Source of the DNA: Streptomyces mirabilis
GTDB taxonomy: Bacteria > Actinomycetota > Actinomycetes > Streptomycetales > Streptomycetaceae
Direction: 5' to 3'
Assembly: GCF_039503195.1 (NCBI RefSeq)
Contig: NZ_JBCJKP010000001.1
Span: 8,680,001 to 8,744,000 of the forward strand
DNA length: 64,000 nucleotides
In this document: in pieces, positions 1 through 64,000 of the stretch
Layout of the letters: each line of letters begins with the position of its first letter
How positions within the stretch are numbered: the first letter of the stretch is position 1
Position numbers and translations under genes: made by a program
Notes under the pieces: model-generated
Database searches by the model: none
Told to the model about the DNA's origin: nothing
What the model saw: only the letters and a program-made list of their open reading frames with translations

Positions 1-703
1 ACCCCTGGCCCTCGACTCCGCCCAGGACGGCGTCGGCCGGCGCGTGGTGGTCCTCGAAGGACAACTCGCAGCTCTCGACGCCCTTGTAGCCGAGCTTCGG
101 AAGATCGCGGGAGACGGTGAGCCCGGGGCCGTGCTCGACGAGGAGGACGGAGATGCCCCGGTGGGCGGGGGTGGCGTCCGGATCGGTCTTGCACAGCAGG
201 GCGATCAGCCCGGACCGCCGCGAGTTGGTGATCCACGTCTTCGAGCCGTTGACCACATAGCCGTCCGCCGTCCTGCGGGCGAGAGTTCGCATCGCCTGGA
301 GGTCGGACCCGCCGCCGGGTTCGGTCAGAGCCATCGTCGCCCGGACCTCGCCGGTGGCCAGCCGCGGCAGCCAGCGGCGCTTCTGCTCCTCGGTGCCGAA
401 CCGCAGCAGCAGCTTGGCCACCACGGTGTGGCCGCCCATCGCTCCCGCCAGGCTCATCCAGCCGCGGGCGAGCTCCTCCGTGACGAGCACATAACAGGAG
501 GTGGAGACCTGTGTGCCGCCGTACTCCTCGGGGACGGCGAGCCCGAAGATCCCGAGCCTCTTCATCCGCTCGATCAGGGCTTCGGGATAGGTGTTGGCGT
601 GTTCGAGTTCCCGGACGACCGGCTTGACGTCCTTGTCGACGAACTCGCGCACGGCGGCGACGACGAGCCGCTCGTCCTCGGACAGGACGTCGAGAGTGCT
701 CAT
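1..703 (-). CDS. Acyl-CoA dehydrogenase, N-terminal part (runs off the window)
   Basis: This gene reads leftward from the ATG at 701-703, with a GAAGGAG ribosome site just upstream (about 713-719). The visible ~234 residues begin MSTLDVLSEDERLVVAAVREF, the usual N-terminal helical domain of acyl-CoA dehydrogenases. They include the flavin/substrate stretch ATMALTEPGGGSDLQ and the beta-domain motif TWITNS. The C-terminal domain with the catalytic base lies outside the window. FAD-dependent alpha,beta-desaturation of an acyl-CoA is the family role. The CoA-transferase gene sits 60 bp upstream on the same strand, so the two probably form one acyl-CoA catabolic operon. The exact substrate cannot be told. 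Confidence 0.9.
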   Translation of the reverse strand, partial: MSTLDVLSEDERLVVAAVREFVDKDVKPVVRELEHANTYPEALIERMKRLGIFGLAVPEEYGGTQVSTSCYVLVTEELARGWMSLAGAMGGHTVVAKLLLRFGTEEQKRRWLPRLATGEVRATMALTEPGGGSDLQAMRTLARRTADGYVVNGSKTWITNSRRSGLIALLCKTDPDATPAHRGISVLLVEHGPGLTVSRDLPKLGYKGVESCELSFEDHHAPADAVLGGVEGQG

Positions 704-763
704 GCTGTGCCGCTCCTTCGGGGGACGGGCGCGGAAGGGGAGAGGAAGCTCAGGGCCGGGGAT

Positions 764-1966
764 TCACACGACGCCGTCGGCCCGGAGTGCGGCGATGTCG
801 GCCGCGCTGTGTCCCAGCGCGGCCAGGATCGTGTCGGTGTGCTCGCCGACGGCGGGCACGGCGTCCATACGGGGAGTGACCCCGGACAGGTCGACGGGCG
901 GCAGCAGCGCGGGCACGGGCCCCGCGCCCCCGGGCAGTCGGACGTCCTGCCAGCGGTGGCGCTCCTCGAGTACGGGGTGGGTGAGGAACTCCTCGACCGT
1001 GTTCACACCGGAGTTGGCGATCCCCACCGCGTCCAGCAGCTTCATCGCCTCCTGACTGTCCATCGCGCGGAACCGCGCGGCCACGATCGCGTTCAGCTCC
1101 TCCCGGTGGGACACACGGTCCGAGCCGGTGGCGAAACGCGGGTCGTCGACGAGGTCGGGGCGTCCCAGGAACCGCTCGCACAGCGCGGCCCATTCGCGCT
1201 CGTTCTGGATCGAGAAGAGCACGTCCTTGCCGTCGGCCGCGGGGTAGGCGCCGTACGGGGCGATGGTGGCGTGCTGGGTGCCGAGCCGTGGCGGCTGGGT
1301 GCCGCCGTGGCGCGTGTAGTACGCCGGCTGCCCCATCCACTCCGCCAGCGCCTCGAACAGCGAGACCTCCACCGCGCGGGCGACTCCCGTGGTGGCGCGC
1401 GTGAACAGGGCGGTGAGGACGCCCGAGTAGGCGTACATCCCGGCCGCGATGTCGGCGATCGACACCCCGGTCCGGGCGGACCCGTGGTCGTTCCCGGTCA
1501 GGGAGACCAGCCCGGTCTGGCACTGCACGAGCAGGTCGTACGCCTTGCGATCGGCCCAGGGCCCGCTGGTCCCGTATCCGGAGATGGTGCACGGGATCAG
1601 AGACGGGTACCGCTCCCGCAACGCCGGGGCGTCCAGCCCGAGCCGGGTGGCCGCGCCCGGCGCCAGGTTCTGTACGAAGACGTCGGCACCGGCGAGCAGT
1701 CGCTCCAGGACGTCCCGCCCCCGGGCCGACTTCAGGTCCAGGGTCAGGGACTCCTTGGAGCGGTTGAGCCATACGAAGTAGCTGGACTCGCCGTGCACGG
1801 TGGTGTCGTAGCGACGGGCGAAGTCGCCGCCTCCCGGGCGCTCCACCTTGATCACCCGGGCGCCGAGGTCGGCCAGCTGACGGGTGGCGTAGGGCGCCGC
1901 CACCGCCTGCTCGACGCTGACGACGGTGATGCCGGAGAGCGGAAGCGCTTCGGAGAGCTCGGTCAT
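764..1966 (-). CDS. CaiB/BaiF-type (family III) CoA-transferase
   Basis: The 400-residue protein starts MTELSEALPLSGITVVSVEQ at an ATG preceded by GGAGG (about 1975-1979). It shows the family III signature: an N-terminal Rossmann-like start followed by GARVIKVERPGGGDFAR and NRSKESLTLDLKS, then a long middle domain (SGYGTSGPWADRKAYD, near residue 150) and a C-terminal EEFLTHPVLEERHRW segment. Family III enzymes move CoA between carboxylic acids through an aspartyl-CoA anhydride; the candidate Asp lies in the AYDLLVQ region. Length is normal. Its partner is the downstream acyl-CoA dehydrogenase, so it likely activates an acid that is then desaturated. The acid is unknown. Confidence 0.92.
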   Translation of the reverse strand: MTELSEALPLSGITVVSVEQAVAAPYATRQLADLGARVIKVERPGGGDFARRYDTTVHGESSYFVWLNRSKESLTLDLKSARGRDVLERLLAGADVFVQNLAPGAATRLGLDAPALRERYPSLIPCTISGYGTSGPWADRKAYDLLVQCQTGLVSLTGNDHGSARTGVSIADIAAGMYAYSGVLTALFTRATTGVARAVEVSLFEALAEWMGQPAYYTRHGGTQPPRLGTQHATIAPYGAYPAADGKDVLFSIQNEREWAALCERFLGRPDLVDDPRFATGSDRVSHREELNAIVAARFRAMDSQEAMKLLDAVGIANSGVNTVEEFLTHPVLEERHRWQDVRLPGGAGPVPALLPPVDLSGVTPRMDAVPAVGEHTDTILAALGHSAADIAALRADGVV

Positions 1967-2127
1967 GGGGCGACCTCCAGAGGCTGGCCGGGAGACCGCG
2001 GCGCCGCGGCCGTGATGCCATCATCGTCGCTCATGGAGACCTCGGTGAAATAGCAATCCCTGATGTCCCCGTACCGGATGCGAATTCGGATACGGATGCA
2101 GACGCCGATACGGATACGGATACCGAC

Positions 2128-2505
2128 CCGCCCCTGCTGTTCCGGTTCAGCGCGCTCACCGCGAACGCCCACCGCATCCACTACGACACGCCGTACGCCA
2201 GGGACGTCGAGGGCTACCCCGGGCTCGCCGTGCACGGCCCGCCCCTGGCCCTCCTGATGCTGGAACTGGTCCGCCGCGACGCCCCCTCCCGACAGGTCCT
2301 CTCCCTGTCCTACCGGCTACGCAGCCCCGTCTTCGCCGGCGAACACCTGCTGGCCCGCGGGACGCCCCGCGACGACCGCGCCGACCTCTCCGTCGCCACC
2401 CACCGGGATCCCGCGCACGCCACGGCCGAGGTGACTTCACGGAGCGCTGAGCCCTCGGGTATCCCGATCAGGGTGTGGTTGGCCCTCACGGAGGAGCCCA
2501 ATACT
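2128..2505 (+). pseudogene. MaoC/FAS1-like dehydratase, C-terminal remnant
   Basis: The rightward frame from about 2128 encodes LLFRFSALTANAHRIHYD, then GLAVHGPPLALLMLEL and SYRLRSPVFAGEHL. These are the hot-dog-fold motifs of the C-terminal half of mesaconyl-CoA hydratase / HTD2-like dehydratases (active-site His in the HRIHYD segment). No start codon or N-terminal half is found. Upstream of it the frame reads an Asp-Thr repeat (gatacg units, 2088-2126) that looks like noise. Such dehydratases normally accompany the two acyl-CoA genes on the left, so this is probably the leftover of a divergent member of that catabolic set. The frame runs without a stop into the XRE gene. Confidence 0.7.
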
Positions 2506-2511
2506 CGGCGC

Positions 2512-3426
2512 ATGGACGGAAAACGACAGCTGGGTGAGTTCCTGCGGGCGCGCCGCTCGCAGCTGCGGCCCGAGGACCTCGGCGTGGTGACGTACGGCGA
2601 ACGCCGTCGCGTGCCGGGGCTGCGGCGCGAGGAACTGGCCCGGCTCGCCGGGGTGAGCGAGTCGTACTACGCACGGCTGGAGCAGGGGCAGTCCCAGGCC
2701 TCCCCGGACGTCCTGGACGCGATCGCCCAGGCACTGCGGCTGAGCGAGGCCGAACGACGGCACCTGCGGGAGCTGTCCGCCGCTGCCCGGCGCCGGCCCC
2801 GGGCGCGCCGCCCGGCGCCGGAACGGGTCTCACCCGCGGTCGCCCAACTCCTGGGCGTGCTCTCGGAGGTGCCCGTGGTGGTGACGGGCCGGTACAGCGA
2901 CGTACTGGCGTGGAACCGTACCGGGCACGCGCTGTACGCCGGACACCTCGACCCGGACGGCCCGGACCGGCCGGGTGACCGTCCCAACATGGCCCGGCTG
3001 GTGTTCCTCGACGCCCACACCCGCGATCTGTACGCGGACTGGCCGGCCAAGGCCAGGGCCGTCGTGGGCACGTTGCGCCTGGCGTCCGGGCAGTACCCCG
3101 ACGACCCGGCACTCGCCTCACTCGTCGGCGAACTGACCCTCAACAGCCCCGAGTTCGCGGCGATGTGGGCCGACCACCGGGTCAAGACCAGCGACGTGGC
3201 GGTCTACACGATGCGGCATCCGCTGGTCGGCGCCATGGACGTCACCCAGCAGACGCTGCACACCGAACAGGGGCAGTACGTCGTCGTCGCGACCACCGAG
3301 GCCGACTCGCCGTCCCGGGCCGCCATGACCCTCCTCACCCACAGCACGGCGGCGGCCGGTCCGTCCGCCGTGCGCCCGAAAACCATCGCGAAGGAAGCAG
3401 CGAAAGAAGCATGGGAAAGAAACTGA
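2512..3426 (+). CDS. XRE-family regulator with MmyB-like ligand-binding domain
   Basis: The 304-residue protein starts MDGKRQLGEFLRARRSQL at the ATG 2512. Residues ~5-75 form a Cro/C1 helix-turn-helix (GLRREELARLAGVSESYYARLEQG). After an Arg/Pro linker comes the MmyB/MLTR-type domain (ALLGVLSEVPVVVTGRYSDVLAWN-like start, tryptophan-rich middle, C-terminal VYTMRHPLVGAMDVTQQTLH). These are common one-component regulators in Streptomyces, usually controlling an adjacent oxidoreductase or secreted enzyme. The reading frame stays open upstream through the MaoC remnant, so automated calls may start too early; the conserved HTH start supports 2512. It overlaps the next gene by 16 bp, suggesting co-transcription. 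Confidence 0.9.
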   Translation: MDGKRQLGEFLRARRSQLRPEDLGVVTYGERRRVPGLRREELARLAGVSESYYARLEQGQSQASPDVLDAIAQALRLSEAERRHLRELSAAARRRPRARRPAPERVSPAVAQLLGVLSEVPVVVTGRYSDVLAWNRTGHALYAGHLDPDGPDRPGDRPNMARLVFLDAHTRDLYADWPAKARAVVGTLRLASGQYPDDPALASLVGELTLNSPEFAAMWADHRVKTSDVAVYTMRHPLVGAMDVTQQTLHTEQGQYVVVATTEADSPSRAAMTLLTHSTAAAGPSAVRPKTIAKEAAKEAWERN

Positions 3427-4415
3427 CCGCACGGAAACTGACCGCACTCGCCTACACGGTGACGGCCGCCGGAATGACCGCCGTGACGGCCCTCACCGCG
3501 TCCCCCGCGGGGGCCTCCACCGGGCCGCTCGCGAAGCCCCGTATCGCCGCGCACTTCGACCTGGCACGAGGGCAGATGCCCGAGAACATCGCGCTGGAGC
3601 CCGACGGCACGGCCGACGTCACCTTCGCTGCCGCCCGACAGGTGGCCGCCGTCAGCACGGCGGGCACGACCCGCGTGCTGGCCACCCTGCCGGCCCCCGC
3701 CGACGGCGGAGTGCACACCCCGGTCCTCGGCTTCGCCCTGACCGCCGGCATCGTGCGGGCCCACGACGGAACGCTGTACTTCCTGTACGCCACCGGCACT
3801 TCGGACCTGACCGGCCTGTGGCGACTGCGCCCGGGCGGCACCCCGCAGCGCATCGCCGCCCTCCCCGCGGACGGCCTGCCCAACGGGCTGGCCCTGGACG
3901 AACACCGCGGCAGGCTCTACGTCGCCGACTCCGTACTGGGGAAGATCTACACCGTCCCCACGCAGGGCTCGACCGGCGGCGAACCGGCCACCTGGTCCGC
4001 CGCCCCCGAACTCACCGCGACCGGCTTCCTCGGCGTCAACGGTCTGAAGATCCACGACAACGCGCTGTGGGCGACCAACCTCGACCGCGGCACCGTGCTG
4101 CGCATCCCGTTCGGCCCGGGCGGCGGGCCCGGAGCCGTCCGGATCCGGGCGACGGATCTCACCGGCATAGACGACTTCGCCTTCACGGGCCGCGGCGACG
4201 AGATCCTGGCCGCGCTCAACGGCCCCAACACGGTCGTCCGCATCCGCCGCGACGGCAGCTCGTCGCCCGTGCTCACCGCCGCCGACGGCCTGCAGAACCC
4301 GACCTCCGTCGCGCTGCGCCACGGCACGCTCTACGTGCTCAGCGCCGCCTACACCACGTCCACCGACCCCAACCTCCTGCTGGGCCCCGCCTCGATCGGA
4401 AGGAGCCGGAAGTAG
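3411..4415 (+). CDS. Secreted SMP-30/NHL-type beta-propeller protein
   Basis: The 334-residue product starts MGKKLTARKLTALAYTVTAA and has a classical signal peptide with likely cleavage near ASPAGAS (about residues 33-37). The mature part has repeated blade motifs such as GLPNGLALDEHRGRLYVADS, FLGVNGLKIHDNALWATN and LQNPTSVALRHGTLYVLS. These are the hallmarks of SMP-30/gluconolactonase-like six-bladed propellers, which are often lactonases or simply binding proteins. Catalytic metal ligands (Glu, Asn, Asp) could be E in MPENIALE, N in GLPNG/GVNG and D in the last blade, but this is inference. It starts inside the XRE gene end, so that regulator probably controls it. Confidence 0.82.
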   Translation: MGKKLTARKLTALAYTVTAAGMTAVTALTASPAGASTGPLAKPRIAAHFDLARGQMPENIALEPDGTADVTFAAARQVAAVSTAGTTRVLATLPAPADGGVHTPVLGFALTAGIVRAHDGTLYFLYATGTSDLTGLWRLRPGGTPQRIAALPADGLPNGLALDEHRGRLYVADSVLGKIYTVPTQGSTGGEPATWSAAPELTATGFLGVNGLKIHDNALWATNLDRGTVLRIPFGPGGGPGAVRIRATDLTGIDDFAFTGRGDEILAALNGPNTVVRIRRDGSSSPVLTAADGLQNPTSVALRHGTLYVLSAAYTTSTDPNLLLGPASIGRSRK

Positions 4416-4443
4416 CCCGTCCCACCCGACAAGCTCCCCGGCA

Positions 4444-4882
4444 CTACCGCTCGTCGTCGAAGGTCACGACGACCTTCTCCGCCGCACCCGGCGTCAGCGC
4501 GAGCGCGAAGGCGTGCTCGGCGTCACCGAAGGGAACGCGGTGGCTGATGAGCTTGGCGAAGCGTTCGTGGTGCTCGACGAGTTCGGGGGTGACCTCGAAG
4601 ATCTCGGTGGGGTAGCCCTGCGAGGCGATGAGCGTCAGCTCACTGCGGAGCATCCCGCCGAGATCGACCGCGTCGGACTTCTTCTGCACGGCCACCATGA
4701 CCAGCTTGGCTCCCCACTTCGCCGACTCGACCGTGGTGTTGATGACGGCGGCGACACCGGCCGCGTCGATGTAGATGTCGGTGTCGGGACGGGGCTGCCC
4801 GAGCGCGTTCGCGGCCTGGCCGTGCAGTGCGGTCAGCCGCTCGGTCACGTTCTCCTCGGCGGAGTCGATGACGGCGTCGCAG
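4444..4882 (-). pseudogene. Zn-dependent alcohol dehydrogenase (butanediol-dehydrogenase-like), 3' half only
   Basis: Leftward frame with ~145 residues that match only the C-terminal half of medium-chain dehydrogenases: the second half of the Rossmann fold (DAVIDSAEEN, DTDIYIDAAG) and the closing substrate-domain part (AEHAFALALTPGAAEKVVVTF). The N-terminal catalytic domain, the zinc ligands and the GxGxxG motif are absent. The match stops abruptly at about 4875-4882, exactly where the similarity of a MarR gene starts on the other strand. The frame upstream (to 5067) is antisense of that MarR piece. It cannot encode an active enzyme. Confidence 0.8.
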
Positions 4883-5150
4883 GTGCAGCAGCTCGGGAAG
4901 GCCGGTCTCGTGACCCGGGTTCCGGACCCCGACGACCGTCGGGCGCAGCGCATTCGGATCACCCCGGCCGGTGAGGAGGCGGTCCACCGCATCCGCGAGG
5001 CGAGCACGCGGGGTATGCAGATGGCTCTGGCGGACTGGTCACCGCAGGAGTCGGAGCAGCTCGCCACCCTGTTCCACCGGATGGTGGACGACTTCCTCTC
5101 CTACGCCATCGAGGACGAGGAGACCCCCGGGAGCCGGCCGGGGCTGCCCG
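4868..5150 (+). pseudogene. MarR-family regulator, 3' half only
   Basis: The rightward frame gives the C-terminal half of a MarR repressor: the recognition-helix end and wing (LGKAGLVTRVPDPDDRRAQR, IRITPAGEEAV) followed by the dimerisation helix (LADWSPQESEQLATLFHRMVDDFL). The first ~70 residues are missing. An ATG lies at 4868 but what follows lacks the N-terminal dimerisation helices. The open frame continues past residue ~90 into Pro/Arg-rich noise up to 5536, so the natural stop is unclear. Together with the head-to-head alcohol dehydrogenase scrap, it looks like the residue of one deletion that removed a divergent promoter region and both gene heads. Confidence 0.75.
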
Positions 5151-5677
5151 CCCGGCCTGATCCGACGGCCCGCTCGGCGGTTCCCCGGCACGACCTCAGT
5201 ACGATCCCGGCGCGACCGCACCGCCCCGACGCGACCAACAGCCCAGCCCCACGACACCCCGCCTCCGACGACCGCCCGGCAGCGCCCCGCCCGCTTCGAC
5301 CGCTCGGCGCCACGCGCCGGTCGGCCCGCTCAGCGGCACCGCTCAGCCCGCCGCACCGTTCGACAACGACCCGCGCACCCCGCCGAACCGCCCATGGCGA
5401 CCGCACCCCCGCCCGCGGCGACCCGCACCACCCCCGGCCCGACCACGCAGAAGTGCCGCCCCTGGAGCCCGCTGCGCCGCAGCGCACTCCACGGTGGCGG
5501 ACGTCCCTTCGGAGACCCGCGGAGGAGTCCCCGTGAGTGCACCGTTTCCCTCACTCGTACGCGTCCGAAGCACCGCCTCCGCCGCACGGCGGACCCGGCG
5601 GAGACCTCCGACCGCACCCCTCTCGTCGCTCGGTGCCGCTCCCGCGTGACGTCCGGCCCTACACGAATGGTCTTTCC
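5151..5677. other. Non-coding stretch between gene remnants
   Basis: About 530 bp with long open frames but only Pro/Arg/Ala-rich low-complexity translations and no recognisable domain on either strand. No clear promoter or terminator was seen. It lies between the MarR and response-regulator scraps and is probably decayed sequence. Confidence 0.5.
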
Positions 5678-5783
5678 ATGTACGGATACGTGAGTGAGCG
5701 GCGGTCGCCGGTGCGTGGGCAGGGTCAGCATGTCCTCGTGGTCGCCGACGGCCCCGAAATCACCGAACTGCTCTCGACCACAC
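5678..5783 (+). pseudogene. Response-regulator receiver domain, N-terminal scrap
   Basis: From the ATG at 5678 the frame reads MYGYVSERRSP, then QHVLVVADGPEITELLSTT. This is the first beta-strand, acidic-pocket position and first helix of a receiver domain (compare the usual VLVVDDEPEITELL). One acidic residue of the pocket is replaced (VADG). After about 35 residues similarity ends and a different frame takes over with unrelated sequence at about 5784. Only a fragment of a two-component regulator remains, with no kinase nearby. Confidence 0.5.
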
Positions 5784-6032
5784 GGGAACGAGGCGAAGGA
5801 ACTCCGCGAGGGTGCCTGCCACACCGAGACCGGCGACTACCTCATCACGACGTTCCCCGAAGAGCGCTACAAGGTGACCTGGCTGGACAGCGCCGCGATC
5901 TACGGCGGCACCTGTCTCGTCGGCCCGCGCTGGGCGATCAGCGCGGGCCCCAGGGTCCTCGAACCGCTGCGCGCGAAGGTCGGTGGAACCGTCCGGCGAC
6001 TGCGGGATTCCAGCGCCACGACCGCGCCTTGA
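5784..6032 (+). pseudogene. C-terminal scrap of an unrecognised protein
   Basis: A different frame from the response-regulator scrap reads NEAKELREGACHTETGDYL, then YKVTWLDSAAIYGGTCLVGP and RWAISAGPRVLEPLRAKVGG before a TGA at 6030-6032. The even, non-repetitive composition suggests real coding sequence rather than shadow, perhaps the end of a small secreted or lipoprotein of Streptomyces. I do not recognise the family. There is no plausible start of its own. Confidence 0.45.
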
Positions 6033-6070
6033 CGAGGATCCGCCCCCATGGTGTGACCTCCCGTCCCGCG

Positions 6071-7390
6071 TTACGTCTTCTGCGCGACAAGTCGGGAGGG
6101 TTGAGGCGTGAGGCGGTCGAGGCCCTTGCGGTCGTAGTAGCGGGTCATGGCGAGGCCGAAGAGGAGGGCGAGGGCGGCGCCGACGGCGATCATGATCCAG
6201 GAGCGGGTGAGGCCGGCGTCGGCGCGGGCGTCGAAGAAGAGGATGGCGCGGACGCCGACGCTGAGTTGGCGCATGGGCTCGAAGAGGCTCAGGAAACGGT
6301 AGAAGCCCGGGACGGCTTCGAGGGGGACGGTGGAACCGGAGGAGGGCAGGCCCAGAACGATGAACACGAACATGGAGACGAGCTGGCCGATGCCCCCGAA
6401 GGCGGCGTTGATGGCCTGCACCCCCAGGCCGACGGCCAGTGACGCGCAGTAGGAGTAGATCCACAGCAGGGGCAGGTGCGAGGCGTCCATGCCGAGGATC
6501 CCGACGGTGGCGATCATGACCAGCGTGGTGGTCAGAACGGTGATCCCCGCGGTCATGGCCATCTTCAGCAGCAGCGTCTGGGTGCGGCTGATGGGCACGG
6601 TGGGACGGCGGGCGTGCCAGGGGCCGATCTCGTTGTCGGCGTAGCCGAGGGCGGTGTCGACGCCGTTGCTGATGACGTTGCCGCCGAGGAACCCGGCGAG
6701 GACGAGGAGCAGGGTGTAGTAGAACGCGCTCAGTCCCAGACCGCTGTGGTCGCCGATCGGGTGGCCGACCTGGGTGGCGACGGCGACGGGGTCGGCCAGT
6801 ACGAGGCGGGTGGTGGCGTCGGCCCCCGCGGTGGCGGGGGAGTCCATGAGCTGCATGCCGATGGTCAGGGAGGCCTGCTGCGCGGCCTGTTGGGTGATCC
6901 GGCTCGCGAGGGAGGAGCCGAGACTGCCCATGCCGGGGTTGGTGAGCACGGTCAGGGTGGGCCGGGTGGTGGCGTTCGCGGTGGTGAGGGCGGCGGCGGC
7001 GGTCGTGAAGTCGGCGGGGACGACCAGGGCGCCGTAGATCTTGCCGGAGGCCAGTCTGTCCTGGGCCTGGGCGCGGGTGAGAGGTTGCCAGTCGGCCTTG
7101 CCGGAGGTGTCGGAGGTGCCGGCGGTGAGGGAGCGGGTGACCTGTGTGCCGAGGTTCGTGGTCTGCCCGGGCAGTGGTCTGCCCTGGTCGGCGTTGACGA
7201 TGCCGATGGGCAGGTGGCGCAGCTCCCCGTTCGGGTTCACGATGCCACCCATGTAGAGCAGTGACAGCAGGAACGCCAGCAGCCCGCACAGCACGGTCGG
7301 CACCAGCCACAGCTTCGGCCGGCGCACAAGCGCGGCGGCGCGTGCCCGGACGCGGGTGTCGTCGGCGGGGGGCGTGCTGTCGGCGGCCAT
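6071..7390 (-). CDS. DUF3533/YhgE-Pip-like membrane protein (ABC-2-type permease fold)
   Basis: The 439-residue protein starts at the ATG 7388-7390 (MAADSTPPADDTRVRARAA) behind a GGAGAG site. One transmembrane helix near residues 28-50 (LWLVPTVLCGLLAFLLSLLY) is followed by a ~170-residue extracytoplasmic domain (PIGIVNADQG, then LASGKIYGALVVPADF). A block of about five helices closes the protein (ISNGVDTALGYADNEIGPWH lies between two). This layout is that of DUF3533/YhgE-type proteins, which relate to ABC-2 exporters but carry no ATPase. It lies 162 bp downstream of a 14-helix MFS pump on the same strand, so a role in export or resistance is likely. An earlier ATG at 7510 lacks support. Confidence 0.8.
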   Translation of the reverse strand: MAADSTPPADDTRVRARAAALVRRPKLWLVPTVLCGLLAFLLSLLYMGGIVNPNGELRHLPIGIVNADQGRPLPGQTTNLGTQVTRSLTAGTSDTSGKADWQPLTRAQAQDRLASGKIYGALVVPADFTTAAAALTTANATTRPTLTVLTNPGMGSLGSSLASRITQQAAQQASLTIGMQLMDSPATAGADATTRLVLADPVAVATQVGHPIGDHSGLGLSAFYYTLLLVLAGFLGGNVISNGVDTALGYADNEIGPWHARRPTVPISRTQTLLLKMAMTAGITVLTTTLVMIATVGILGMDASHLPLLWIYSYCASLAVGLGVQAINAAFGGIGQLVSMFVFIVLGLPSSGSTVPLEAVPGFYRFLSLFEPMRQLSVGVRAILFFDARADAGLTRSWIMIAVGAALALLFGLAMTRYYDRKGLDRLTPQPSRLVAQKT

Positions 7391-7552
7391 GGCTCTCCGT
7401 GGGTGGGTGCGGCGCGGGACCTGCGTGGGCGGGTACGGGCGCCCGCACCAGGCCAGGATGGAGGCTGCGGCGGCGCGGCGGTCAGCGACGCGCCGCGCAC
7501 GGAACGCCACGGGTGCACCGCGCCTCCACCTCGGCGCCGCGCGGACCGGCGG

Positions 7553-8995
7553 TCACGCGTCGGCCCCCTCCGGTCGCGCCCCGCGCGGGATGCCCAGCGC
7601 GCACACCGCGCCCACGAGGACGACCGCGACGCCGACCCACACCGCCGGGTGCAGACCGTCGATGAACCGCCGGGGCGTGCCCATGCCGCCGTGGGCGACG
7701 AAGACCGAGCTGAGGACCGCGATACCGAGGGCGCCGCCGATCTCGCGGACGGTGGTGTTGGCGCCGGAGGCCTTGCCGGCGTGCTCCTTGCTGACCGAGC
7801 CGAGGACGACCGCGGCCGTCGGGGCGAACACGAGGCCCATGCCGACACCGGCGACGATCATCGGGGCGACGAGGGACGAGTACGGGGTGTCGATGTCCGC
7901 GACCACGTTGATCCAGCCGAGACCCACGCCCTGCAGGAAGAGCCCGAGGGCCATCAGCCTGCCGCCGCCCACCCGGTCGGAGAGCAGTCCGGCGACGGGG
8001 GCGACGAACATGGGCATCAGGGTCCAGGCCAGGGTGCGCACTCCGGCCTCGAACGGCGTGCGCCGCGGCACGATCTGGAGGTACTGGGCGAGCAGGAACA
8101 GCGAACCGAAGACGCCGAAGTACATGGCCGCGGAGACGACGTTGGTCAGGGTGAAGGCCCGTACCCGGTAGAAGGAGAGCGGCAGCATCGGCTCGGGAAC
8201 CCGCGCCTCCCAGGCCACGAAGACGGCGAGCAGCACCGCGCCCCCCAGGAACGCCCCCAGCACCTTCGCCGAGATCCAGCCGTCCGTGTCGCCGTGCACG
8301 ATGCCCCACACCACGGCGCACAGTCCGGCGGCGGCCAGCACCATCCCGGCCAGGTCGAGGCGGACGCCCGGAAGCGTGCTCTCGCGCAGGGTGAGCAGGA
8401 TGAGCGGTACGGCCACGACACCCACCGGCAGGTTGATCCAGAAGATCCACCGCCAGTCCAGCCCGTCGACCACCGCGCCGCCGACCACCGGGCCCATCGC
8501 CACCGCCAGCCCGCTGATGCCCGACCACAGACCGAGGGCGAGGCCGCGCAGCCGCTCCGGCACGGCCTGGGAGAGCAGGGTCAGCGACAGCGGCATCACC
8601 GCTGCGGCGCCGAAGCCCTGGACGGCGCGACAGCCGATCAACTGCGCGCTGCTGTCGGCCAGTCCGCAGCCGGCGGAGGCCAGGGTGAAGACGATGATGC
8701 CGATCACGAACACCCGCCGGCGCCCGAACCGGTCGCCCAGGGCGGCACCCGTCATCAGCAGACAGGCGAAGCTGAGCACGTACGCGTTGACGAACCACTG
8801 GAGCTGCTGGGTGGACGCCTCCAGGTCCACGGCCAGGGTGCGCAGCGCCGTGGAGACGACGAGGTTGTCCAGCGCGACCATGAACATGGGCACGCTGCAC
8901 GCGACGATCGCGAGCCACAGCGACACCCTTCGTCGCTCGCGCGCCGGGTCGACCGAAGGGTCGCCCAGGGCCGGGCTTCGCTCGGACAGCGTCAT
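7553..8995 (-). CDS. EmrB/QacA-type MFS multidrug exporter (14 TM)
   Basis: The 480-residue protein starts MTLSERSPALGDPSVDP at 8995, with AAGGAGAC upstream (about 9004-9011). It shows DHA2-family features: motif D1 region ACSVPMFMVALDNLVVSTAL in helix 1, motif A GAALGDRFGRRRVFVIG in loop 2-3, and motif C GISGLAVAMGPVVGGAVVDG in helix 5. There are about 14 hydrophobic segments. Proton-driven efflux of drugs or metabolites across the cytoplasmic membrane is the family role. It follows a monooxygenase-like gene and a divergent MerR regulator; together with the DUF3533 gene downstream it forms a probable resistance operon. Confidence 0.93.
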   Translation of the reverse strand: MTLSERSPALGDPSVDPARERRRVSLWLAIVACSVPMFMVALDNLVVSTALRTLAVDLEASTQQLQWFVNAYVLSFACLLMTGAALGDRFGRRRVFVIGIIVFTLASAGCGLADSSAQLIGCRAVQGFGAAAVMPLSLTLLSQAVPERLRGLALGLWSGISGLAVAMGPVVGGAVVDGLDWRWIFWINLPVGVVAVPLILLTLRESTLPGVRLDLAGMVLAAAGLCAVVWGIVHGDTDGWISAKVLGAFLGGAVLLAVFVAWEARVPEPMLPLSFYRVRAFTLTNVVSAAMYFGVFGSLFLLAQYLQIVPRRTPFEAGVRTLAWTLMPMFVAPVAGLLSDRVGGGRLMALGLFLQGVGLGWINVVADIDTPYSSLVAPMIVAGVGMGLVFAPTAAVVLGSVSKEHAGKASGANTTVREIGGALGIAVLSSVFVAHGGMGTPRRFIDGLHPAVWVGVAVVLVGAVCALGIPRGARPEGADA

Positions 8996-9070
8996 GGCGG
9001 GATGTCTCCTTGGGCGATGAAGAGGGGGTCCGGGAGAGGGGCGGGGAGGGACGGATGGGGGCGGAGAGTC

Positions 9071-9514
9071 TCAGGCGGGGCGGTGTCCGGTGCCGGAAGG
9101 TCCGCGCTCGCCGGTGGCGTCGGCGCGCTCCTGCTCGGCCAGCCGTCGCCGGGCGTCCGCCCAGTCGAGGGGGAGTTCCGAGGCCGGAAGCTCCCAGAAC
9201 GTGAAGACCGAGCCGCTCGTCGTGGACCGCAGTCCGGTCATGATCGAGCGGTGCGGTTCGGTCTTCGCGTAGGTGGAGAGGGCCCGCTTGTCCTCCCAGG
9301 CCGACAGCGTCCAGAAGGTGCGCTTGAGCGGCTGGGCGACGAGCGTGGCGCCGTACGCGCCGGGCGCGCCCTTCACCTGCTTCCACGCGGCCAGGGACCG
9401 CAGGAAGAAGCGCGGTACGTCACGGAAGGAACGCACGTCGAAGCGTGAGGCCATGACGAACGCCCGGGAGTCCGGTGCGGGCACGTTGACGGTGGTCCAG
9501 GGGAGTGTGGGCAC
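9071..9514 (-). CDS. Small monooxygenase-like ferredoxin-fold protein (DUF3291/ABM-like)
   Basis: I choose the GTG at 9512-9514 (protein begins VPTLPWTTVNVPAP, 147 residues) because AGAAGG precedes it and the upstream extension is Arg/Pro-rich noise that crosses the putative operator. The product has the dimeric alpha/beta-barrel pattern: MASRFDVRSFRDVPRFFL, then KGAPGAYGATLVAQPLKRTF and WTLSAWEDKRALSTYAKTEP. This resembles DUF3291 and antibiotic-biosynthesis monooxygenase-like proteins that modify or detoxify aromatic compounds. It is the first gene of the leftward export operon, facing the MerR gene. Confidence 0.78.
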   Translation of the reverse strand: MPTLPWTTVNVPAPDSRAFVMASRFDVRSFRDVPRFFLRSLAAWKQVKGAPGAYGATLVAQPLKRTFWTLSAWEDKRALSTYAKTEPHRSIMTGLRSTTSGSVFTFWELPASELPLDWADARRRLAEQERADATGERGPSGTGHRPA

Positions 9515-9615
9515 GGTGGCGCCTTCTTCCACAGAGGCAGGACGACGGGAGAGGCAGGACGACGGACGGAGGCCCCAGGGAAGCGCTCGACGGACGGAGA
9601 CCCGGGGGAGCGTCC

Positions 9616-9660
9616 ATTGGATACCCTCGCTATCCATCTTAGACAGTAGAAGTATCCAAT
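9616..9660. promoter_or_regulatory. Inverted repeat, probable MerR operator in divergent promoter
   Basis: A perfect 9-bp inverted repeat ATTGGATAC (9616-9624) / GTATCCAAT (9652-9660) flanks a second, nested pair GGATA (9619-9623) and TATCC (9631-9635). It lies between the monooxygenase start and the MerR start, ending 21 bp before the MerR ATG. Binding by the adjacent MerR regulator is inferred from position. Confidence 0.6.
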
Positions 9661-9681
9661 GACCAGAGCGGAGCCGACCCG

Positions 9682-10308
9682 ATGCGTATGTCCGAGCTGA
9701 GCCGCCTCAGTGGCGTCTCCGTCACGACGATCAAGTACTACCTCCGCGAGGGGCTGCTCCCGCCCGGCCGGCAACTGTCGGCGACCCAGGCCGAGTACGA
9801 CGGGAACCATCTGCGCAGGCTGCGCCTGATCCGCGCGCTGACCGGCGTCCGGGGGCTGTCCGTCAGCACCGCCCGGGAGGTCCTGGGGGCTCTGGCGGAG
9901 CACACCGGCGACACCCATCGCCTGCTCGGTCTCACCCTCGGTTCGATCGGGCCCGTCGAGGACTCCGCGGAGGACTCCGCTGAACGGGCCGAAGTCGAGG
10001 CGCTCATAGGGGAGTTGGGCTGGGATGTCCACACGTCGGCGCCCGCGCGGGCGACTCTGGCCGAGACTCTGGGCTCGCTGCGCGGCCTGGGCGTGCCGCT
10101 CGACCAGGGTGCGCTCGTGCCGTACGCCCGGCTGGCCGAACGCACCGCGGCGCTCGACCTCGACCAGCTGGACGGAATCGACGACCCGCTGGAACTGGCC
10201 GAGCGCGCGCTGCTGCTCACGGTCCTGCTCGAACCCGCGCTGATGGCGCTGCGGCGCATGGCTCAGGAGAACGAGTCGGCGCGGCGTCACGGGGATGGTC
10301 GCCGATGA
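9682..10308 (+). CDS. MerR-family transcriptional regulator
   Basis: The 208-residue protein begins MRMSELSRLSGVSVTTIKYY, the winged-HTH start typical of MerR proteins, followed by LREGLLPPGRQLSATQAEYD and LRRLRLIRALTGVRGLSVST. After the DNA-binding part (residues 1-70) comes an Ala/Glu/Leu-rich helical region with no obvious metal-binding cysteines, so it probably senses an organic ligand or drug. It is transcribed divergently from the monooxygenase-MFS-DUF3533 operon and likely controls that operon and itself through the inverted repeat between them. Confidence 0.9.
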   Translation: MRMSELSRLSGVSVTTIKYYLREGLLPPGRQLSATQAEYDGNHLRRLRLIRALTGVRGLSVSTAREVLGALAEHTGDTHRLLGLTLGSIGPVEDSAEDSAERAEVEALIGELGWDVHTSAPARATLAETLGSLRGLGVPLDQGALVPYARLAERTAALDLDQLDGIDDPLELAERALLLTVLLEPALMALRRMAQENESARRHGDGRR

Positions 10309-10401
10309 CGGACGGTTGTAGTCGAGCGGACGGTCGCCGTTGGACGGACCGTGTGGTTCGGGTGGCCCTGACCGGGGGCGTCGATCAGGCGGTGGTCGCG
10401 A

Positions 10402-10656
10402 TCAACGCGGGTCTTCCGGGAGACAGTTGAGCAGGGCGTTCAGGCCGTCGTGGTCGAGGACGGTGACGCCCAGGGCCACGGTCATCACGGCCGGCAGATG
10501 CACGGCCCCCGGGAGGTCCACGTCGGCGGCGCGGGTCAGGGCCTCCGTGTCGCCCGCCGCCCAGGCCCGGACCGCCTGCCCGAAGGCGAACTCGTCGTGC
10601 GGGGGAGCCGCCGTGGCCGCCTGTTCGGCGGCCCGGCCCACGTCACGGGCCGTCAA
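10402..10656 (-). CDS. Small hypothetical protein
   Basis: An 84-residue leftward frame opens with TTG at 10654-10656 and reads DEFAFGQAVRAWAAGDTEAL, then LPGAVHLPAVMTVALGVTVL. Composition and codon third positions look coding, but no domain is recognised and no ribosome site precedes it. The TTG lies immediately beside a TTGAA-TG-TTCAA palindrome, so it could be leaderless or only the tail of a lost gene. It faces the dioxygenase gene. Confidence 0.35.
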   Translation of the reverse strand: MTARDVGRAAEQAATAAPPHDEFAFGQAVRAWAAGDTEALTRAADVDLPGAVHLPAVMTVALGVTVLDHDGLNALLNCLPEDPR

Positions 10657-10658
10657 AG

Positions 10659-10670
10659 TTGAATGTTCAA
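10659..10670. promoter_or_regulatory. TTGAATGTTCAA palindrome upstream of dioxygenase
   Basis: Inverted repeat of 5-bp arms with a 2-bp centre, 54 bp before the GTG start of the DODA-type dioxygenase. AT-rich TTGAA/TTCAA half-sites are common for MarR repressors. The MarR gene 1.8 kb downstream is a candidate binder, but its own promoter sites (CCAAATTTGG core) are only loosely alike. Confidence 0.45.
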
Positions 10671-10723
10671 GTTAATACCCTGAACCCGCAAGCCGGAGCA
10701 CCCTCACCCACGTAAGGACCGGC

Positions 10724-11608
10724 GTGAATTCCCTCCTTGACCCCGAGGTGCCGGCCGGAGCGTACGACCGGTTCCTGGTCGACGCGCTGCCGCGAGCCCG
10801 GTCCCAGCGTGCGTGGACGCCCGAGGACGGGCCGCTTCCCGCGCTGTACCTGAGCCACGGCGCGCCCCCGCTGTTCGACGACGGACCATGGCTGCGGGAA
10901 CTGTTCGAGTGGGCCCAGTCCCTGCCGAAGCCCAAGAGCGTCCTGATCGTCTCCGCACACGGGGAGGCGGCGCCGCTGTGCCTGTCCGCCCCGGCGGCGC
11001 ACACCCCGCTCGTCCACGACTTCGGCGGCTTCCACCCGCGCTCCTACACGATGAGGTACGACACTCCCGACGCGACCTCCCTCGCGCACCGCGTGGCCGG
11101 GGCCATGCCGGACGGCGAGTCGCTGTACCAGCACCCCTCCCGCGGCCTCGACCACGGAGCCTGGGTGCCGCTGATGGCCATGTACCCCTTGGGTGACATC
11201 CCGGTGCTCCAGCTCAGCCTGCCCACCCACGACCCCGGCCGGCTCCTCGAACTCGGCGCCCGGCTCGGCCCGTTGCGGGAGGAGGGCGTCCTCGTGATCG
11301 GCTCGGGGTTCATGACGCACGGGCTGCCCCACCTCACCCGCGAGATGCTGACACGGGGCGAAGTGCCGCGCTGGTCCTCGGACTTCGACACCTGGGTCGC
11401 CGACGCGCTCGCCCGCGGCGACGGCGACGTACTCGCGGCCTTCCGGACCGGGGCGCCCGGAATGCCGTACGCCCATCCGACGGTCGACCACTACATCCCG
11501 CTGTTCGTCACGCTGGGCGCCGCCCCGAGGGCCGACCGGGCGGTGCGCACCACCGTCGAGGGTTTCATGATGGGCTTCTCCAAGCGGTCCTTCCAGACCG
11601 CGGTGTGA
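10724..11608 (+). CDS. DODA/LigB-type class III extradiol ring-cleavage dioxygenase
   Basis: The 294-residue protein starts with GTG (MNSLLDPEVPAGAYDRF) behind AAGGA at 10714-10718. Motifs of the 4,5-DOPA-dioxygenase family are visible: LPALYLSHGAPPLFDDGPWL (first His), ILIVSAHGE-like segment (VLIVSAHGEAAPLC, second His), FGGFHPRSYTMRYDTP, and GLDHGAWVPLMAMYP (third His). These bind a single non-haem metal ion and cleave catechol-type rings in family members. The start extension of ~35 residues is longer than usual. Followed 55 bp later by a mycothiol-dependent enzyme gene, so the two may form an aromatic or quinone detoxification operon. Confidence 0.9.
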   Translation: MNSLLDPEVPAGAYDRFLVDALPRARSQRAWTPEDGPLPALYLSHGAPPLFDDGPWLRELFEWAQSLPKPKSVLIVSAHGEAAPLCLSAPAAHTPLVHDFGGFHPRSYTMRYDTPDATSLAHRVAGAMPDGESLYQHPSRGLDHGAWVPLMAMYPLGDIPVLQLSLPTHDPGRLLELGARLGPLREEGVLVIGSGFMTHGLPHLTREMLTRGEVPRWSSDFDTWVADALARGDGDVLAAFRTGAPGMPYAHPTVDHYIPLFVTLGAAPRADRAVRTTVEGFMMGFSKRSFQTAV

Positions 11609-11663
11609 ACCCTTGAACCCTCCGTACCGACACAAACCGCCTTCACCTCAACGGAGTTGAGAC

Positions 11664-12458
11664 ATGAACGACCATGCCGACCAGACCATCGACGCCCTGC
11701 GCGGCGGACACGACTACCTGACCGCCGTGGTGCACGGGCTCGCCACCGCCGACCTCACCCGGCCGTCGGGGGCGTCGGAGTGGGACGTGTCCCAGGTCCT
11801 CAGCCACCTGGGCAGCGGCGCGGAGATCGGCCTCGCGTCCCTGGAGGGCGCGCTGAACGGCACCGGGCCCAAGGGCGGCGACTTCAACAAGTCGGTGTGG
11901 GCGCGCTGGGACGCGATGTCCCCGGTCGAGCGAGCCGAGGGCTTCGTGACCGCCAACGAGGCGCTGGTGCGCGGGTACGAGGCTCTCGACCCGCGGGCCC
12001 GTGCCGAACTCCGGGTCGACCTCGGCTTCCTGCCCGCGCCCGTGGACGTCGCGACGGTGGCGGGTCTGCGGCTCGGCGAGTTCACCCACCACACCTGGGA
12101 CGTGGAGGTGGCCTTCGACCGTACGGCGGTCCTGGCGCCCGCCGCGGTCGAGCCGCTCCTCGACCAGTCCGGACTGCTCATCGGCTTCCTCGGCAAGGTC
12201 GAGGCCCTCGGTGGACGGCAGGTTCGCCTCGCTGTCCACACCACCGCTCCCCGGCGCGCGTTCGGGCTCGACCTGGTCGACGCGGTCGCGCTCACCGACG
12301 AGCCGGCCGAGCCCGACGCCGTCCTGAGCGCACCGGCCGAGTGGTGGCTGCGGCTCGTCACCGGCCGCCATGCCGCCGCCCACACCCCGGCCGAGGTGAC
12401 CCTCAAGGGCGACACCCTCACCCTGGACGACCTGCGACGCGTCTTCCCCGGGTTCTGA
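11664..12458 (+). CDS. Maleylpyruvate-isomerase-family (mycothiol-dependent) enzyme
   Basis: The 264-residue protein begins MNDHADQTIDALRGGHDYLT and carries the DinB-like N-terminal bundle of mycothiol-dependent maleylpyruvate isomerases: residues around WDVSQVLSHLGSGAEI (metal His), a central Glu/Asp region and LGEFTHHTWDVEVAFDRTAV with the second His cluster (about residues 140-155). A C-terminal SCP2-like domain closes it. Family members isomerise ring-cleavage products or transfer mycothiol. Sitting right behind an extradiol dioxygenase, it may process the cleavage product or protect against quinones. Confidence 0.88.
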   Translation: MNDHADQTIDALRGGHDYLTAVVHGLATADLTRPSGASEWDVSQVLSHLGSGAEIGLASLEGALNGTGPKGGDFNKSVWARWDAMSPVERAEGFVTANEALVRGYEALDPRARAELRVDLGFLPAPVDVATVAGLRLGEFTHHTWDVEVAFDRTAVLAPAAVEPLLDQSGLLIGFLGKVEALGGRQVRLAVHTTAPRRAFGLDLVDAVALTDEPAEPDAVLSAPAEWWLRLVTGRHAAAHTPAEVTLKGDTLTLDDLRRVFPGF

Positions 12459-12482
12459 TCCTCCGGTCCATCCCCTGAGGGG

Positions 12483-13028
12483 TTACTTCCCCGGCCCCCC
12501 GGGGGCCGTGTCGCCGCCCTCGACCTGCCTGGAGTCCGCACCGGGATGCGGCGAGGGCGGCAACAGGTCGTGCAGTGCCTCGTACCGCTGCGCGCAGGCC
12601 GTCTGCGCGATGGCCTGCGAGACGGCGTCGGCCAGCGGGCCCGTGGACTCGCGCAGCAGCCGACGCGCCTTGTCCGTGAGGGCCACCTCGATACCGCGCC
12701 GGTCGCCGCACGCCGAGCGCCGTGTGATCAGTCCCGCGTGCTGCAGACACGCCACCTGATAGGTCAGCCGCGTCTTGGGGCGCCCCAGCAGTTCCGCGAT
12801 CTGGGTCATCCGCAGGCCGGAGCCGGGCTGGTCGGCCAGCAGGCACAGCACCAGGAACTCGTCGTGCGAGACGTCGAGGGTGTCCTTGACTCGGGAGCGC
12901 AGTTGCTGCTCGATCGCCCCGGCCGCCGCCAGGAGACGCATCCAGGCCCGCAGCGGGGCGGGCAGCAGCTCACCGTCGCCCGACGGCTCGCGTTCGGGCA
13001 GGTCAGCGGGGGCGGAAGGGTCGGCCAT
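12483..13028 (-). CDS. MarR-family transcriptional regulator
   Basis: The 181-residue protein starts MADPSAPADLPEREPSGDG. The winged helix is clear: LDVSHDEFLVLCLLADQPGS, then LRMTQIAELLGRPKTRLTYQ and QHAGLITRRSACGDRRGIEV, followed by the C-terminal dimer helix. It has an acidic ~30-residue N-terminal extension. It is divergent from the YceI gene. Two CAAATTTG-centred palindromes lie in the 157-bp gap between them, so it probably represses itself and yceI in response to an oxidant or phenolic ligand. Confidence 0.92.
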   Translation of the reverse strand: MADPSAPADLPEREPSGDGELLPAPLRAWMRLLAAAGAIEQQLRSRVKDTLDVSHDEFLVLCLLADQPGSGLRMTQIAELLGRPKTRLTYQVACLQHAGLITRRSACGDRRGIEVALTDKARRLLRESTGPLADAVSQAIAQTACAQRYEALHDLLPPSPHPGADSRQVEGGDTAPGGPGK

Positions 13029-13044
13029 AGTGTCACAGTCTACC

Positions 13045-13098
13045 GGTTGTCCAAATTTGAAGAACCGGCTAGCGTGGAGTCATCCAAATTTGGATGAC
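13045..13098. promoter_or_regulatory. Two palindromic MarR operators
   Basis: Site 1 (13045-13066) is an imperfect palindrome with GGTT / AACC ends around a CAAATTTG core. Site 2 (13079-13098) is the perfect 20-bp palindrome GTCATCCAAATTTGGATGAC. Their centres are 33 bp apart, about three helical turns. They lie directly upstream of the MarR start (13028) and 88 bp before yceI, as expected for autorepression plus control of the divergent gene. Confidence 0.8.
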
Positions 13099-13185
13099 CG
13101 CATGGCCCCCCACAGTCCCCGTGTGCCGCGCGCCCCGTGTGCCGCGCACCCCTGCGCACTGCCCGTAACCGTCTGGAGAACTCTT

Positions 13186-13701
13186 ATGACCGTCGCCGTC
13201 GAAACCGGCCTGTGGCAGCTCGACCCCGCCCGTACCACCGTCGCCATCAAGCACAAGACGATGTGGGGCATGGTCACCGTGAAGGGCACCTTCACCGGAG
13301 TCGCCGGAGAGGGCGAGGTCCAGCCCGACGGGACCGCCCGCGGCACCATCACCCTGGATGTCGCGTCCCTGGACACGAAGAACGCCAAGCGGGACAAGCA
13401 CCTCCGCTCCGCCGACCTCTTCGACGCCGACCGCCACCCGACGATCACCTTCGCCGTCCGTGACGCCGTCCTAGGTCAGGACGACACCGTGGAGATCAAC
13501 GGGCAGCTGACCGTGCGCGGCATCAGCCGGCCGCAGCCCGTCACGGGTCGGGTGACCGGGGCGAGCGCCGACACCGTCACGCTCACCGCGGAGTTCACCG
13601 TGGACCGCGACCAGTTCGACATGGGCTGGAACCAGATGGGCATGATCCGCGGCCTGACGAGCGTCACCGGCACGCTCGTCTTCACCCGCGCCAAGGGCTG
13701 A
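13186..13701 (+). CDS. YceI-family protein
   Basis: The 171-residue protein begins MTVAVETGLWQLDPARTTVA. It contains the lipocalin-like YceI pattern: KHKTMWGMVTVKGTFTGVAG, LDVASLDTKNAKRDKHLRSA, DADRHPTITFAVRDAV and the closing TVDRDQFDMGWNQMG. YceI proteins bind isoprenoid or quinone-like ligands in a long hydrophobic tunnel. No signal peptide is present, so this one acts in the cytoplasm. MarR-linked yceI genes are frequent in Streptomyces. The start ATG at 13186 has GGAG 9 bp upstream. Confidence 0.93.
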   Translation: MTVAVETGLWQLDPARTTVAIKHKTMWGMVTVKGTFTGVAGEGEVQPDGTARGTITLDVASLDTKNAKRDKHLRSADLFDADRHPTITFAVRDAVLGQDDTVEINGQLTVRGISRPQPVTGRVTGASADTVTLTAEFTVDRDQFDMGWNQMGMIRGLTSVTGTLVFTRAKG

Positions 13702-13711
13702 GCCGACCCGG

Positions 13712-13742
13712 CGCCGGGGCCCGGGCCCTACCGGCCCCGGCG
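13712..13742. terminator. Bidirectional hairpin terminator between yceI and GST-like gene
   Basis: CGCCGGGGCC (13712-13721) pairs with GGCCCCGGCG (13733-13742) around an 11-nt loop, giving a 10-bp GC stem between two convergent genes. No T-tract follows, as is usual in Streptomyces. Confidence 0.7.
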
Positions 13743-13758
13743 ACGTTGGCGTACGCGG

Positions 13759-14442
13759 TCAGCGCACCTTGCCGTGGAAGGCCGGGTGGGCGTCGAGCCG
13801 ACGTACGTAGTCGCGGAGGCGGCCGTACGGCGAGAGAGACTCCGTCGGGCCGAGTTGGGTCAGGGCCACCCAGAGGTCGACGTCCGCGGCCGTCAGCTCG
13901 TCGCCCAACGCGTGGACGTGCGAGGCGAGTTGCCGGTCCAGTGACTGGAGTGTTGTCGTGCGCGCGAGCGGCGCCGCGGTAGGGGTGACGTCCCGGTCGA
14001 GGAGTTCGCGCAAGGCGTCGATGTCCGCGGTGAGGGCCGGTGGGTTCAGCCGGGGGAGGCGGGCGTCGCCCTGGCAGACCGGCAGTCCGGCGAGGTCACG
14101 CAGGATGTCCGGCGTGTGGTTGCTGACGATCCGTCCGCTCCAACGGTCGCACAGGGCGGGCGCCGTGAGCGGACCGTCGTAGTGGTGCCAGGTGGCCTCG
14201 TACGCGCCGCGCAGCGCGGCGAACGCGTCGGGTGTCTCGGCGGGAAGCGTCAGCAACGTGGTGGCGACCGAGTCGTGGAGGCCGAGCAGTTCCAGGGTGA
14301 CCGAGATGCGCAGCGAACGCGGACAGCCCTCGGCGAGGTACAGCTGATAGCGGTGCGGCGCCGGGTAGAAACCGCCGGCCAGGCCGACGCCGATGCGGCT
14401 GCGGATGCGGTGAGGGGCGGCGAGCGAGACTGTCTCGGGCAT
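13759..14442 (-). CDS. Glutathione S-transferase-like / glutathionyl-hydroquinone-reductase-like protein
   Basis: From the ATG at 14440-14442 (MPETVSLAAPHRIRSRIGVG) the gene encodes 227 residues. The thioredoxin-like half has YQLYLAEGCPRSLRISVTLE, with Cys40 in a CPRS motif matching the nucleophilic CPxS/CPWA position of ECM4/YqjG enzymes. The helical half contains SLDRQLASHVHALGDELTAA and DVDLWVALTQLGP, typical for the family. It is shorter than ordinary ECM4 proteins (~320 residues). In a mycothiol-using organism the real thiol is uncertain. The open frame extends upstream to 14940 only across repeats, so that extension is rejected. Proximity to MarR and YceI genes suggests quinone stress. 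Confidence 0.8.
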   Translation of the reverse strand: MPETVSLAAPHRIRSRIGVGLAGGFYPAPHRYQLYLAEGCPRSLRISVTLELLGLHDSVATTLLTLPAETPDAFAALRGAYEATWHHYDGPLTAPALCDRWSGRIVSNHTPDILRDLAGLPVCQGDARLPRLNPPALTADIDALRELLDRDVTPTAAPLARTTTLQSLDRQLASHVHALGDELTAADVDLWVALTQLGPTESLSPYGRLRDYVRRLDAHPAFHGKVR

Positions 14443-14553
14443 GACTCTCCAGGGAACGTCGAAGCCCCCGCGGCCCGTTGGGCGGCGGTGGCGGAACGGA
14501 GTGACCGCGCTGACGTACGGGCCGGTCCGGATCGTGGGACGTACCCGACCGGA

Positions 14554-14660
14554 CGGACCGCGTGGACCAGTGCGCGCAGGACGGACCGCAGGGACCAGTA
14601 CGCGCTGGACGGACCGCAGGGACCAGTACGGACGGACCGCCTGGACTAGTACGCGCTGGA
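14554..14660. repeat. Four-copy 28-bp tandem repeat
   Basis: Units start at 14554, 14582, 14610 and 14633, each opening CGGACCGC and containing GGACCAGTACGCGCTGGA or a close variant. Copies 1, 2 and 4 are 28 bp. Copy 3 is 23 bp, with the CGCGCT part reduced. Copies 1 and 4 carry a few substitutions. It lies upstream of the GST-like gene, in a gene-poor gap. Confidence 0.85.
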
Positions 14661-14980
14661 GACCCGCTGCAGATCGATGTGCAGGCGCCTGGTCAGACCG
14701 TTCGTGCTCCTCCTGGCCATTCCCATCGCTCCCGTGTCCGGGGCTCGCGAGAGGCGAGACCACGCTTGCCCCGCCGCACCGGCGGGACCCGGTCGTCACC
14801 CGGGGCACCCCGTCGCGGTGGAAGGGTTGCCTGTCAGCGGGCCGGGGCCGATAACCGCGTCGAACGGGAGAACCCGCACGACGGGCGCTGACAATCGTGA
14901 CCGTCCCCGTCAGTCTCGGTGCGGTCCGCGGAGCCGTCAAGAAGGCATATGCGCGGTCTCACCACGTGGTCATTCCGGCC
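14661..14980. other. Gene-free stretch
   Basis: No convincing coding sequence, hairpin or operator was recognised here. It separates the tandem repeat from the promoter of the sulfur cluster. Confidence 0.5.
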
Positions 14981-14988
14981 GGTGCGCG

Positions 14989-15018
14989 TTGACATTCGTT
15001 TGGGGCCATGCCTAACTT
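14989..15018 (+). promoter_or_regulatory. Probable housekeeping promoter of the sulfur cluster
   Basis: TTGACA (14989-14994) and TAACTT (15013-15018) are separated by 18 bp, a good match to HrdB-type promoters. Transcription would start near 15025, about 50-65 nt before the leader peptide starts and about 340 nt before the permease ATG. Confidence 0.65.
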
Positions 15019-15080
15019 ACGCCGCATCGGACCGGATCGATTCCGGTGCGTTCGAGGCCCAACGGGGCGGAACGGTGACG

Positions 15081-15191
15081 GTGAACGCGATGTACGCAGC
15101 TGACGGGACGACCGCTTCGCGGCGCCACGGCTGCTCCGCCGCCGCACGGTGTTGTAGCTCCCGCGGCGCCCGCTGTCTCTGTCAGGGCTGA
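15081..15191 (+). CDS. Cys-rich leader peptide (candidate attenuator)
   Basis: A short frame ends TGA at 15189-15191. From the ATG 15090 it encodes 33 residues; in-frame GTGs at 15081 and 15075 are also possible, and GGGCGGA at 15065-15071 suits the GTG at 15081 best. The C-terminal part reads HGCSAAARCCSSRGARCLCQ: five Cys codons in the last ~20, two of them tandem TGT TGT. It lies between the promoter and the ABC permease. Known actinobacterial leaders with Cys codons regulate sulfur genes by translation-coupled attenuation. Here the role is inferred from position, composition and the sulfur character of the genes behind it. Confidence 0.6.
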   Translation: MNAMYAADGTTASRRHGCSAAARCCSSRGARCLCQG

Positions 15192-15318
15192 CCGCTTCCG
15201 CCTTCCGCGGCGTTGAACGTCCGCACGGCTCGACCTCCTTCGCCCGCCGTCCTGTCGGCGTGGTGTCGGTGAGCCTCTCCTCCCTCCGTACCCCCTGACA
15301 TCCGTCTGTCCCCGCGCG

Positions 15319-15343
15319 CACCGCCGTACGGGCCGCGGCGGTG
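15319..15343 (+). promoter_or_regulatory. Hairpin between Cys leader and ABC permease
   Basis: CACCGCCG (15319-15326) pairs with CGGCGGTG (15336-15343) around a 9-nt loop, 25 bp before the permease ATG. It could be the attenuating structure or could affect ribosome access. No alternative pairing was worked out. Confidence 0.45.
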
Positions 15344-15367
15344 TGTCCGCATTCGTTGGAGCCCTCC

Positions 15368-16333
15368 ATGAGTGAATCCCTGGGCTCCGCCGTGCCGTTG
15401 AGCACGACGGAGCCCCGCCCGGCCGCGGCACAGCGCGTGCTGCCCCTGCGCCACCCCGGCCGCTGGATCGCCTCGGCGATCGTGCTCGTCGTGGTCGCCC
15501 AGATCGTCCACGGGCTGGCGACCAACCCCTTCTTCCAGTGGGACCGGTTCCCGTACTGGTTCCTGCGTCCCACGATCCTCGACGGCTTGCTCATCACCCT
15601 CGAAGTGACGTTCTACAGCGCTGTGTTGGGCCTGCTGGGCGGCATCCTGCTCGCCCTGGCCCGACTCTCCAAGAGCCCCGTGCTGCGCGCGGTGAGCTGG
15701 GTCTACATCTGGCTGTTCCGCTCGGTGCCGCTCATCGTCGTCCTGCTCTTCCTCTACAACTTCAGCGCGCTCTACAAGACGCTGAGCCTAGGCGTCCCCT
15801 TCGGCCCCGCCTTCCTCACCTTCGACGAGTCCCGGCTCGCCACCGACATGGTCGTCGCGGTCGTCGGACTGAGCCTCAACGAGGCGGCGTACGCGGCGGA
15901 GGTGGTCCGCGGTGGCATCCTCTCCGTCGACCAGGGCCAGCACGAGGCGGCCTCCGCACTCGGTCTGCCCAAGGGCTACCAGTTCACGAGGATCGTCTTC
16001 CCGCAGGCACTGCGCTCCATCACCCCGAACTACGTCAACCAGCTGATCGGCCTGATCAAGGGCACCTCGCTGGTCTTCTACGTCTCGCTGCTCGACCTCT
16101 TCGGCTCGGTGCAGAGCATGGGCTCCACCTACCCCGGCGACATCGTGCCGCTGCTGCTGGTCGCCACCGCCTGGTACCTGATCCTCACGAGCGTCGTGTC
16201 CGTCGTCCAGTTCTATGTCGAGCGGTACTACTCGCGGGGCGCGCTGCGCTCCCTCCCGCCGACCCCGTTGCAGAAGGCCCGCACCGGGCTGCGTGACCTG
16301 CGGGCCCGGGTCCGCAAGGAGGCGGCGATATGA
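15368..16333 (+). CDS. Amino-acid ABC transporter permease (polar amino acid / cystine type)
   Basis: The ATG at 15368 has GGAG 6 nt upstream and gives 321 residues. The HisM/TcyL-type core begins at DGLLITLEVTFYSAVLGLLG and contains the EAA loop VDQGQHEAASALGLPKGYQF that docks the ATPase, then FPQALRSITPNYVNQLIGLI. About five to six membrane helices are visible, with an N-terminal extra helix (ASAIVLVVVAQIVHGLA). It probably homodimerises, because only one permease gene is present. It overlaps the ATPase gene by 4 bp. Cluster context suggests uptake of cystine or S-modified cysteine. An earlier in-frame GTG at 15341 lies in the hairpin and is less likely. Confidence 0.92.
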   Translation: MSESLGSAVPLSTTEPRPAAAQRVLPLRHPGRWIASAIVLVVVAQIVHGLATNPFFQWDRFPYWFLRPTILDGLLITLEVTFYSAVLGLLGGILLALARLSKSPVLRAVSWVYIWLFRSVPLIVVLLFLYNFSALYKTLSLGVPFGPAFLTFDESRLATDMVVAVVGLSLNEAAYAAEVVRGGILSVDQGQHEAASALGLPKGYQFTRIVFPQALRSITPNYVNQLIGLIKGTSLVFYVSLLDLFGSVQSMGSTYPGDIVPLLLVATAWYLILTSVVSVVQFYVERYYSRGALRSLPPTPLQKARTGLRDLRARVRKEAAI

Positions 16334-17153
16334 CCGGCGAGACACACGCGATCCGACCGGCCGCCGTCGAGGTGCGCGATGTGCACAAGTGGTACGGCGC
16401 CCAACGCGTGCTGAACGGAGTGGAGTTGACGGTGCGGCCCGGAGAGGTCACCGTGATCCTCGGCCCGTCCGGCTCCGGCAAGTCCACCCTCCTCAGGGTG
16501 ATCAACCACCTGGAGAAGCCCGAGATCGGCCATGTCAGCCTGAACGGCGAGCTGATCGGCGTACGCCGACACGGCGAGCGCAGCGAGACGGGGGTCCCCC
16601 CGGCCGAAGGCCGGGGAGGCTCAAGGAGCTGACCGAGCGGGCGATCCTGGCCCAGCGCGGCCGGATCGGGTTCGTCTTCCAGAACTTCAACCTGTTCCCG
16701 CATCTGACGGTGCTGGACAACGTGGCGGCCGCGCCGGTGGCGACCCGAGGGCTGAAGCGGCCCGAGGCCAGGGAACTCGCGCGCACCCTCCTCGACCGCG
16801 TGGGTCTGGCCGACAAGGCCGACGCCTATCCACGGCAGTTGTCGGGCGGCCAGCAGCAGCGGGTCGCCATCGCCCGCGCCCTCGCGCTGCGGCCCGGAGT
16901 CATCCTCTTCGACGAGCCGACCTCCGCCCTCGACCCCGAGCTGGTCGGCGAGGTACTCGCCGTCATCAAGGACCTGGCCACCAGCGGCACCACGCTCGTC
17001 ATCGTGACCCACGAGATCGGCTTCGCCCGCGAGGTGGCCGACCGGATCGTCTTCCTCGACGAGGGCCGCGTCGTCGAACAGGGTTCGCCCACCGAGGTGC
17101 TGGACCACCCGACGCACGAGCGGACCAGGGACTTCCTGAGCAAGGTCCTCTGA
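16330..17153 (+). pseudogene. Amino-acid ABC transporter ATPase, frameshifted by a 38-bp palindromic insert
   Basis: The gene opens in one frame with MTGETHAIRPAAVEVRDVHK and Walker A VILGPSGSGKSTLLRVINHL, but that frame ends at 16632. The rest continues one frame over from about 16619: LKELTERAILAQRGRIGFVF, Q-loop FQNFNLFPHLTVLDNV, signature LSGGQQQRVAIARAL, Walker B VILFDEPTSALDPEL and H-loop VIVTHEIGFAREVADRI. Between the two, 16581-16618 is a GC-rich palindromic insert. With one more G (39 bp) the insert would be in frame, so either a base was lost from the G run or the assembly is wrong there. All ATPase motifs are intact otherwise. It pairs with the preceding permease. Confidence 0.85.
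16581..16618. repeat. 38-39 bp palindromic insertion element, copy 1 (in ABC ATPase)
   Basis: The insert has an inverted-repeat core CCCCCCGGCC-GAA-GGCCGGGG and sits between the GAG CG and CTC AAG codons of the ATPase. It shares the pattern of 5 G, then a C-rich block, central GAA/GAAG and a closing GGGG(G)AG with the copy in pgi. Here it is 38 bp, which shifts the frame. Confidence 0.7.
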
Positions 17154-17265
17154 CGTCCACGCCCTCACCGCACCTTCATCCACCGCACCTTCACCCAATC
17201 ACGCCTTCCCCCACCGTGCCTTCCCCACCACACGGTTCACTCACGAGCATCGGACAAGGACAGCC

Positions 17266-18291
17266 ATGCACACCCTCATCCTCCGCAGCAGACTCCTCCG
17301 TGGCCTCACCGCCTCCACCGCCGTCGCCGCCCTCGCCGCCGGGCTCGCCGCCTGCGGGGGCGAGAGCGACGCGGCCACCACCTCCGACAGCGCGGCCGCC
17401 GGCACCGTCACCGTGGGCGCGCTCTCCAACGGCGCCGCGCGGCAGACCGACCTCAAGGTGTCCGAGGTCAAAGCCGTCAGCGCCGAGCTACCCAAGTCCG
17501 TCGCCAAGAACGGCAAGCTGGTCATCGGCATCGGCGCGCTGCCCGCCGGGTTCCCGCCGCTGGCGTACGTCGGCCAGGACCAGAAGACCCTCACCGGTGC
17601 CGAACCCGACCTCGGCCGACTGGTCGCCGCGGTCCTCGGACTGAAGGCGGAGGTGAAGAACTCGACCTGGGAGAACCTGTTCGTCGGCATCGACAGCGGC
17701 AAGGTCGACGTCGCCTTCTCGAACGTCACCGACACCGAGGAACGCAAGAAGAAGTACGAGTTCGCCTCCTACCGGCAGGACAACCTCGCCTTCGAGGTGC
17801 CGAAGCAGAGCACCTGGAACTTCGCGGGCGACTACGAGAACCTGGCCGGCAGGACCGTCTCCGTGGGCGCCGGAACCAACCAGGAGAAGATCCTCCTGGA
17901 GTGGAAGGCGAAGCTCGCGAAGGAGGGCAAGAAGCTCACCGTCAAGTACTTCCAGGACAACAACAGCGTCTATCTGGCGCTGTCCAGTGGGAAGATCGAC
18001 GCCTACTTCGGGCCCAACCCCGGTATCTCGTACCACATCACCCAGACGGCGAAGACGCCCAACCCGACCCGCAACGCGGGCAAGTTCTCCGGCGCGGGCG
18101 CGACGCTCCAGGGCCTGATCGCGGCCACCGCGAAGAAGGACAGCGGGCTGGCCAAGCCGGTCGCCGACGCGATCAACCACCTCATCAAGGACGGTCAGTA
18201 CGCCAAGTGGCTCGCCGCCTGGAACCTCTCCAACGAGGCCGTCAGCACCGCGCGGATCAACCCGCCCGGCCTGCCGCTCGACAACTCCTGA
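17266..18291 (+). CDS. ABC transporter substrate-binding lipoprotein (amino-acid type)
   Basis: The 341-residue protein begins MHTLILRSRLLRGLTASTAV with lipobox LAAGLAAC, so Cys30 is the lipidated N-terminus. The mature part is a type 2 periplasmic-binding fold (SBP_bac_3): GKLVIGIGALPAGFPPLAYV, GAEPDLGRLVAAVLGLKAEV, WENLFVGIDSGKVDVAFSNV and TEERKKKYEFASY are characteristic. AAGGACA precedes the ATG. It captures the transported amino acid outside the membrane for the permease/ATPase pair 112 bp upstream. The specificity cannot be read from sequence; the monooxygenases that follow suggest a sulfur compound. Confidence 0.93.
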   Translation: MHTLILRSRLLRGLTASTAVAALAAGLAACGGESDAATTSDSAAAGTVTVGALSNGAARQTDLKVSEVKAVSAELPKSVAKNGKLVIGIGALPAGFPPLAYVGQDQKTLTGAEPDLGRLVAAVLGLKAEVKNSTWENLFVGIDSGKVDVAFSNVTDTEERKKKYEFASYRQDNLAFEVPKQSTWNFAGDYENLAGRTVSVGAGTNQEKILLEWKAKLAKEGKKLTVKYFQDNNSVYLALSSGKIDAYFGPNPGISYHITQTAKTPNPTRNAGKFSGAGATLQGLIAATAKKDSGLAKPVADAINHLIKDGQYAKWLAAWNLSNEAVSTARINPPGLPLDNS

Positions 18292-18317
18292 CCGCTTCCC
18301 GGAGGTCCGACACCACC

Positions 18318-19055
18318 ATGTCCACCGTCGCCCGACCGACCCCGCAGCAGAGCCCGGCGACCCCCCACATCCTGGACAACGCCGCCTGGGCAGCGCTGAC
18401 CGGCCCGCACGCCCCCTTCGCCGAGCGCGTAGGACGTGCCGCCCGCTACCCCCTGGACGTCTCCCCGTTCACCGCCCTCGCCGACCCGGCCGACCCACGC
18501 GCCTGGGACGACCTCGCCGCGCTCGTCGGCCCCGGCACCGTCACCCCCGTGACCGGGGCGAAGTCGGCGCCCCAGGGCTGGGAAACGGTCCAGCACGGCC
18601 AGGGCGTACAACTGGTCGACACCGCGCTGCGCGCCGAGCCCGCCCCCGAAGCGGTCCGGCTCGGGCCCGACGACGTCCCCGAGATCCTGGACCTGATCGC
18701 CCTGACCGAGCCGGGGCCCTTCCTGCCCCGCACGGTCGAACTCGGCACCTACCTCGGTATCCGGCACCGCGGCCGGCTCATCGCCCTGGCGGGCGAACGG
18801 CTGCGACCGCCCGGCTGGACGGAGATCAGCGCGGTCTGCACCGCCCCGGACCACCGCGGCAAGGGCCTGGCCACGCGACTGGTCCGCGCGATCGCGGCCG
18901 GCATCAGGGAGCGCGGAGACACGCCCTTCCTGCATGCCTCCGCGACCAACACCGGCGCGATCCGGCTCTACGAGTCGATCGGCTTCACCCTGCGCCGCCG
19001 CTCGGAGTTCCTCCTCGTCCGAACTCCGGGCGCCCAGCAGGAACAGACGGCGTAG
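18318..19055 (+). CDS. GNAT-family N-acetyltransferase
   Basis: The ATG at 18318 follows GGAGG (18301-18305) and gives 245 residues. After a ~110-residue N-terminal region the GNAT fold is clear: LGPDDVPEILDLIALTEPGP, then ISAVCTAPDHRGKGLATRLV (acetyl-CoA pyrophosphate loop, R/Q-x-x-G-x-G/A type) and FLHASATNTGAIRLYESIGF. It lies 26 bp after the binding-protein gene and before the flavin monooxygenases. In B. subtilis the ytmI operon uses an N-acetyltransferase before monooxygenase cleavage of S-alkyl-cysteines; this gene could play that part. Confidence 0.9.
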   Translation: MSTVARPTPQQSPATPHILDNAAWAALTGPHAPFAERVGRAARYPLDVSPFTALADPADPRAWDDLAALVGPGTVTPVTGAKSAPQGWETVQHGQGVQLVDTALRAEPAPEAVRLGPDDVPEILDLIALTEPGPFLPRTVELGTYLGIRHRGRLIALAGERLRPPGWTEISAVCTAPDHRGKGLATRLVRAIAAGIRERGDTPFLHASATNTGAIRLYESIGFTLRRRSEFLLVRTPGAQQEQTA

Positions 19056-19161
19056 GCGGACCGTTGTGTTGAAGGGATTCACGATGCCGGCGCGGCCACG
19101 GGCCCGCCGGGACACGGAAGCGGAGGTGAGGGACGTGCGAGTCGGGTCCGCTCTCCGCGTC

Positions 19162-19251
19162 ATGGCGCTCGTCCCGCGCCGCCGTGTGCACCTGCACTCC
19201 CGGCCGCACATCGATCTCCAGCGCGTGGCCGGCGCGCTCTGTCGTCCCTGA
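19162..19251 (+). CDS. Short leader peptide of the actinobacterial LCR type
   Basis: A 29-codon frame starts ATG 19162 and encodes a basic peptide with PRRRVHLHSRPHIDLQRVAG near the middle and ALCRP at its end. Streptomyces sulfur and ABC-transport operons are often preceded by such peptides (basic R-R/H-V-x-L start, H-x-D-L-x-R-V centre, C-terminal LCR); NCBI calls them putative leader peptides, as I recall. It lies inside the cluster, 75 bp before the first monooxygenase, so the monooxygenases may have their own regulated transcript. Confidence 0.72.
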   Translation: MALVPRRRVHLHSRPHIDLQRVAGALCRP

Positions 19252-19326
19252 CCTGTCACCCCGCCGCCGCGCCCTCCGCGCAGAGGGCCGCGCTCTCGTA
19301 CGGTCGACCAGGAAGGCACCCCCTCC

Positions 19327-20561
19327 GTGTCCGCATCATCTTCGCTGCCCGATTCCTCCCCCTCGTCCCCCACCTGCACCTCGCCGTCGCGCTCGACGGC
19401 GCCGGCTGGCACCCCGCCGCCTGGCGCGAGCCGGTGGCCCGCCCCCGTGAGCTGCTCACCGCCGGGTACTGGACGGACCTGGTCACCGAGGCCGAGCGCG
19501 GTCTCCTCGACTTCGTGACCATCGAGGACGCCCTCGGACTCCAGTCCTCCCGCCTCACCGAGCCCGACAGCCGCACCGACCAGGTCCGCGGGCGCCTGGA
19601 CGCCGTCCTGATCGCCGCCCGCGTCGCCCCGCTGACCAGCCACATAGGACTGGTCCCGACCGCCGTCGTCACCCACACCGAGCCCTTCCACATCTCCAAG
19701 GCGATCGCCACCCTCGACTACGTCAGCACGGGCCGTGCGGGCGTACGGGTGCAGGTGTCGGCCCGCGCGCACGAAGCCGGGCACTTCGGCCGCCGTACGC
19801 TCCCGCCGCTGCGCATCGAGGATCTGGACGGCCCGGCCCTGCGCGAGCTGACGACCGACCTCTTCGACGAGGCCGCGGACTACGTCGAAGCGGTGCGCCG
19901 GCTCTGGGACAGCTGGGATGACGACGCGGAGATCCGGGACGTCGCCACCGGACGCTTCGTCGACCGCGACAAACTGCACTACATCGACTTCGAGGGCAAG
20001 CACTTCAGCGTCAAGGGCCCCTCGATCACCCCCCGCCCGCCGCAGGGCCAGCCGATCGTCAGCGCCCTGGCCCACGCGACCGTCCCCTACCGACTGGTGG
20101 CCCGGGCCGCCGACATCGGTTACGTCACCCCGCACGACGCCGGCCAGGCCCGCGCCGTCGTCGCGGAGATCCGCGCCGAGCGGACGGCGGCCGGCCGCGC
20201 CGACGAACCCCTGCACCTCTTCGGTGACCTCGTGGTGTTCCTGGACGACGACCCGGCCGCCGCAGCGGCCCGCCGCGAGCGACTCGACGCCCTGGCCGGA
20301 TACCCGTACACCAGCGATGCCCGGATCTTCACCGGCACGCCCGCCCAACTGGCGGATCTGCTGCAGGAGTTGGGGGAGGCAGGACTGTCCGGCTTCCGAC
20401 TGCGTCCCGCCGTCCTCGGCCACGACCTCCCCGCCGTCACCCGGGGCCTCGTGCCCGAACTCCAGCGCCGGGGCGTCTTCCGGCAGTCGTACGAGTCCGA
20501 CACCCTGCGCGGGCTGCTCGGCCTCTCCCGCCCCGCCAACCGCTACGCCGCCACCGCCTGA
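19327..20561 (+). pseudogene. LLM-class flavin-dependent monooxygenase, frameshifted near its start
   Basis: A GTG at 19327 with GGAAGG (19311-19316) opens MSASSSLPDSSPSS, but the family sequence (HLHLAVALDGAGWHPAAWRE onward) is in another frame from about 19370 to 20561. No start codon exists in that second frame until an internal GTG at 19434. Loss of one C in the run at about 19366-19371 would explain it. The rest is a complete luciferase-like monooxygenase: FVTIEDALGLQSSRLTEPDS, IGLVPTAVVTHTEPFHISKA and TGRAGVRVQVSARAHEAGHF. FMN-reduced, oxygen-dependent C-S bond cleavage is the likely family role. Confidence 0.82.
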
Positions 20562-20578
20562 GCCGGAGGGACCCACTC

Positions 20579-21967
20579 ATGAGCAGCACGTCACAGGACA
20601 AGCCCCGCAAGCAGGTCCACCTCGCGGCGCACTTCCCCGGCGTCAACAACACCACCGTGTGGAGCGACCCCGAGGCCGGCAGCCACATCGAGTTCAGCTC
20701 CTTCGCCCACTTCGCGCGCACCGCCGAGCGCGCCAAGTTCGACTTCCTGTTCCTCGCCGAGGGGCTGCGACTGCGCGAACAGGGCGGGAAGATCTACGAC
20801 TTGGACGTCGTCGGCCGCCCCGACACCTTCACGATCCTCACCGCGCTCGCCGCCGTCACCGAACACCTCGGCCTGACCGGCACCATCAACTCCACCTTCA
20901 ACGAGCCCTACGAGGTGGCCCGCCAGTTCGCCAGCCTCGACCACCTCTCCGACGGCCGCGCGGCCTGGAACGTGGTCACCTCCTGGGACGCCTTCACCGG
21001 CGAGAACTTCCGCCGCGGCGGCTTCCTCCCCCAGGAGGAGCGCTACTCCCGGGCCAAGGAGTTCCTGACCACGGCGAACGAGCTCTTCGACTCCTGGCAC
21101 GGGGACGAGGTCCTCGCCGACCAGCAGACCGGCACGTTCCTGCGCGACGCGAAGGCCGGAGCCTTTGTGCACCAAGGCCAACACTTCGACATCCAGGGGC
21201 AGTTCAACGTGCCGCGCAGCCCGCAGGGACGCCCGGTGATCTTCCAGGCGGGCGACTCCGACGAGGGGCGCGAGTTCGCCGCCTCCAGCGCCGACGCGAT
21301 CTTCAGCCGGTACGCCACCCTCAAGGAGGGCCAGGCGTTCTACACGGACGTCAAGGGACGCCTCGCCCGCTACGGCCGTGAGCGCGACCAGCTGCTGATC
21401 CTGCCCGCCGCGACCTTCGTCCTCGGCGACACGGACGCCGAGGCGGAGGAGATCTCCCGCGAGGTGCGCCGCCGGCAGGTCAGCGGCGCCACCGCGATCA
21501 AGCACCTGGAGTTCGTCTGGAACCGCGACCTGTCCGCGTACGACCCGGAAGGACCCCTGCCCGACATCGACCCGGACCTCGGCGAACACACCATCGCCCG
21601 GGGCCGCGCCCAGGTCCGGATGTACCGCGACCCGCTCGCCACGGCCCGCGAGTGGCGGGAGCTCGCGGCCGCCAACAAGTGGTCCATCCGCGATCTGGTC
21701 ATCGAGACCGGCAACCGGCAGGCCTTCGTCGGCTCCCCGGCCACCGTCGCCGAGACCATCGACTCCTTCGTGCAGGCCGACGCCAGTGACGGCTTCATCC
21801 TCGTCCCGCACCTCACCCCCGGCGGCCTCGACACCTTCGCCGACACCGTGGTCCCGCTGCTCCAGGAGCGCGGCGTGTACCGCACCGCATACGAGGGCAC
21901 GACCCTGCGCGACCACCTCGGCCTCGCCCACCCGGACCACGTGCGCGACGAGCGTGTGGCGTCATGA
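20579..21967 (+). CDS. NtaA/SnaA/DszA-family FMN-dependent monooxygenase
   Basis: The 462-residue protein starts MSSTSQDKPRKQVHLAAHFP. It has the TIM-barrel features of the NtaA/DszA/CmoJ group: AHFPGVNNTTVWSDPEAGSH, FDFLFLAEGLRLREQGGKIY, DGRAAWNVVTSWDAFTGENF, QGRPVIFQAGDSDEGREFAA and the C-terminal GYLVPHL-like FILVPHLTPGGLDTFADTVV. Length is typical (440-470). These two-component enzymes use FMNH2 from a separate reductase; none is encoded here. B. subtilis CmoJ cleaves the C-S bond of N-acetyl-S-(2-succino)cysteine, which fits the acetyltransferase upstream. It overlaps the next remnant by 4 bp. Confidence 0.92.
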   Translation: MSSTSQDKPRKQVHLAAHFPGVNNTTVWSDPEAGSHIEFSSFAHFARTAERAKFDFLFLAEGLRLREQGGKIYDLDVVGRPDTFTILTALAAVTEHLGLTGTINSTFNEPYEVARQFASLDHLSDGRAAWNVVTSWDAFTGENFRRGGFLPQEERYSRAKEFLTTANELFDSWHGDEVLADQQTGTFLRDAKAGAFVHQGQHFDIQGQFNVPRSPQGRPVIFQAGDSDEGREFAASSADAIFSRYATLKEGQAFYTDVKGRLARYGRERDQLLILPAATFVLGDTDAEAEEISREVRRRQVSGATAIKHLEFVWNRDLSAYDPEGPLPDIDPDLGEHTIARGRAQVRMYRDPLATAREWRELAAANKWSIRDLVIETGNRQAFVGSPATVAETIDSFVQADASDGFILVPHLTPGGLDTFADTVVPLLQERGVYRTAYEGTTLRDHLGLAHPDHVRDERVAS

Positions 21968-22550
21968 GATTCCTGGCCATCACCGGTCGGCGGACGGCGT
22001 CGAGGCACATGTCGTCCCGGGCGAGGGTGCGGACGTGCAGGTGTGGATCCTGGGCAGCAGCGGCGGGGAGAGCGCCACGGTCGCCGGCCGCAACGGGCTG
22101 CGCTTCGCGGCGAACTACCACGTCAGTCCGGCCACGGTGCTGGAGGCGGCGGAGGGCTACCGCGCCGCCTTCCAGCCGTCCGACGTCCTCGACAAGCCGT
22201 ACGTCAGCGTGTCCGCGGACGTGGTCGTCGCCGAGGACGACGGGACCGCGCGCGAACTCGCCACCGGATACGGCCTCTGGGTCCGCAGCATCCGTACCGC
22301 CGAGGGCGCCATCGAGTTCCCGACGCCGAAGGAGGCCCGCGCCCACGTGTGGAGCGACCCGGACCGGGCGCTGGTCGCGGATCGCGTCGAGACCCGGTTC
22401 GTGGGCTCCCCGGGACACGTCGCCGACCAGGTGGAACAGCTCCAGGAGGCCACCGGGGCCGACGAGTTGCTGATCACGACCATCACCCACGGCCATGCGG
22501 ACCGGGTGCGCTCGTACGAACTGCTGGCCGAGGAGTGGCGACGCAGATAG
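21964..22550 (+). pseudogene. LLM (MsnO8-type) monooxygenase with internal deletion
   Basis: An ATGA overlap starts MRFLAIT, the normal beginning of this family, but after about seven codons the sequence jumps. The remaining ~170 residues are in another frame and match only the C-terminal half: VQVWILGSSGGESATVAGRN, LRFAANYHVSPATVLEAAEG and TGADELLITTITHGHADRVR, ending at 22550. About 150 residues containing most of the flavin-binding barrel are missing. The gene is dead, though still attached to the operon end. Confidence 0.85.
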
Positions 22551-22614
22551 CGGTCATGACTCGGACGACACGTGGACCCGGCTTCCTCTTGCCGACGCCG
22601 TCGACGAAGGCGCG

Positions 22615-23430
22615 TCAGTGGTGGTGGCCGTGCCGGCCGAGGGTCTCCACGGGGGTCGCGCCGGGGCGGGTCCACTGCGGCACGGGCCGGCTGGTCGGTC
22701 CCCAGGTGGCGTTCCCGTCCGCGTCGGTGCGCCAGTACCAACAGGCCTGGCGGCCCTCGGACGGGTGCCCCTCGCGGACGTCGCCGATCACGGGCCGGCC
22801 CTCGGGGTTGTCCTCCCACGCCTCGCCGCGGCCGTAGGGCGTCATGTCGAGCAGGGCGAGGGACCCGTTGACCGGCTCGTTGCCACGACCCGTCGTGGAG
22901 TAGGTGAGGAACACGCGATCGCCGTCGCGCAGGAAACAGACGACGTGCCCCATTCCTCCGCCGATCGGCGCGTCCACACCGCGCACCGAGTACCAGGGCT
23001 GGGTGTAGCCCATGAACTCGACATAGGAGGCCACCTCGTCCCACGGGCCCGAGGTCACGACGGCGAACGAGACGCCGCGGGCGTTGAGATAGACGGCGTC
23101 CTTCACATGCCAGGCCGTGGTGGTGCAGCCCTCGCACTGCCCCTGGTGCGGCGCGCCGTCGTACCACATGTGCTGGTAGACCACGAGCTCGTCGCGGCCC
23201 TGGAACAGGTCCAGGAACGGGACCGGGCCGTCGGGTCCGACGACCTCGACCGTCCCGTCGAGCTCCACCATCGGCAGCCGGCGGCGGGCCGCGGCGAGGG
23301 CGTCGCCCTCGCGGGTGTGGGCCTTCTCGCGGACCAGGAGCGCGTCACGGGCGGCCTGCCAGGTGGCCGGGTCGACGACGGGTGGACGACCGGGCAGCGC
23401 GGCGGTCGGGTCACTCGGCGTGGTCGTCAT
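22615..23430 (-). CDS. DUF899 thioredoxin-like protein
   Basis: From the ATG 23428-23430 (GGAGGA upstream) the gene encodes 271 residues. The DUF899 pattern is clear: PMVELDGTVEVVGPDGPVPF, LVVYQHMWYDGAPHQGQCEG with a CEGC motif, SFAVVTSGPWDEVASYVEFM and GRGEAWEDNPEGRP. The fold is thioredoxin-like, with the CxxC at the N-terminus of the first helix. Physiological function is not established. It ends with a His-rich tail (GRHGHHH). It converges on the sulfur cluster but has its own promoter side. Confidence 0.87.
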   Translation of the reverse strand: MTTTPSDPTAALPGRPPVVDPATWQAARDALLVREKAHTREGDALAAARRRLPMVELDGTVEVVGPDGPVPFLDLFQGRDELVVYQHMWYDGAPHQGQCEGCTTTAWHVKDAVYLNARGVSFAVVTSGPWDEVASYVEFMGYTQPWYSVRGVDAPIGGGMGHVVCFLRDGDRVFLTYSTTGRGNEPVNGSLALLDMTPYGRGEAWEDNPEGRPVIGDVREGHPSEGRQACWYWRTDADGNATWGPTSRPVPQWTRPGATPVETLGRHGHHH

Positions 23431-23696
23431 GATGTCCTCCGTGATGTCTGGTGCCGGGCGGCGTCGCACGACGTCCCACGACGCTCACCAGAACAGACTC
23501 GCGCGCCGACCGGAACTCATCGCGGCGGGGGACACCTTCGACCGGGCCCGCGTGGAGGGGACTGCTCGGCGAGCGTACGAGGCTTTCCACAGGCGCCGGT
23601 ACGCCTCCACACGCTCTGTCCGGCAAGGCCCGTGGGATGGAACGATTTCCGTGCTGGTACCCGCGTGGGGCACTACGAGCGGCAAGGGGGCTGGAC

Positions 23697-23996
23697 ATGG
23701 CTGTGGTGATGTCGATGCATTGGGCAGGGGTCACGCCGGAGCAGTACGACATGGTGCGGGATGTGGTGGGTTGGGAGGAGGTCCCGGCGACCGGTGGCCA
23801 GGTGCACGTGGCCTGGTTCGACGCCCAGGGGTTCCACGTGACCGATGTGTGGGAATCCCAGCAGGCGTTCGAGACCTTCTTCACCGAACGGCTCGCACCC
23901 GCGATCCAGAAGGCCGGCATCACCGGTACACCCGAGACAGGCGTCAGCCCGCTCCACCGGCGCTTCATCGCCGCCGGCATCAGCGGTGCGGCATAG
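23697..23996 (+). CDS. Small dimeric alpha/beta-barrel-type protein
   Basis: The ATG at 23697 is preceded by AAGGGGG and yields 99 residues: MAVVMSMHWAGVTPEQYDMV, then VHVAWFDAQGFHVTDVWESQ and QAFETFFTERLAPAIQKAGI. The alternating strands and helices, and the VTDVWES segment, match uncharacterised ferredoxin-like barrel proteins common in actinobacteria. The function is unknown. It reads away from the DUF899 gene. Confidence 0.75.
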   Translation: MAVVMSMHWAGVTPEQYDMVRDVVGWEEVPATGGQVHVAWFDAQGFHVTDVWESQQAFETFFTERLAPAIQKAGITGTPETGVSPLHRRFIAAGISGAA

Positions 23997-24145
23997 GGAC
24001 AGCGCAAACGCCGTTTCTGGCGCCGCGGAACTCGGTGAGCGACCGCTGCGAAGCCGTGCCTGCCGCGCGCCGGGCTTGGGGCTGCGGCACGCGGCAGGCA
24101 GGGGGCGGGACGGGCCGGGACGAGACGGGCCGGGGTACGGGACGG

Positions 24146-24973
24146 TCAGGCCGTAGCGTCGGGCTTGACGATCGTGCTGACGAAGTCGCCGATGGCTCCG
24201 AGGGTGCGTCCCATCTGCTCGATCTGCGGGAAGTGCCCGGCGTCGGGGATCGGGGCGAAGTGCCCGTCGGGGAACGAGTCGGCGTAGCCGCGCCCGTACT
24301 TCAGGGGCGCTATGCCGTCCTCCTCGCCCCAGACGACCAGCACCGGCACGGTCACCCGGTGCAGTCGGCCGCGCAGCTTCGGGTCGTACGTGAACCCCTC
24401 GCCCCCGTACACGGCGAGGGTCTTCTGGTTGGCGACCGCCGCGGCCCGCTGCGCATCGCTGAACGAGGCGAAGTCGGGGCGGAACCGCGCGTTGGCGAAG
24501 GACAACTGGCCCACCTCGGCCGGGGCCAGGGTGCGCGGGTCGACGACCCGGTTCTCCTTCATGTGGGCGTGGATGCCGACCGCGTTCAGCAGGGTCAGCG
24601 CGCCGATCCGGCCGTGGTTGTCGCGCAGGGCCATCTCGGCGGCGATCCAGCCGCCGATGGAGTTGCCGACCACCATGACGCCCTTCAGGTCCAGGGTGTC
24701 GAGCAGATCCAGGTACGCGACGGCCAGGTCGGCGACGGTGTCGAACCGCTCCGGGCGGGGGGTGCCGTCGAAGCCGGGGTGGGTCGGCGTGACGACGTAC
24801 ACGTGCTCGGACAGTGCGGACGAGATCCCGGCCACCGTGCGCGGGCCGGCACCGCCGTGCAGCATCAGCACGCCGGTGCCCTCGGTGTTCTCGCCGTACT
24901 CCTCGACAGTGACGGACAGTCCGCCGGTCAGCTCGACGGTGCGGGAGGCGGGGGTGGAGGTGGGGGTGGGCAT
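24146..24973 (-). CDS. Alpha/beta hydrolase
   Basis: The 275-residue protein begins MPTPTSTPASRTVELTGGLS. Motifs are complete: oxyanion HGG in VLMLHGGAGPRTV, nucleophile elbow GNSIGG (Ser near residue 104), acid in VVWGEEDGIAP and catalytic His in IPDAGHFPQIEQ. Family members hydrolyse esters, C-C bonds or halides; the substrate is not predictable. Two TetR-like palindromes lie just upstream of its start, but no repressor gene is adjacent. Confidence 0.92.
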   Translation of the reverse strand: MPTPTSTPASRTVELTGGLSVTVEEYGENTEGTGVLMLHGGAGPRTVAGISSALSEHVYVVTPTHPGFDGTPRPERFDTVADLAVAYLDLLDTLDLKGVMVVGNSIGGWIAAEMALRDNHGRIGALTLLNAVGIHAHMKENRVVDPRTLAPAEVGQLSFANARFRPDFASFSDAQRAAAVANQKTLAVYGGEGFTYDPKLRGRLHRVTVPVLVVWGEEDGIAPLKYGRGYADSFPDGHFAPIPDAGHFPQIEQMGRTLGAIGDFVSTIVKPDATA

Positions 24974-24997
24974 GGTGAGGTCCTTGTCATCGCGTGG

Positions 24998-25036
24998 TGA
25001 GAGTCGACTCTCATGAAGTTAGAGGGTCGACTCTCT
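24998..25036. promoter_or_regulatory. Tandem TGAGAGTCGACTCTCA operators upstream of hydrolase
   Basis: A perfect 16-bp palindrome (24998-25013) is followed by a near-copy AGAGGGTCGACTCTCT (25021-25036), centres 23 bp apart. They lie 25-63 bp upstream of the hydrolase ATG. This is typical of a TetR repressor pair binding two dimers. A further half-site ACTCTCAC lies near 25050. Confidence 0.75.
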
Positions 25037-25261
25037 TCATGCAAGTGAACTCTCACGACGAGACTCGCCCATTCATGGGAGGACTCCGACGGTGGGTCTC
25101 GGCGTGTGACCGCGGCCTGCTGCATTGGCAGCACCGACGTCACCGGGTCGAGGTACTGCACCTCTGGCCGGCGGGCGGGACATACCGGATAAATGCGATC
25201 ATCGCACCGGGGTGACATGGCGACTCCGAGCCGTCACCACATCTGGCAGGAGGAGCAATCG

Positions 25262-25630
25262 ATGAACCTCACTCTGAAGCGCCTGCTCGGCGTTACCGCG
25301 GCGGTGGTCACGGGCGCGTCGGCCCTGCTCGGCACCGGCGTCGGCATCGCCGACGCCTCCGGTCGCGCGCACTGCGACCGCGCCGAACAGGACATGTGGA
25401 GCAGCGGCGGGCCCAGCCGCAACCTGACCGGCCACCACTGCAGCGTCCCGAACAACAAGAGACGCTGGTACACCATCGAGATCGACACCCTCGTACGGAC
25501 CTACTACAAGAGGGACACTCTGGACGGAGGGGTCGACCGGACCGAGACCCTGCACCACAGAACCATCAGCTGCATGGGCTACACCTCCGGCGACGGCAAA
25601 CTGAACTGGTTCGGATGCCCGCCCGCCTGA
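25262..25630 (+). CDS. Small secreted protein, function unknown
   Basis: The 122-residue product starts MNLTLKRLLGVTAAVVTGAS and has a signal peptide with likely cleavage after GIADA (residue ~32). The mature part is ~90 residues with four Cys (AHCDRAE, HHCSVPN, ISCMGY, FGCPPA), enough for two disulfides. It contains an RRWYTIEIDTLVRTYYKRDT strand-like region. GGAGGAG lies just before the ATG. Many Streptomyces make such orphan secreted proteins; no enzyme motif is seen. Confidence 0.75.
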   Translation: MNLTLKRLLGVTAAVVTGASALLGTGVGIADASGRAHCDRAEQDMWSSGGPSRNLTGHHCSVPNNKRRWYTIEIDTLVRTYYKRDTLDGGVDRTETLHHRTISCMGYTSGDGKLNWFGCPPA

Positions 25631-25644
25631 CACACCGCCGATGG

Positions 25645-25682
25645 GTCGGCCCGGGAGGAAACCCCTCCTGAGCCGGCCGTCT
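25645..25682. terminator. Weak hairpin between convergent genes
   Basis: GGAGG-AAACC-CCTCC with partly complementary GGCC/GGCC flanks forms an imperfect stem between the secreted-protein gene and the sigma-factor gene. It may end both transcripts. Confidence 0.35.
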
Positions 25683-25779
25683 CTCGGTGCCCCCCGTCGG
25701 CGTGCCTCCGACCGGCCCTTCTCTCTCTGCTCCCGGCGGGATTCGACCCCGCGGCACCCGCTGCAGGCGTGAGGGGGTA

Positions 25780-26796
25780 TCAGCTGACGTCGAGGTAGTC
25801 CCGTAGGGCCTGGGAGCGGGAGGGGTGGCGCAGTTTGGACATCGTCTTGGACTCGATCTGACGGATGCGCTCACGTGTCACCCCGTACACCTGCCCGATC
25901 TCCTCCAGGGTCCGGGCCTGCCCGTCGATGAGGCCGTAGCGCAGGGAGATGATCCCCGCCTCGCGTGCGGTCATGTTCGCGAGGACGGCCTGGATGGCGT
26001 CCTTGAGGAGGAGGAAGGTGACCATGTCCGCGGGGGAGATGGTCTCGCTGTCCTCCAGGATGTCACCCAGTTCCGTGCCGCCGTCCTCGCCGAGCGGGGT
26101 GTGGAGTGAGACCGGCTGCTTGCTGTAGCCCTCTATCTCGGTGATCTTCTCGACGGGGACGTCCAGCTTGTCCGCGAGTTGTTCCGGTGTGGGTTCGGCC
26201 CCGGTGTCCTGGAGTATTTCCCGGCGCACCTTGGCCATGCGATTGATGACCTCGACCATGTGGACGGGAATGCGGATCGTCCGACTCTGGTCGGCCAGGG
26301 CGCGTGAAATCGCCTGCCGGATCCACCAGGTCGCATAGGTCGAGAACTTGAACCCTTTGGTGTAGTCGAATTTCTCCACCGCGCGGATCAGTCCCGTGTT
26401 CCCCTCCTGGATCAGATCCAGGAACAGCATTCCCCGCCTGCTGTACCGCTTGGCGATGGAGACGACCAGGCGCAGGTTCGCCTCGACGAGATGAGACTTC
26501 GCCACTTGTCCGTCCGCGGCGAGAATCTCCAGTTCGCGTTGGAATTCCGGGCTGATGTGCGGCTCCTCCGTCAGCCTTCGCTCGGCGAACAGACCCGCCT
26601 CGATCCGCTTCGCCAGCTCCACCTCCTTCTCGGCGTCGAGGAGGGAGACTCGGGCGATCTGCTTGAGGTAGTCGCGCACCTGATCGATCGTGGCGCCGCC
26701 GGAGGTGAGCCGGGGAGTGGGCGCGTCGTCGTCCTCGTCCGCATACGCGGCGGGATTGGGCGACTCCAGTTCCCATGCCTGAGTGTCCGTTTCCAT
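25780..26796 (-). CDS. HrdB-like RNA polymerase sigma-70 factor
   Basis: I start at the ATG 26794-26796 because AGGAG (26806-26810) is 9 nt upstream; a TTG at 26805 abuts that site. The 338 residues hold sigma region 1.2 ([20 protein letters not shown]), region 2 ([40 protein letters not shown]), region 3 ([18 protein letters not shown]) and region 4.2 ([20 protein letters not shown]). The long acidic region 1.1 of HrdB is absent. It is therefore a group 1/2 paralogue of the HrdA/C/D class with about their usual length. It lies directly behind a decayed UvrA gene, whose stop overlaps the TTG. Confidence 0.93.
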
Positions 26797-26801
26797 GGCG
26801 C

Positions 26802-28697
26802 TCAACTCCTCTCCAGAAGCGGTCGGAGGAACTGCCCGGTGTAGGACCGAGGCTGGGCCGCCACCTGTTCGGGGGTGCCCTCGGCGATCACTGTGCCGCC
26901 GCGGTGGCCGCCTTCGGGACCCATGTCGACGATCCAGTAGGCGGTCTTGATCACGTCGAGGTCGTGCTCGATGACCACGACCGTGTTGCCTTGGTCGACG
27001 AGTCGGTGGAGCACGGCCAGCAGGTGGCGGACGTCCTCGACACGCAGGCCGGTGGTCGGCTCGTCGAGGACGTAGAGCGTTTCACAGGGCCCAGACCCAC
27101 GTCATGGAGCGTCCTGAGGTACCGGGGGGTGATCGCGTGTTCCGCGAAGAAACCCCGGCCGGCCTCGATGGTCATGCCCAGTACGTCGGCGATGGACCTG
27201 CCTTTGAAGTGTACGTCCAGGGTCTCCCGGTTGTACTGCGCTCCGTGACACACCTCACACGGCACGTAGATGTCCGGGAGGAAGCGCATCTCGACCTCGA
27301 GGGTGCCGTCGCCGTAGCGGTGCTGCCGCAACCGGTCGAAGACTCCTGTGTACGTCGCCGGGTTCGACCGGGGGCTGCGGCCGATCGGGGACGGGTCGAC
27401 CCGGACCACCTTGTCGATCTCCTCGACGCCGCTGATCGCGCCCCTCGCCGGACACGCCCGTGACGGCGACGAACTGCCCGAGCGGGAAGGAGACCGACAC
27501 CTCGCGCCTTCACGGTCTTCTCGTCGTGCTCGACGACGCTCACGGTGTTGCCACCGTCCCGCAGCCGCGGCGGTGTCTCGACGAGCCGTCGGTTGTCGCG
27601 CTGGTGCGGCCCGATGCTCGGTTCGTCCAGCACGTACAGCACGCCGACCGGACCGGCGCCGATCCGGGTGGCCGGCCGGATCCGCTGTGCCTCGCCGCCG
27701 GACGGACGGGCGGCGGGCCGGTTCAGTGACAGATGGTCCAGGCCGACGTCGAGAAGGAACGGCAGTCGCCCGCCGATCTCCGCGACGACGGCGTCGGCGA
27801 CTCGCCGCTCCCAGCCCGCCGGCTCCAGGTGCTGTACACATCGCGCGAGTTGATCGATGGGCAGTGCCGTCGGCTCGGCGATGGCGTGTCCGGCCACGGT
27901 GACGGCGAGCACGGCCGGTCTCAGCCGGGCGCCGCCGCAGGCCGGGCAGGGCAGCTCGTCGACAGGTGAGGTGGACCTGCTCCCGGAACCCGTGCAGCAC
28001 CACCTTCTTCGCGGTGGCGGACAGATGACGCCAGGGGGCGGCGGTGCTGAACCCGGCCGCCGCGGCCACCGCTTCGAGCCGTCGGGTGAAGTACTCGGCA
28101 CCGCTGGTGTTCGTCCACGGCGCGACGGCGCCCTCGGACAGCGACTTCTCCTCGTCCGGTACGACGAGTTCGGGGTCGACCTCCCTCCGTGAGTCCAGGC
28201 CGGTGCACTCGGGGCAGGCACCCCACGGCCCGTCGAAGGAGAACAGCCGCGGTTCCAGCGCCTCGAGGCCGATGTCCACGAGTCGACGCGGACGACGCCT
28301 CCGGCGAGCCCGAGCGCGGTCTCCACGGACTCGGTCAGCCGCTGTCGCGCACAAGCGTTCACCGCGAGCCGGTCCACGACCACGTCGATCGAGTGCTTCC
28401 TGCGCTTGTCCAGCGGTGGTGGCCCGGTGAGCGGCTGGACCTCCCCGCGACCCGCACCGGGCTGAACCCGTCGGCCCGCAACAGCTGGAACACGTCCGCA
28501 TACAACGGTCGGATGTAGACGGAAAGCGATTCGCCGTAACACCGTCGGCCCTCGGCGAACATCGTGTCGAAAGCCAGGCGGGATTTACCCGAGCCCGATA
28601 TTCCGGTGAAAACGATGAGCGCATTCCCGGGCAACTCCACGGAGATGTCACGCAGGTTGTGCCGACGGGCGCCCTTGACGACGAGCCGGTCTTTCAC
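26802..28697 (-). pseudogene. UvrA-like ABC protein (drug-resistance type), multiply frameshifted
   Basis: Starting at 28697 ([20 protein letters not shown]) the gene shows Walker [17 protein letters not shown], but the frame then changes at least four times. Pieces include the insertion-domain part LEPRLFSFDGPWGACPECTG, a damaged first signature SGGEAQRIRPATRIGAG, a damaged second Walker A (VTGVSGEGRDQ), VDPSPIGRSPRSNPATYTGV, and the last Walker B/H-loop ([32 protein letters not shown]). The second LSGGEAQ signature is deleted between GLGPVK and LYVLDEP. Total length is ~632 codons, shorter than UvrA (~1000) or drug-type paralogues. It cannot act as an ATPase. Confidence 0.88.
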
Positions 28698-28789
28698 ATG
28701 TCCGAACCCTACGACGCGGTAGAGCGTGCGGTTGCCGAATCGTTATCGACCGATTCCGCCCTCGGCGACGCTCCGCCCACGCCGCGACC

Positions 28790-29656
28790 TCACGCTTCGA
28801 CGAGCTCGCGGACGCCGTCCCGCACCTGCTGCTCCTGCTCATGCTCCTGCTCCAGCACCCGTTCCTGCTCCAGCACCCGCTCGGTCTCCTGCGTCCGCTC
28901 CGTCTCCTGCGCCCGCTCCTGCGCCTGCTTCTGCTCACCGACCGGGTGGCGGTGGCGGTACAGCCAGGTGATGTCGCGGCCGAACGACCAGATGAGCGAG
29001 GCGAGCGCGAGGAGTACCAGGGCGGCGTTGCCCTCCAGGGGCATGATCCCGGCGCCCGCGACGAGCAGCACGATCCCCTGAAGGGCTGCCACGGTCTTGC
29101 GCGCCATGCTGTGCGGCAGGGCCGCGTTCAGCCAGGGCAGCCCCCGGGCCGCCGCCACGAACGCGTACCGCATGGTGCCGATCAGCAGCACCCAGGGGCC
29201 CAGCGACATCGAGACGTACACGCTCAGCACCAGGATGAGGAACGCGTCCACCTCCATGTCGAAGCGGGCGCCCAGCGCGGTCGAGGTGCCGGTGTGACGG
29301 GCGACCTTGCCGTCCACCCCGTCGAGGATCAGGGCGACCGCCGTGAGACCGACGAGCAGGCTGACCGGGGGCGAGCTCTCGAAGGAGTCCGCGACCAGGG
29401 CGGTGACCCCGCCGACCAGGATGGCCCGGCCGAGCGTCACCCGATTGGCCGGTCCGAAGGAACGGGGCCGTGAGCGACGCAGGGCACGGGTCAGAACCGC
29501 CCAGGTGGCGAGCGCGAAGGCCAGACCGGTCAGCCAGCCCGCGGGCCCCATCCCGATCGCCGTGCCCAGCAGAGCCAGCACCAGGAGCTGCAGACCCGCT
29601 CCCACCGTGGTCTCCTGCGCCAAGAGCCTCGCGTCGTACGTGTTGTTCAGGGCCAC
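28790..29656 (-). CDS. CDP-alcohol phosphatidyltransferase-family membrane protein
   Basis: I start at the GTG 29654-29656 (MALNNTYDARLLAQETTVGA, 288 residues), because GGAGG (29665-29669) is 8 nt upstream; a GTG at 29719 has weaker support. The CDP-OH-P signature is complete: DGVDGKVARHTGTSTALGAR followed by FDMEVDA, giving the DGxxAR...G...D...D ligand set. Six or so membrane helices are present. The last ~45 residues are an unusual Glu/Gln/Arg tail (QERAQETERTQETERVLEQE) likely to form a coiled coil. The enzyme joins a CDP-activated alcohol to another alcohol in the membrane. It faces the dehydrogenase gene that starts the pterin/glycosyl cluster. Confidence 0.87.
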   Translation of the reverse strand: MALNNTYDARLLAQETTVGAGLQLLVLALLGTAIGMGPAGWLTGLAFALATWAVLTRALRRSRPRSFGPANRVTLGRAILVGGVTALVADSFESSPPVSLLVGLTAVALILDGVDGKVARHTGTSTALGARFDMEVDAFLILVLSVYVSMSLGPWVLLIGTMRYAFVAAARGLPWLNAALPHSMARKTVAALQGIVLLVAGAGIMPLEGNAALVLLALASLIWSFGRDITWLYRHRHPVGEQKQAQERAQETERTQETERVLEQERVLEQEHEQEQQVRDGVRELVEA

Positions 29657-29763
29657 CGCAACATCCTCCGGCCGTATGACAGAGTCGATCAACGCCGCGT
29701 ACAGTGCGCGGCTTGTCACCGCTCCGTACGTGAAGATCTGCTGAATCGTTCAGGGGGACGCTC

Positions 29764-30744
29764 ATGGAACTCACAGCTCGTGCCTTCTGGCTGAGCTCGC
29801 CCGGCCACGCCGAGATACGCGAGGTCGCCCTGCCGGCCCCCGGCGAGGGGGAGGTGCTGGTGCGCACGCTCTACTCGGGAGTGAGCCGGGGCACCGAGAC
29901 CCTCGTCTTCCGCGGCGGCGTTCCGGAAAGTCAGCATGCTTCGATGCGTGCACCGTTCCAGGACGGGGATTTCCCCGCACCGGTCAAGTACGGCTATTTG
30001 AGCGTCGGCCAGGTGGAAGAAGGCCCGGCGGGTCTGCGCGGCCGGACCGTCTTCTGCCTGTATCCGCACCAGACGCGCTACGTCGTGCCGCTGAGCGCCG
30101 TGACCGTCGTACCGGACTCCGTCCCCGCCCCGCGCGCCGTGCTCGCCGGGACCGTGGAGACCGCGGTCAACGCCCTGTGGGACGCGGCACCGCTGGTCGG
30201 CGACCGGATCGCCGTGGTGGGCGGCGGCATGGTCGGCTGCTCCATCGCCGCGCTCCTCGCCCGCTTCCCGGGTGTACGCGTCCAGCTGGTCGACGCCGAC
30301 CCCGCGCGCGCCGACATCGCCCGCGCCCTGGGCGTCGACTTCGCGCTCCCCGCGGACGCCGCCGACGAGTGTGACCTCGTCGTGCACGCCAGCGCCACCG
30401 AGGCCGGGCTCACCCGGTCGCTGGAGCTGCTCGCCCAGGAGGGCACCGTCCTGGAGATGAGCTGGTACGGCGACCGGCGGGTCAGCCTGCCGCTGGGCGA
30501 GGCCTTCCACTCCCGGCGCCTGGTCGTGCGCAGCAGCCAGGTGGGTTCCGTTTCCCCGGCGCGGCGCGCCAGTCGGACGTACGCCGATCGGCTGGCACTC
30601 GCCCTGGAACTGCTCGCCGAGCCCGCCTTCGACGCGCTCGTCACCGGTGAGTGCGGCTTCGACGAACTGCCCGACGTGATGCCGAAGTTGGCCTCCGGAT
30701 CGATACCCGGCCTGTGCCATCGCGTCGTCTACGAAGGCGTTTGA
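29764..30744 (+). CDS. Medium-chain dehydrogenase/reductase
   Basis: The 326-residue protein begins MELTARAFWLSSPGHAEIRE, with AGGGGG before the ATG. It is an MDR protein with GroES-like start (PAPGEGEVLVRTLYSGVSRG) and a Rossmann fold with AVVGGGMVGCSIAALLARFP and VQLVDADPARADIA. The usual catalytic zinc Cys of alcohol dehydrogenases is replaced in SGVSRGTE, and the structural zinc loop is missing, so it is likely zinc-independent. It heads the rightward set with the pterin-synthase homologue and may oxidise or reduce an intermediate of that pathway. Confidence 0.87.
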   Translation: MELTARAFWLSSPGHAEIREVALPAPGEGEVLVRTLYSGVSRGTETLVFRGGVPESQHASMRAPFQDGDFPAPVKYGYLSVGQVEEGPAGLRGRTVFCLYPHQTRYVVPLSAVTVVPDSVPAPRAVLAGTVETAVNALWDAAPLVGDRIAVVGGGMVGCSIAALLARFPGVRVQLVDADPARADIARALGVDFALPADAADECDLVVHASATEAGLTRSLELLAQEGTVLEMSWYGDRRVSLPLGEAFHSRRLVVRSSQVGSVSPARRASRTYADRLALALELLAEPAFDALVTGECGFDELPDVMPKLASGSIPGLCHRVVYEGV

Positions 30745-30747
30745 GCA

Positions 30748-30806
30748 CTGAACAACCTGCCTGACCTCCAAAAACTGCAAAGAAAGGGGAACAGGCAGCT
30801 GAACAA
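30748..30806 (+). promoter_or_regulatory. Repeat/hairpin in gap before pterin-synthase homologue
   Basis: CTGAACAA occurs at 30748-30755 and again at 30799-30806. Between them CTGCCTG (30757-30763) and CAGGCAG (30792-30798) form an inverted repeat with a 28-nt A-rich loop. The gap is only ~137 bp, so this may be a regulatory structure in the transcript. Confidence 0.35.
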
Positions 30807-30881
30807 GGAGAACGGGGCAGCCGTACTACACGGCATGGTCCCGGCAGGGGATCAGACGTGCCGCACCTGGAGGGTCGTCCG

Positions 30882-31280
30882 TTGTTCAGCATCACCGTCC
30901 GCGATCACCTGATGATCGCCCACAGCTTCCGTGGCGAGGTCTTCGGGCCCGCGCAGCGCCTGCACGGGGCGACGTTCCTGGTGGACGCCACGTTTCGCCG
31001 GGCCGAGCTGGACGACGACAACATCGTCGTCGACATCGGTCTGGCCACGCAGGAACTCGGCGCCGTCGTAAGCGCGCTGAACTACCGCAACCTCGACAAC
31101 GAACCGGACTTCAAGGACACCAACACCTCGACGGAGTTCCTGGCCAAGGTCATCGCCGACCGCCTCGCCGAGCGCGTGCACGCCGGGGCCCTCGGCGAGG
31201 GCGCCCAAGGCCTCGCGGGTATCACGGTCACCCTGCACGAGTCGCACATCGCCTGGGCGAGTTACGAGCGTGCGCTGTGA
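30882..31280 (+). CDS. 6-pyruvoyl-tetrahydropterin synthase / QueD homologue
   Basis: I choose the TTG at 30882 (protein begins [20 protein letters not shown], 132 residues): GGAGG (30869-30873) is 8 nt upstream and family members begin this way. An in-frame GTG at 30858 would add eight residues without a good site. Zinc-ligand histidines are visible in IAHSF and QRLHGATF, but the second is L-H-G rather than the usual H-G-H. The catalytic Cys of true PTPS is not evident, while ESHIAWASY gives the C-terminal Glu/His. It probably works on a pterin-like or pyrimidine product of GTP cyclohydrolase. It overlaps the glycosyltransferase by 4 bp. Confidence 0.85.
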
Positions 31281-32542
31281 CCGACACGACCATGGACCAG
31301 GCGTCCCCCAAGTCCGGTCCGGTGTCCCCGAAGACCGGCGAGGCGTCTGCGAAGACCGGCCCGGCGGCCGCGAACGGCGACCAGGCTTCCCTGAACTACG
31401 TGCCCGTGCAGCACACGGCTCTCAAGAACGCCGAGATCATCCCCATGTCCCTGCGCTCCGTGCACTTCGTGATGCCGGGCGGTGTCGACGACGCGTCCGC
31501 GCCCAGCGGCGGCAACGCCTACGACCGGCGGCTCTGCCTCGACCTGCCCGGCTTCGGCTGGCAGGTCCACAAACACGCCGTCGCGGGCAGCTGGCCCCGG
31601 CCGTCGGCCTCCGCCCGTACGGAGCTGGCCCGCACGCTCAGTGAGTTCCCGGACGACTCGGTCGTCCTCCTCGACGGGCTCGTCGCCTGCGGCGTCCCCG
31701 AGATCATCGCCCCCGAGGCCGAACGGCTGCGTCTCGCCGTCCTGGTGCACCTGCCCCTCGGCGACGAGACCGGGCTCGCGGCCGCCGTGGCCGCCGAGCT
31801 GGACGCGAAGGAACGGGCGACGCTGCGGGCCGTGTCCGCCGTCGTCGCCACCAGCGACTGGGCCGTCCGCCGGCTGGTCGCCCACCACGGGCTCGCCCCG
31901 GAACGGGTCCATGTCGCCGCCCCGGGCGCCGACATCGCGCCCCTCGCCTCCGGCACCGACGGCGTCTCCCGGCTGCTGTGCGTCGCCGCGGTCACCCCGC
32001 GCAAGGGCCAGCACCGGCTGATCGAGGCCCTCGCCACCGTCACCGACCTGCCCTGGAGCTGCGTCTGCGTCGGCGGACTCACCCAGGACCCGACGTACGT
32101 CGCCCAGCTGCGCGGCCTGATCGAGAAGTACGGGCTCGGCGACCGGCTGCACCTCGCGGGACCGCAGGCGGGCGCGGAACTCGACGCGAGCTACGCGGCG
32201 GCCGACCTCATGGTCCTCACCTCCTACGCCGAGACGTACGGCATGGCCGTCACCGAGGCGCTCGCGCGCGGGATCCCGGTGCTGGCGACCGACGTGGGCG
32301 GTCTCCCCGAGGCGGTCGGGCGCGCGCCCGACGGCGGGGTCCCCGGCATCCTCGTACCCCCGGAGAACCCGGCGGCGCTCGCCGCGGAACTGCGCGGCTG
32401 GTTCGGCGAGGCCGATGTGCGCCGCCGGCTCAAGGCCGCCGCGCGCGGTCGCCGGGCCGCACTGGACGGCTGGGCGACCACCGCCCGCAGCCTGGCCGGT
32501 GTGCTGGGACGTCTTCCGCAGCAGCCTCGGAGGGCGGCATGA
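31277..32542 (+). CDS. GT4-type glycosyltransferase
   Basis: The 421-residue protein starts with GTG in a GTGA overlap. A disordered Ser/Lys/Pro N-terminus (~55 residues) precedes the GT-B fold: [60 protein letters not shown] and the donor motif [20 protein letters not shown]. The EX7E-like element lies in the last segment. GT4 enzymes transfer sugar from a nucleotide donor with retention. It lies between the pterin-synthase homologue and a methyltransferase, so the pathway product is probably glycosylated. Confidence 0.92.
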
Positions 32543-33483
32543 GTATGACTGCGACTCCGTCGGGAGTTCCGGAACAGGGCGTGTCGGAGGTGGACGTGCA
32601 GGGTGGTGTGTCCGGGGTTCCGGGGCAGCGCGTGAGCGCGCCCGACGACGACGTGCCCCGCTACGCCCCCCAGTGGCTCCAGCTGCGGGAGCCGGCGGAC
32701 GCCGCCGCACGGGCGCCCGAACTGCTCGACCCGCTGCGCGTCCGGCTGGCCAACCGGCCGGGCCGCGGCGGCGATCTGGTGGTCCACGACCTCGGCTGCG
32801 GCACCGGCTCCATGGGCCGCTGGCTCGCCCCCCGGCTCGACGGCGCCCAGCACTGGATCCTGCACGACCGGGACCCCTATCTGCTGCACTTCGCGACCGT
32901 GGGCGCACCGCACGCGGCCGCCGACGGCAGCCGGGTCACGGTCACCACCCAGCGCGGTGACATCGGCCGGCTGACCGCGGACGCGCTGGCCGGGGCGTCG
33001 CTGGTGACGGCGTCCGCCCTCCTCGACGTGCTGACCCGTGAGGAGATCGACCGGCTCGCGGCGGCCTGCGCGGGCGCCGGGGTGCCGGCCCTGCTCACGC
33101 TCTCCGTCGTGGGGCGCGTCGAGTTCACACCGGCCGATCCGCTGGACGCCGAGTTCGCCGAGGCGTTCAACGCCCACCAGCGGCGCGGGGAACTGCTCGG
33201 CCCCGACGCGATCACGGCGGCCTGCGAGGCCTTCGACCGGCACGGCGCGACGGTACGGGTGCATCCGAGCCCCTGGCGGCTCGGCGCCGACGAGGCCGAC
33301 CTCACGGCGGAGTGGCTGCGCGGCTGGGTCGGCGCGGCCGTCGAGGAGCGGCCCGCGCTGGCCGCCCGTGCAGAGTCATATCTGCAGTCCCGCCTCGCCG
33401 CCTGTGCCGCGGGTGAGCTGCGCGTACGGGTCCACCACAGCGACGTCCTGGCGCTGCCGCGGCCGACCGGCGGTGCGGCGTGA
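32539..33483 (+). CDS. Class I SAM-dependent methyltransferase
   Basis: The ATG at 32539 overlaps the glycosyltransferase stop, and GGAGGG precedes it. The 314 residues contain motif I as DLVVHDLGCGTGSMGRWLAP, an acidic motif II (HWILHDRDPYLL) and SLVTASALLDVLTREEIDRL near motif IV. The first ~45 residues are low-complexity. The acceptor is unknown. It is translationally coupled to both neighbours, making it a core member of the glycosyltransferase cluster. Confidence 0.88.
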   Translation: MSMTATPSGVPEQGVSEVDVQGGVSGVPGQRVSAPDDDVPRYAPQWLQLREPADAAARAPELLDPLRVRLANRPGRGGDLVVHDLGCGTGSMGRWLAPRLDGAQHWILHDRDPYLLHFATVGAPHAAADGSRVTVTTQRGDIGRLTADALAGASLVTASALLDVLTREEIDRLAAACAGAGVPALLTLSVVGRVEFTPADPLDAEFAEAFNAHQRRGELLGPDAITAACEAFDRHGATVRVHPSPWRLGADEADLTAEWLRGWVGAAVEERPALAARAESYLQSRLAACAAGELRVRVHHSDVLALPRPTGGAA

Positions 33484-34874
33484 GCGCCGGGGCGGGGACG
33501 GCGGAAGCGGTCGGCGTGGACGCGGGCACCTCCCGCCCGCGCGGCGCGGCGACCGCGGTCCGGGTCCACGCCGACGCGGACCTGGTTCCGGTGCGCGGCG
33601 ACGTGAGTCCGGCGGACACGGCACCGACCGGTGGCGAGGTGGGTGAACCGCGCTCCGAGGGTGAGCCGAACGTGGCGCCGGCCCTCCAGGAAGCCGACCC
33701 GACCCCCGCCCACCGCAAGGGGGGCTCCCTGCGCACGCACATCGGTTCCGTCGCCGGCGTCCTCATCCTCGGTGTGCTGCTCTGGCGGCTCGGTACCGGT
33801 GTCTTCCTGGACGGCCTGCGACGGGTCGACGGGCCGACCCTGCTGGCAGGGCTGGGGCTCGGCCTGCTGACCACCGTGTTCAGCGCCTGGCGCTGGTGCC
33901 TGGTGGCACGTGGGCTGCGGATCCGGCTGTCGCTGGGCGGCGCCGTCGCGGACTACTACCGCGCGCTGTTCCTGAACGCGGCGCTGCCCGGCGGAGTCCT
34001 CGGCGATGTGCACCGTGCCGTACGACACGGCCAGAGCACCGGGGACGTCGGCCGCGGCGTACGCGCCGTGGTCCTCGAACGGACCGCGGGCCAGGCGGTC
34101 CTGGTGGCCGTCGGCGCGGTGGTCCTGCTCACCTTCCCGTCACCGGTCCTCGCGGACGCCCGCCAACTCGCCCTGATCCTGGCGATCGTCTCGGTGTGCG
34201 GAGTCGTCACGGCGGGCGCGGTCCGCAGGGGCAGCGCCCAGTCCGGCCCGTCCCGGCGCCACCGAGCCGTCCGCGCCACGCTCACCGAGGCGCGCGGCGC
34301 GCTGCTCGCCCGCGGCAACTGGCCGGGCGTGCTCATCTCGTCGGTCGTGGTGCTGGCGGGACATCTGGCGATGTTCCTGCTTGCCGCCCGCGTCGCCGGA
34401 TCCCACGCCTCCGCCGCCGTACTGCTGCCGCTCGCCCTGCTGGCCCTGCTCGCCATGGGCCTGCCGCTGAACATCGGCGGCTGGGGCCCCAGGGAGGGCG
34501 TCATGGCCTGGGCCTTCGGCGCCGCCGGGCTGGGCGCCGGCCTGGGCCTGAGCGTCGCGGTGATCTACGGAGTGCTCAGCTTCGCCGCCGCCCTGCCAGG
34601 CGTCGCGGTCCTGGTCGTCCGGTGGTTCGCGGCGCTGCGGCGCCCCCGGCAGGAGAACGCAGGAGGGCACGATCAATGCCGAGCGTCAGAGACCGCCGAA
34701 GTTCACACTCCGGAAGTCCCCTTGGCCGGGGCCGCGTCGGAGGCAGTGGGCAGCGTCTTCGCCGTCACCAAGGAGAAGTACGCCCCGAAGGCCTCGGTCA
34801 GCCCCGCCAGGAGCTCCTTCCCCTTCTCGGCGGACGCCTTCGAGGGACGGCCGATGACGCCGGACTCGGTATAG
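33480..34874 (+). CDS. Lysylphosphatidylglycerol-synthase-type transmembrane protein
   Basis: The gene starts GTG in an overlap with the methyltransferase and encodes 464 residues. About 80 disordered residues lead to 8 or so membrane helices of the LPG_synthase_TM/UPF0104 type: IGSVAGVLILGVLLWRLGTG, VFSAWRWCLVARGLRIRLSL, YYRALFLNAALPGGVLGDVH and PLNIGGWGPREGVMAWAFGA are signature stretches. The family includes AglD-like and flippase-like proteins. The C-terminal ~60 residues run antisense over the creatininase gene end (172 bp overlap), which may be real or mean that the true stop is lost. It probably moves or anchors the product of this cluster in the membrane. Confidence 0.83.
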   Translation: MSAGAGTAEAVGVDAGTSRPRGAATAVRVHADADLVPVRGDVSPADTAPTGGEVGEPRSEGEPNVAPALQEADPTPAHRKGGSLRTHIGSVAGVLILGVLLWRLGTGVFLDGLRRVDGPTLLAGLGLGLLTTVFSAWRWCLVARGLRIRLSLGGAVADYYRALFLNAALPGGVLGDVHRAVRHGQSTGDVGRGVRAVVLERTAGQAVLVAVGAVVLLTFPSPVLADARQLALILAIVSVCGVVTAGAVRRGSAQSGPSRRHRAVRATLTEARGALLARGNWPGVLISSVVVLAGHLAMFLLAARVAGSHASAAVLLPLALLALLAMGLPLNIGGWGPREGVMAWAFGAAGLGAGLGLSVAVIYGVLSFAAALPGVAVLVVRWFAALRRPRQENAGGHDQCRASETAEVHTPEVPLAGAASEAVGSVFAVTKEKYAPKASVSPARSSFPFSADAFEGRPMTPDSV

Positions 34875-35506
34875 CCGGCCATTCCGAGGGTGAGCAGATG
34901 ACGCCGGTCGTCCGCGACGAAATCGGAGGTCTCGTAACCGGGCCGGACCAATTCAGGATGCGTGTGCAGAAGAATGGAGGTCTCGATTTCACCGGCATGC
35001 ATATCGGTGAGCAACGAGGTCTCCACACCTGCCCGTTCCAGCGCGGCCTCCCAGTCCTCCATGGCCGGGAAGAGTGCCATACGCGTACCGGTGCCGACGG
35101 ATTCCTGAACCACGTTGCCCAGCACGTAATTCCCGCCGTGCCCGTTGACCAGCACCAGGGTGTCGACGCCGGAGTGGCGCAGCGATGCGGCTATGTCCCG
35201 CACCACCGCGTGCAGCGTGACGGCGGAAATGCTGACGGTACCCGGCCAGGCCGCGTGCTCGTGCGAGCAGGAGATCGTCACCGGAGGAAGGAGATGGACC
35301 GGATGAGCGGCGGCGATCCGTTCCGCGACGGCGCACGCGACCAGGGTGTCCGTCGCCAACGGAAGGTAGGCACCGTGCTGTTCGAAACTCCCGACGGGAA
35401 GCACGGCGACCTCACGGGCGACACCGGCCCCCCGCTCGCGTACATCCTCCGTGGTGTCCGTAGGCAACAGACCGGATACCGCCGAGCGCGTTCCCGAACC
35501 ACTCAT
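34703..35506 (-). CDS. Creatininase-family amidohydrolase
   Basis: The 267-residue protein starts MSGSGTRSAVSGLLPTDTTE. Metal ligands of the creatininase fold are all visible: VLPVGSFEQHGAYLPLATDT (Glu, His, Asp), ISCSHEHAAWPGTVSIS (His) and VLVNGHGGNYVLGNVVQE (His/Glu). Archaeal ArfB of this family deformylates a GTP-derived formamidopyrimidine, and creatininase itself opens a lactam. Lying head-to-head with GTP cyclohydrolase II, 49 bp apart, suggests a related step on a GTP-derived pyrimidine. Confidence 0.9.
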   Translation of the reverse strand: MSGSGTRSAVSGLLPTDTTEDVRERGAGVAREVAVLPVGSFEQHGAYLPLATDTLVACAVAERIAAAHPVHLLPPVTISCSHEHAAWPGTVSISAVTLHAVVRDIAASLRHSGVDTLVLVNGHGGNYVLGNVVQESVGTGTRMALFPAMEDWEAALERAGVETSLLTDMHAGEIETSILLHTHPELVRPGYETSDFVADDRRHLLTLGMAGYTESGVIGRPSKASAEKGKELLAGLTEAFGAYFSLVTAKTLPTASDAAPAKGTSGV

Positions 35507-35555
35507 GTTTCACGGCCTTTCGACGCTGCTTTCGACTCTGCTTAGGAACCAGATC

Positions 35556-36245
35556 ATGACAGATAACTTTGGAGTACTCGCCGGGACCGCACGCCTCACA
35601 GGTGTCGAACGAGTTGTGAATGCCCCTTTGCCCACCGTGTACGGCGACTTCCAGGCGGTCGGCTTCCTGGACCACGATCGCGGAGAGGAGCAAGTGGCCC
35701 TGGTTTACGGGGAGGTCGGCGACCTCAGCAAGAGCGGGGAAGGCGCCACGAAGGAGGGCGTCCTCACCCGGCTCCATTCGGAGTGCCTCACCGGGGACGC
35801 CTTCGGCTCCACCCACTGCGAGTGCGGTGACCAGCTCGCCGCCGCGCTGCGCGCCATCGTGGCGGAGGGCCGTGGCGTCCTCGTCTACCTCCGCGGTCAC
35901 GAGGGCCGCGGCATCGGCCTGCTCGCCAAGCTGCAGGCGATGAAGCTCCAGTCGGAGGGTCTCGACACCGTCGAGGCGAACGTCGCCCTCGGCCTCCCGG
36001 TCGACGCCCGTGACTACCGCGTCGCGGCGGACATCCTGCACGACCTCGGCGTCCGCTCCGTACGCCTGCTCTCGAACAACCCGCGCAAGCGGGAGTCGCT
36101 CCAGCGCAACGGCATCAAGGTCGCCGAGCAGGTCCCGCTGCTCATACCGCCGTGCCCGCAGAACATCACCTATCTGCGCACCAAGCGGGAGCGCCTCGAC
36201 CACTTCCTGCCCCACCTGGACGTGGTGGTCTCCCACTCCTCCTGA
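35556..36245 (+). CDS. ribA: GTP cyclohydrolase II
   Basis: The ATG at 35556 gives 229 residues beginning MTDNFGVLAGTARLTGVERV. The family core is intact: zinc Cys cluster in LHSECLTGDAFGSTHCECGD, the GTP/active-site block LVYLRGHEGRGIGLLAKLQA, VDARDYRVAADILHDLGVRS and LLSNNPRKRESLQRNGI. The enzyme turns GTP into 2,5-diamino-6-ribosylamino-pyrimidinone phosphate, formate and pyrophosphate. It lacks the DHBP-synthase domain that RibBA carries, so it is a stand-alone GCH II. Beside the creatininase, pterin-synthase homologue, glycosyltransferase and methyltransferase, it is more likely to feed a special pathway than riboflavin. Confidence 0.95.
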   Translation: MTDNFGVLAGTARLTGVERVVNAPLPTVYGDFQAVGFLDHDRGEEQVALVYGEVGDLSKSGEGATKEGVLTRLHSECLTGDAFGSTHCECGDQLAAALRAIVAEGRGVLVYLRGHEGRGIGLLAKLQAMKLQSEGLDTVEANVALGLPVDARDYRVAADILHDLGVRSVRLLSNNPRKRESLQRNGIKVAEQVPLLIPPCPQNITYLRTKRERLDHFLPHLDVVVSHSS

Positions 36246-36320
36246 GCGCGGGCGCCCGAGGGCGTCACCCGGAGGCGTCGGCTGTGGTGAGAGAGGTGCG
36301 CGCGGGGAAAGGTACAAGGA

Positions 36321-37298
36321 ATGACCGACGACGTCCTGTACCTCTCCCGGGACCGGGTGACGGAGCTGTTGGACACCGATGCGGCGATCGCCTCGCAGCG
36401 CGCGGCGTTCACCGCGCTCGGTGACGGCACCGCCGAGCTCCCCGGCAAGATCATGCACCCCAGCCGATTCGACGACAGCGTCGTCTTCGCCTACCTCGCC
36501 CGGCTGTCCGCCGACACCGGGGCCGTCGCCAAGTTCGGCAGTGTCAACCCGGCCAACACGGCGGCCGGGCTGCCGACGGTGCACGCCGTGATCAACGCGC
36601 TCGATCCGGTGACCGGGCAACTCGCCGCCGTCATGGACGGTACGGCGGTCACGACCCTGCGCACCGCCGCGGCGAGCGCCGTCGCCCTCGACGCGCTGGC
36701 CACCGCCGACAGCGCGGAGCTGGGCCTCCTCGGCTCCGGCACCCAGGCCCTCGCCCACGCGCGGGCCGTCGCCCGGGTGCGGGACCTCAGGTCCGTACGG
36801 GTGTGGAGTCCGAACCCGGCCCGACGGGCGCGGGCGGCGCGGCGCCTCGCGACGGAACTCGGGGTCGCGACCAGGGCCGTCGACACGGCGGAGGAAGCCG
36901 TCGCGGGCCTGCCCATGGTCGCCGCCTGCACGCTCAGCAGCACACCCGTCGTACGGGGCGCGTGGCTGGCTCCCGGGTGCGCGGTCGTCAGCGTCGGCTC
37001 CTTCGAGCCCACCCGCAGCGAGGTCGACACGGACGTCGTGCGGCGGGCGGCGGCGGTCGTGGTCGACGACCCGGAGACGGCGGCGGAGCACGCCGGACCG
37101 ATCGTGGACGCGCTGCGGGAGGGAGGACTCACGCGCGCCGACCTGATCCCGCTCGGCGGCGTCCTCACCGGCAGCCACCCGGCCCGCACCCACCCCGACG
37201 ACATCGTCTTCTACAACAGCGTCGGGCTCGGCATCCAGGACGCCGCCGCGGCCTGGGCCGTGATCGAGGCCGCTCGTGCCCGGGAGGCGCGCCGATGA
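36321..37298 (+). CDS. Ornithine-cyclodeaminase/mu-crystallin-family protein
   Basis: The 325-residue protein starts MTDDVLYLSRDRVTELLDTD, with AAGGA close to the ATG. Family elements are FAYLARLSADTGAVAKFGSV (substrate Lys), PTVHAVINALDPVTGQLAAV, LRTAAASAVALDALA and the Rossmann motif ELGLLGSGTQALAHARAVAR. Members are cyclodeaminases, imine reductases or dehydrogenases. In a run with FAD-oxidase and saccharopine-type genes, reduction of a cyclic imine such as piperideine-carboxylate is a fair guess. It overlaps the next gene by 4 bp. Confidence 0.88.
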   Translation: MTDDVLYLSRDRVTELLDTDAAIASQRAAFTALGDGTAELPGKIMHPSRFDDSVVFAYLARLSADTGAVAKFGSVNPANTAAGLPTVHAVINALDPVTGQLAAVMDGTAVTTLRTAAASAVALDALATADSAELGLLGSGTQALAHARAVARVRDLRSVRVWSPNPARRARAARRLATELGVATRAVDTAEEAVAGLPMVAACTLSSTPVVRGAWLAPGCAVVSVGSFEPTRSEVDTDVVRRAAAVVVDDPETAAEHAGPIVDALREGGLTRADLIPLGGVLTGSHPARTHPDDIVFYNSVGLGIQDAAAAWAVIEAARAREARR

Positions 37299-38440
37299 CC
37301 GGGAGCGCGCGGGTCGTCGTCATCGGCGGCGGGGTGATGGGCACGAGCATCGCCTACCACCTGGCCCGGGCCGGTGTACCGGACGTGGTGCTCGTCGAGC
37401 GCGACGAACTCGCCTCCGGGTCCACCTCGCGGGCCGCGGGCGGGGTCCGGGCGCAGTTCTCCGACGAGCTGAACATCCAGCTGGGTGCCCGGAGTCTCGA
37501 GGCGTTCGCCCGTTTCGGTGAGGAACCGGGCCAGGACATCGGACTGCGCCGCGTCGGCTATCTGTTCCTGCTCTCCACGCCCGAGGAGGTCGCCGCCTTC
37601 GAGGACGGCGTACGGCGGCAGAACGCGCTCGGGGTGCCCAGCCGTCTGATCGACCCGGCCGAGGCCCAGCGGCTGTCCCCGCTGATCAGCACCGACGGGT
37701 TGCTGGCGGCGGCCTTCTCCCCGGACGACGGGCACTGCACGCCCGAGTCCGTCGTGCAGGGCTACGCGGCCGGGGCCCGCCGGTACGGCGCGACCGTGTT
37801 ACGGCACCGCGAGGTCACCGGCATCGAGACCCGCGGCGACGAGATCACCGCGGTCGTCACCAGCCAGGGGCGGATCGCCACCGACACGGTCGTCTGCGCG
37901 GCCGGTGCCTGGTCGCGGGCGGTCGGCGCGATGGTGGGCGTGGATCTGCCGGTGGAACCGCTGCGCCGCCAGATCGCCGTCACCGAGGCCGTCCCGGGCC
38001 TGCCGCCCGACCTCCCCATGACCATCGACTTCACCACCAGCCTCTACTTCCACTCCGAGGGCCCCGGCCTCCTCCTCGGCATGTCCGACCCCGACGAGGT
38101 CCCCGGTTTCGCCACCACTCCCCACGACCGCTGGATCCCCCGCCTGTCCGAGGCGATGGAGCGCCGCGCCCCGGCCCTGCTCGACCTGCGCCGGACGGGC
38201 GGCTGGGCGGGCCTGTACGAGATCACTCCGGACCACAACGCCCTGATCGGCGAGGCGCGTTCGTGCGCGCGCTTCCTGTACGCGACGGGGTTCTCGGGCC
38301 ACGGCTTCCTCCAGGGACCGGCGGTCGGCGAGGTGATCCGTGATCTGTACCTGGGCCGCGTACCCTTCGTCGACATCAGCCCCCTGAGCGTCGAGCGCTT
38401 CACCGCCGACGCCCCGCGCCCGGAGGTCAACCTCGTATGA
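37295..38440 (+). CDS. DAO-type FAD-dependent amine/amino-acid oxidoreductase
   Basis: The 381-residue protein begins MTGSARVVVIGGGVMGTSIA, with the dinucleotide motif VVIGGGVMGTSIAYHLARAG and GSTSRAAGGVRAQFSDELNI as in sarcosine-oxidase beta-like enzymes. The C-terminal FAD closure is LYEITPDHNALIGEARSCAR then GFSGHGFLQGPAVGEVIRDL. It oxidises a secondary or primary amine of an amino acid to an imine. Position inside the lysine-type cluster suggests saccharopine or pipecolate as substrate. It is coupled by 4-bp overlaps on both sides. Confidence 0.9.
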   Translation: MTGSARVVVIGGGVMGTSIAYHLARAGVPDVVLVERDELASGSTSRAAGGVRAQFSDELNIQLGARSLEAFARFGEEPGQDIGLRRVGYLFLLSTPEEVAAFEDGVRRQNALGVPSRLIDPAEAQRLSPLISTDGLLAAAFSPDDGHCTPESVVQGYAAGARRYGATVLRHREVTGIETRGDEITAVVTSQGRIATDTVVCAAGAWSRAVGAMVGVDLPVEPLRRQIAVTEAVPGLPPDLPMTIDFTTSLYFHSEGPGLLLGMSDPDEVPGFATTPHDRWIPRLSEAMERRAPALLDLRRTGGWAGLYEITPDHNALIGEARSCARFLYATGFSGHGFLQGPAVGEVIRDLYLGRVPFVDISPLSVERFTADAPRPEVNLV

Positions 38441-39555
38441 CCGAGCTCCACTTGTGGCTGCGCCACGAGATCCGTACGACCGAACGGCGTACCCCGATCG
38501 TGCCCGCGGACGCCCGACGGCTCGTCGAGAGCGGCGTGACGCTCACGGTCGAGGAGTCGCCGCAGCGGGTCTTCCCCATCGAGGCGTACGAGGAGGCCGG
38601 CTGCCGGGTCGCGAAGGCGGGCTCCTGGGTGTCGGCGCCCCCCGAAGCCGTCATCGTGGGACTGAAGGAACTCCCCGACGGACCACCCGCACTGACACAT
38701 CGCCATGTCTTCTTCGGGCACGCCTACAAGCGGCAGCCGGGGGCGGCGGCGCTCCTCCGCAGGTTCCTCGCCGGGGGCGGGGCCCTGCTGGACATCGAGT
38801 ACCTGGTGCACGACGACGGGCGCAGGCTCGCCGCGTTCGGCTACTGGGCCGGATACCTGGGCGCCGCCCTGGCGGTGCTGCACCACCGGGGCAGCCTCAA
38901 GGCCCCGTTGCGACCCACCTCGAAGGAGGACCTGGACGCCGAACTCGCCTCCGAGAAGGGCGAGTTGCCAGCTCTCGTCATCGGCGCGCTCGGCCGCAGC
39001 GGCCGGGGTGCCCGGGTGGCGCTGGGCGTGGCCGGGGTCGAGCCCACCAGCTGGGACCTCGCCGAGACCCGGGAGCTGGACCGACCCGCGCTGCTGGCAC
39101 ACGAGTTGATGGTCAACACCGTGCTCACCACCCGGCCGATCCCGCCCTTCCTCACGGACGAGGACCTCGACGAGCCCGGCCGCCGGCTGCGCACCCTGTG
39201 CGACGTCACCTGCGACGTCGGGTCCCCCCTGAACGTGCTGCCGATCTACGACACCACGACGGACTGGACGCACCCCGCCCGCCGCATCCGCGAGCGGCCC
39301 GCCCTCGACCTGATCGCCATCGACAACCTGCCGTCGCTGCTGCCGCTGGAGGCGAGCGTCGACTTCTCGGCGGCGCTGCTGCCCCAGCTGCTGGAGTTCG
39401 GGCTCGGCGGACCGTGGGGGCGCTGCCTGGACAGCTTCCACGAGGCGTGCCGCGCCCTCGAAGCCGAGGAAGCCGCGGATGCCGGGGTGGCTGACGAAGC
39501 CGAGAAGGCAGAGCAAGCCGAGAAGACAGAAGATGGGGAGCCGCGTGATGTCTGA
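38437..39555 (+). CDS. Saccharopine dehydrogenase, lysine-forming type (LYS1-like)
   Basis: The 372-residue protein starts MTELHLWLRHEIRTTERRTP, matching the alanine-dehydrogenase-like start of LYS1 enzymes. Further motifs are GHAYKRQPGAAALLRRFLAG, LVIGALGRSGRGARVALGVA (NAD fold) and IAIDNLPSLLPLEASVDFSA, the diagnostic LYS1 segment. The end is a Glu/Ala/Lys tail of ~35 residues. LYS1 interconverts saccharopine with lysine plus 2-oxoglutarate. Complete saccharopine pathways are rare in bacteria; with the LYS9-like gene that follows, both halves are present here. Confidence 0.9.
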   Translation: MTELHLWLRHEIRTTERRTPIVPADARRLVESGVTLTVEESPQRVFPIEAYEEAGCRVAKAGSWVSAPPEAVIVGLKELPDGPPALTHRHVFFGHAYKRQPGAAALLRRFLAGGGALLDIEYLVHDDGRRLAAFGYWAGYLGAALAVLHHRGSLKAPLRPTSKEDLDAELASEKGELPALVIGALGRSGRGARVALGVAGVEPTSWDLAETRELDRPALLAHELMVNTVLTTRPIPPFLTDEDLDEPGRRLRTLCDVTCDVGSPLNVLPIYDTTTDWTHPARRIRERPALDLIAIDNLPSLLPLEASVDFSAALLPQLLEFGLGGPWGRCLDSFHEACRALEAEEAADAGVADEAEKAEQAEKTEDGEPRDV

Positions 39556-40699
39556 GGTGACGGCCGCGAGCGGCACCGTCCACTGGATCGGGGCGGGCCT
39601 GTCCACCGGCAGCGGTCTCGCCGCGACCTGCGACGCCGCCGACCGCGTACGCCTGTGGCACCGCACCGAGGAGCGTGCCGCGCGCAGCCTGGAGGCGCTG
39701 GGCCTGACCGGGCGGGCCCAGCCCGGTGCCTACACACGGGAGGCGCTCGCCGCCGAACTCGCCCCCGGAGACGTCGTCGTCTCCATGCTGCCCGCGCCCG
39801 AACACGCCCCGCTGCTCGCCGTCTGCGTCGAGCGCGGCGCCCACTTCGCCTGCTCCAGCTATGTGTCGGACGCGGTCCTCGACCAGGTGCCCGCGGCCGA
39901 GGCGGCGGGAGTGGTGGTGCTCACCGAGTGCGGGCTCGACCCGGGCATCGACCACCTCTTCGCACACAGTCTGATCGCCCGGGCCGAGGCCGAGATCGGC
40001 GCCGACTCGGCCGCCTCGTACCGCCTCACCTCGTACTGCGGCGGCATCCCCGCCGTGCCCAACGACTTCAAGTACCGCTTCAGCTGGGCACCCGCGGGCG
40101 TGCTCAACGCTCTCCGTTCGCCCGCCCGATACGTCGAGGACGGCACCGAGACCACCGCCGACCGCCCCTGGGAGGCCACCCGCCCGCACCTGATCGACGG
40201 CGAGGCCTTCGAGGTCTACCCCAACCGCGACAGCGTGCCCTTCGTCGAGCAGTACGGGCTTCCCGGCACCTGGACGCCGGAGACCTTCGTGCGCGGCACC
40301 CTGCGCCTCGACGGCTGGCTGCGGGCCTGGGACACGGTCTTCGAGGAGTTGAAGGCGGGCGACGACCGGCGGATCACCGCCCTCGCCCAGGAGCTGGCCA
40401 GGACCTATCCGACCACCGACGCGGACCGTGACCGGGTCGTCCTCGCCGTCTCCCTCGACGTGCGCGGCGGCGCCGGCGCGACCTGGTCGGGGCGCTACCT
40501 CCTCGACCTCGTGGGCACCGCCGAGGAGAGCGCCATGGCCCGCTGTGTCTCCCGCACGCTCGCCCTCGGGGTCCGCCACATCCTGGACGGTTCGCTCCCG
40601 CCGGGCCTCGGCCGCGCCGCGGAGACGGCGGAGCGCTCCGAGGAGTGGCTGGCCGAACTCGCCGGGGAGGGAGTGCCCTTCACCCTGCGCGTGGGGTAG
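39548..40699 (+). CDS. Saccharopine reductase/dehydrogenase, glutamate-forming type (LYS9-like)
   Basis: The ATG at 39548 has GGGGAG 7 nt upstream and gives 383 residues. The NADP fold starts GTVHWIGAGLSTGSGLAATC. Then LAPGDVVVSMLPAPEHAPLL and VVVLTECGLDPGIDHLFAHS match the LYS9 signature (GLDPGIDHL), followed by SYRLTSYCGGIPAVPNDFKY. LYS9 interconverts saccharopine with aminoadipate semialdehyde and glutamate. Together with the LYS1-like gene it can convert lysine to the semialdehyde, which cyclises to piperideine-6-carboxylate. It overlaps LYS1 by 8 bp. Confidence 0.9.
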   Translation: MSEVTAASGTVHWIGAGLSTGSGLAATCDAADRVRLWHRTEERAARSLEALGLTGRAQPGAYTREALAAELAPGDVVVSMLPAPEHAPLLAVCVERGAHFACSSYVSDAVLDQVPAAEAAGVVVLTECGLDPGIDHLFAHSLIARAEAEIGADSAASYRLTSYCGGIPAVPNDFKYRFSWAPAGVLNALRSPARYVEDGTETTADRPWEATRPHLIDGEAFEVYPNRDSVPFVEQYGLPGTWTPETFVRGTLRLDGWLRAWDTVFEELKAGDDRRITALAQELARTYPTTDADRDRVVLAVSLDVRGGAGATWSGRYLLDLVGTAEESAMARCVSRTLALGVRHILDGSLPPGLGRAAETAERSEEWLAELAGEGVPFTLRVG

Positions 40700-40705
40700 C
40701 CGGGC

Positions 40706-41932
40706 TCAGCCGAGCACCGCCTCGTGCACGAGCCGCTTGAGCTCGGGATAGATCGAGTGCGACGAGGTCGGGCGGACCTGGGTGTAGAACTGCACGGTCA
40801 GGTCGTGGCGCGGGTCGACCCAGAAGGTCGTACTGGCGACCCCGCTCCAGCCGAACGCGCCCTCGCTGGACGGCGACCTGGTGATCTCGGGGTCCACCAC
40901 GACGGAGACCCCGAGTCCGAAGCCGAGTCCCGCGTTGCCGGGTTCGCGATGCAGCGCGCTGCCGAAGGTGCGGCGGTCGACGCCGCCCGGGAGGTGGTTG
41001 GCGGCCATCGTGGCCACGGTCTCCGGCTTCAGCAGCCGGGCCCCGTCGAGTTGGCCGCGACGGCGGAGCATCTCCATGAAGCGGTGGTAGTCGTACGCGG
41101 AGACCACCATGCCGCCGCTGCCGGAGAGGAAGCGCGGGCGGCCGTGCAGAGGGAGTCCGGCGATCGGGGTGATGCGGCCCTCGGCGTCCTCGCCGTAGAG
41201 CTCGGCGAGCCGCCCGGCCTGCTCGTCGGTGACGCAGAACCCGGCGTCCGTCATCCCCAGCGGCCCGAAGATCCGCTCGGCGAGGAACACGTCGAGATCC
41301 TGCCCCGACACCACTTCGATGAGGCGGCCGAGCACATTGGTGGAGACGGAGTAGTTCCACTCGGTGCCCGGCTCGAACTGAAGGGGCAGGCCCGCGTACA
41401 CGTCGCAGGTCCCGGCCAGGTCCGCGCCGGGCGCCACCGACGACTCCAGACCGGCGTCGCGGTAGAGCGCGTCGACGGGGTGGGAGTGGTAGAAGCCGAA
41501 GGTCAGACCCGAGGTGTGGGTCAACAGGTGCCGGATCAGGAGGGGTTGTTCGGCCGGACGGGTCTTCATGTCGGCGCCCGACCCGCTGACGTACACCCGG
41601 GGGTCGGCGAAGGCGGGCAGGAAACGGGCGACGGGGTCGTCGAGCCGGAGGCGTCCCTCCTCCAGGAGCATCAGCGCGGCGACCGAGGTGACCGGCTTCG
41701 TCATCGAGTAGATCCGCCACAAGGTGTCGGTCTCGACGGGGAGTCGGGCCTCGACGTCGCGATGGCCGTACGTGGTGAGGTGCGCCACCCGGCCGTGCCG
41801 GGACACGGACACGAGGTAGCCGGGCAGCCGGAGGTCGTCGACCAGGTGGGAGAAGTGCTGGTCCAGACGGGCCAGCGCCTTCGGATCAAGGCCGGCCTCG
41901 CGCGGCTCGACCTCTTGTCGCAGATGTCCCAT
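40706..41932 (-). CDS. Beta-lactamase-fold serine hydrolase (class C/EstB type)
   Basis: The 408-residue protein begins MGHLRQEVEPREAGLDPKAL behind GGAGGAGAAC. The SxxK nucleophile is in IYSMTKPVTSVAALMLLEEG and the YxN-like motif is WNYSVSTNVLGRLIEVVSGQ. No signal peptide is present, so it acts in the cytoplasm, which fits an esterase rather than a penicillin-degrading enzyme. The gene converges on the LYS9-like gene with a 6-bp gap. Confidence 0.9.
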   Translation of the reverse strand: MGHLRQEVEPREAGLDPKALARLDQHFSHLVDDLRLPGYLVSVSRHGRVAHLTTYGHRDVEARLPVETDTLWRIYSMTKPVTSVAALMLLEEGRLRLDDPVARFLPAFADPRVYVSGSGADMKTRPAEQPLLIRHLLTHTSGLTFGFYHSHPVDALYRDAGLESSVAPGADLAGTCDVYAGLPLQFEPGTEWNYSVSTNVLGRLIEVVSGQDLDVFLAERIFGPLGMTDAGFCVTDEQAGRLAELYGEDAEGRITPIAGLPLHGRPRFLSGSGGMVVSAYDYHRFMEMLRRRGQLDGARLLKPETVATMAANHLPGGVDRRTFGSALHREPGNAGLGFGLGVSVVVDPEITRSPSSEGAFGWSGVASTTFWVDPRHDLTVQFYTQVRPTSSHSIYPELKRLVHEAVLG

Positions 41933-41971
41933 GGTTCTCCTCCGGACTGCGGCTCTCGGACTCGCTCGTCC

Positions 41972-43384
41972 TCATCGTCTCGTACGGACTTCGCGAGCGG
42001 CGTCGCCGGGTGGGTGACCGGCGGGTCGCCGCTCGGTGACCGGCGCGTCGCCGCGGCCCGGGAGCCGCAGCGCCGACAGCGCGCCGATCGCCGTGAGGGC
42101 CGCGAGGACGGTCAGCGCGGGGCCCATGTCGACGCCGGCCAGGCCGACCAGCGTGGTCGCCACGGCCACCCCCACCGTCGGTCCGATGTTCATCGCGGTC
42201 TGCTGGAGCCCGCCCGCCACCCCGGCCGACCCGGCGGACGCGCAGCGCACGACGACGGACGTCGCGCTCACCATCACCGCGACGAACCCCGCGCCCAGGA
42301 GCAGGAATCCGGCGCCGATCGCCGGGTCCGTCGAGGCGCGGTCGAGCCTGGACAGCAGCAGGACGCCGAGGAGGAGCAGCGGCATCGCGGTCCCGGTCGT
42401 GCGGCGCGGGCCGTGGCGGCGCAGCAGTACGGCGGAGACCGGCGCGCCCAGCACCATCATCACGGCCAGCGGGAGCGCGCGCAGACTGCTCTGGAGCGGG
42501 TCGAGGCCGAGCACGTCCTGAAGGTAGTAGGTGCTGACGAAGAGCGTGCCGAACAGCGCCGCGGAGGCGCACACGAGGGTGCCGAGCGCCGCGCCGACCG
42601 CGGGGGAGCCGAGCAGCCCGGACGGCACCAGCGGGCTCGCCGCGCGCCGTTCGTGCCGTACGAACGCGGCTGTCGCGGCCGTCGCCACGACCGGCCCGAG
42701 CACGGTCGCCGTGGTCCAGCCGGTCGCCGGCAGCACGACGAGCGTGCGCACCAGGGCGACCAGGGCCACCGCGAGCAGCGCCGCGCCGGGCAGGTCGAGT
42801 CCGGCCGCCGAGCCTCTGGCCCGGGGCGCGTCCCGGACGGTCAGGGCCAGGGCGGCCATGACGAGCGCGGGTACGACGTTCAGGAAGTAGACGGGCCGCC
42901 AGCCCAGCTGGGTGACCAGCGCCCCGCCGATGAGGGGACCCGCGGCCGCCGCGAGACCGATGGCGCTGGTGCGCAGCGCGATGGGCATGCCGAGCCGGTC
43001 GGGCGGGTAGGCCGCGCGCAGCATCCCGAGCGTGGCGGGCTGCGACAGCGCGCCGAAGATCCCCTGGGCGACCCGCAGTCCGATCACCCAGCCGATGTCG
43101 GGCGCCAGACCGATCCCCGCCGACGCCGTCCCGAAGCCCACCATCCCCACGGCGAAGACCTGTTGGTGGCCGTACCGGTCGCCGAGTCGCCCCGCGAACA
43201 CCAACAGACTGGCCACCGCGATGAGATAGCCGGTGCTGGTCCACTGCACCTGTGCGAACGAGGCGTCCAGGTCGCGCCGCAGCGTGGGCTGAGCGACGGT
43301 GAGGACGGTTCCGTCCAGCGCGACGACGACGGCCCCGACGACGCTGTTGGCCAGCGTGATGCGGCGCCGCGCCGAGGGGTTCAC
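41972..43384 (-). CDS. MFS exporter of the DHA2 drug-proton family
   Basis: The start is the GTG at 43382-43384 (MNPSARRRITLANSVVGAVV), which overlaps the TetR stop by GTGA; the 470-residue length is normal for a 14-helix pump. Motifs: VVALDGTVLTVAQPTLRRDL in helix 1, FAGRLGDRYGHQQVFAVGMV (motif A) and AIGLAAAAGPLIGGALVTQL (motif C). It is translationally coupled to the TetR gene upstream and so is the obvious target of that repressor. Confidence 0.92.
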   Translation of the reverse strand: MNPSARRRITLANSVVGAVVVALDGTVLTVAQPTLRRDLDASFAQVQWTSTGYLIAVASLLVFAGRLGDRYGHQQVFAVGMVGFGTASAGIGLAPDIGWVIGLRVAQGIFGALSQPATLGMLRAAYPPDRLGMPIALRTSAIGLAAAAGPLIGGALVTQLGWRPVYFLNVVPALVMAALALTVRDAPRARGSAAGLDLPGAALLAVALVALVRTLVVLPATGWTTATVLGPVVATAATAAFVRHERRAASPLVPSGLLGSPAVGAALGTLVCASAALFGTLFVSTYYLQDVLGLDPLQSSLRALPLAVMMVLGAPVSAVLLRRHGPRRTTGTAMPLLLLGVLLLSRLDRASTDPAIGAGFLLLGAGFVAVMVSATSVVVRCASAGSAGVAGGLQQTAMNIGPTVGVAVATTLVGLAGVDMGPALTVLAALTAIGALSALRLPGRGDAPVTERRPAGHPPGDAAREVRTRR

Positions 43385-43965
43385 CGCTCCTCCGGCCCGA
43401 GGTGCGCGTCCAGCGCGGCATCCAGCAGGGGTACGAAGTCGGTGGCTCCCGTGGCGAGTGGGAGGCTGCCCCAGCCCCACAGCTGGGCGATCCCGTGCAG
43501 GTTCGCCCAGAGGGCGCCCGCGACGAGCGCGGCGTCGGCCTCGGGACGTGCCCGGCCGACCAGGTCCACCAGGACACCGAACAGCGGCAGACTGGTTTCC
43601 CGGAGCCCCGGTTTCCCGCTCTCCAAGAGATCGTGGCGGAACATCAGCTCGTACATTCCGGGCTGAGTGAAGGCGAAGTCGAGATAGACCCTCCCCAGCG
43701 TCGTGAGCCGGTCGCGGGGACTCGCCGCTGCGTCGCCCAGCGCCTCCGTCGCCCGGGCCCCCAGGTCGGCGAAGCCCCGGCGCGCGATGGCGGAGAGCAG
43801 TTCCAGATGGGTCGGGAAGTAGCGGCGCGGAGCACCGTGGGAGACGCCCGCGCGACGGGCGATCTCCCGCAGGGTCAGAACCTGCGCGCCCTCCGTGGAC
43901 ACCAGGTCCACGCCCACCTCGATCAACCGGGCTCGCAGCCCCGTGTCCGCTTCACTCATAGACAC
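43381..43965 (-). CDS. TetR-family repressor of the MFS exporter
   Basis: The 194-residue protein starts MSMSEADTGLRARLIEVGVD. The HTH is LTLREIARRAGVSHGAPRRY followed by FPTHLELLSAIARRGFADLG. The C-terminal part fits the TetR_C WHG-type fold (MYELMFRHDLLESGKPGL, ALWANLHGIAQLWGWG). Its gene precedes the pump in one operon, and three copies of a TAGAC-N3-GTCTA palindrome sit over its own start and upstream, indicating autorepression. Confidence 0.93.
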   Translation of the reverse strand: MSMSEADTGLRARLIEVGVDLVSTEGAQVLTLREIARRAGVSHGAPRRYFPTHLELLSAIARRGFADLGARATEALGDAAASPRDRLTTLGRVYLDFAFTQPGMYELMFRHDLLESGKPGLRETSLPLFGVLVDLVGRARPEADAALVAGALWANLHGIAQLWGWGSLPLATGATDFVPLLDAALDAHLGPEER

Positions 43966-44017
43966 TGTCTACCAGTCTCCGTAGACGCTGTCTACCAATC
44001 TGGTAGACGGTGTCTAC
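43959..44017. promoter_or_regulatory. Triple TAGAC-N3-GTCTA operator
   Basis: Palindromes TAGACACTGTCTA (43959-43971), GTAGACGCTGTCTAC (43981-43995) and GTAGACGGTGTCTAC (44003-44017) have centres 22-23 bp apart, two helical turns. The last two also create a GTCTACCA-atc-TGGTAGAC palindrome (43990-44008). The array covers the TetR start and the upstream side of the F420-type gene, so both may be controlled. Confidence 0.85.
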
Positions 44018-44058
44018 GTGACGGGAATGGCCATGCGTTCCCCGGGGTTGAGCGATAC

Positions 44059-44499
44059 ATGACTCAGGACGCGACGCAGGACGCGCTGCTCAAGCTGCTC
44101 TCCGAGTACGACGGCGGAGTGCTGGTCACCCTCAAGAAGGACGGCCGGCCTCAGCTGTCCAACGTGAACCACGCCTACGATCCCGACGAGCGGATCGTCC
44201 GGGTCTCGGTCACGGACGACCGCGCCAAGACCCGCAATCTGCGCCGGGACCCGCGGGCCTCCTATCACGTCACGGCCGAGGACCGTTGGGCGTACACGGT
44301 CGCCGAGGGCACCGCCGAGCTCACTCCCGTCGCCCGGGACCCCCACGACGAGACGGTCGAGGAACTGGTGCGGCTCTACCGGGCCGTCCGGGGCGAGCAC
44401 CCCGACTGGGACGAATACCGGGCCGCGATGGTCAGCGACGGCCGGCTCGTCCTACGGCTCCACGTGGAGCGCGCGTACGGCGTCCCCCGGGAACGCTGA
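44059..44499 (+). CDS. PPOX-class F420-dependent oxidoreductase
   Basis: The 146-residue protein begins [20 protein letters not shown] and has the split-barrel pattern: [60 protein letters not shown] and [10 protein letters not shown]. Actinobacterial PPOX proteins of this size often bind F420. It is divergent from the TetR gene across the triple operator. Its 3' end overlaps the convergent dehydrogenase gene by 48 bp. Confidence 0.88.
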
Positions 44500-45378
44500 G
44501 CTCGCTCGCTCGTCGCTGCGGGCCTCGATCGCGCGGAGCACGGCCACCATGTCGGACCCGCCGTGGCCCTGTGCCACGGTCTCGTCGAAGAGGGCGTGGC
44601 AGACGTCGAGCAGGGGTGAGGCCAGCCCCGCTCGGCGGGCGGCCCCGGCGATCAGCTCGTTGTTCATCAGGACGTCACGGGCCGCGGCCTGCACGGCGAA
44701 GTCGCGCTCCCGCAGTTTCGGGGCCTTCATCCGGGAGACGCCGCTGGCCATCGGGCCGGCGTCCAGCACGTCCAGGAAGAGCTTGCGGTCCAGGCCCTGC
44801 CGTTCGGCGAAGTGGAACGCCTCGCTGAGGCCGGTCACCAAGGTGATCAGGAACAGGTTCACGGACAACTTCATCAACAGGGCGTTGGGCACCGGCCCGC
44901 AGTCGAAGCTCTCGTGACACATGGGGCCGAGCAGTGGCCGTACGTCCTCGACGGCCGCGGGATCCCCGGCGAGCATCGCCACCAGCCGCCCGGCCTCCGC
45001 CGGGACCCGCGACCCGGAGACCGGGACCTCGACGTACCGTCCGCCCGCCGCGCGCACCTCGGCCTGCAGGCCGCGTGAGTACTCGGGGGACGTCGTGCCC
45101 ATGGGGACGACGGTGCGCCCCTCGACGCGCGCGGCGAAGTCCGGGGTGCCGCGGCCCAGGACGGCGTCCGTCACGGAACCGTCCGCCGGCATCAGGAGGA
45201 CGACGCGGCAGCGCGCGAAGACCTCCGCCGGGTCCGCGGCCACCTCGGCTCCCGCGGCACGCAACGGCTCGGTCCTCGCGGCGGTGCGGTTCCAGACGAC
45301 CAGCGGGGTGCCCGCCCTCGCGAGGTTGAGCGCCATGGGCTGTCCCATGACACCGAGGCCGATGAATCCCACGTACAC
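44452..45378 (-). CDS. 3-hydroxyisobutyrate-dehydrogenase-family NAD(P)-dependent reductase
   Basis: The 308-residue protein starts at the GTG 45376-45378 ([20 protein letters not shown]). It has the Rossmann motif [13 protein letters not shown], the DVP-like substrate loop [20 protein letters not shown], catalytic Lys in [20 protein letters not shown] and the C-terminal all-helical domain. Members reduce beta-hydroxyacids or imines. It faces a TetR gene across a 16-bp inverted repeat and is its likely target. Confidence 0.92.
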
Positions 45379-45426
45379 GACGCACCACCGCCTCTGCCGG
45401 CACCCCCGTCGGGCCGCCGTCGCCTC

Positions 45427-45471
45427 CTATGACCGCTGTCATGATAGCCAGCTCTATGACAGCGGTCATAG
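45427..45471. promoter_or_regulatory. 16-bp inverted repeat, operator of adjacent TetR
   Basis: CTATGACCGCTGTCAT (45427-45442) and ATGACAGCGGTCATAG (45456-45471) are exact reverse complements with a 13-bp spacer. Each arm is itself an ATGAC-N4-GTCAT palindrome, so two repressor dimers could bind. It fills the gap between the divergent reductase and TetR genes. Confidence 0.85.
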
Positions 45472-45511
45472 TGGGTAGTGTGCCTACGTCAGTCCTGGTG
45501 GGAGGTCGATG

Positions 45512-46177
45512 ATGGCGGTTTCCGAGCGGGGGCCGCGCGAACGGATGGTGTTCAGCGCGGCACAGCTCATCCGGCGCGACGGGGTCACCGCGACGGGGAT
45601 GCGCGAGGTCGCCGCGCATGCGGGGGCGCCGCGCGGATCGCTCCAGCACTACTTCCCGGGCGGCAAGGAGCAGTTGGTCAACGAGGCCGTGGACTGGGCG
45701 GGCGGCTACGCGGGCAAGCGCGTCGCCCGCTTCCTCGCGGCGCTGAACGAACCGACGCCGAGCGGTCTGTTCGCGGCGATGGTGCGGCAGTGGACCGACG
45801 AGTTCCAGGAGGCCGGATTCGCCTCCGGCTGCCCCGTCGCGGCGGCGACCGTGGACTGCGCGGAGTCCACCGAGTCCACCAGGACCGCTGCCGCCGCCGC
45901 GTTCGCCCGCTGGAACCGTCCGGTGGCCGAGGCCCTGACGGACATGGGCGTACCGGCCGAACGGGCCGAACCGCTGGCCACGGTGATGATCAGCGCCCTG
46001 GAGGGGGCGCTCCTCATCGCCAGGACCGAACGGGACGTACGGGCGCTGACTGCCGTGGCCCACGAACTCGGTCCCTTCCTGGACGGGGCCCGGACGGTGA
46101 GCCGAGGGGCGACAGGATCTCCGCGCACACCGGCCGCCCCTGAACCCGGCCGGGGTGCGCGGAGTGGCTCTGTGTAA
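45512..46177 (+). CDS. TetR-family regulator (LmrA/YxaF type)
   Basis: Two ATGs occur at 45509 and 45512; the second has the better 6-nt spacing from GGAGG (45501-45505). The 221-residue protein has HTH DGVTATGMREVAAHAGAPRG then SLQHYFPGGKEQLVNEAVDW. The C-terminal half has the LmrA/YxaF-like FASGCPVAAATVDCAEST and a long Pro/Arg tail. It likely represses the divergent 3-hydroxyisobutyrate-dehydrogenase-like gene. Confidence 0.92.
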   Translation: MAVSERGPRERMVFSAAQLIRRDGVTATGMREVAAHAGAPRGSLQHYFPGGKEQLVNEAVDWAGGYAGKRVARFLAALNEPTPSGLFAAMVRQWTDEFQEAGFASGCPVAAATVDCAESTESTRTAAAAAFARWNRPVAEALTDMGVPAERAEPLATVMISALEGALLIARTERDVRALTAVAHELGPFLDGARTVSRGATGSPRTPAAPEPGRGARSGSV

Positions 46178-46258
46178 CCGCGCTGTTTCTTTCCGCTTGT
46201 CCCGGGCGATGTTCATGCCGAAAACGCCGGCTGTCAACCGTGCCCCCCCGTCGGACGG

Positions 46259-47611
46259 TCAGGCGGTCACGGCCTCGCGCTTCGCGGCGTCCTGGGACGC
46301 CCGCTCGCCCAGCTCCTCCGTCGGCACCGTGTGCGTCTCGCGGGCGGTGAGCGCGGCGAGCACCGGCGGGACGCACAGCGCCGCGGTGAACAGGGCCACG
46401 GACGACCAGTCGTCGCCGCCCGGGCCCGCGATCTGCGCGGCGAAGGTGACCGCGAACCCGGCGACGGCGAAGCCGATCTGCGTGCCGATCGCCATACCGG
46501 AGAGCCGGACGCGGGTGGAGAACATCTCGCCGTAGAAGGACGGCCAGACACCGTTGGCCGCGCTGTACACGACGCCGAAGGCGAGGATGCCGAAGAGGAG
46601 GACGAGGGGGTACGAGCCGGTCGAGATGGCCCACAGGTAGGCGAACATCAGCACGGCGCTGCCCGCGGCGCCGATCAGGAAGACCGGACGGCGGCCGATG
46701 CGGTCGAAGAGCGTGGCCCAGGCGGGGATCGCGCCGAGGGCGACGATGTTGGCGAGCGCGCCCACCCACAGCATCTGCGTGCGCGACAGCCCGACCGAGT
46801 CGCTCGTGCCGTACGCCAGCGCCCAGACCGTGAAGATCGTGCTGACCGAGGCGATCAGGGCGCCCGCGACGACCCGCAGGACGTCCGCCCAGTGCTCGCG
46901 GAGGAGCACGAGGAGCGGCAGTTCGGGAACGCCCTCGCTCGCGGCCTGCTGGGTGAAGGCGGGCGTCTCCTGGAGGGTGCGGCGGATGACATAGCCGACC
47001 ACGGCGACCGCGACGCTCGCCCAGAACGGCACGCGCCAGCCCCAGGAGAGCAGTTGGTCCTCGGGCAGTGCGGCGACCGGCAGGAACACCAGGGTCGCCA
47101 GGAGCTGGCCGCCCTGGGTGCCGCTGAGGGTGAAGCTGGTGAAGAAGCCCCGGCGGTGGGGCGGCGCGTGTTCCAGCGTCATGGAGTTGGCGCTCGCCTG
47201 CTCACCGGCCGCGGAGATGCCCTGGAGGACGCGGCAGAGCACCAGCAGGACCGGGGCGAGGCCGCCGACCTGGGCGCGGGTGGGCAGACAGCCGATGAGG
47301 AAGGTCGACAGGCCCATCAGGATCAGCGTGAAGACCATGATCTTCTTGCGGCCGACCCGGTCGCCGAAGTGGCCGAGGAAGAGCGCGCCGACCGGGCGGG
47401 CCGCGTACGCGACGCCGAACGTGGCCAGTGAGAGGAGGGTCGCGGTGGCCGGGTCCGACTCGTCGAAGAAGACCTTCGGGAAGATCAGCGCCGCGGCGCT
47501 GCCGTAGATGAAGAAGTCGTAGTACTCCAGGGCGCTGCCGATCCAGGCGGCCATGGCGGCCTTCCGGGGCTGGCCGGGTGGCGCGTCGAGCGGGACGGCG
47601 GGGACAGACAC
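46259..47611 (-). CDS. MHS-family metabolite:H+ symporter (shikimate-permease-like)
   Basis: The GTG at 47611 follows AAGGAG, and the 450-residue protein begins MSVPAVPLDAPPGQPRKAAM. The MHS signature IGSALEYYDFFIYGSAAALI leads helix 1, followed by GALFLGHFGDRVGRKKIMVF (motif A) and RVLQGISAAGEQASANSMTL. Twelve helices are seen. MHS proteins bring in aromatic or organic acids such as shikimate, protocatechuate and ketoglutarate. The neighbouring shikimate dehydrogenase and dehydroshikimate dehydratase point to quinate or shikimate uptake. Confidence 0.9.
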   Translation of the reverse strand: MSVPAVPLDAPPGQPRKAAMAAWIGSALEYYDFFIYGSAAALIFPKVFFDESDPATATLLSLATFGVAYAARPVGALFLGHFGDRVGRKKIMVFTLILMGLSTFLIGCLPTRAQVGGLAPVLLVLCRVLQGISAAGEQASANSMTLEHAPPHRRGFFTSFTLSGTQGGQLLATLVFLPVAALPEDQLLSWGWRVPFWASVAVAVVGYVIRRTLQETPAFTQQAASEGVPELPLLVLLREHWADVLRVVAGALIASVSTIFTVWALAYGTSDSVGLSRTQMLWVGALANIVALGAIPAWATLFDRIGRRPVFLIGAAGSAVLMFAYLWAISTGSYPLVLLFGILAFGVVYSAANGVWPSFYGEMFSTRVRLSGMAIGTQIGFAVAGFAVTFAAQIAGPGGDDWSSVALFTAALCVPPVLAALTARETHTVPTEELGERASQDAAKREAVTA

Positions 47612-47918
47612 GGCGTGCTCCTTCGAGGGAACTCCGGGGACGGGAGTGACGGAGGGGTGAGATGCCGGGGCCCTGGGGGTGTACGGGTCGGCCGTGCCGG
47701 ATGCGACGAGTCTGCTCGACGGTGGGAGGTCTGCTCAACGTTGCGCGTCCGGCTAATTAACCCACTGGATAGTTAGTAGCGGATGGCTACGGATGTTGCG
47801 CCCACGTTTCCCGGGTGTCAAGAGGTCGTACTGAAGGATCTCTCCCGGCCGTGCCCCGCCCTGGCCCCGGAGCGGGGCCCGGAGCGGGGGACGGGAGGGG
47901 GCGACGGTCCTGCCGTTC
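47612..47918. other. Intergenic region between transporter promoter and TetR 3' end
   Basis: About 300 bp without a gene. It holds the transporter promoter side, including the CTAAC-N14-ATTAG site at 47753-47776. The rest up to 47918 (G/C-rich, gagcgggg repeats near 47870) shows nothing else I can name. Confidence 0.6.
47753..47776 (-). promoter_or_regulatory. CTAAC-N14-ATTAG site upstream of the MHS transporter
   Basis: Read on the minus strand, the 24-bp site begins CTAAC and ends ATTAG, exactly as the site at 48696-48719 before the shikimate dehydrogenase. The inner 14 bp differ. It lies 142 bp before the transporter start. A shared TetR operator is inferred. Confidence 0.6.
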
Positions 47919-48584
47919 TCAGTCCTCCGTGCGGTCCGCCGTCAGATAGGCGATGACCATGTCGCCGAGCATGGTCCGGTAGTGCTCCCGCTGGTCGGGG
48001 GCGACCAGGTCACGGCCGAAGAGGGCGCCGAAGGTATGCCGGTTGGAGACCCGGAAGAAGCAGAACGAGCTGATCATCGCGTGCAGGTCCACGGCGTCGA
48101 CGTCGGCCGTGAACAGCCCCGACTTCCGGCCGCTCTCCAGGATGCGGCGGATCACCTCCAGCGCGGGTGAACCGATCTTCCCGAGTTCCTCGGACGCGAC
48201 TATGTGCTCCGCCTCGTGGATGTTCTCGATGCTGACCAGCCGGATGAAGTCCGGATGCGCCTCATGGTGGTCGAAGGTCAGCTCGGCGAGCCTGCGGATG
48301 GCCGCGACCGGGTCCAAGTGCTCGACGTCCAGCTCCTGTTCGGCCATCCGGATCACGGAGTACGCGCGCTCCAGGACGGCCGTGAACAGCTGCTCCTTGC
48401 CGCCGAAGTAGTAATAGATCATCCGCTTGGTGGTGCGGGTGCGGGCGGCGATCTCGTCGACGCGGGCACCGGCGAAGCCGGCGCGCGAGAACTCCTGGGT
48501 CGCCACGTCGAGAATCTCGGCCTTGGTCCGGGCGGCGTCGCGGATGCGCCCGACGGGCCGTGCAGGTTCTTCGACGCTGGTCAT
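47919..48584 (-). CDS. TetR-family regulator of the quinate/shikimate genes
   Basis: The 221-residue protein starts MTSVEEPARPVGRIRDAART. HTH: FAGARVDEIAARTRTTKRMI followed by YYYFGGKEQLFTAVLERAYS. The C-terminal region (LAELTFDHHEAHPDFIRLVS, SIENIHEAEHI) matches the TetR group often linked to aroE-like and dehydroshikimate dehydratase genes. It is divergent from the shikimate dehydrogenase, with a CTAAC-N14-ATTAG palindrome between them. Release by a pathway intermediate is plausible. Confidence 0.92.
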   Translation of the reverse strand: MTSVEEPARPVGRIRDAARTKAEILDVATQEFSRAGFAGARVDEIAARTRTTKRMIYYYFGGKEQLFTAVLERAYSVIRMAEQELDVEHLDPVAAIRRLAELTFDHHEAHPDFIRLVSIENIHEAEHIVASEELGKIGSPALEVIRRILESGRKSGLFTADVDAVDLHAMISSFCFFRVSNRHTFGALFGRDLVAPDQREHYRTMLGDMVIAYLTADRTED

Positions 48585-48695
48585 CGGCTTCCTTCGGGCG
48601 AGGGGGTCAGTGCCCGCGATTGTAGAAGCAGCGTCTGCCGCCGTCGTCCCGAGTTCCGGGGCGGGCCTTCCCGCGAGCTCGGGATGCTGATATAG

Positions 48696-48719
48696 CTAAC
48701 GTACTAGTTCGTACATTAG
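48696..48719. promoter_or_regulatory. CTAAC-N14-ATTAG palindrome between TetR and shikimate dehydrogenase
   Basis: Arms CTAACGTAC (48696-48704) and GTACATTAG (48711-48719) pair with one mismatch, with a TAGTTC centre. It lies just before the GGAGG of the dehydrogenase. The same ends recur at 47753-47776 upstream of the transporter. Confidence 0.75.
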
Positions 48720-48740
48720 TGAGCGCTCAGGAGGTCCGCC

Positions 48741-49622
48741 GTGACCATGGACACGTATCTCGTCGGCCTCATCGGTTCCGGCATCGGCCCCTCGCTCAGC
48801 CCCGCGCTGCACGAGCGGGAGGCCGACCGGCAGGGACTGCGCTATCTGTACCGGCTGATCGACATCGACGTGCTCGGCGTCGGGCCGGAGGCGGTGGGCG
48901 ATCTCGTACGGGCCGCGCGGGACCTCGGCTTCGACGGGCTGAACATCACGCACCCCTGCAAGCAACTGGTCATCGACCACCTCGACGAGCTCGCTCCCCA
49001 GGCGGCGGCCCTCGGCGCGGTCAACACCGTCGTCTTCGAGGGCGGTCGTGCGATCGGGCACAACACCGACGTCACCGGGTTCGCGGCGTCCTTCGCGCGC
49101 GGGCTGCCCGATGTCCCGCTGGAGCGGGTCGTGCAGCTGGGCGCCGGCGGGGCGGGGGCGGCGGTCGCCCACGCCGTGCTGACGCTGGGCGCGGGGCACG
49201 TCACCGTCGTGGACGCGATGCCGGACCGGGCGGCGGATCTTGCCGCCGGGCTGAACCGGCACTTCGGCGCGGGGCGGGCGGCGGCCGCGACGCCGGACGC
49301 GCTCGAGGGGCTGCTCGCTCGTGCCGACGGGGTGGTGCACGCGACGCCCACCGGGATGGCGGCCCATCCCGGGCTGGCGTTCCCGGCCGAGCTGCTGCAT
49401 CCCGGACTGTGGGTCGCCGAGGTGGTGTACCGGCCGCTGGAGACCGAGTTGCTGCGCACGGCCCGGGGGGTGGGGTGCGCGACGCTGGACGGCGGGGGCA
49501 TGGCCGTGTTCCAGGCGGTGGACGCGTTTCGGCTGTTCACGGGGCGGGAGCCGGATGCCGTTCGGATGCTGGCGGACATTTCTGAGCTGGCGGGTGTGCC
49601 AGGTGCGGGTGTTGGTGGCTGA
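48741..49622 (+). CDS. Shikimate/quinate 5-dehydrogenase (AroE family)
   Basis: The GTG at 48741 has GGAGG (48730-48734) 6 nt upstream; an ATG at 48747 is less well spaced. The 293-residue protein has GLIGSGIGPSLSPALHEREA (substrate Ser pair), FDGLNITHPCKQLVIDHLDE (catalytic Lys), GAVNTVVFEGGRAIGHNTDV (Asn/Asp) and the cofactor loop VQLGAGGAGAAVAHAVLTLG. A following DAMPDR suggests NAD preference rather than NADP. In this cluster it runs in the catabolic direction, shikimate or quinate to the dehydro form. Confidence 0.93.
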   Translation: MTMDTYLVGLIGSGIGPSLSPALHEREADRQGLRYLYRLIDIDVLGVGPEAVGDLVRAARDLGFDGLNITHPCKQLVIDHLDELAPQAAALGAVNTVVFEGGRAIGHNTDVTGFAASFARGLPDVPLERVVQLGAGGAGAAVAHAVLTLGAGHVTVVDAMPDRAADLAAGLNRHFGAGRAAAATPDALEGLLARADGVVHATPTGMAAHPGLAFPAELLHPGLWVAEVVYRPLETELLRTARGVGCATLDGGGMAVFQAVDAFRLFTGREPDAVRMLADISELAGVPGAGVGG

Positions 49623-49669
49623 GGGCGCCTTTTGGGCGGGCGGCCCGGGTTGTGTGGCGGGATCCGGGG

Positions 49670-49800
49670 TGGTGGGGGCTGGTCGCGCAGTTCCCCGCGC
49701 TCCCTGCGGGGCGGGTGGTCCGGGTCGAGTCGCGGGTGCGGGGCGCGTCCACGCGGCGGAGCCGCAGATGTCACAGCCCCGCGCCCCTTGCGGGGCTCGT
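49670..49800. repeat. Pair of Streptomyces-type intergenic hairpins
   Basis: CCCCGC-N7-GCGGGG (49693-49711, preceded by GGTCGCGCAGTT) and AGCCCCGC-N7-GCGGGGCT (49775-49797) lie between shikimate dehydrogenase and the dehydratase fusion. The GTCGCGCAGTTCCCCGCGC wording is a dispersed repeat I have met often in Streptomyces intergenic DNA. It may terminate or process the transcript. Confidence 0.65.
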
Positions 49801-49860
49801 CCGAGCCGACGGCTCTCGTGGCCGTGCCTCGATGTGAAGCGACAGCTAAGGAGTATCGAC

Positions 49861-51663
49861 GTGCGTACGTCCATTGCCACTGTCTCGCTCAGTGGGTCCC
49901 TGACCGAGAAGCTCACGGCCGCGGGGCGGGCGGGGTTCGACGGGGTGGAGATCTTCGAGAACGATCTGCTCGCGAGCCCCCTCACCCCCGAGGAGATCCG
50001 GGCCCGCACGGCGGACCTCGGTCTGAGCATCGACCTGTACCAGCCGATGCGGGACGTCGAAGCGGTGCCCGAAGAGGAGTTCGCCCGCAATCTGCGCCGC
50101 GCCCGGCACAAGTTCGAACTCATGCGCCGCCTCGGCACCGACACGGTCCTGGTCTGTTCCAGCGTCTCCCCGCTCGCCGTGGACGACGACGCGCTCGCGG
50201 CCGACCAGCTGCACCGGCTCGCGGACCTCGCGCAGGACTTCGGTGTGCGCGTCGCCTACGAGGCGCTCGCGTGGGGTCGCCATGTGGATACGTACGACCA
50301 CGCCTGGAGCATCGTCGAAGCCGCGGACCACCCCGCCCTCGGCACCTGCCTGGACAGCTTCCACATCCTCGCCCGCGGCGGCGACCCCAAGGGCATCGAG
50401 GACATCCCCGGCGAGAAGATCTTCTTCCTGCAACTGGCCGACGCCCCCCTGATGGCGATGGACGTCCTGCAGTGGAGCCGCCACTACCGTTGCTTCCCGG
50501 GCCAGGGCGGCTTCGACATCGCGGGGTTCCTCGGACACGTCCTGCGGGCCGGATACCGCGGACCGCTCTCCCTCGAGGTCTTCAACGACGTCTTCCGGCA
50601 GGCCGAGGCCGGGCCGACCGCCGTGGACGCGCGTCGCTCCCTCCTCGTCCTCCAGGAGGCGACGGGACTCGCGGCCCCGCCCGCGCCCGTGGTGCCGACC
50701 GGTGTCGCCTTCGCCGAGCTCGTCACCCCCGACGTCGAACCCGTCACCGCGCTCCTCGGTGCCCTCGGCTTCACCCGCAGGGCAAGGCACCGCAGCAAGC
50801 CCGTCGATCTCTGGCAGCAGGGCGAGGCCCGTGTCCTCGTGAACACCGGACCGGCAGCCCGGCGCGACGGCACCTCCCTCGCCGCCGTCGGCCTGGAGTC
50901 CCCGGACCCGGCCGCCGCGGCCCGGCGCGCCGAATCCCTCCTCGCCCCGGTCCTGCCCCGCCGCCGCGCCCCCGAGGACGCACCGCTGGACGCGGTGGCC
51001 GCCCCCGACGGCACCGAACTCTTCTTCTGTGTCACGGATCGCTCCGGGCACCCCGAACTCGCGGGGTGGACAGGTGACTTCGTGCCGGTCCCGCACGAAC
51101 GACTCCCGCAGCACGTGGTCCGCATCGACCACCTGGCCCTCACCCAGCCCTGGCACCAGTTCGACGAGGCGGCCCTCTTCCACCGCAGTGTGCTCGGGCT
51201 GAGCGCACAGGACAGCGTCGATGTCGCCGACCCGTACGGACTGCACCGCAGTCGCGCGGTCACCAACGCCGACGGCAGCGTCCGTATCGCCCTCGGCGTC
51301 GGGCCCGCCCCCACCGACGAGGGCGCCCGCGCCCAGCACATCGCCCTCGCCACGGACGACGTGGTCACCGCGGCCCGCCGCTTCCGCGAGGCCGGCGGCC
51401 GACTGCTGGCGATGCCCGCGAACTACTACGACGACCTCGCCGCACGGTATGAGTTCGCCGACGGCGAGCCGGAGACGTACCGCGAACTCGGCATCCTCTA
51501 CGACCGTGACGCGGAGGGTGAGTTCCGCCACTGCTACACGGAGACGGTCGGTCGTGTCTTCTTCGAACTCGTCCAGCGTGACGGCGGTTACCGGGGCTAC
51601 GGAGCGCAGAACGCCCCTGTGCGGCTGGCCGCGCAGCACCTGCCGCGCCGACCGGGGCGCTGA
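49861..51663 (+). CDS. Bifunctional 3-dehydroshikimate dehydratase / HPPD-like protein (QuiC1 type)
   Basis: The GTG at 49861 has AAGGAG 7 nt upstream and gives 600 residues. Residues 1-275 are an AP-endonuclease-2/TIM barrel: FDGVEIFENDLLASPLTPEE, VRVAYEALAWGRHVDTYDHA, LGTCLDSFHILARGGDPKGI, LQLADAPLMAMDVLQWSRHY and GPLSLEVFNDVFR (metal Glu, Asp, His, Glu set). Residues 285-600 are a double VOC domain like 4-hydroxyphenylpyruvate dioxygenase: HVVRIDHLALTQPWHQFDEA, HIALATDDVVTAARRF and GRVFFELVQRDGGYRGYG. The fused type makes protocatechuate from dehydroshikimate. The second domain's own activity is unclear in the family. Confidence 0.93.
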   Translation: MRTSIATVSLSGSLTEKLTAAGRAGFDGVEIFENDLLASPLTPEEIRARTADLGLSIDLYQPMRDVEAVPEEEFARNLRRARHKFELMRRLGTDTVLVCSSVSPLAVDDDALAADQLHRLADLAQDFGVRVAYEALAWGRHVDTYDHAWSIVEAADHPALGTCLDSFHILARGGDPKGIEDIPGEKIFFLQLADAPLMAMDVLQWSRHYRCFPGQGGFDIAGFLGHVLRAGYRGPLSLEVFNDVFRQAEAGPTAVDARRSLLVLQEATGLAAPPAPVVPTGVAFAELVTPDVEPVTALLGALGFTRRARHRSKPVDLWQQGEARVLVNTGPAARRDGTSLAAVGLESPDPAAAARRAESLLAPVLPRRRAPEDAPLDAVAAPDGTELFFCVTDRSGHPELAGWTGDFVPVPHERLPQHVVRIDHLALTQPWHQFDEAALFHRSVLGLSAQDSVDVADPYGLHRSRAVTNADGSVRIALGVGPAPTDEGARAQHIALATDDVVTAARRFREAGGRLLAMPANYYDDLAARYEFADGEPETYRELGILYDRDAEGEFRHCYTETVGRVFFELVQRDGGYRGYGAQNAPVRLAAQHLPRRPGR

Positions 51664-51818
51664 CCCCTCGGCCGCGGCACGGCGCCACTCGCGTCACGAC
51701 GCCGCCAGTCCGAGCCCCAGGCGGCGCCATATTACCCGTCAGTTGACATTGAAACATCAATGACCACCGCTATCATCACACCACCCGCGGAACACCTCTG
51801 CGGAGCGACCGTCGGCCG

Positions 51819-52889
51819 ATGACAGCGGCAGCACGGTATCGCCCCCAGTCTGCTGCCCAGGACGTGGAGCAATCGGCCTCCGGCTCCGAGGCCGGTTTCA
51901 GTGCTTCACGTTCTGAGAGGGAGCCCATGCCGGGAGACCGCTTCACCCCCGACTTCGACCCCGACTACGGGGACGCGCCCCTCACCACCGCACGCAAGGA
52001 CATCGCCAACGGGCGCTGGCAGGGTCTGCGGGATCTGCTGCGGGTGACCGGCCCCGCGTGGTCCGTGCGCGCCCACCGGATCCGGCTGCTCGCGCCCGCG
52101 TGCGCGGGCAACTCGTCGGTCGAGTCCTGGCTCGCCGAGGAGCCGCGCAGCCCCGACGCCCTGGTACTGCGAGCCGCGACCGAGGTGGCCAGGGCCTTCA
52201 CCCTCGCCACCGCCGCGGGCGGGCGCGTACCCGTCGAACAGCGGCGCGTCGACCGGGCGGTGATGGCCTGTCTGCAGGGCGCCGAGGCCTACCCCGAGGA
52301 CCCCACACCCTGGATCTGCCTCATCTCCGTCGCCCGGCTCTACGCCGCCGGGGTACGCCGCCAGGAACTCGGCCGCTGGTGGGACGAGTTGCACGCCCGC
52401 GATCCCTACACGATCGAGGGGCACCTCCATGTGCTGCGCTACTACTCGGCGCGCTGGCACGGCACCCACGGCCTGATGTACGACTTCGCCCGCGACGCGG
52501 CGGCCGTCGCCCCGCCGGGCTGCGCGCTGCCGGTCCTGGTGCAGTTCGCCCGCGTGGAGGAGTACCGCTTTCTCCAGGAGGAGGCGAACGGGCGGCCGGA
52601 CGTGTCCGTCGACCTCGACGGGTACTGGAACAACGAGGGGGCCGTCGACGACGTACGGCGTACCTGGCAGCGCTGGATCACCGCGCGCCCGGACGGCCAG
52701 CCCGCGCCGGAGGAGGTGCGCGACCTCAACTACCTGGCGCACGCCGCCAGCTACGCGGGCCTGCCGGACCTCGCGGCCCCGCTCTTCAAGACCCTGGGGG
52801 TGCGCGCCAGCCGGATGCCGTGGTCCCGCACCGGCGACCCGGAGGCGGAGTACGTGAAGTGGCGCAGGCGTGCCACGCGCGGCGCCTGA
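51819..52889 (+). CDS. Conserved hypothetical protein (TPR/DUF4034-like helical)
   Basis: The 356-residue frame starts MTAAARYRPQSAAQDVEQSA, but the conserved part begins near MPGDRFTPDFDPDYGDAPLT (ATG at 51927), so the true start may be there. The body is helical and Trp-rich: RKDIANGRWQGLRDLLRVTG, DALVLRAATEVARAFTLATA, DPTPWICLISVARLYAAGVR and YYSARWHGTHGLMYDFARDA. These resemble Streptomyces TPR-like hypothetical proteins; no enzyme motif is visible. Confidence 0.8.
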   Translation: MTAAARYRPQSAAQDVEQSASGSEAGFSASRSEREPMPGDRFTPDFDPDYGDAPLTTARKDIANGRWQGLRDLLRVTGPAWSVRAHRIRLLAPACAGNSSVESWLAEEPRSPDALVLRAATEVARAFTLATAAGGRVPVEQRRVDRAVMACLQGAEAYPEDPTPWICLISVARLYAAGVRRQELGRWWDELHARDPYTIEGHLHVLRYYSARWHGTHGLMYDFARDAAAVAPPGCALPVLVQFARVEEYRFLQEEANGRPDVSVDLDGYWNNEGAVDDVRRTWQRWITARPDGQPAPEEVRDLNYLAHAASYAGLPDLAAPLFKTLGVRASRMPWSRTGDPEAEYVKWRRRATRGA

Positions 52890-52899
52890 GCCACCTCAC

Positions 52900-53312
52900 G
52901 TGTCCCGGCCGTCGAGCTGGCACGGCCGGGGCCGGTGGGGAACCACAGGTCGAACTCGTGCGGCGGCAGGTCGAGCGGGAGCACGCCTCGCGCACGACGG
53001 CCTGCTCGGTCTTGTCGACGTCGCCGTCGGTGCCGCCGATGACGATGCCGATCTGGATGACGGCGCGCGCCTCGGCCGGCTTCTTCTTCGCCTTGGCGAT
53101 CTCCTGGAGGACGCAGACCTTGCCGAAGGTGAAGTCGGCGGTCAGCTTGTCCAGGTGGTCGCCGAAACGGCGGCGCAGGTCGTCGGCGTCGAAGTTCCGC
53201 AACACCTCGTTCGTGGCGATGAGTTGCGACGCTCCGGCGCTCGGAGGGATCGACCGTCCCTCCCTCACTGCCTGGAGGGCGTGGGAGGTGCCCCCAGCCG
53301 CGGCGACGAGAG
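52900..53312 (-). pseudogene. TerB-family protein, broken by palindromic insert and frameshifts
   Basis: Leftward pieces in three frames match TerB: YGALVAAA before the insert, DPSERRSVA in a second frame, then SQLIATNEVLRNFDADDLRR with VIQIGIVIGGTDGDVDKTEQ in a third, and LDLPPHEFDLW in a further frame near 52950. The N-terminus is missing where a terminator stem begins (about 53328). A 38-39 bp palindromic insert occupies about 53262-53300. TerB proteins bind metal and belong to tellurite/stress Ter modules; no other ter gene is near. Confidence 0.75.
53262..53300. repeat. 38-39 bp palindromic insertion element, copy 2 (in terB remnant)
   Basis: Read on the minus strand: GGGGGCACCTCCC, then GCCCTCCAGGC and a closing GTGAGGGAGG. 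It shares the GGGGGCACCTCCC head with the copy in pgi. It interrupts ALVAAA and DPSERR of the TerB reading frame. Borders are approximate. Confidence 0.6.
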
Positions 53313-53327
53313 CTCCATACGTTGGGG

Positions 53328-53367
53328 AGAGGTCACGGCCCGCGCCGGAGGGCGGGCCGTGACCTCT
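53328..53367. terminator. Strong 16-bp stem terminator downstream of the phosphatase gene
   Basis: AGAGGTCACGGCCCGC (53328-53343) pairs perfectly with GCGGGCCGTGACCTCT (53352-53367) around an 8-nt loop. It lies 24 bp beyond the stop of the leftward histidine-phosphatase gene, the last gene of the pentose-phosphate run. Confidence 0.85.
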
Positions 53368-53390
53368 CGATTTCTACAGCAATGTAGAAA

Positions 53391-53996
53391 CTAGCGAACC
53401 GCCGCAGGAGTTCCGGTGGCGTTCCACTCGGCGATCACAGGATGCCCGTGCTCGGTGGACAGCCGGCTGACGGTGCCCGTCGCGAGCTGGAACAGCCGCC
53501 CGTCCGCGGGGGACAGCCCCAGCCGACGGGCCGTCAGCACGCGCAGGAAGTGGGCGTGTGCCACGAGAATCACGTCGCCGTCGGCGAGCGCCGGCCCGAC
53601 GCGGGACAGCACGCGGTCGGCGCGCTCTCCCACCTCCGCGGGTGACTCGCCGGGATGGCCGTCGGGGCCGGGCGGCACGCCGTCGTTCCACAGGAACCAG
53701 TCGGGCCGGGTGCGGTGTATCTCGACGGTCGTGATGCCCTCGTACGCGCCGTAGTCCCACTCGTGCAGATCGGCATCGGCCACGGCCCCGTACACGCCCG
53801 CGAGTTCCGCCGTGCGTACCGCGCGGCCGAGCGGGCTGGTCAGGGCCAGGGCGAAGGTCCGGCCGGCGAGCAGCGGGGCGAGGGACTTGGCCTGTTCCTC
53901 GCCGTGCTGGGTGAGGGGCAGGTCGGTCCAGCTGGTGTGCTGACCCGACACGCTCCACTCGGTCTCACCGTGGCGGACCAGCAGGAGGTCGCCCAT
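53391..53996 (-). CDS. Histidine-phosphatase-family protein (phosphoglycerate-mutase-like)
   Basis: The 201-residue protein begins MGDLLLVRHGETEWSVSGQH, with the phospho-accepting RHGET motif. Further ligands are LTSPLGRAVRTAELAGV, DADLHEWDYGAYEGITTVEI and the second His in VILVAHAHFLRVLTARRLGL. It lacks the insertion of true cofactor-dependent mutases, so it is probably a broad phosphatase. It is the last gene of the leftward tkt-tal-zwf-opcA-pgi-gnd run, 5 bp after gnd. Confidence 0.92.
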   Translation of the reverse strand: MGDLLLVRHGETEWSVSGQHTSWTDLPLTQHGEEQAKSLAPLLAGRTFALALTSPLGRAVRTAELAGVYGAVADADLHEWDYGAYEGITTVEIHRTRPDWFLWNDGVPPGPDGHPGESPAEVGERADRVLSRVGPALADGDVILVAHAHFLRVLTARRLGLSPADGRLFQLATGTVSRLSTEHGHPVIAEWNATGTPAAVR

Positions 53997-54001
53997 GGTC
54001 G

Positions 54002-54880
54002 TTACTTCGCCGACTCGACGGCGTGGCCGCCGAACTGGTTGCGCAGCGCCGCGATCATCTTCATCTGCGGGGAGTCGTCCTGGCGGGAGGCGAACCGGGC
54101 GAAGAGGGAGGCGGTGATGGCGGGCAGCGGGACGGCGTTGTCGATGGCCGCCTCGACGGTCCAGCGGCCCTCGCCGGAGTCGTCCGCGTAGCCGCGCAGC
54201 TTCTCCAGGTGCTCGTCGTCGTCCAGCGCGTTGACGGCGAGGTCGAGCAGCCAGGAGCGGATGACGGTGCCTTCCTGCCAGGAGCGGAAGACCTCGCGCA
54301 CGTCCGTGACGGAGTGGACCTTCTCCAGGAGCTCCCAGCCCTCGGCGTAGGCCTGCATCATGGCGTACTCGATGCCGTTGTGGACCATCTTGGAGAAGTG
54401 GCCCGCGCCGACCTTGCCGGCGTGCACGAAACCGGCGTCGCCCTCGGGCTTGAGGGCGTCGAAGATCGGCTGCACCTTGGCGATGTGCTCGGCGTCGCCG
54501 CCGACCATCAGCGCGTAGCCGTTCTTGAGGCCCCAGACGCCGCCGGAGACGCCCGCGTCTACGAACCCGATGCCCTTGGCGGCCAGTTCCTCCGCGTGCT
54601 TCTCGTCGTCCGTCCAGCGGGAGTTGCCGCCGTCGACGACGGTGTCCCCGGGCTCCAGGAGCTCGCCGAGCTGGTCGACGGTGGACTGCGTGGCGGCGCC
54701 GGCGGGGACCATCACCCAGACCACGCGCGGGCCTTCGAGCGCGCTCACGAGTTCGGTGAGGCTGCTCACGTCCGAGACCTCGGGGTTGCGGTCGTAGCCG
54801 ACGACCGTGTGGCCCGCGCGGCGGATCCGCTCGCGCATGTTGCCGCCCATCTTGCCGAGGCCGATGAGTCCGAGCTGCAT
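54002..54880 (-). CDS. gnd: 6-phosphogluconate dehydrogenase, short NAD-type
   Basis: From the ATG 54878-54880 (MQLGLIGLGKMGGNMRERIR) the gene encodes 292 residues. The dinucleotide motif GLIGLGKMGGNM is followed by DTVVDGGNSRWTDDEKHAEE, FVDAGVSGGVWGLKNGYALM and the catalytic KMVHNGIEYAMMQAYAEG. It is the short form without the last ~170 residues of E. coli Gnd, as in the YqeC/GntZ group. Oxidative decarboxylation of 6-phosphogluconate to ribulose 5-phosphate follows Zwf in the pathway. AAAGAAG lies before the ATG. The longer upstream frame is antisense of nothing real and is left out. Confidence 0.95.
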   Translation of the reverse strand: MQLGLIGLGKMGGNMRERIRRAGHTVVGYDRNPEVSDVSSLTELVSALEGPRVVWVMVPAGAATQSTVDQLGELLEPGDTVVDGGNSRWTDDEKHAEELAAKGIGFVDAGVSGGVWGLKNGYALMVGGDAEHIAKVQPIFDALKPEGDAGFVHAGKVGAGHFSKMVHNGIEYAMMQAYAEGWELLEKVHSVTDVREVFRSWQEGTVIRSWLLDLAVNALDDDEHLEKLRGYADDSGEGRWTVEAAIDNAVPLPAITASLFARFASRQDDSPQMKMIAALRNQFGGHAVESAK

Positions 54881-54885
54881 GACAG

Positions 54886-56571
54886 TCACTTCTTTCGGAG
54901 AGTGCGGTACGCGGCCACGAGGGCGGCGGTGGAGGGGTCGAGGCCGGGCACGTCGGCGCCTTCGGTGAGCGCGGGTTCGACGCGCTTGGCGAGGACCTTG
55001 CCGAGCTCGACGCCCCACTGGTCGAAGGAGTCGATGTTCCAGATCGCGCCCTGGACGAACACCTTGTGCTCGTAGAGGGCGATGAGCTGGCCGAGGACCG
55101 ACGGTGTCAGCTCGCTCGCGAGGATCGTCGTCGTCGGGTGGTTGCCGTTGAACGTCTTGTGCGGGACCAGTTCCTCGGGCACGCCCTCGGCGCGCACCTC
55201 GTCGGGCGTCTTGCCGAAGGCGAGGGCCTGGGTCTGCGCGAAGAAGTTCGCCATCAACAGGTCGTGCTGGGCCGCGAGTTCGGGCTCCAGCTCGTCCACC
55301 GGGTTGGCGAAGCCGATGAAGTCGGCCGGGATCAGCTTCGTGCCCTGGTGGATGAGCTGGTAGTAGGCGTGCTGCCCGTTCGTGCCGGGCGTGCCCCACA
55401 CCACCGGACCGGTCTGCCACTCCACCGGGTGGCCGTCGCGGTCCACCGACTTGCCGTTGGACTCCATGTCCAACTGCTGGAGGTAGGCGGTGAACTTGGA
55501 CAGGTAGTGCGAGTACGGCAGTACGGCGTGCGACTGGGCGTCGAAGAAGTTGCCGTACCAGACCCCCAGCAGACCGAGCAGCAAAGGCGCGTTGGCCTCG
55601 GCGGGCGCCGTACGGAAGTGCTCGTCGACGAGCCTGAACCCGTCGAGCAGCTCCCGGAACCGGTCCGGGCCGATCGCGATCATCAACGACAGGCCGATCG
55701 CCGAGTCGAAGGAGTAGCGTCCGCCGACCCAGTCCCAGAACCCGAACATGTTGGCCGTGTCGATACCGAAGTCCGACACCTTCCCGGCGTTCGTCGACAG
55801 CGCCACGAAGTGCTTGGCGACCGCCTTCTCTCCCCCACTCTCGACTTCGCCCGAGCGGGAGGTGCCCCCATCGCCCAGCGCGCCGAGCAGCCAGGTTCGC
55901 GCCGAGGTGGCGTTGGTGATGGTCTCGATCGTGGTGAACGTCTTCGAGGCGACGATGAACAGCGTCTCGGCCGGGTCCAGGTCGCGGACGGCCTCGTGCA
56001 GGTCGGCGCCGTCCACGTTCGACACGAACCGCACGGTCAGCGAACGGTCGGTGAAGGCCCGCAGCGCCTCGTACGCCATCGCCGGGCCGAGATCGGAGCC
56101 GCCGATACCGATGTTGACGACGTTCTTGATGCGCTTGCCGGTGTGGCCGGTCCACTCGCCGGAGCGGACCCGCTCGGCGAAGTCGGCCATCTTGTCGAGC
56201 ACGGCGTGCACTCCGGGGACGACGTTCTCCCCGGCGACCTCGATCACCGCGTTCCGCGGGGCCCGCAGGGCGGTGTGCAGCACCGCCCTGTCCTCGGTGA
56301 CGTTGATCCTCTCGCCGCGGAACATCGCGTCCCGCAGTCCGAACACGTCCGTGACGGTGGCCAGTTCCTGGAGGAGGGCGAGGGTCTCGTCCGTGATCAG
56401 GTGCTTGGAGTAGTCGATCCGCAGATCGCCGACCCGCACGACATAGCGCTCCGCGCGGGCGGGATCGGCGGCGAACAGCTCACGCAGCCGCGGGTGGAGC
56501 AGAGCGTCCGCGCGGTGGTCCTCCAGGGCCACCCACTCCGGACGCCGCGTGAGCTTGGGGGAGTCAGACAT
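54886..56571 (-). CDS. pgi: Glucose-6-phosphate isomerase
   Basis: The 561-residue protein starts [23 protein letters not shown] signatures are present: [59 protein letters not shown], and [20 protein letters not shown] with [20 protein letters not shown] near the end. An extra 13-residue insert ([13 protein letters not shown]) between LLGALGD and EKAVAKHF comes from an in-frame 39-bp palindromic element. It sits at a surface loop position and probably does not abolish activity. It overlaps opcA by 8 bp. Confidence 0.96.
55831..55869. repeat. 39-bp palindromic insertion element, copy 3 (in frame in pgi)
   Basis: Read on the minus strand it begins GGGGGCACCTCCCGCTCGG, continues with GCGAAGTCGAG and closes AGTGGGGGA: an imperfect hairpin with G5 head and G5 tail. 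Being 39 bp it adds 13 codons ([13 protein letters not shown]) without breaking pgi. Confidence 0.75.
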
Positions 56572-57502
56572 GACGGGGGGTCTCCTTGGTGCCGTTCTCG
56601 CCCCGCAGGGCGACGGCGTACATCTCGTCCGCGTCGAGGCGGCGCAGCTCCTCGGCGATCAGCTCGGAAGTGCTGCGCACCTTCAGCGCGAGGGTGCGGG
56701 AGGGCTGCCCGGGCAGCGACAGCGTGGCCAGCGGTCCCTCGGGCCGGTCGATCACGATCTCGCCGTCCTTCGTGCCGAGCCGCACCGCGGTCACCACCGG
56801 ACCGGCGGTGACGACCCGCTCGACCGGCACGTCGAGCCGGGCGCCCAGCCAGCGGGCGAGCAGCTCGGCGCTGGGGTTGTCGGCCTCGCTCTCGACGGCG
56901 GCCGAGATCACCTTCGTACGGGCCTGGTCGAGCGCGGCGGCCAGCATCGAGCGCCAGGGCGTCAGCCGGGTCCACGCCAGGTCGGTGTCGCCCGGCGCGT
57001 ACGAGTTGACGCGGGCCTCCAGGGCCGTGAGCGGCGCCTCGACGGCGTACATGTCGGTGATCCTGCGCTGAGCGAGGGCGCCCAGCGGGTCCTTGGCGGG
57101 CACCTCGGGGGCGTCCACCGGCCACCAGACGACGACGGGCGCGTCCGGCAGCAGCAGCGGCAGGACCACGGAGTCGGCGTGGTCGGACACCTCGCCGTAG
57201 GTCCGCAGCACGACGGTCTCACCGGCACCGGAGTCGGCGCCCACCCGGACCTCGGCGTCGAGGCGCGAGTTGGTGCGGTCGCGCGGGGTGCGGGCGTGCC
57301 GCTTGATGACGACCAGGGTGCGTGAGGGGTGCTCGCGCGAGGCCTCCTCGGCGGCCTTGATCGAGTCGTACGCGTTCTCCTCGTCGGTGACGATGACCAT
57401 CGTCAGGACCATGCCCACGGCGGGGGTGCCGATGGCGCGGCGCCCCTGCACGAGCGCCTTGTTGATCTTGCTTGCCGTGGTGTCGGTCAGGTCGATCTTC
57501 AT
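56564..57502 (-). CDS. opcA: Glucose-6-phosphate dehydrogenase assembly protein OpcA
   Basis: The 312-residue protein begins [20 protein letters not shown], the conserved actinobacterial OpcA start, and contains [40 protein letters not shown] and [17 protein letters not shown]. OpcA assists Zwf activity. It overlaps zwf upstream by 4 bp and pgi downstream by 8 bp, so the three are translated from one message. Confidence 0.95.
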
Positions 57503-59169
57503 GGCCTGCGCCAGCTCCGTCCGTCTCGTGCGAGCATCTCGTCGGCTTCCTTCGGACCCCAGCTGCCCGAGGGGTACTGCGCGGGCTTGCCATGGGTCTC
57601 CCAGTACTCCTCGATCGGGTCGAGGACCTTCCAGGACTCTTCCACCTCCTGGTGACGGGGGAAGAGATTGGCATCGCCGAGCAGGACATCCAGAATCAGC
57701 CGTTCGTACGCCTCCGGGCTGGACTCGGTGAACGACTCGCCGTAGGCGAAGTCCATCGTGACGTCCCGGATCTCCATCGACGTACCCGGGACCTTCGATC
57801 CGAAGCGCACCGTCATGCCCTCGTCGGGCTGGACACGGATGACGATCGCGTTCTGGCCGAGCTCCTCGGTGGCGGTCGAGTCGAACGGTGAGTGCGGGGC
57901 GCGCTGGAAGACGACCGCGATCTCCGTCACCCGCCGGCCGAGGCGCTTGCCGGTGCGCAGATAGAAGGGGACGCCCGCCCAGCGGCGGTTGTCGACCTCC
58001 AGTTTGACGGCCGCGTAGGTGTCGGTCGTCGACTGGGGGTCGATGCCCTCCTCCTGCAGATAGCCGCGCACCTTCTCGCCGCCCTGCCAGGCCGCCGCGT
58101 ACTGGCCGCGCACGGTGTGCTCGCCCAGGTTCTCCGGCAGCTTCACCGACTTGAGGACCTTGAGCTTCTCGGTCAGCAGCGACTCGGCGTCGAAGGCGAT
58201 CGGCTCCTCCATGGCGGTCAGCGCCATCAGCTGGAGCAGGTGGTTCTGGATCACGTCACGGGCCGAACCGATGCCGTCGTAGTAGCCGGCCCGGCCGCCG
58301 ATGCCGATGTCCTCGGCCATGGTGATCTGCACGTGGTCGACGTACGACCGGTTCCAGATCGGCTCGTACATCTGGTTGGCGAAGCGGAGCGCCAGGATGT
58401 TCTGGACGGTCTCCTTGCCGAGGTAGTGGTCGATGCGGAAGACCTGCTCCGGGTCGAACACGTCGTGCACGAGCGCGTTCAGCTCGCGCGCGCTCTCGAG
58501 GTCGTGGCCGAAAGGCTTCTCGATGACCGCGCGCCGCCAGGAACCCTCCGGCGGGCTGGCGAGCCCGTGCTTCTTGAGCTGCTGGACGACCTTCGGGAAG
58601 AACTTCGGGGGCACGGAGAGGTAGAACGCGTAGTTGCCGCTGGTGCCCCGGGCCGCGTCCAGCTCCTCGATGGCGGAGCGCAGCTGCTTGAACGCCGTGT
58701 CGTCGTCGAAGGTGCCCGGGATGAACCGCATGCCCTCGGCGAGTTGCTGCCAGACCTCCTCCCGGAAGGGGGTGCGCGCGTGTTCCTTCACCGAGTCGTG
58801 CACGATCTGCGCGAAGTCCTCGTCCTCCCAGTCGCGGCGGGCGAACCCGACGAGCGAGAAGCCCGGCGGCAGCAGACCGCGGTTGGCGAGGTCGTAGACG
58901 GCCGGCATCAGCTTCTTGCGGGACAGGTCGCCGGTGACACCGAAGATGACGAGGCCCGAGGGGCCCGCGATACGGGGGAGGCGGCGGTCACGGGGGTCAC
59001 GCAGCGGGTTCTCCCATTCCGCCACCGGAACGGGGCCGTTGCTCTTGGCCTCGGCCTTCACATCGACCGGCTTCACACCGACCGGGTCCACGGTCGTGTC
59101 ACCAGGTCCCTCCGGCGTGGCGGCCGCATCCTGCGGGGTACCGTCGGGAATCGCTTCACGCTTGGTCAT
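57499..59169 (-). CDS. zwf: Glucose-6-phosphate 1-dehydrogenase
   Basis: The 556-residue protein starts [20 protein letters not shown] and has a ~45-residue N-terminal extension before [20 protein letters not shown] (NADP motif). The substrate motif is [20 protein letters not shown], with the catalytic RIDHYLGKE. Length is otherwise typical. It takes the first step of the oxidative pentose-phosphate pathway, making NADPH. It overlaps tal by 4 bp upstream. Confidence 0.96.
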
Positions 59170-60311
59170 TCCCCCTCAACTCCCTTGCTGCTCAGCGAGG
59201 TCGCGACCGCGTCGAGCAGATCCTCCCAGGCCGCCTCGAACTTCGAGACGCCCTCGTCCTCCAGCTGGTCGACCACCTCGTCGTAGGAGATCCCGAGACC
59301 TTCCACGGCGGCAAGGTCGGCGCGCGCCTGGGCGTAGCCGCCGGTCACCGCGTCGCCGTGGATGTCACCGTGGTCGGCCGTGGCGTTGAGCGTCGCCTCC
59401 GGCATGGTGTTGACCGTGCCCGGCGCGACCAGCTCGTCGACGTACAGCGTGTCCTTGTACGAGGGGTCCTTGACGCCCGTCGAGGCCCACAGCGGGCGCT
59501 GCTTGTTGGCGCCGGCCGGGGCGAGCGCGGTCCAGCGGGCGGAGGCGAACACCTCTTCGTACGCCTCGTAGGCGAGCCGCGCGTTGGCGAGCGCCGCCCT
59601 GCCCTTGAGGGCGAGGGCCTCGTCGGTCCCGACCTTCGTCAGCCGCTTGTCGATCTCGCTGTCGACGCGGGAGACGAAGAAGGAGGCGACGGAGTGGATG
59701 GTGGCGAGGTCGATGCCCGCCGCCTTGGCCTTCTCCAGCCCCGCCAGGTAGGCGTCCATCACCGCGCGGTAGCGCTCCAGGGAGAAGATCAGCGTGACGT
59801 TGACGCTGATGCCGAGGCCGATGACCTCGGTGATCGCCGGGAGGCCGGCCTTCGTCGCCGGGATCTTGATCATCACGTTCGGGCGGTCGACGAGCCAGGA
59901 GAGCTGCTTGGCCTCGGCGACGGTCGCCCCGGTGTTGTGGGCGAGGCGCGGGTCGACCTCGATGGAGACCCGGCCGTCACGGCCGGCGGTCGCGTCGTAC
60001 ACCGGGCGCAGGATGTCGGCGGCGGCGCGGACGTCGGCCGTCGTCATCATCCGGACGGCCTCGTCGACCGTCACGCCGCGCTCGGCCAGGTCGTCGAGCT
60101 GCTCCTCGTACCCCTCACCGGAGCCGATGGCGGCCTGGAAGATGGAGGGGTTGGTGGTGACGCCCACCACATGCCTGGTCGCGACGAGTTCGGCGAGGTT
60201 GCCGGAGGCGACGCGCTTGCGGGAGAGGTCGTCCAGCCAGATGGAGACGCCTTCGTCGGAGAGGCGCTTCAGGGTTACCGCGGTCGCGGTTGCTTCGGTC
60301 ACAGTGATCAT
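59166..60311 (-). CDS. tal: Transaldolase
   Basis: The ATG at 60309-60311 ([20 protein letters not shown]) has GAAGGAAG just upstream and gives 381 residues. The actinobacterial long transaldolase is clear: [60 protein letters not shown] (Schiff-base Lys) and [20 protein letters not shown]. It exchanges dihydroxyacetone units between sugar phosphates. An upstream extension to 60467 is antisense noise. Confidence 0.96.
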
Positions 60312-60330
60312 CTTCCTTCGTGCGATCGGA

Positions 60331-62406
<2,076 letters not shown>

Positions 62407-62459
62407 CTTCAAGAAGTCCTCACTGGATCGGGAATCGCTGGTGGAACGCCTTCAAAACT

Positions 62460-62474
62460 AAAAGTCTGACTTTT
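62460..62474. promoter_or_regulatory. AAAAGTC-T-GACTTTT palindrome between tkt and AraC gene
   Basis: A perfect 15-bp palindrome (7-bp arms) in an otherwise GC-rich gap, 54 bp from the tkt start and 79 bp from the AraC ATG. It is a likely operator or part of divergent promoters. Confidence 0.6.
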
Positions 62475-62552
62475 GCCGGGGAAGGTGCCCGTGTGTCAGC
62501 CTTCGGTGAAAATGGGACACGGAGTGCTGGAGCGAGTCGACGCGAGAGGGAC

Positions 62553-63464
62553 ATGGCAGACAGAACCACCCAAGGCGGTGCCGGGGGCGAAGGCGGGACC
62601 CGGGACGGGATCAGGACCTTCCCCTTCCCGGTCGATCTGAGCCTGTCCGGCGTCGGCATGCAGGTCGGCGCGATGGGGACCGGGCGCGTCTGGCACGTGG
62701 ACGCCCCGCTGGACCGCGTGCACCGCATCGACTTCCACGTCGTGATGCTCTTTCACGAGGGCCCGGTCAGACACATGATCGACTTCGCCGAGTACGAGGC
62801 GTCCCCGGGCGACATCCTGTGGATCCGCCCCGGTCAGGTGCACCGCTTCTCCCGCACCGACCGCTACCGCGGCACCGTCCTGATCATGCAGCCCGGTTTC
62901 CTGCCGCGCGCGACGGTCGAGGCGACCGGTCTCTACCGCTACGACCAGCCCCCGCTGCTACGCCCCGGCGCCGCCCAGCTGGCCGCTCTTGAGCACTCGC
63001 TCACCCAGCTGGAACGTGAGTACGTCGACACCACCACGCTGCCGCTCAGTCTGCACACCTCGGTGCTGCGGCACTCCCTCACCGCGTTCCTGCTGCGCCT
63101 CGCCCATCTCGCGGCCAGCTCCGCCGAAGCGGCCCGCGAGCAGAGCGACACCACCTTCACGCGCTTCCGGGACGCGGTCGAGAAGGACTTCGCCACCAAC
63201 CACAGCGTCAGCGCGTACGCCGACGCGCTCGGCTACTCCCGCCGCACCCTGGTCCGCGCGGTGCGCGCGGCCACCGGTGAGACCCCGAAGGGATTCATCG
63301 ACAAGCGGGTGGTCCTGGAGGCCAAGCGGCTGCTGGCCCACACGGAGATGCCCATCGGCCGCATCGGCGTCGCCGTGGGCTTCCCCGACTCGGCGAACTT
63401 CTCCAAGTTCTTCCACCAGCACACGGGCACGAGTCCCGTGGTGTTCCGGGCGGAGCTGCGCTGA
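62553..63464 (+). CDS. AraC-family regulator with cupin-type sensor domain
   Basis: The ATG at 62553 (GAGAGGG upstream) gives 303 residues; a GTG at 62493 is possible too. The N-terminal half is an AraC-binding cupin-like domain (HRIDFHVVMLFHEGPVRHMI, SPGDILWIRPGQVHRFSRTD). The C-terminal AraC HTH is SVSAYADALGYSRRTLVRAV, then IDKRVVLEAKRLLAHTEMPI and GVAVGFPDSANFSKFFHQHT. It faces tkt across a palindrome and might control the pentose-phosphate run or only itself. Confidence 0.9.
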   Translation: MADRTTQGGAGGEGGTRDGIRTFPFPVDLSLSGVGMQVGAMGTGRVWHVDAPLDRVHRIDFHVVMLFHEGPVRHMIDFAEYEASPGDILWIRPGQVHRFSRTDRYRGTVLIMQPGFLPRATVEATGLYRYDQPPLLRPGAAQLAALEHSLTQLEREYVDTTTLPLSLHTSVLRHSLTAFLLRLAHLAASSAEAAREQSDTTFTRFRDAVEKDFATNHSVSAYADALGYSRRTLVRAVRAATGETPKGFIDKRVVLEAKRLLAHTEMPIGRIGVAVGFPDSANFSKFFHQHTGTSPVVFRAELR

Positions 63465-63500
63465 GTCCGTGCCGAAGGAGAGCCGGGGCTGTACGGAAGA

Positions 63501-63528
63501 AAGGGGCGGGCCCGCGGGCCCGCCCCTT
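63501..63528. terminator. Bidirectional 14-bp palindrome terminator
   Basis: AAGGGGCGGGCCCG (63501-63514) is followed directly by its reverse complement (63515-63528), flanked by A-rich and T-rich ends. It separates the convergent AraC and carbohydrate-binding genes. Confidence 0.85.
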
Positions 63529-63562
63529 CACTGCGCGTGCCGCTCGGCGAGGAACCTCCTCG

Positions 63563-64000
63563 TCAGTGGCCGAAGTCGAACCAGTTGACGTTCACGAAGT
63601 CGGCCGGCTGGCCGCTGGTGAAGGTCAGATAGACGTCGTGGGTGCCGGTGACACCGGTGATGTTGGCCGGGACCGTCCGCCAGCTCTGCCAGCCGCCGGT
63701 GTTGCCCACCGCGAAACTGCCGATGGGGGTGCTCGTACGGCTGTCGAGGCGCACCTCGACCAGACCGCTGACCCCGCTCGCCGCACCGCTCGCGACCCGC
63801 CCGTAGAACTGCGTGGCCGCCGTGGAGCCGAAGTCGACGCCTTTGTAGAGCGCCCAGTCGCCGCCTGCGAGCGAGCCGATGTCCTGGCCGCCGCCGGTGT
63901 CCGTGGTGGTCTCGGTGCTGGTGCCCGACTGACTGTCGTACGACTCGGCCTGGATGGCGCTGTAGGCGTCACGGTTGCCGGTCGGAGGCGGTGTGGTACC
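63563..64000 (-). CDS. Secreted protein with C-terminal CBM6-type domain (partial)
   Basis: Leftward frame entering from the right edge. A Pro/Thr linker (GTTPPPTGN) leads into a CBM6/CBM35-like module: DAYSAIQAESYDSQSGTSTE, DIGSLAGGDWALYKGVDFGS, VEVRLDSRTSTPIGSFAVGN and FTSGQPADFVNVNWFDFGH at the stop (63563-63565). Only the module and linker are visible. The catalytic domain, probably a glycoside hydrolase, lies outside the window, so the substrate cannot be given. Confidence 0.85.
   Translation of the reverse strand, partial: GTTPPPTGNRDAYSAIQAESYDSQSGTSTETTTDTGGGQDIGSLAGGDWALYKGVDFGSTAATQFYGRVASGAASGVSGLVEVRLDSRTSTPIGSFAVGNTGGWQSWRTVPANITGVTGTHDVYLTFTSGQPADFVNVNWFDFGH

Follow-up and report, generated by a model that had tools for sequence, protein, structure and literature searches.

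This locus raises the question of what is made by a GTP cyclohydrolase II (GCH II) that is encoded among genes for sugar transfer, methyl transfer, and membrane proteins. It lies in a 64,000-nucleotide stretch of Streptomyces mirabilis DNA (the window) and comprises these genes:

28790..29719, minus strand: CDP-alcohol phosphatidyltransferase (CDPOH), membrane module; PF01066, 49.8 bits
29764..30744, plus strand: BchC-like medium-chain dehydrogenase (ADH), core; NCBIfam bchC, 57.1 bits, below cut-off
30858..31280, plus strand: 6-pyruvoyl-tetrahydropterin synthase (PTPS) homologue lacking the catalytic Cys and His, orthologue of S. coelicolor SCO6650; PF01242, 80.8 bits; PDB 3d7j, 260 bits
31277..32542, plus strand: GT4 glycosyltransferase, core; PF00534, 107.5 bits
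32539..33483, plus strand: SAM-dependent methyltransferase (MT); PF13649, 29.5 bits
33480..34874, plus strand: LPG_synthase_TM flippase-like membrane protein (LPG-TM), membrane module; PF03706, 101.7 bits
34703..35506, minus strand: creatininase-family hydrolase; PF02633, 209 bits; best NCBIfam match MftE, below cut-off
35556..36245, plus strand: GCH II with Met at the reported switch position; PF00925, 217 bits

The first-pass annotation had named all of these except the dehydrogenase, and Pfam recovered each named gene at its position. The 49 bp gap it gave between GCH II and creatininase agrees with a likely GCH II ATG at 35556 and a creatininase start codon ending at 35506, and the tight run from PTPS to LPG-TM is borne out by 4 nt overlaps at the PTPS/GT4, GT4/MT, and MT/LPG-TM junctions. 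The convergent LPG-TM and creatininase reading frames overlap by 172 nt. The dehydrogenase scores 28.1 bits against Pfam ADH_zinc_N (cut-off 31.8), and BchC, its best NCBIfam match, has a cut-off of 291 bits. LPG_synthase_TM is the sole Pfam match in the 464 aa of LPG-TM, and Pfam did not detect the aminoacyl-transfer domain of an MprF/lysyl-PG synthase in this protein. A search of the eight proteins for defence systems returned a single match of 16.5 bits, on the dehydrogenase, and none for the rest; a defence-system reading was dropped.

Conservation of the genes as a block was checked in other genomes, and they are kept together both within Streptomyces and across phyla; the opposite outcome was not seen. 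The PTPS homologue is present in 92 of 199 Streptomyces genomes, 90 of which also have the creatininase, and the two genes are 3.6–5.0 kb apart in the 81 same-contig cases. Largely the same gene order is found in Halomonas, Gemmatimonadota, Acidobacteriota, and Nocardioides, and loci of the set span Actinomycetota, Pseudomonadota, Chloroflexota, Gemmatimonadota, Acidobacteriota, and Planctomycetota. The multi-phylum set is the best 80 of 558 confirmed stretches, obtained with search patterns that favour FGPA..HG[HA]; it contains ADH in 76/80, GT4 in 76/80, a stand-alone RibD_C reductase in 65/80, MT in 51/80, and GCH II in 31/80. MT is undercounted, as the methyltransferase after GT4 in locus L053 was seen by Pfam and missed by the MT profile. 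Among the 101 loci sampled, ADH adjoins PTPS in 93, GT4 lies directly 3' of PTPS in 90, and RibD_C occurs in 74, in genomes other than that of the window; 20 loci (L041–L060) were hand-picked, and counts over 80 or 48 loci are fairer than those over 101. Pairwise distances correlate well between ADH and PTPS (r = 0.87) and between ADH and GT4 (r = 0.75). The association of these genes exceeds chance; the loci that were counted had also served to train the family profiles, the Fisher values ignore kinship, Halomonadaceae are over-represented, and genes past contig ends are hidden. To this extent the earlier interpretation is supported: the genes form a conserved unit, separate from the riboflavin genes, that combines the opening of GTP with transfer of sugar and methyl groups, the membrane genes being optional.

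GCH II SCO6655, studied by Spoonamore, Bandarian, and co-workers, reportedly stops at the formylated pyrimidine by virtue of a Met at the switch position. The residue of the window GCH II that aligns with E. coli Tyr105 is Met, as it is in all 12 Streptomyces block enzymes (the window and 11 others), which form a distinct Met-bearing clade. The Met is found in 0/33 loci of other lineages, and non-block copies have Tyr in 23/23. The Streptomyces block enzymes thus carry the SCO6655-type residue, and FAPy-forming activity is predicted for them. Block GCH IIs are drawn from several unrelated GCH II lineages. The enzyme thus entered the block repeatedly, as would be expected if its activity is required there. 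Of the 25 genomes whose block has GCH II, 24 contain another GCH II match, which in G609 is no more than a 51-position fragment; in Chloroploca the block copy is the only GCH II found. GCH II is missing within 10 kb in 25 of the 48 well-flanked loci sampled, the subset used for co-occurrence of GCH II, creatininase, and membrane genes, and its correlation with core genes is weak (ADH, r = 0.15; PTPS, r = 0.19); it may therefore be accessory.

The creatininase had been proposed to deformylate the GCH II product. This is probable in Streptomyces, and as a plain role it is weakened elsewhere: 14 of the 33 Tyr-type GCH II loci also carry a creatininase, so the Met switch alone is an insufficient reason for its presence. 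In the 48 well-flanked loci sampled, the creatininase is accompanied by LPG-TM (17/17) more consistently than by GCH II (13/17), which makes deformylation alone an insufficient explanation. The three block creatininases scanned (window, L104, and L136) all fall below the MftE cut-off (TIGR03964, 172 bits; 128.7, 111.1, and 119.7 bits, respectively) and the ArfB cut-off (NF033501, 180 bits; 34.8, 25.0, and 28.4 bits).

The catalytic motifs of PTPS-I, -II, and -III are CxxxHGH, CxxxxxHGH, and ExxHGH (PMC5041015). That paper also lists a PTPS-V whose function it calls unclear, and the block PTPS might belong there. None of them is found in the block PTPS alignment rows. The QueD Cys column is Ala in 100/100 readable rows, and at the third zinc His 82 rows have Ala and 18 have His, a motif that the search patterns favour. 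We take the Asp-His pair to be catalytic and the Glu to anchor the ring. In 101 rows the His of the pair is replaced by Tyr (82), Phe (18), or Leu (1), the Asp column is still D in 17, and the anchor Glu is kept in all, so the set as a whole is lost despite the Glu.

GT4 and MT share one open frame in 9 of the 101 loci sampled. Against the GT4 profile the tetrahydrobiopterin glucosyltransferases score 58.0 bits (rank 21/73; best, 164.4) and are not the nearest solved relatives, which lends no special support to GT4 as a pteridine glycosyltransferase. CDPOH retains D..DG..AR........G...D...D, presumably the CDP-alcohol phosphatidyltransferase motif, in 47/47 rows, and ADH is the next detected gene to it in 40/101 loci sampled. 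CDPOH and LPG-TM are both present in 20 of the 48 well-flanked loci sampled, and a lipid linkage is plausible only where they co-occur.

The earlier statement that riboflavin genes are absent stands for the GCH II and RibD_C families, genome-wide searches for which gave no further copy in the window. RibD_C is missing from the window block and from most sampled Streptomyces blocks. Both block RibD_C proteins scanned with Pfam lack the deaminase domain, and all four scanned against the archaeal ArfC reductase model TIGR01508 score 96–150 bits (cut-off 186). The S. mirabilis genome has RibE with RibBA at 2.23 Mb and, at 5.15 Mb, a reductase-deaminase in reversed order beside another GCH II. The closest RibD_C match in that genome is 34–36% identical. 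The 5.15-Mb RibD_C was rejected as a relocated block gene: it is a reductase-deaminase in reversed order and shares 34% identity with the type found in Streptomyces blocks, though it clusters with the RibD_C proteins from blocks of other Actinobacteria. FolB lies at the core in Rubrobacter and Chloroflexota-type loci. Among 13 genomes examined that have FolB at the block, 10 have no other FolB, which makes it a weak candidate for a dedicated block partner. Of 31 genomes with the block that were checked for GCH I, 30 have it, the exception being the MAG of L071, so the block is not supported as a pterin source for genomes lacking GCH I.

The recurrence of the block points to an uncharacterised pathway whose product carries a sugar, may resemble a pterin, and may be attached to the membrane in some lineages. 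We see about an even chance that it is a dedicated, transferable biosynthetic unit converting GTP to a glycosylated, usually methylated 2-amino-4-oxo-pyrimidine or pterin. GCH II would open GTP, the Met-bearing Streptomyces form stopping at FAPy as reported for SCO6655, and the creatininase would probably remove the formyl group there. Elsewhere, the Tyr-type GCH II implies that the creatininase has a different or an additional task, perhaps a late one together with the membrane module. In most lineages the stand-alone RibD_C, missing in the window block, would then reduce the ribosyl side chain, and because there is no deaminase the 2-amino group would stay. The BchC-like dehydrogenase and the PTPS-fold protein may jointly act on side chain and ring, GT4 would add a sugar, and MT a methyl group. 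Where present, CDPOH may place the product on a lipid and LPG-TM may move it across the membrane. This scheme is supported by the cross-phylum gene order, the ADH correlations with PTPS and GT4, the open frames shared by GT4 and MT, the invariant anchor Glu, the repeated recruitment of GCH II alongside a further genomic match, and deformylation by BrbF (PMC9478397). It is weakened by the loci without GCH II, the weak correlation of GCH II with the core, the missing RibD_C in the window and most Streptomyces, and the low rank of GT4. A more specific version is improbable: a GCH I-independent pterin formed by a redox bypass of the Amadori step, in which RibD_C would reduce the ribosylamine to ribityl, the dehydrogenase re-oxidise C2', and the catalytically bare PTPS fold close the ring, with glycosylation, methylation, and export as a pterin lipid where CDPOH and LPG-TM are present.

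Loss of the PTPS catalytic residues, together with RibD_C in 65 of the best 80 of 558 loci and no deaminase domain in the two scanned, also suits a ribityl-pyrimidine glycoside, in which GCH II, deformylase, and RibD_C mimic the ArfA-ArfB-ArfC opening, the ring stays open, and the PTPS fold merely holds the pyrimidine. We regard this as possible but doubtful, since the four reductases and three creatininases scanned score below the archaeal cut-offs, the creatininases far below, and a PTPS-fold protein at the core, with FolB in some loci, favours a pterin. The frequent lack of GCH II near the core and the different histories of the two would fit a core that is supplied with its precursor, a pterin or a sugar, by enzymes outside the block such as GCH I, which nearly all block genomes examined have, with GCH II a passenger or accessory in some lineages; the sole GCH II of Chloroploca is counted on the same side. 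Recruitment from several unrelated lineages and the distinct Streptomyces Met clade make this unlikely. A role in riboflavin synthesis, whether as the housekeeping pathway or as a redundant copy, is disfavoured to the point of being barely credible. GCH II and RibD_C are riboflavin families, but RibBA and RibE are encoded elsewhere in the S. mirabilis genome, a second GCH II match is present in 24 of the 25 genomes that have one in the block, and we know of no role for PTPS, GT4, MT, or LPG-TM in riboflavin synthesis. In PMC2853524, SCO6655 expression runs against modelled riboflavin-pathway flux (r = −0.61), but so does that of SCO2687 (−0.52).

The preferred pathway from GTP to a glycosylated pyrimidine or pterin puts two S. 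coelicolor proteins in context, a GCH II that is reported to stop early and the PTPS homologue without catalytic residues. SCO6650 and SCO6655 were reportedly studied by Spoonamore, Bandarian, and co-workers in 2006 and 2008 without a role being found, and we know of no product of the SCO6650-SCO6655 region. The window PTPS is the SCO6650 orthologue, the window GCH II shares the Met reported for SCO6655, and locus numbers imply four genes between them, as in the window; nothing speaks against this being the same block. We found nothing in the open-licence literature on the gene combination, SCO6650, or SCO6654, whereas gene names from the range SCO6648-SCO6655 occur in two papers; print elsewhere is possible. 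By locus-number count the methyltransferase orthologue should be SCO6652, which in PMC3610822 rises by log2 4.3 (48 h) and 4.1 (72 h) over 16 h, at second-mycelium stages, and this offers a laboratory strain and a growth stage in which to seek the product. As the loci span six phyla, very different bacteria may share one metabolite.

The archaeal ArfA-ArfB-ArfC route to riboflavin and F420 offers a possible common order of formylated pyrimidine, creatininase-superfamily deformylase, and stand-alone RibD_C reductase. Unlike that route, the block has GCH II rather than GCH III, mostly Tyr-type, scores low against ArfB and the archaeal reductase, and adds GT4, MT, and membrane genes. BrbF of Sinorhizobium meliloti is a formamidase of the creatininase superfamily that deformylates the formylated pyrimidine, but in a riboflavin context unlike the block enzyme (PMC9478397). 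Its substrate is the product ascribed to Met-type GCH II. Pterin glycosides are reported from cyanobacteria (PMC13259868). Although the block PTPS lacks catalytic residues and its GT4 is not specially close, the block resembles tetrahydrobiopterin glucoside synthesis in cyanobacteria and Chlorobium in pairing a PTPS family member with a glycosyltransferase.

The conserved block around the 6-pyruvoyl-tetrahydropterin synthase homologue (PTPS) consists of a dehydrogenase (ADH), the PTPS fold, a glycosyltransferase (GT4) and usually a SAM-dependent methyltransferase (MT). GTP cyclohydrolase II (GCH II), a stand-alone reductase domain protein (RibD_C, PF01872), a creatininase, and the membrane genes for a CDP-alcohol phosphatidyltransferase (CDPOH) and a flippase-like LPG_synthase_TM protein (LPG-TM) are members in part of the loci. 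The window spans 8.68–8.744 Mb of an 11.1-Mb genome, and every gene named in the first-pass annotation was located there. The features in and beside the block are as follows.

26951-28697, minus strand: probable remnant of a decayed uvrA, with UvrA_DNA-bind and UvrA_inter domain pieces spread over overlapping frames
29764-30744: medium-chain dehydrogenase (ADH) between the CDPOH and PTPS genes; top NCBIfam match BchC, 57.1 bits, below the cut-off
35556: ATG of GCH II, 49 bp from the divergent creatininase gene, the spacing originally described
36321-40699, plus strand: overlapping or closely spaced ornithine-cyclodeaminase-like, FAD oxidase, AlaDh/PNT_N-domain and saccharopine-dehydrogenase genes

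The last three of these genes also follow the block in L045, L056, and L058; in L050 the FAD oxidase gene does so. The best named matches of the window PTPS are Streptomyces proteins. Its one PDB match at E ≤ 0.001 is S. coelicolor SCO6650 (3d7j, 260 bits), and the window is therefore read as the counterpart of the SCO6650-SCO6655 region.

Within Streptomyces, the genes are conserved as a unit. PTPS (E ≤ 1e-6) is present in 92 of 199 genomes and a creatininase (≥69% identity) in 91, and the two occur together in 90. PTPS lacks the creatininase in G477 and G561 only, and the reverse holds in G491 only. The distance between them is 3,611–4,969 bp in all 81 genomes that carry both on one contig; in the remaining nine they lie on separate contigs of assemblies of 70 to 1,380 contigs. 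A weaker creatininase match (≤64% identity) was detected in 14 further genomes, none of which has PTPS. Second PTPS copies in G414 and G476 (L047 and L048) have no other block gene nearby.

A species-genome collection was scanned with a PTPS alignment, the 80 best-scoring of 558 confirmed stretches were taken, and their families were called with family profiles within 10 kb. These 80 loci contain ADH (76), GT4 (76), RibD_C (65), MT (51), CDPOH (33), GCH II (31), LPG-TM (23), and creatininase (19). Conservation as a block extends beyond Streptomyces: the order CDPOH< ADH> PTPS> GT4> MT> LPGTM> RIBDC< GCH2> CREAT< recurs in Halomonas, Vreelandella, Chromohalobacter (L105), and Methyloversatilis (L111). 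Variants place GCH II past the creatininase (Gemmatimonadota L098), invert RibD_C (Wenzhouxiangellaceae L136), or have no detected LPG-TM (Acidobacteriota L134) or MT and creatininase (Nocardioides L081). All nine families are present in 13 of the 48 loci that are flanked by 7 kb or more on both sides, and PTPS and GT4 stand alone in two (L080 and L093). In some Proteobacteria the block is adjoined by genes for an FkbM methyltransferase, an MdoH-like glucan glucosyltransferase, or a cytochrome b561-type protein (L104 16228-19037, L095 4719-7164, L121 6087-7994); the MdoH-like gene occurs in 14 of 101 loci. In loci of Rubrobacter and of the Chloroflexota type (L053, L054, L061-L071), FolB adjoins the core, in most with a PlsC-type acyltransferase; of 13 such genomes examined, 10 have no other FolB.

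RibD_C escaped the first-pass annotation because it is absent from the window's block. It lies immediately upstream of ADH in 33 of 101 loci and immediately downstream of LPG-TM in 26 (21 turned, 5 not). Four Streptomyces loci have it in the block (L049, L051, L052, L060), and L046 carries an actinobacterial-type copy. The two block proteins scanned with Pfam lack the deaminase domain, and in four the NCBIfam match is restricted to the RibD reductase part, all below the archaeal-reductase cut-off. The RibD_C tree consists of separated lineages, with a long-branch warning on one row from the window's own genome. At 5.15 Mb of that genome (L155 7495-10040), a reversed RibD, reductase domain first and deaminase second, accompanies a MarR regulator and a third GCH II; this GCH II and RibD_C cluster with those of other actinobacterial blocks.

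The PTPS residues were read in a 101-row alignment, in which we take the Cys, Asp-His, zinc His, and anchor Glu columns to have the roles seen in PTPS structures. The QueD Cys column is Ala in all 100 readable rows. In the Asp-His pair, the His column reads Tyr in 82 rows, Phe in 18, and Leu in 1, and Asp is retained in 17 rows. The third zinc His column is Ala in 82 rows and His in 18, the latter from Rubrobacter, Chloroflexota, and Thermomicrobiota loci. All 101 rows keep the anchor Glu. The SCO6650 structure paper reportedly gives neither zinc nor PTPS activity. Subfamily signatures for comparison come from PMC5041015.

Pairwise distances correlate well between ADH and PTPS (r = 0.87) and between ADH and GT4 (0.75), but poorly between GCH II and either ADH (0.15) or PTPS (0.19). 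The GCH II tree (68 rows, 45 block and 23 others) requires six label changes, at least five of them forced by starred branches. The 12 Streptomyces block sequences that bear Met at the switch column described below group in a 21-row set with actinobacterial RibBA (support 97/86). Six further block sequences from actinobacteria group with the 5.15-Mb GCH II (7-row set, 100/100), and 19, mostly proteobacterial, form a separate set (98/88). ADH, PTPS, and GT4 were thus co-inherited, whereas the block acquired GCH II on more than one occasion. This repeated recruitment is taken to favour GTP opening as part of the pathway, although 25 of the 48 well-flanked loci have no GCH II near the core. On a dedicated pathway versus housekeeping, a further GCH II match exists in 24 of the 25 genomes whose block includes the gene (only a fragment in G609; Chloroploca is the exception). 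Of 31 block genomes examined, 30 have GCH I, and the window's genome encodes RibE and RibBA at 2.23 Mb. The Halomonas block GCH II (L104 14103-15362) has an N-terminal extension; its top NCBIfam match is PRK08815 (positions 54-412, 333.5 bits, below the cut-off).

Spoonamore et al. (2006) reportedly found that SCO6655 releases a formylated pyrimidine because Met replaces a Tyr. The switch column was read as that of Tyr 105 in E. coli GCH II (chain 2bz0), which we take to be the published position. The window GCH II has Met there and belongs to one of 12 block loci with this residue, all Streptomyces and all with the creatininase. Tyr occupies the column in 33 block loci, 14 with a creatininase and 19 with none, and in all 23 non-block GCH II. 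Among the 48 well-flanked loci, 17 have the creatininase; all 17 of these also have LPG-TM, and 13 have GCH II. Where it is absent, LPG-TM is present in 4 and GCH II in 10. In the full set of 80 loci, 18 of 19 creatininases accompany LPG-TM (the exception is L134). The proposal that the creatininase deformylates the GCH II product is thus compatible with Streptomyces, but the 14 Tyr loci and the closer tracking of LPG-TM count against it in other lineages. These counts restrict the formylated product-to-deformylase scheme for GCH II and CREATININASE to Streptomyces.

We infer that the putative product is GTP-derived, glycosylated, and methylated; it may be a pterin or a ribityl pyrimidine, and possibly lipid-linked. 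On the boldest reading of the gene neighbourhood, ring closure might follow ribose reduction and re-oxidation, consistent with the neighbours RibD_C, ADH, and PTPS. Among known systems, S. meliloti BrbF shows that a creatininase-family protein is capable of deformylating the formylated pyrimidine (PMC9478397). SCO6655, like SCO2687, is listed with expression anticorrelated to predicted flux in PMC2853524. Counted by locus number, the block methyltransferase of S. coelicolor should be SCO6652, for which PMC3610822 gives log2 values of 0.8, 4.3, and 4.1 in second mycelium at 24, 48, and 72 h relative to 16-h first mycelium.
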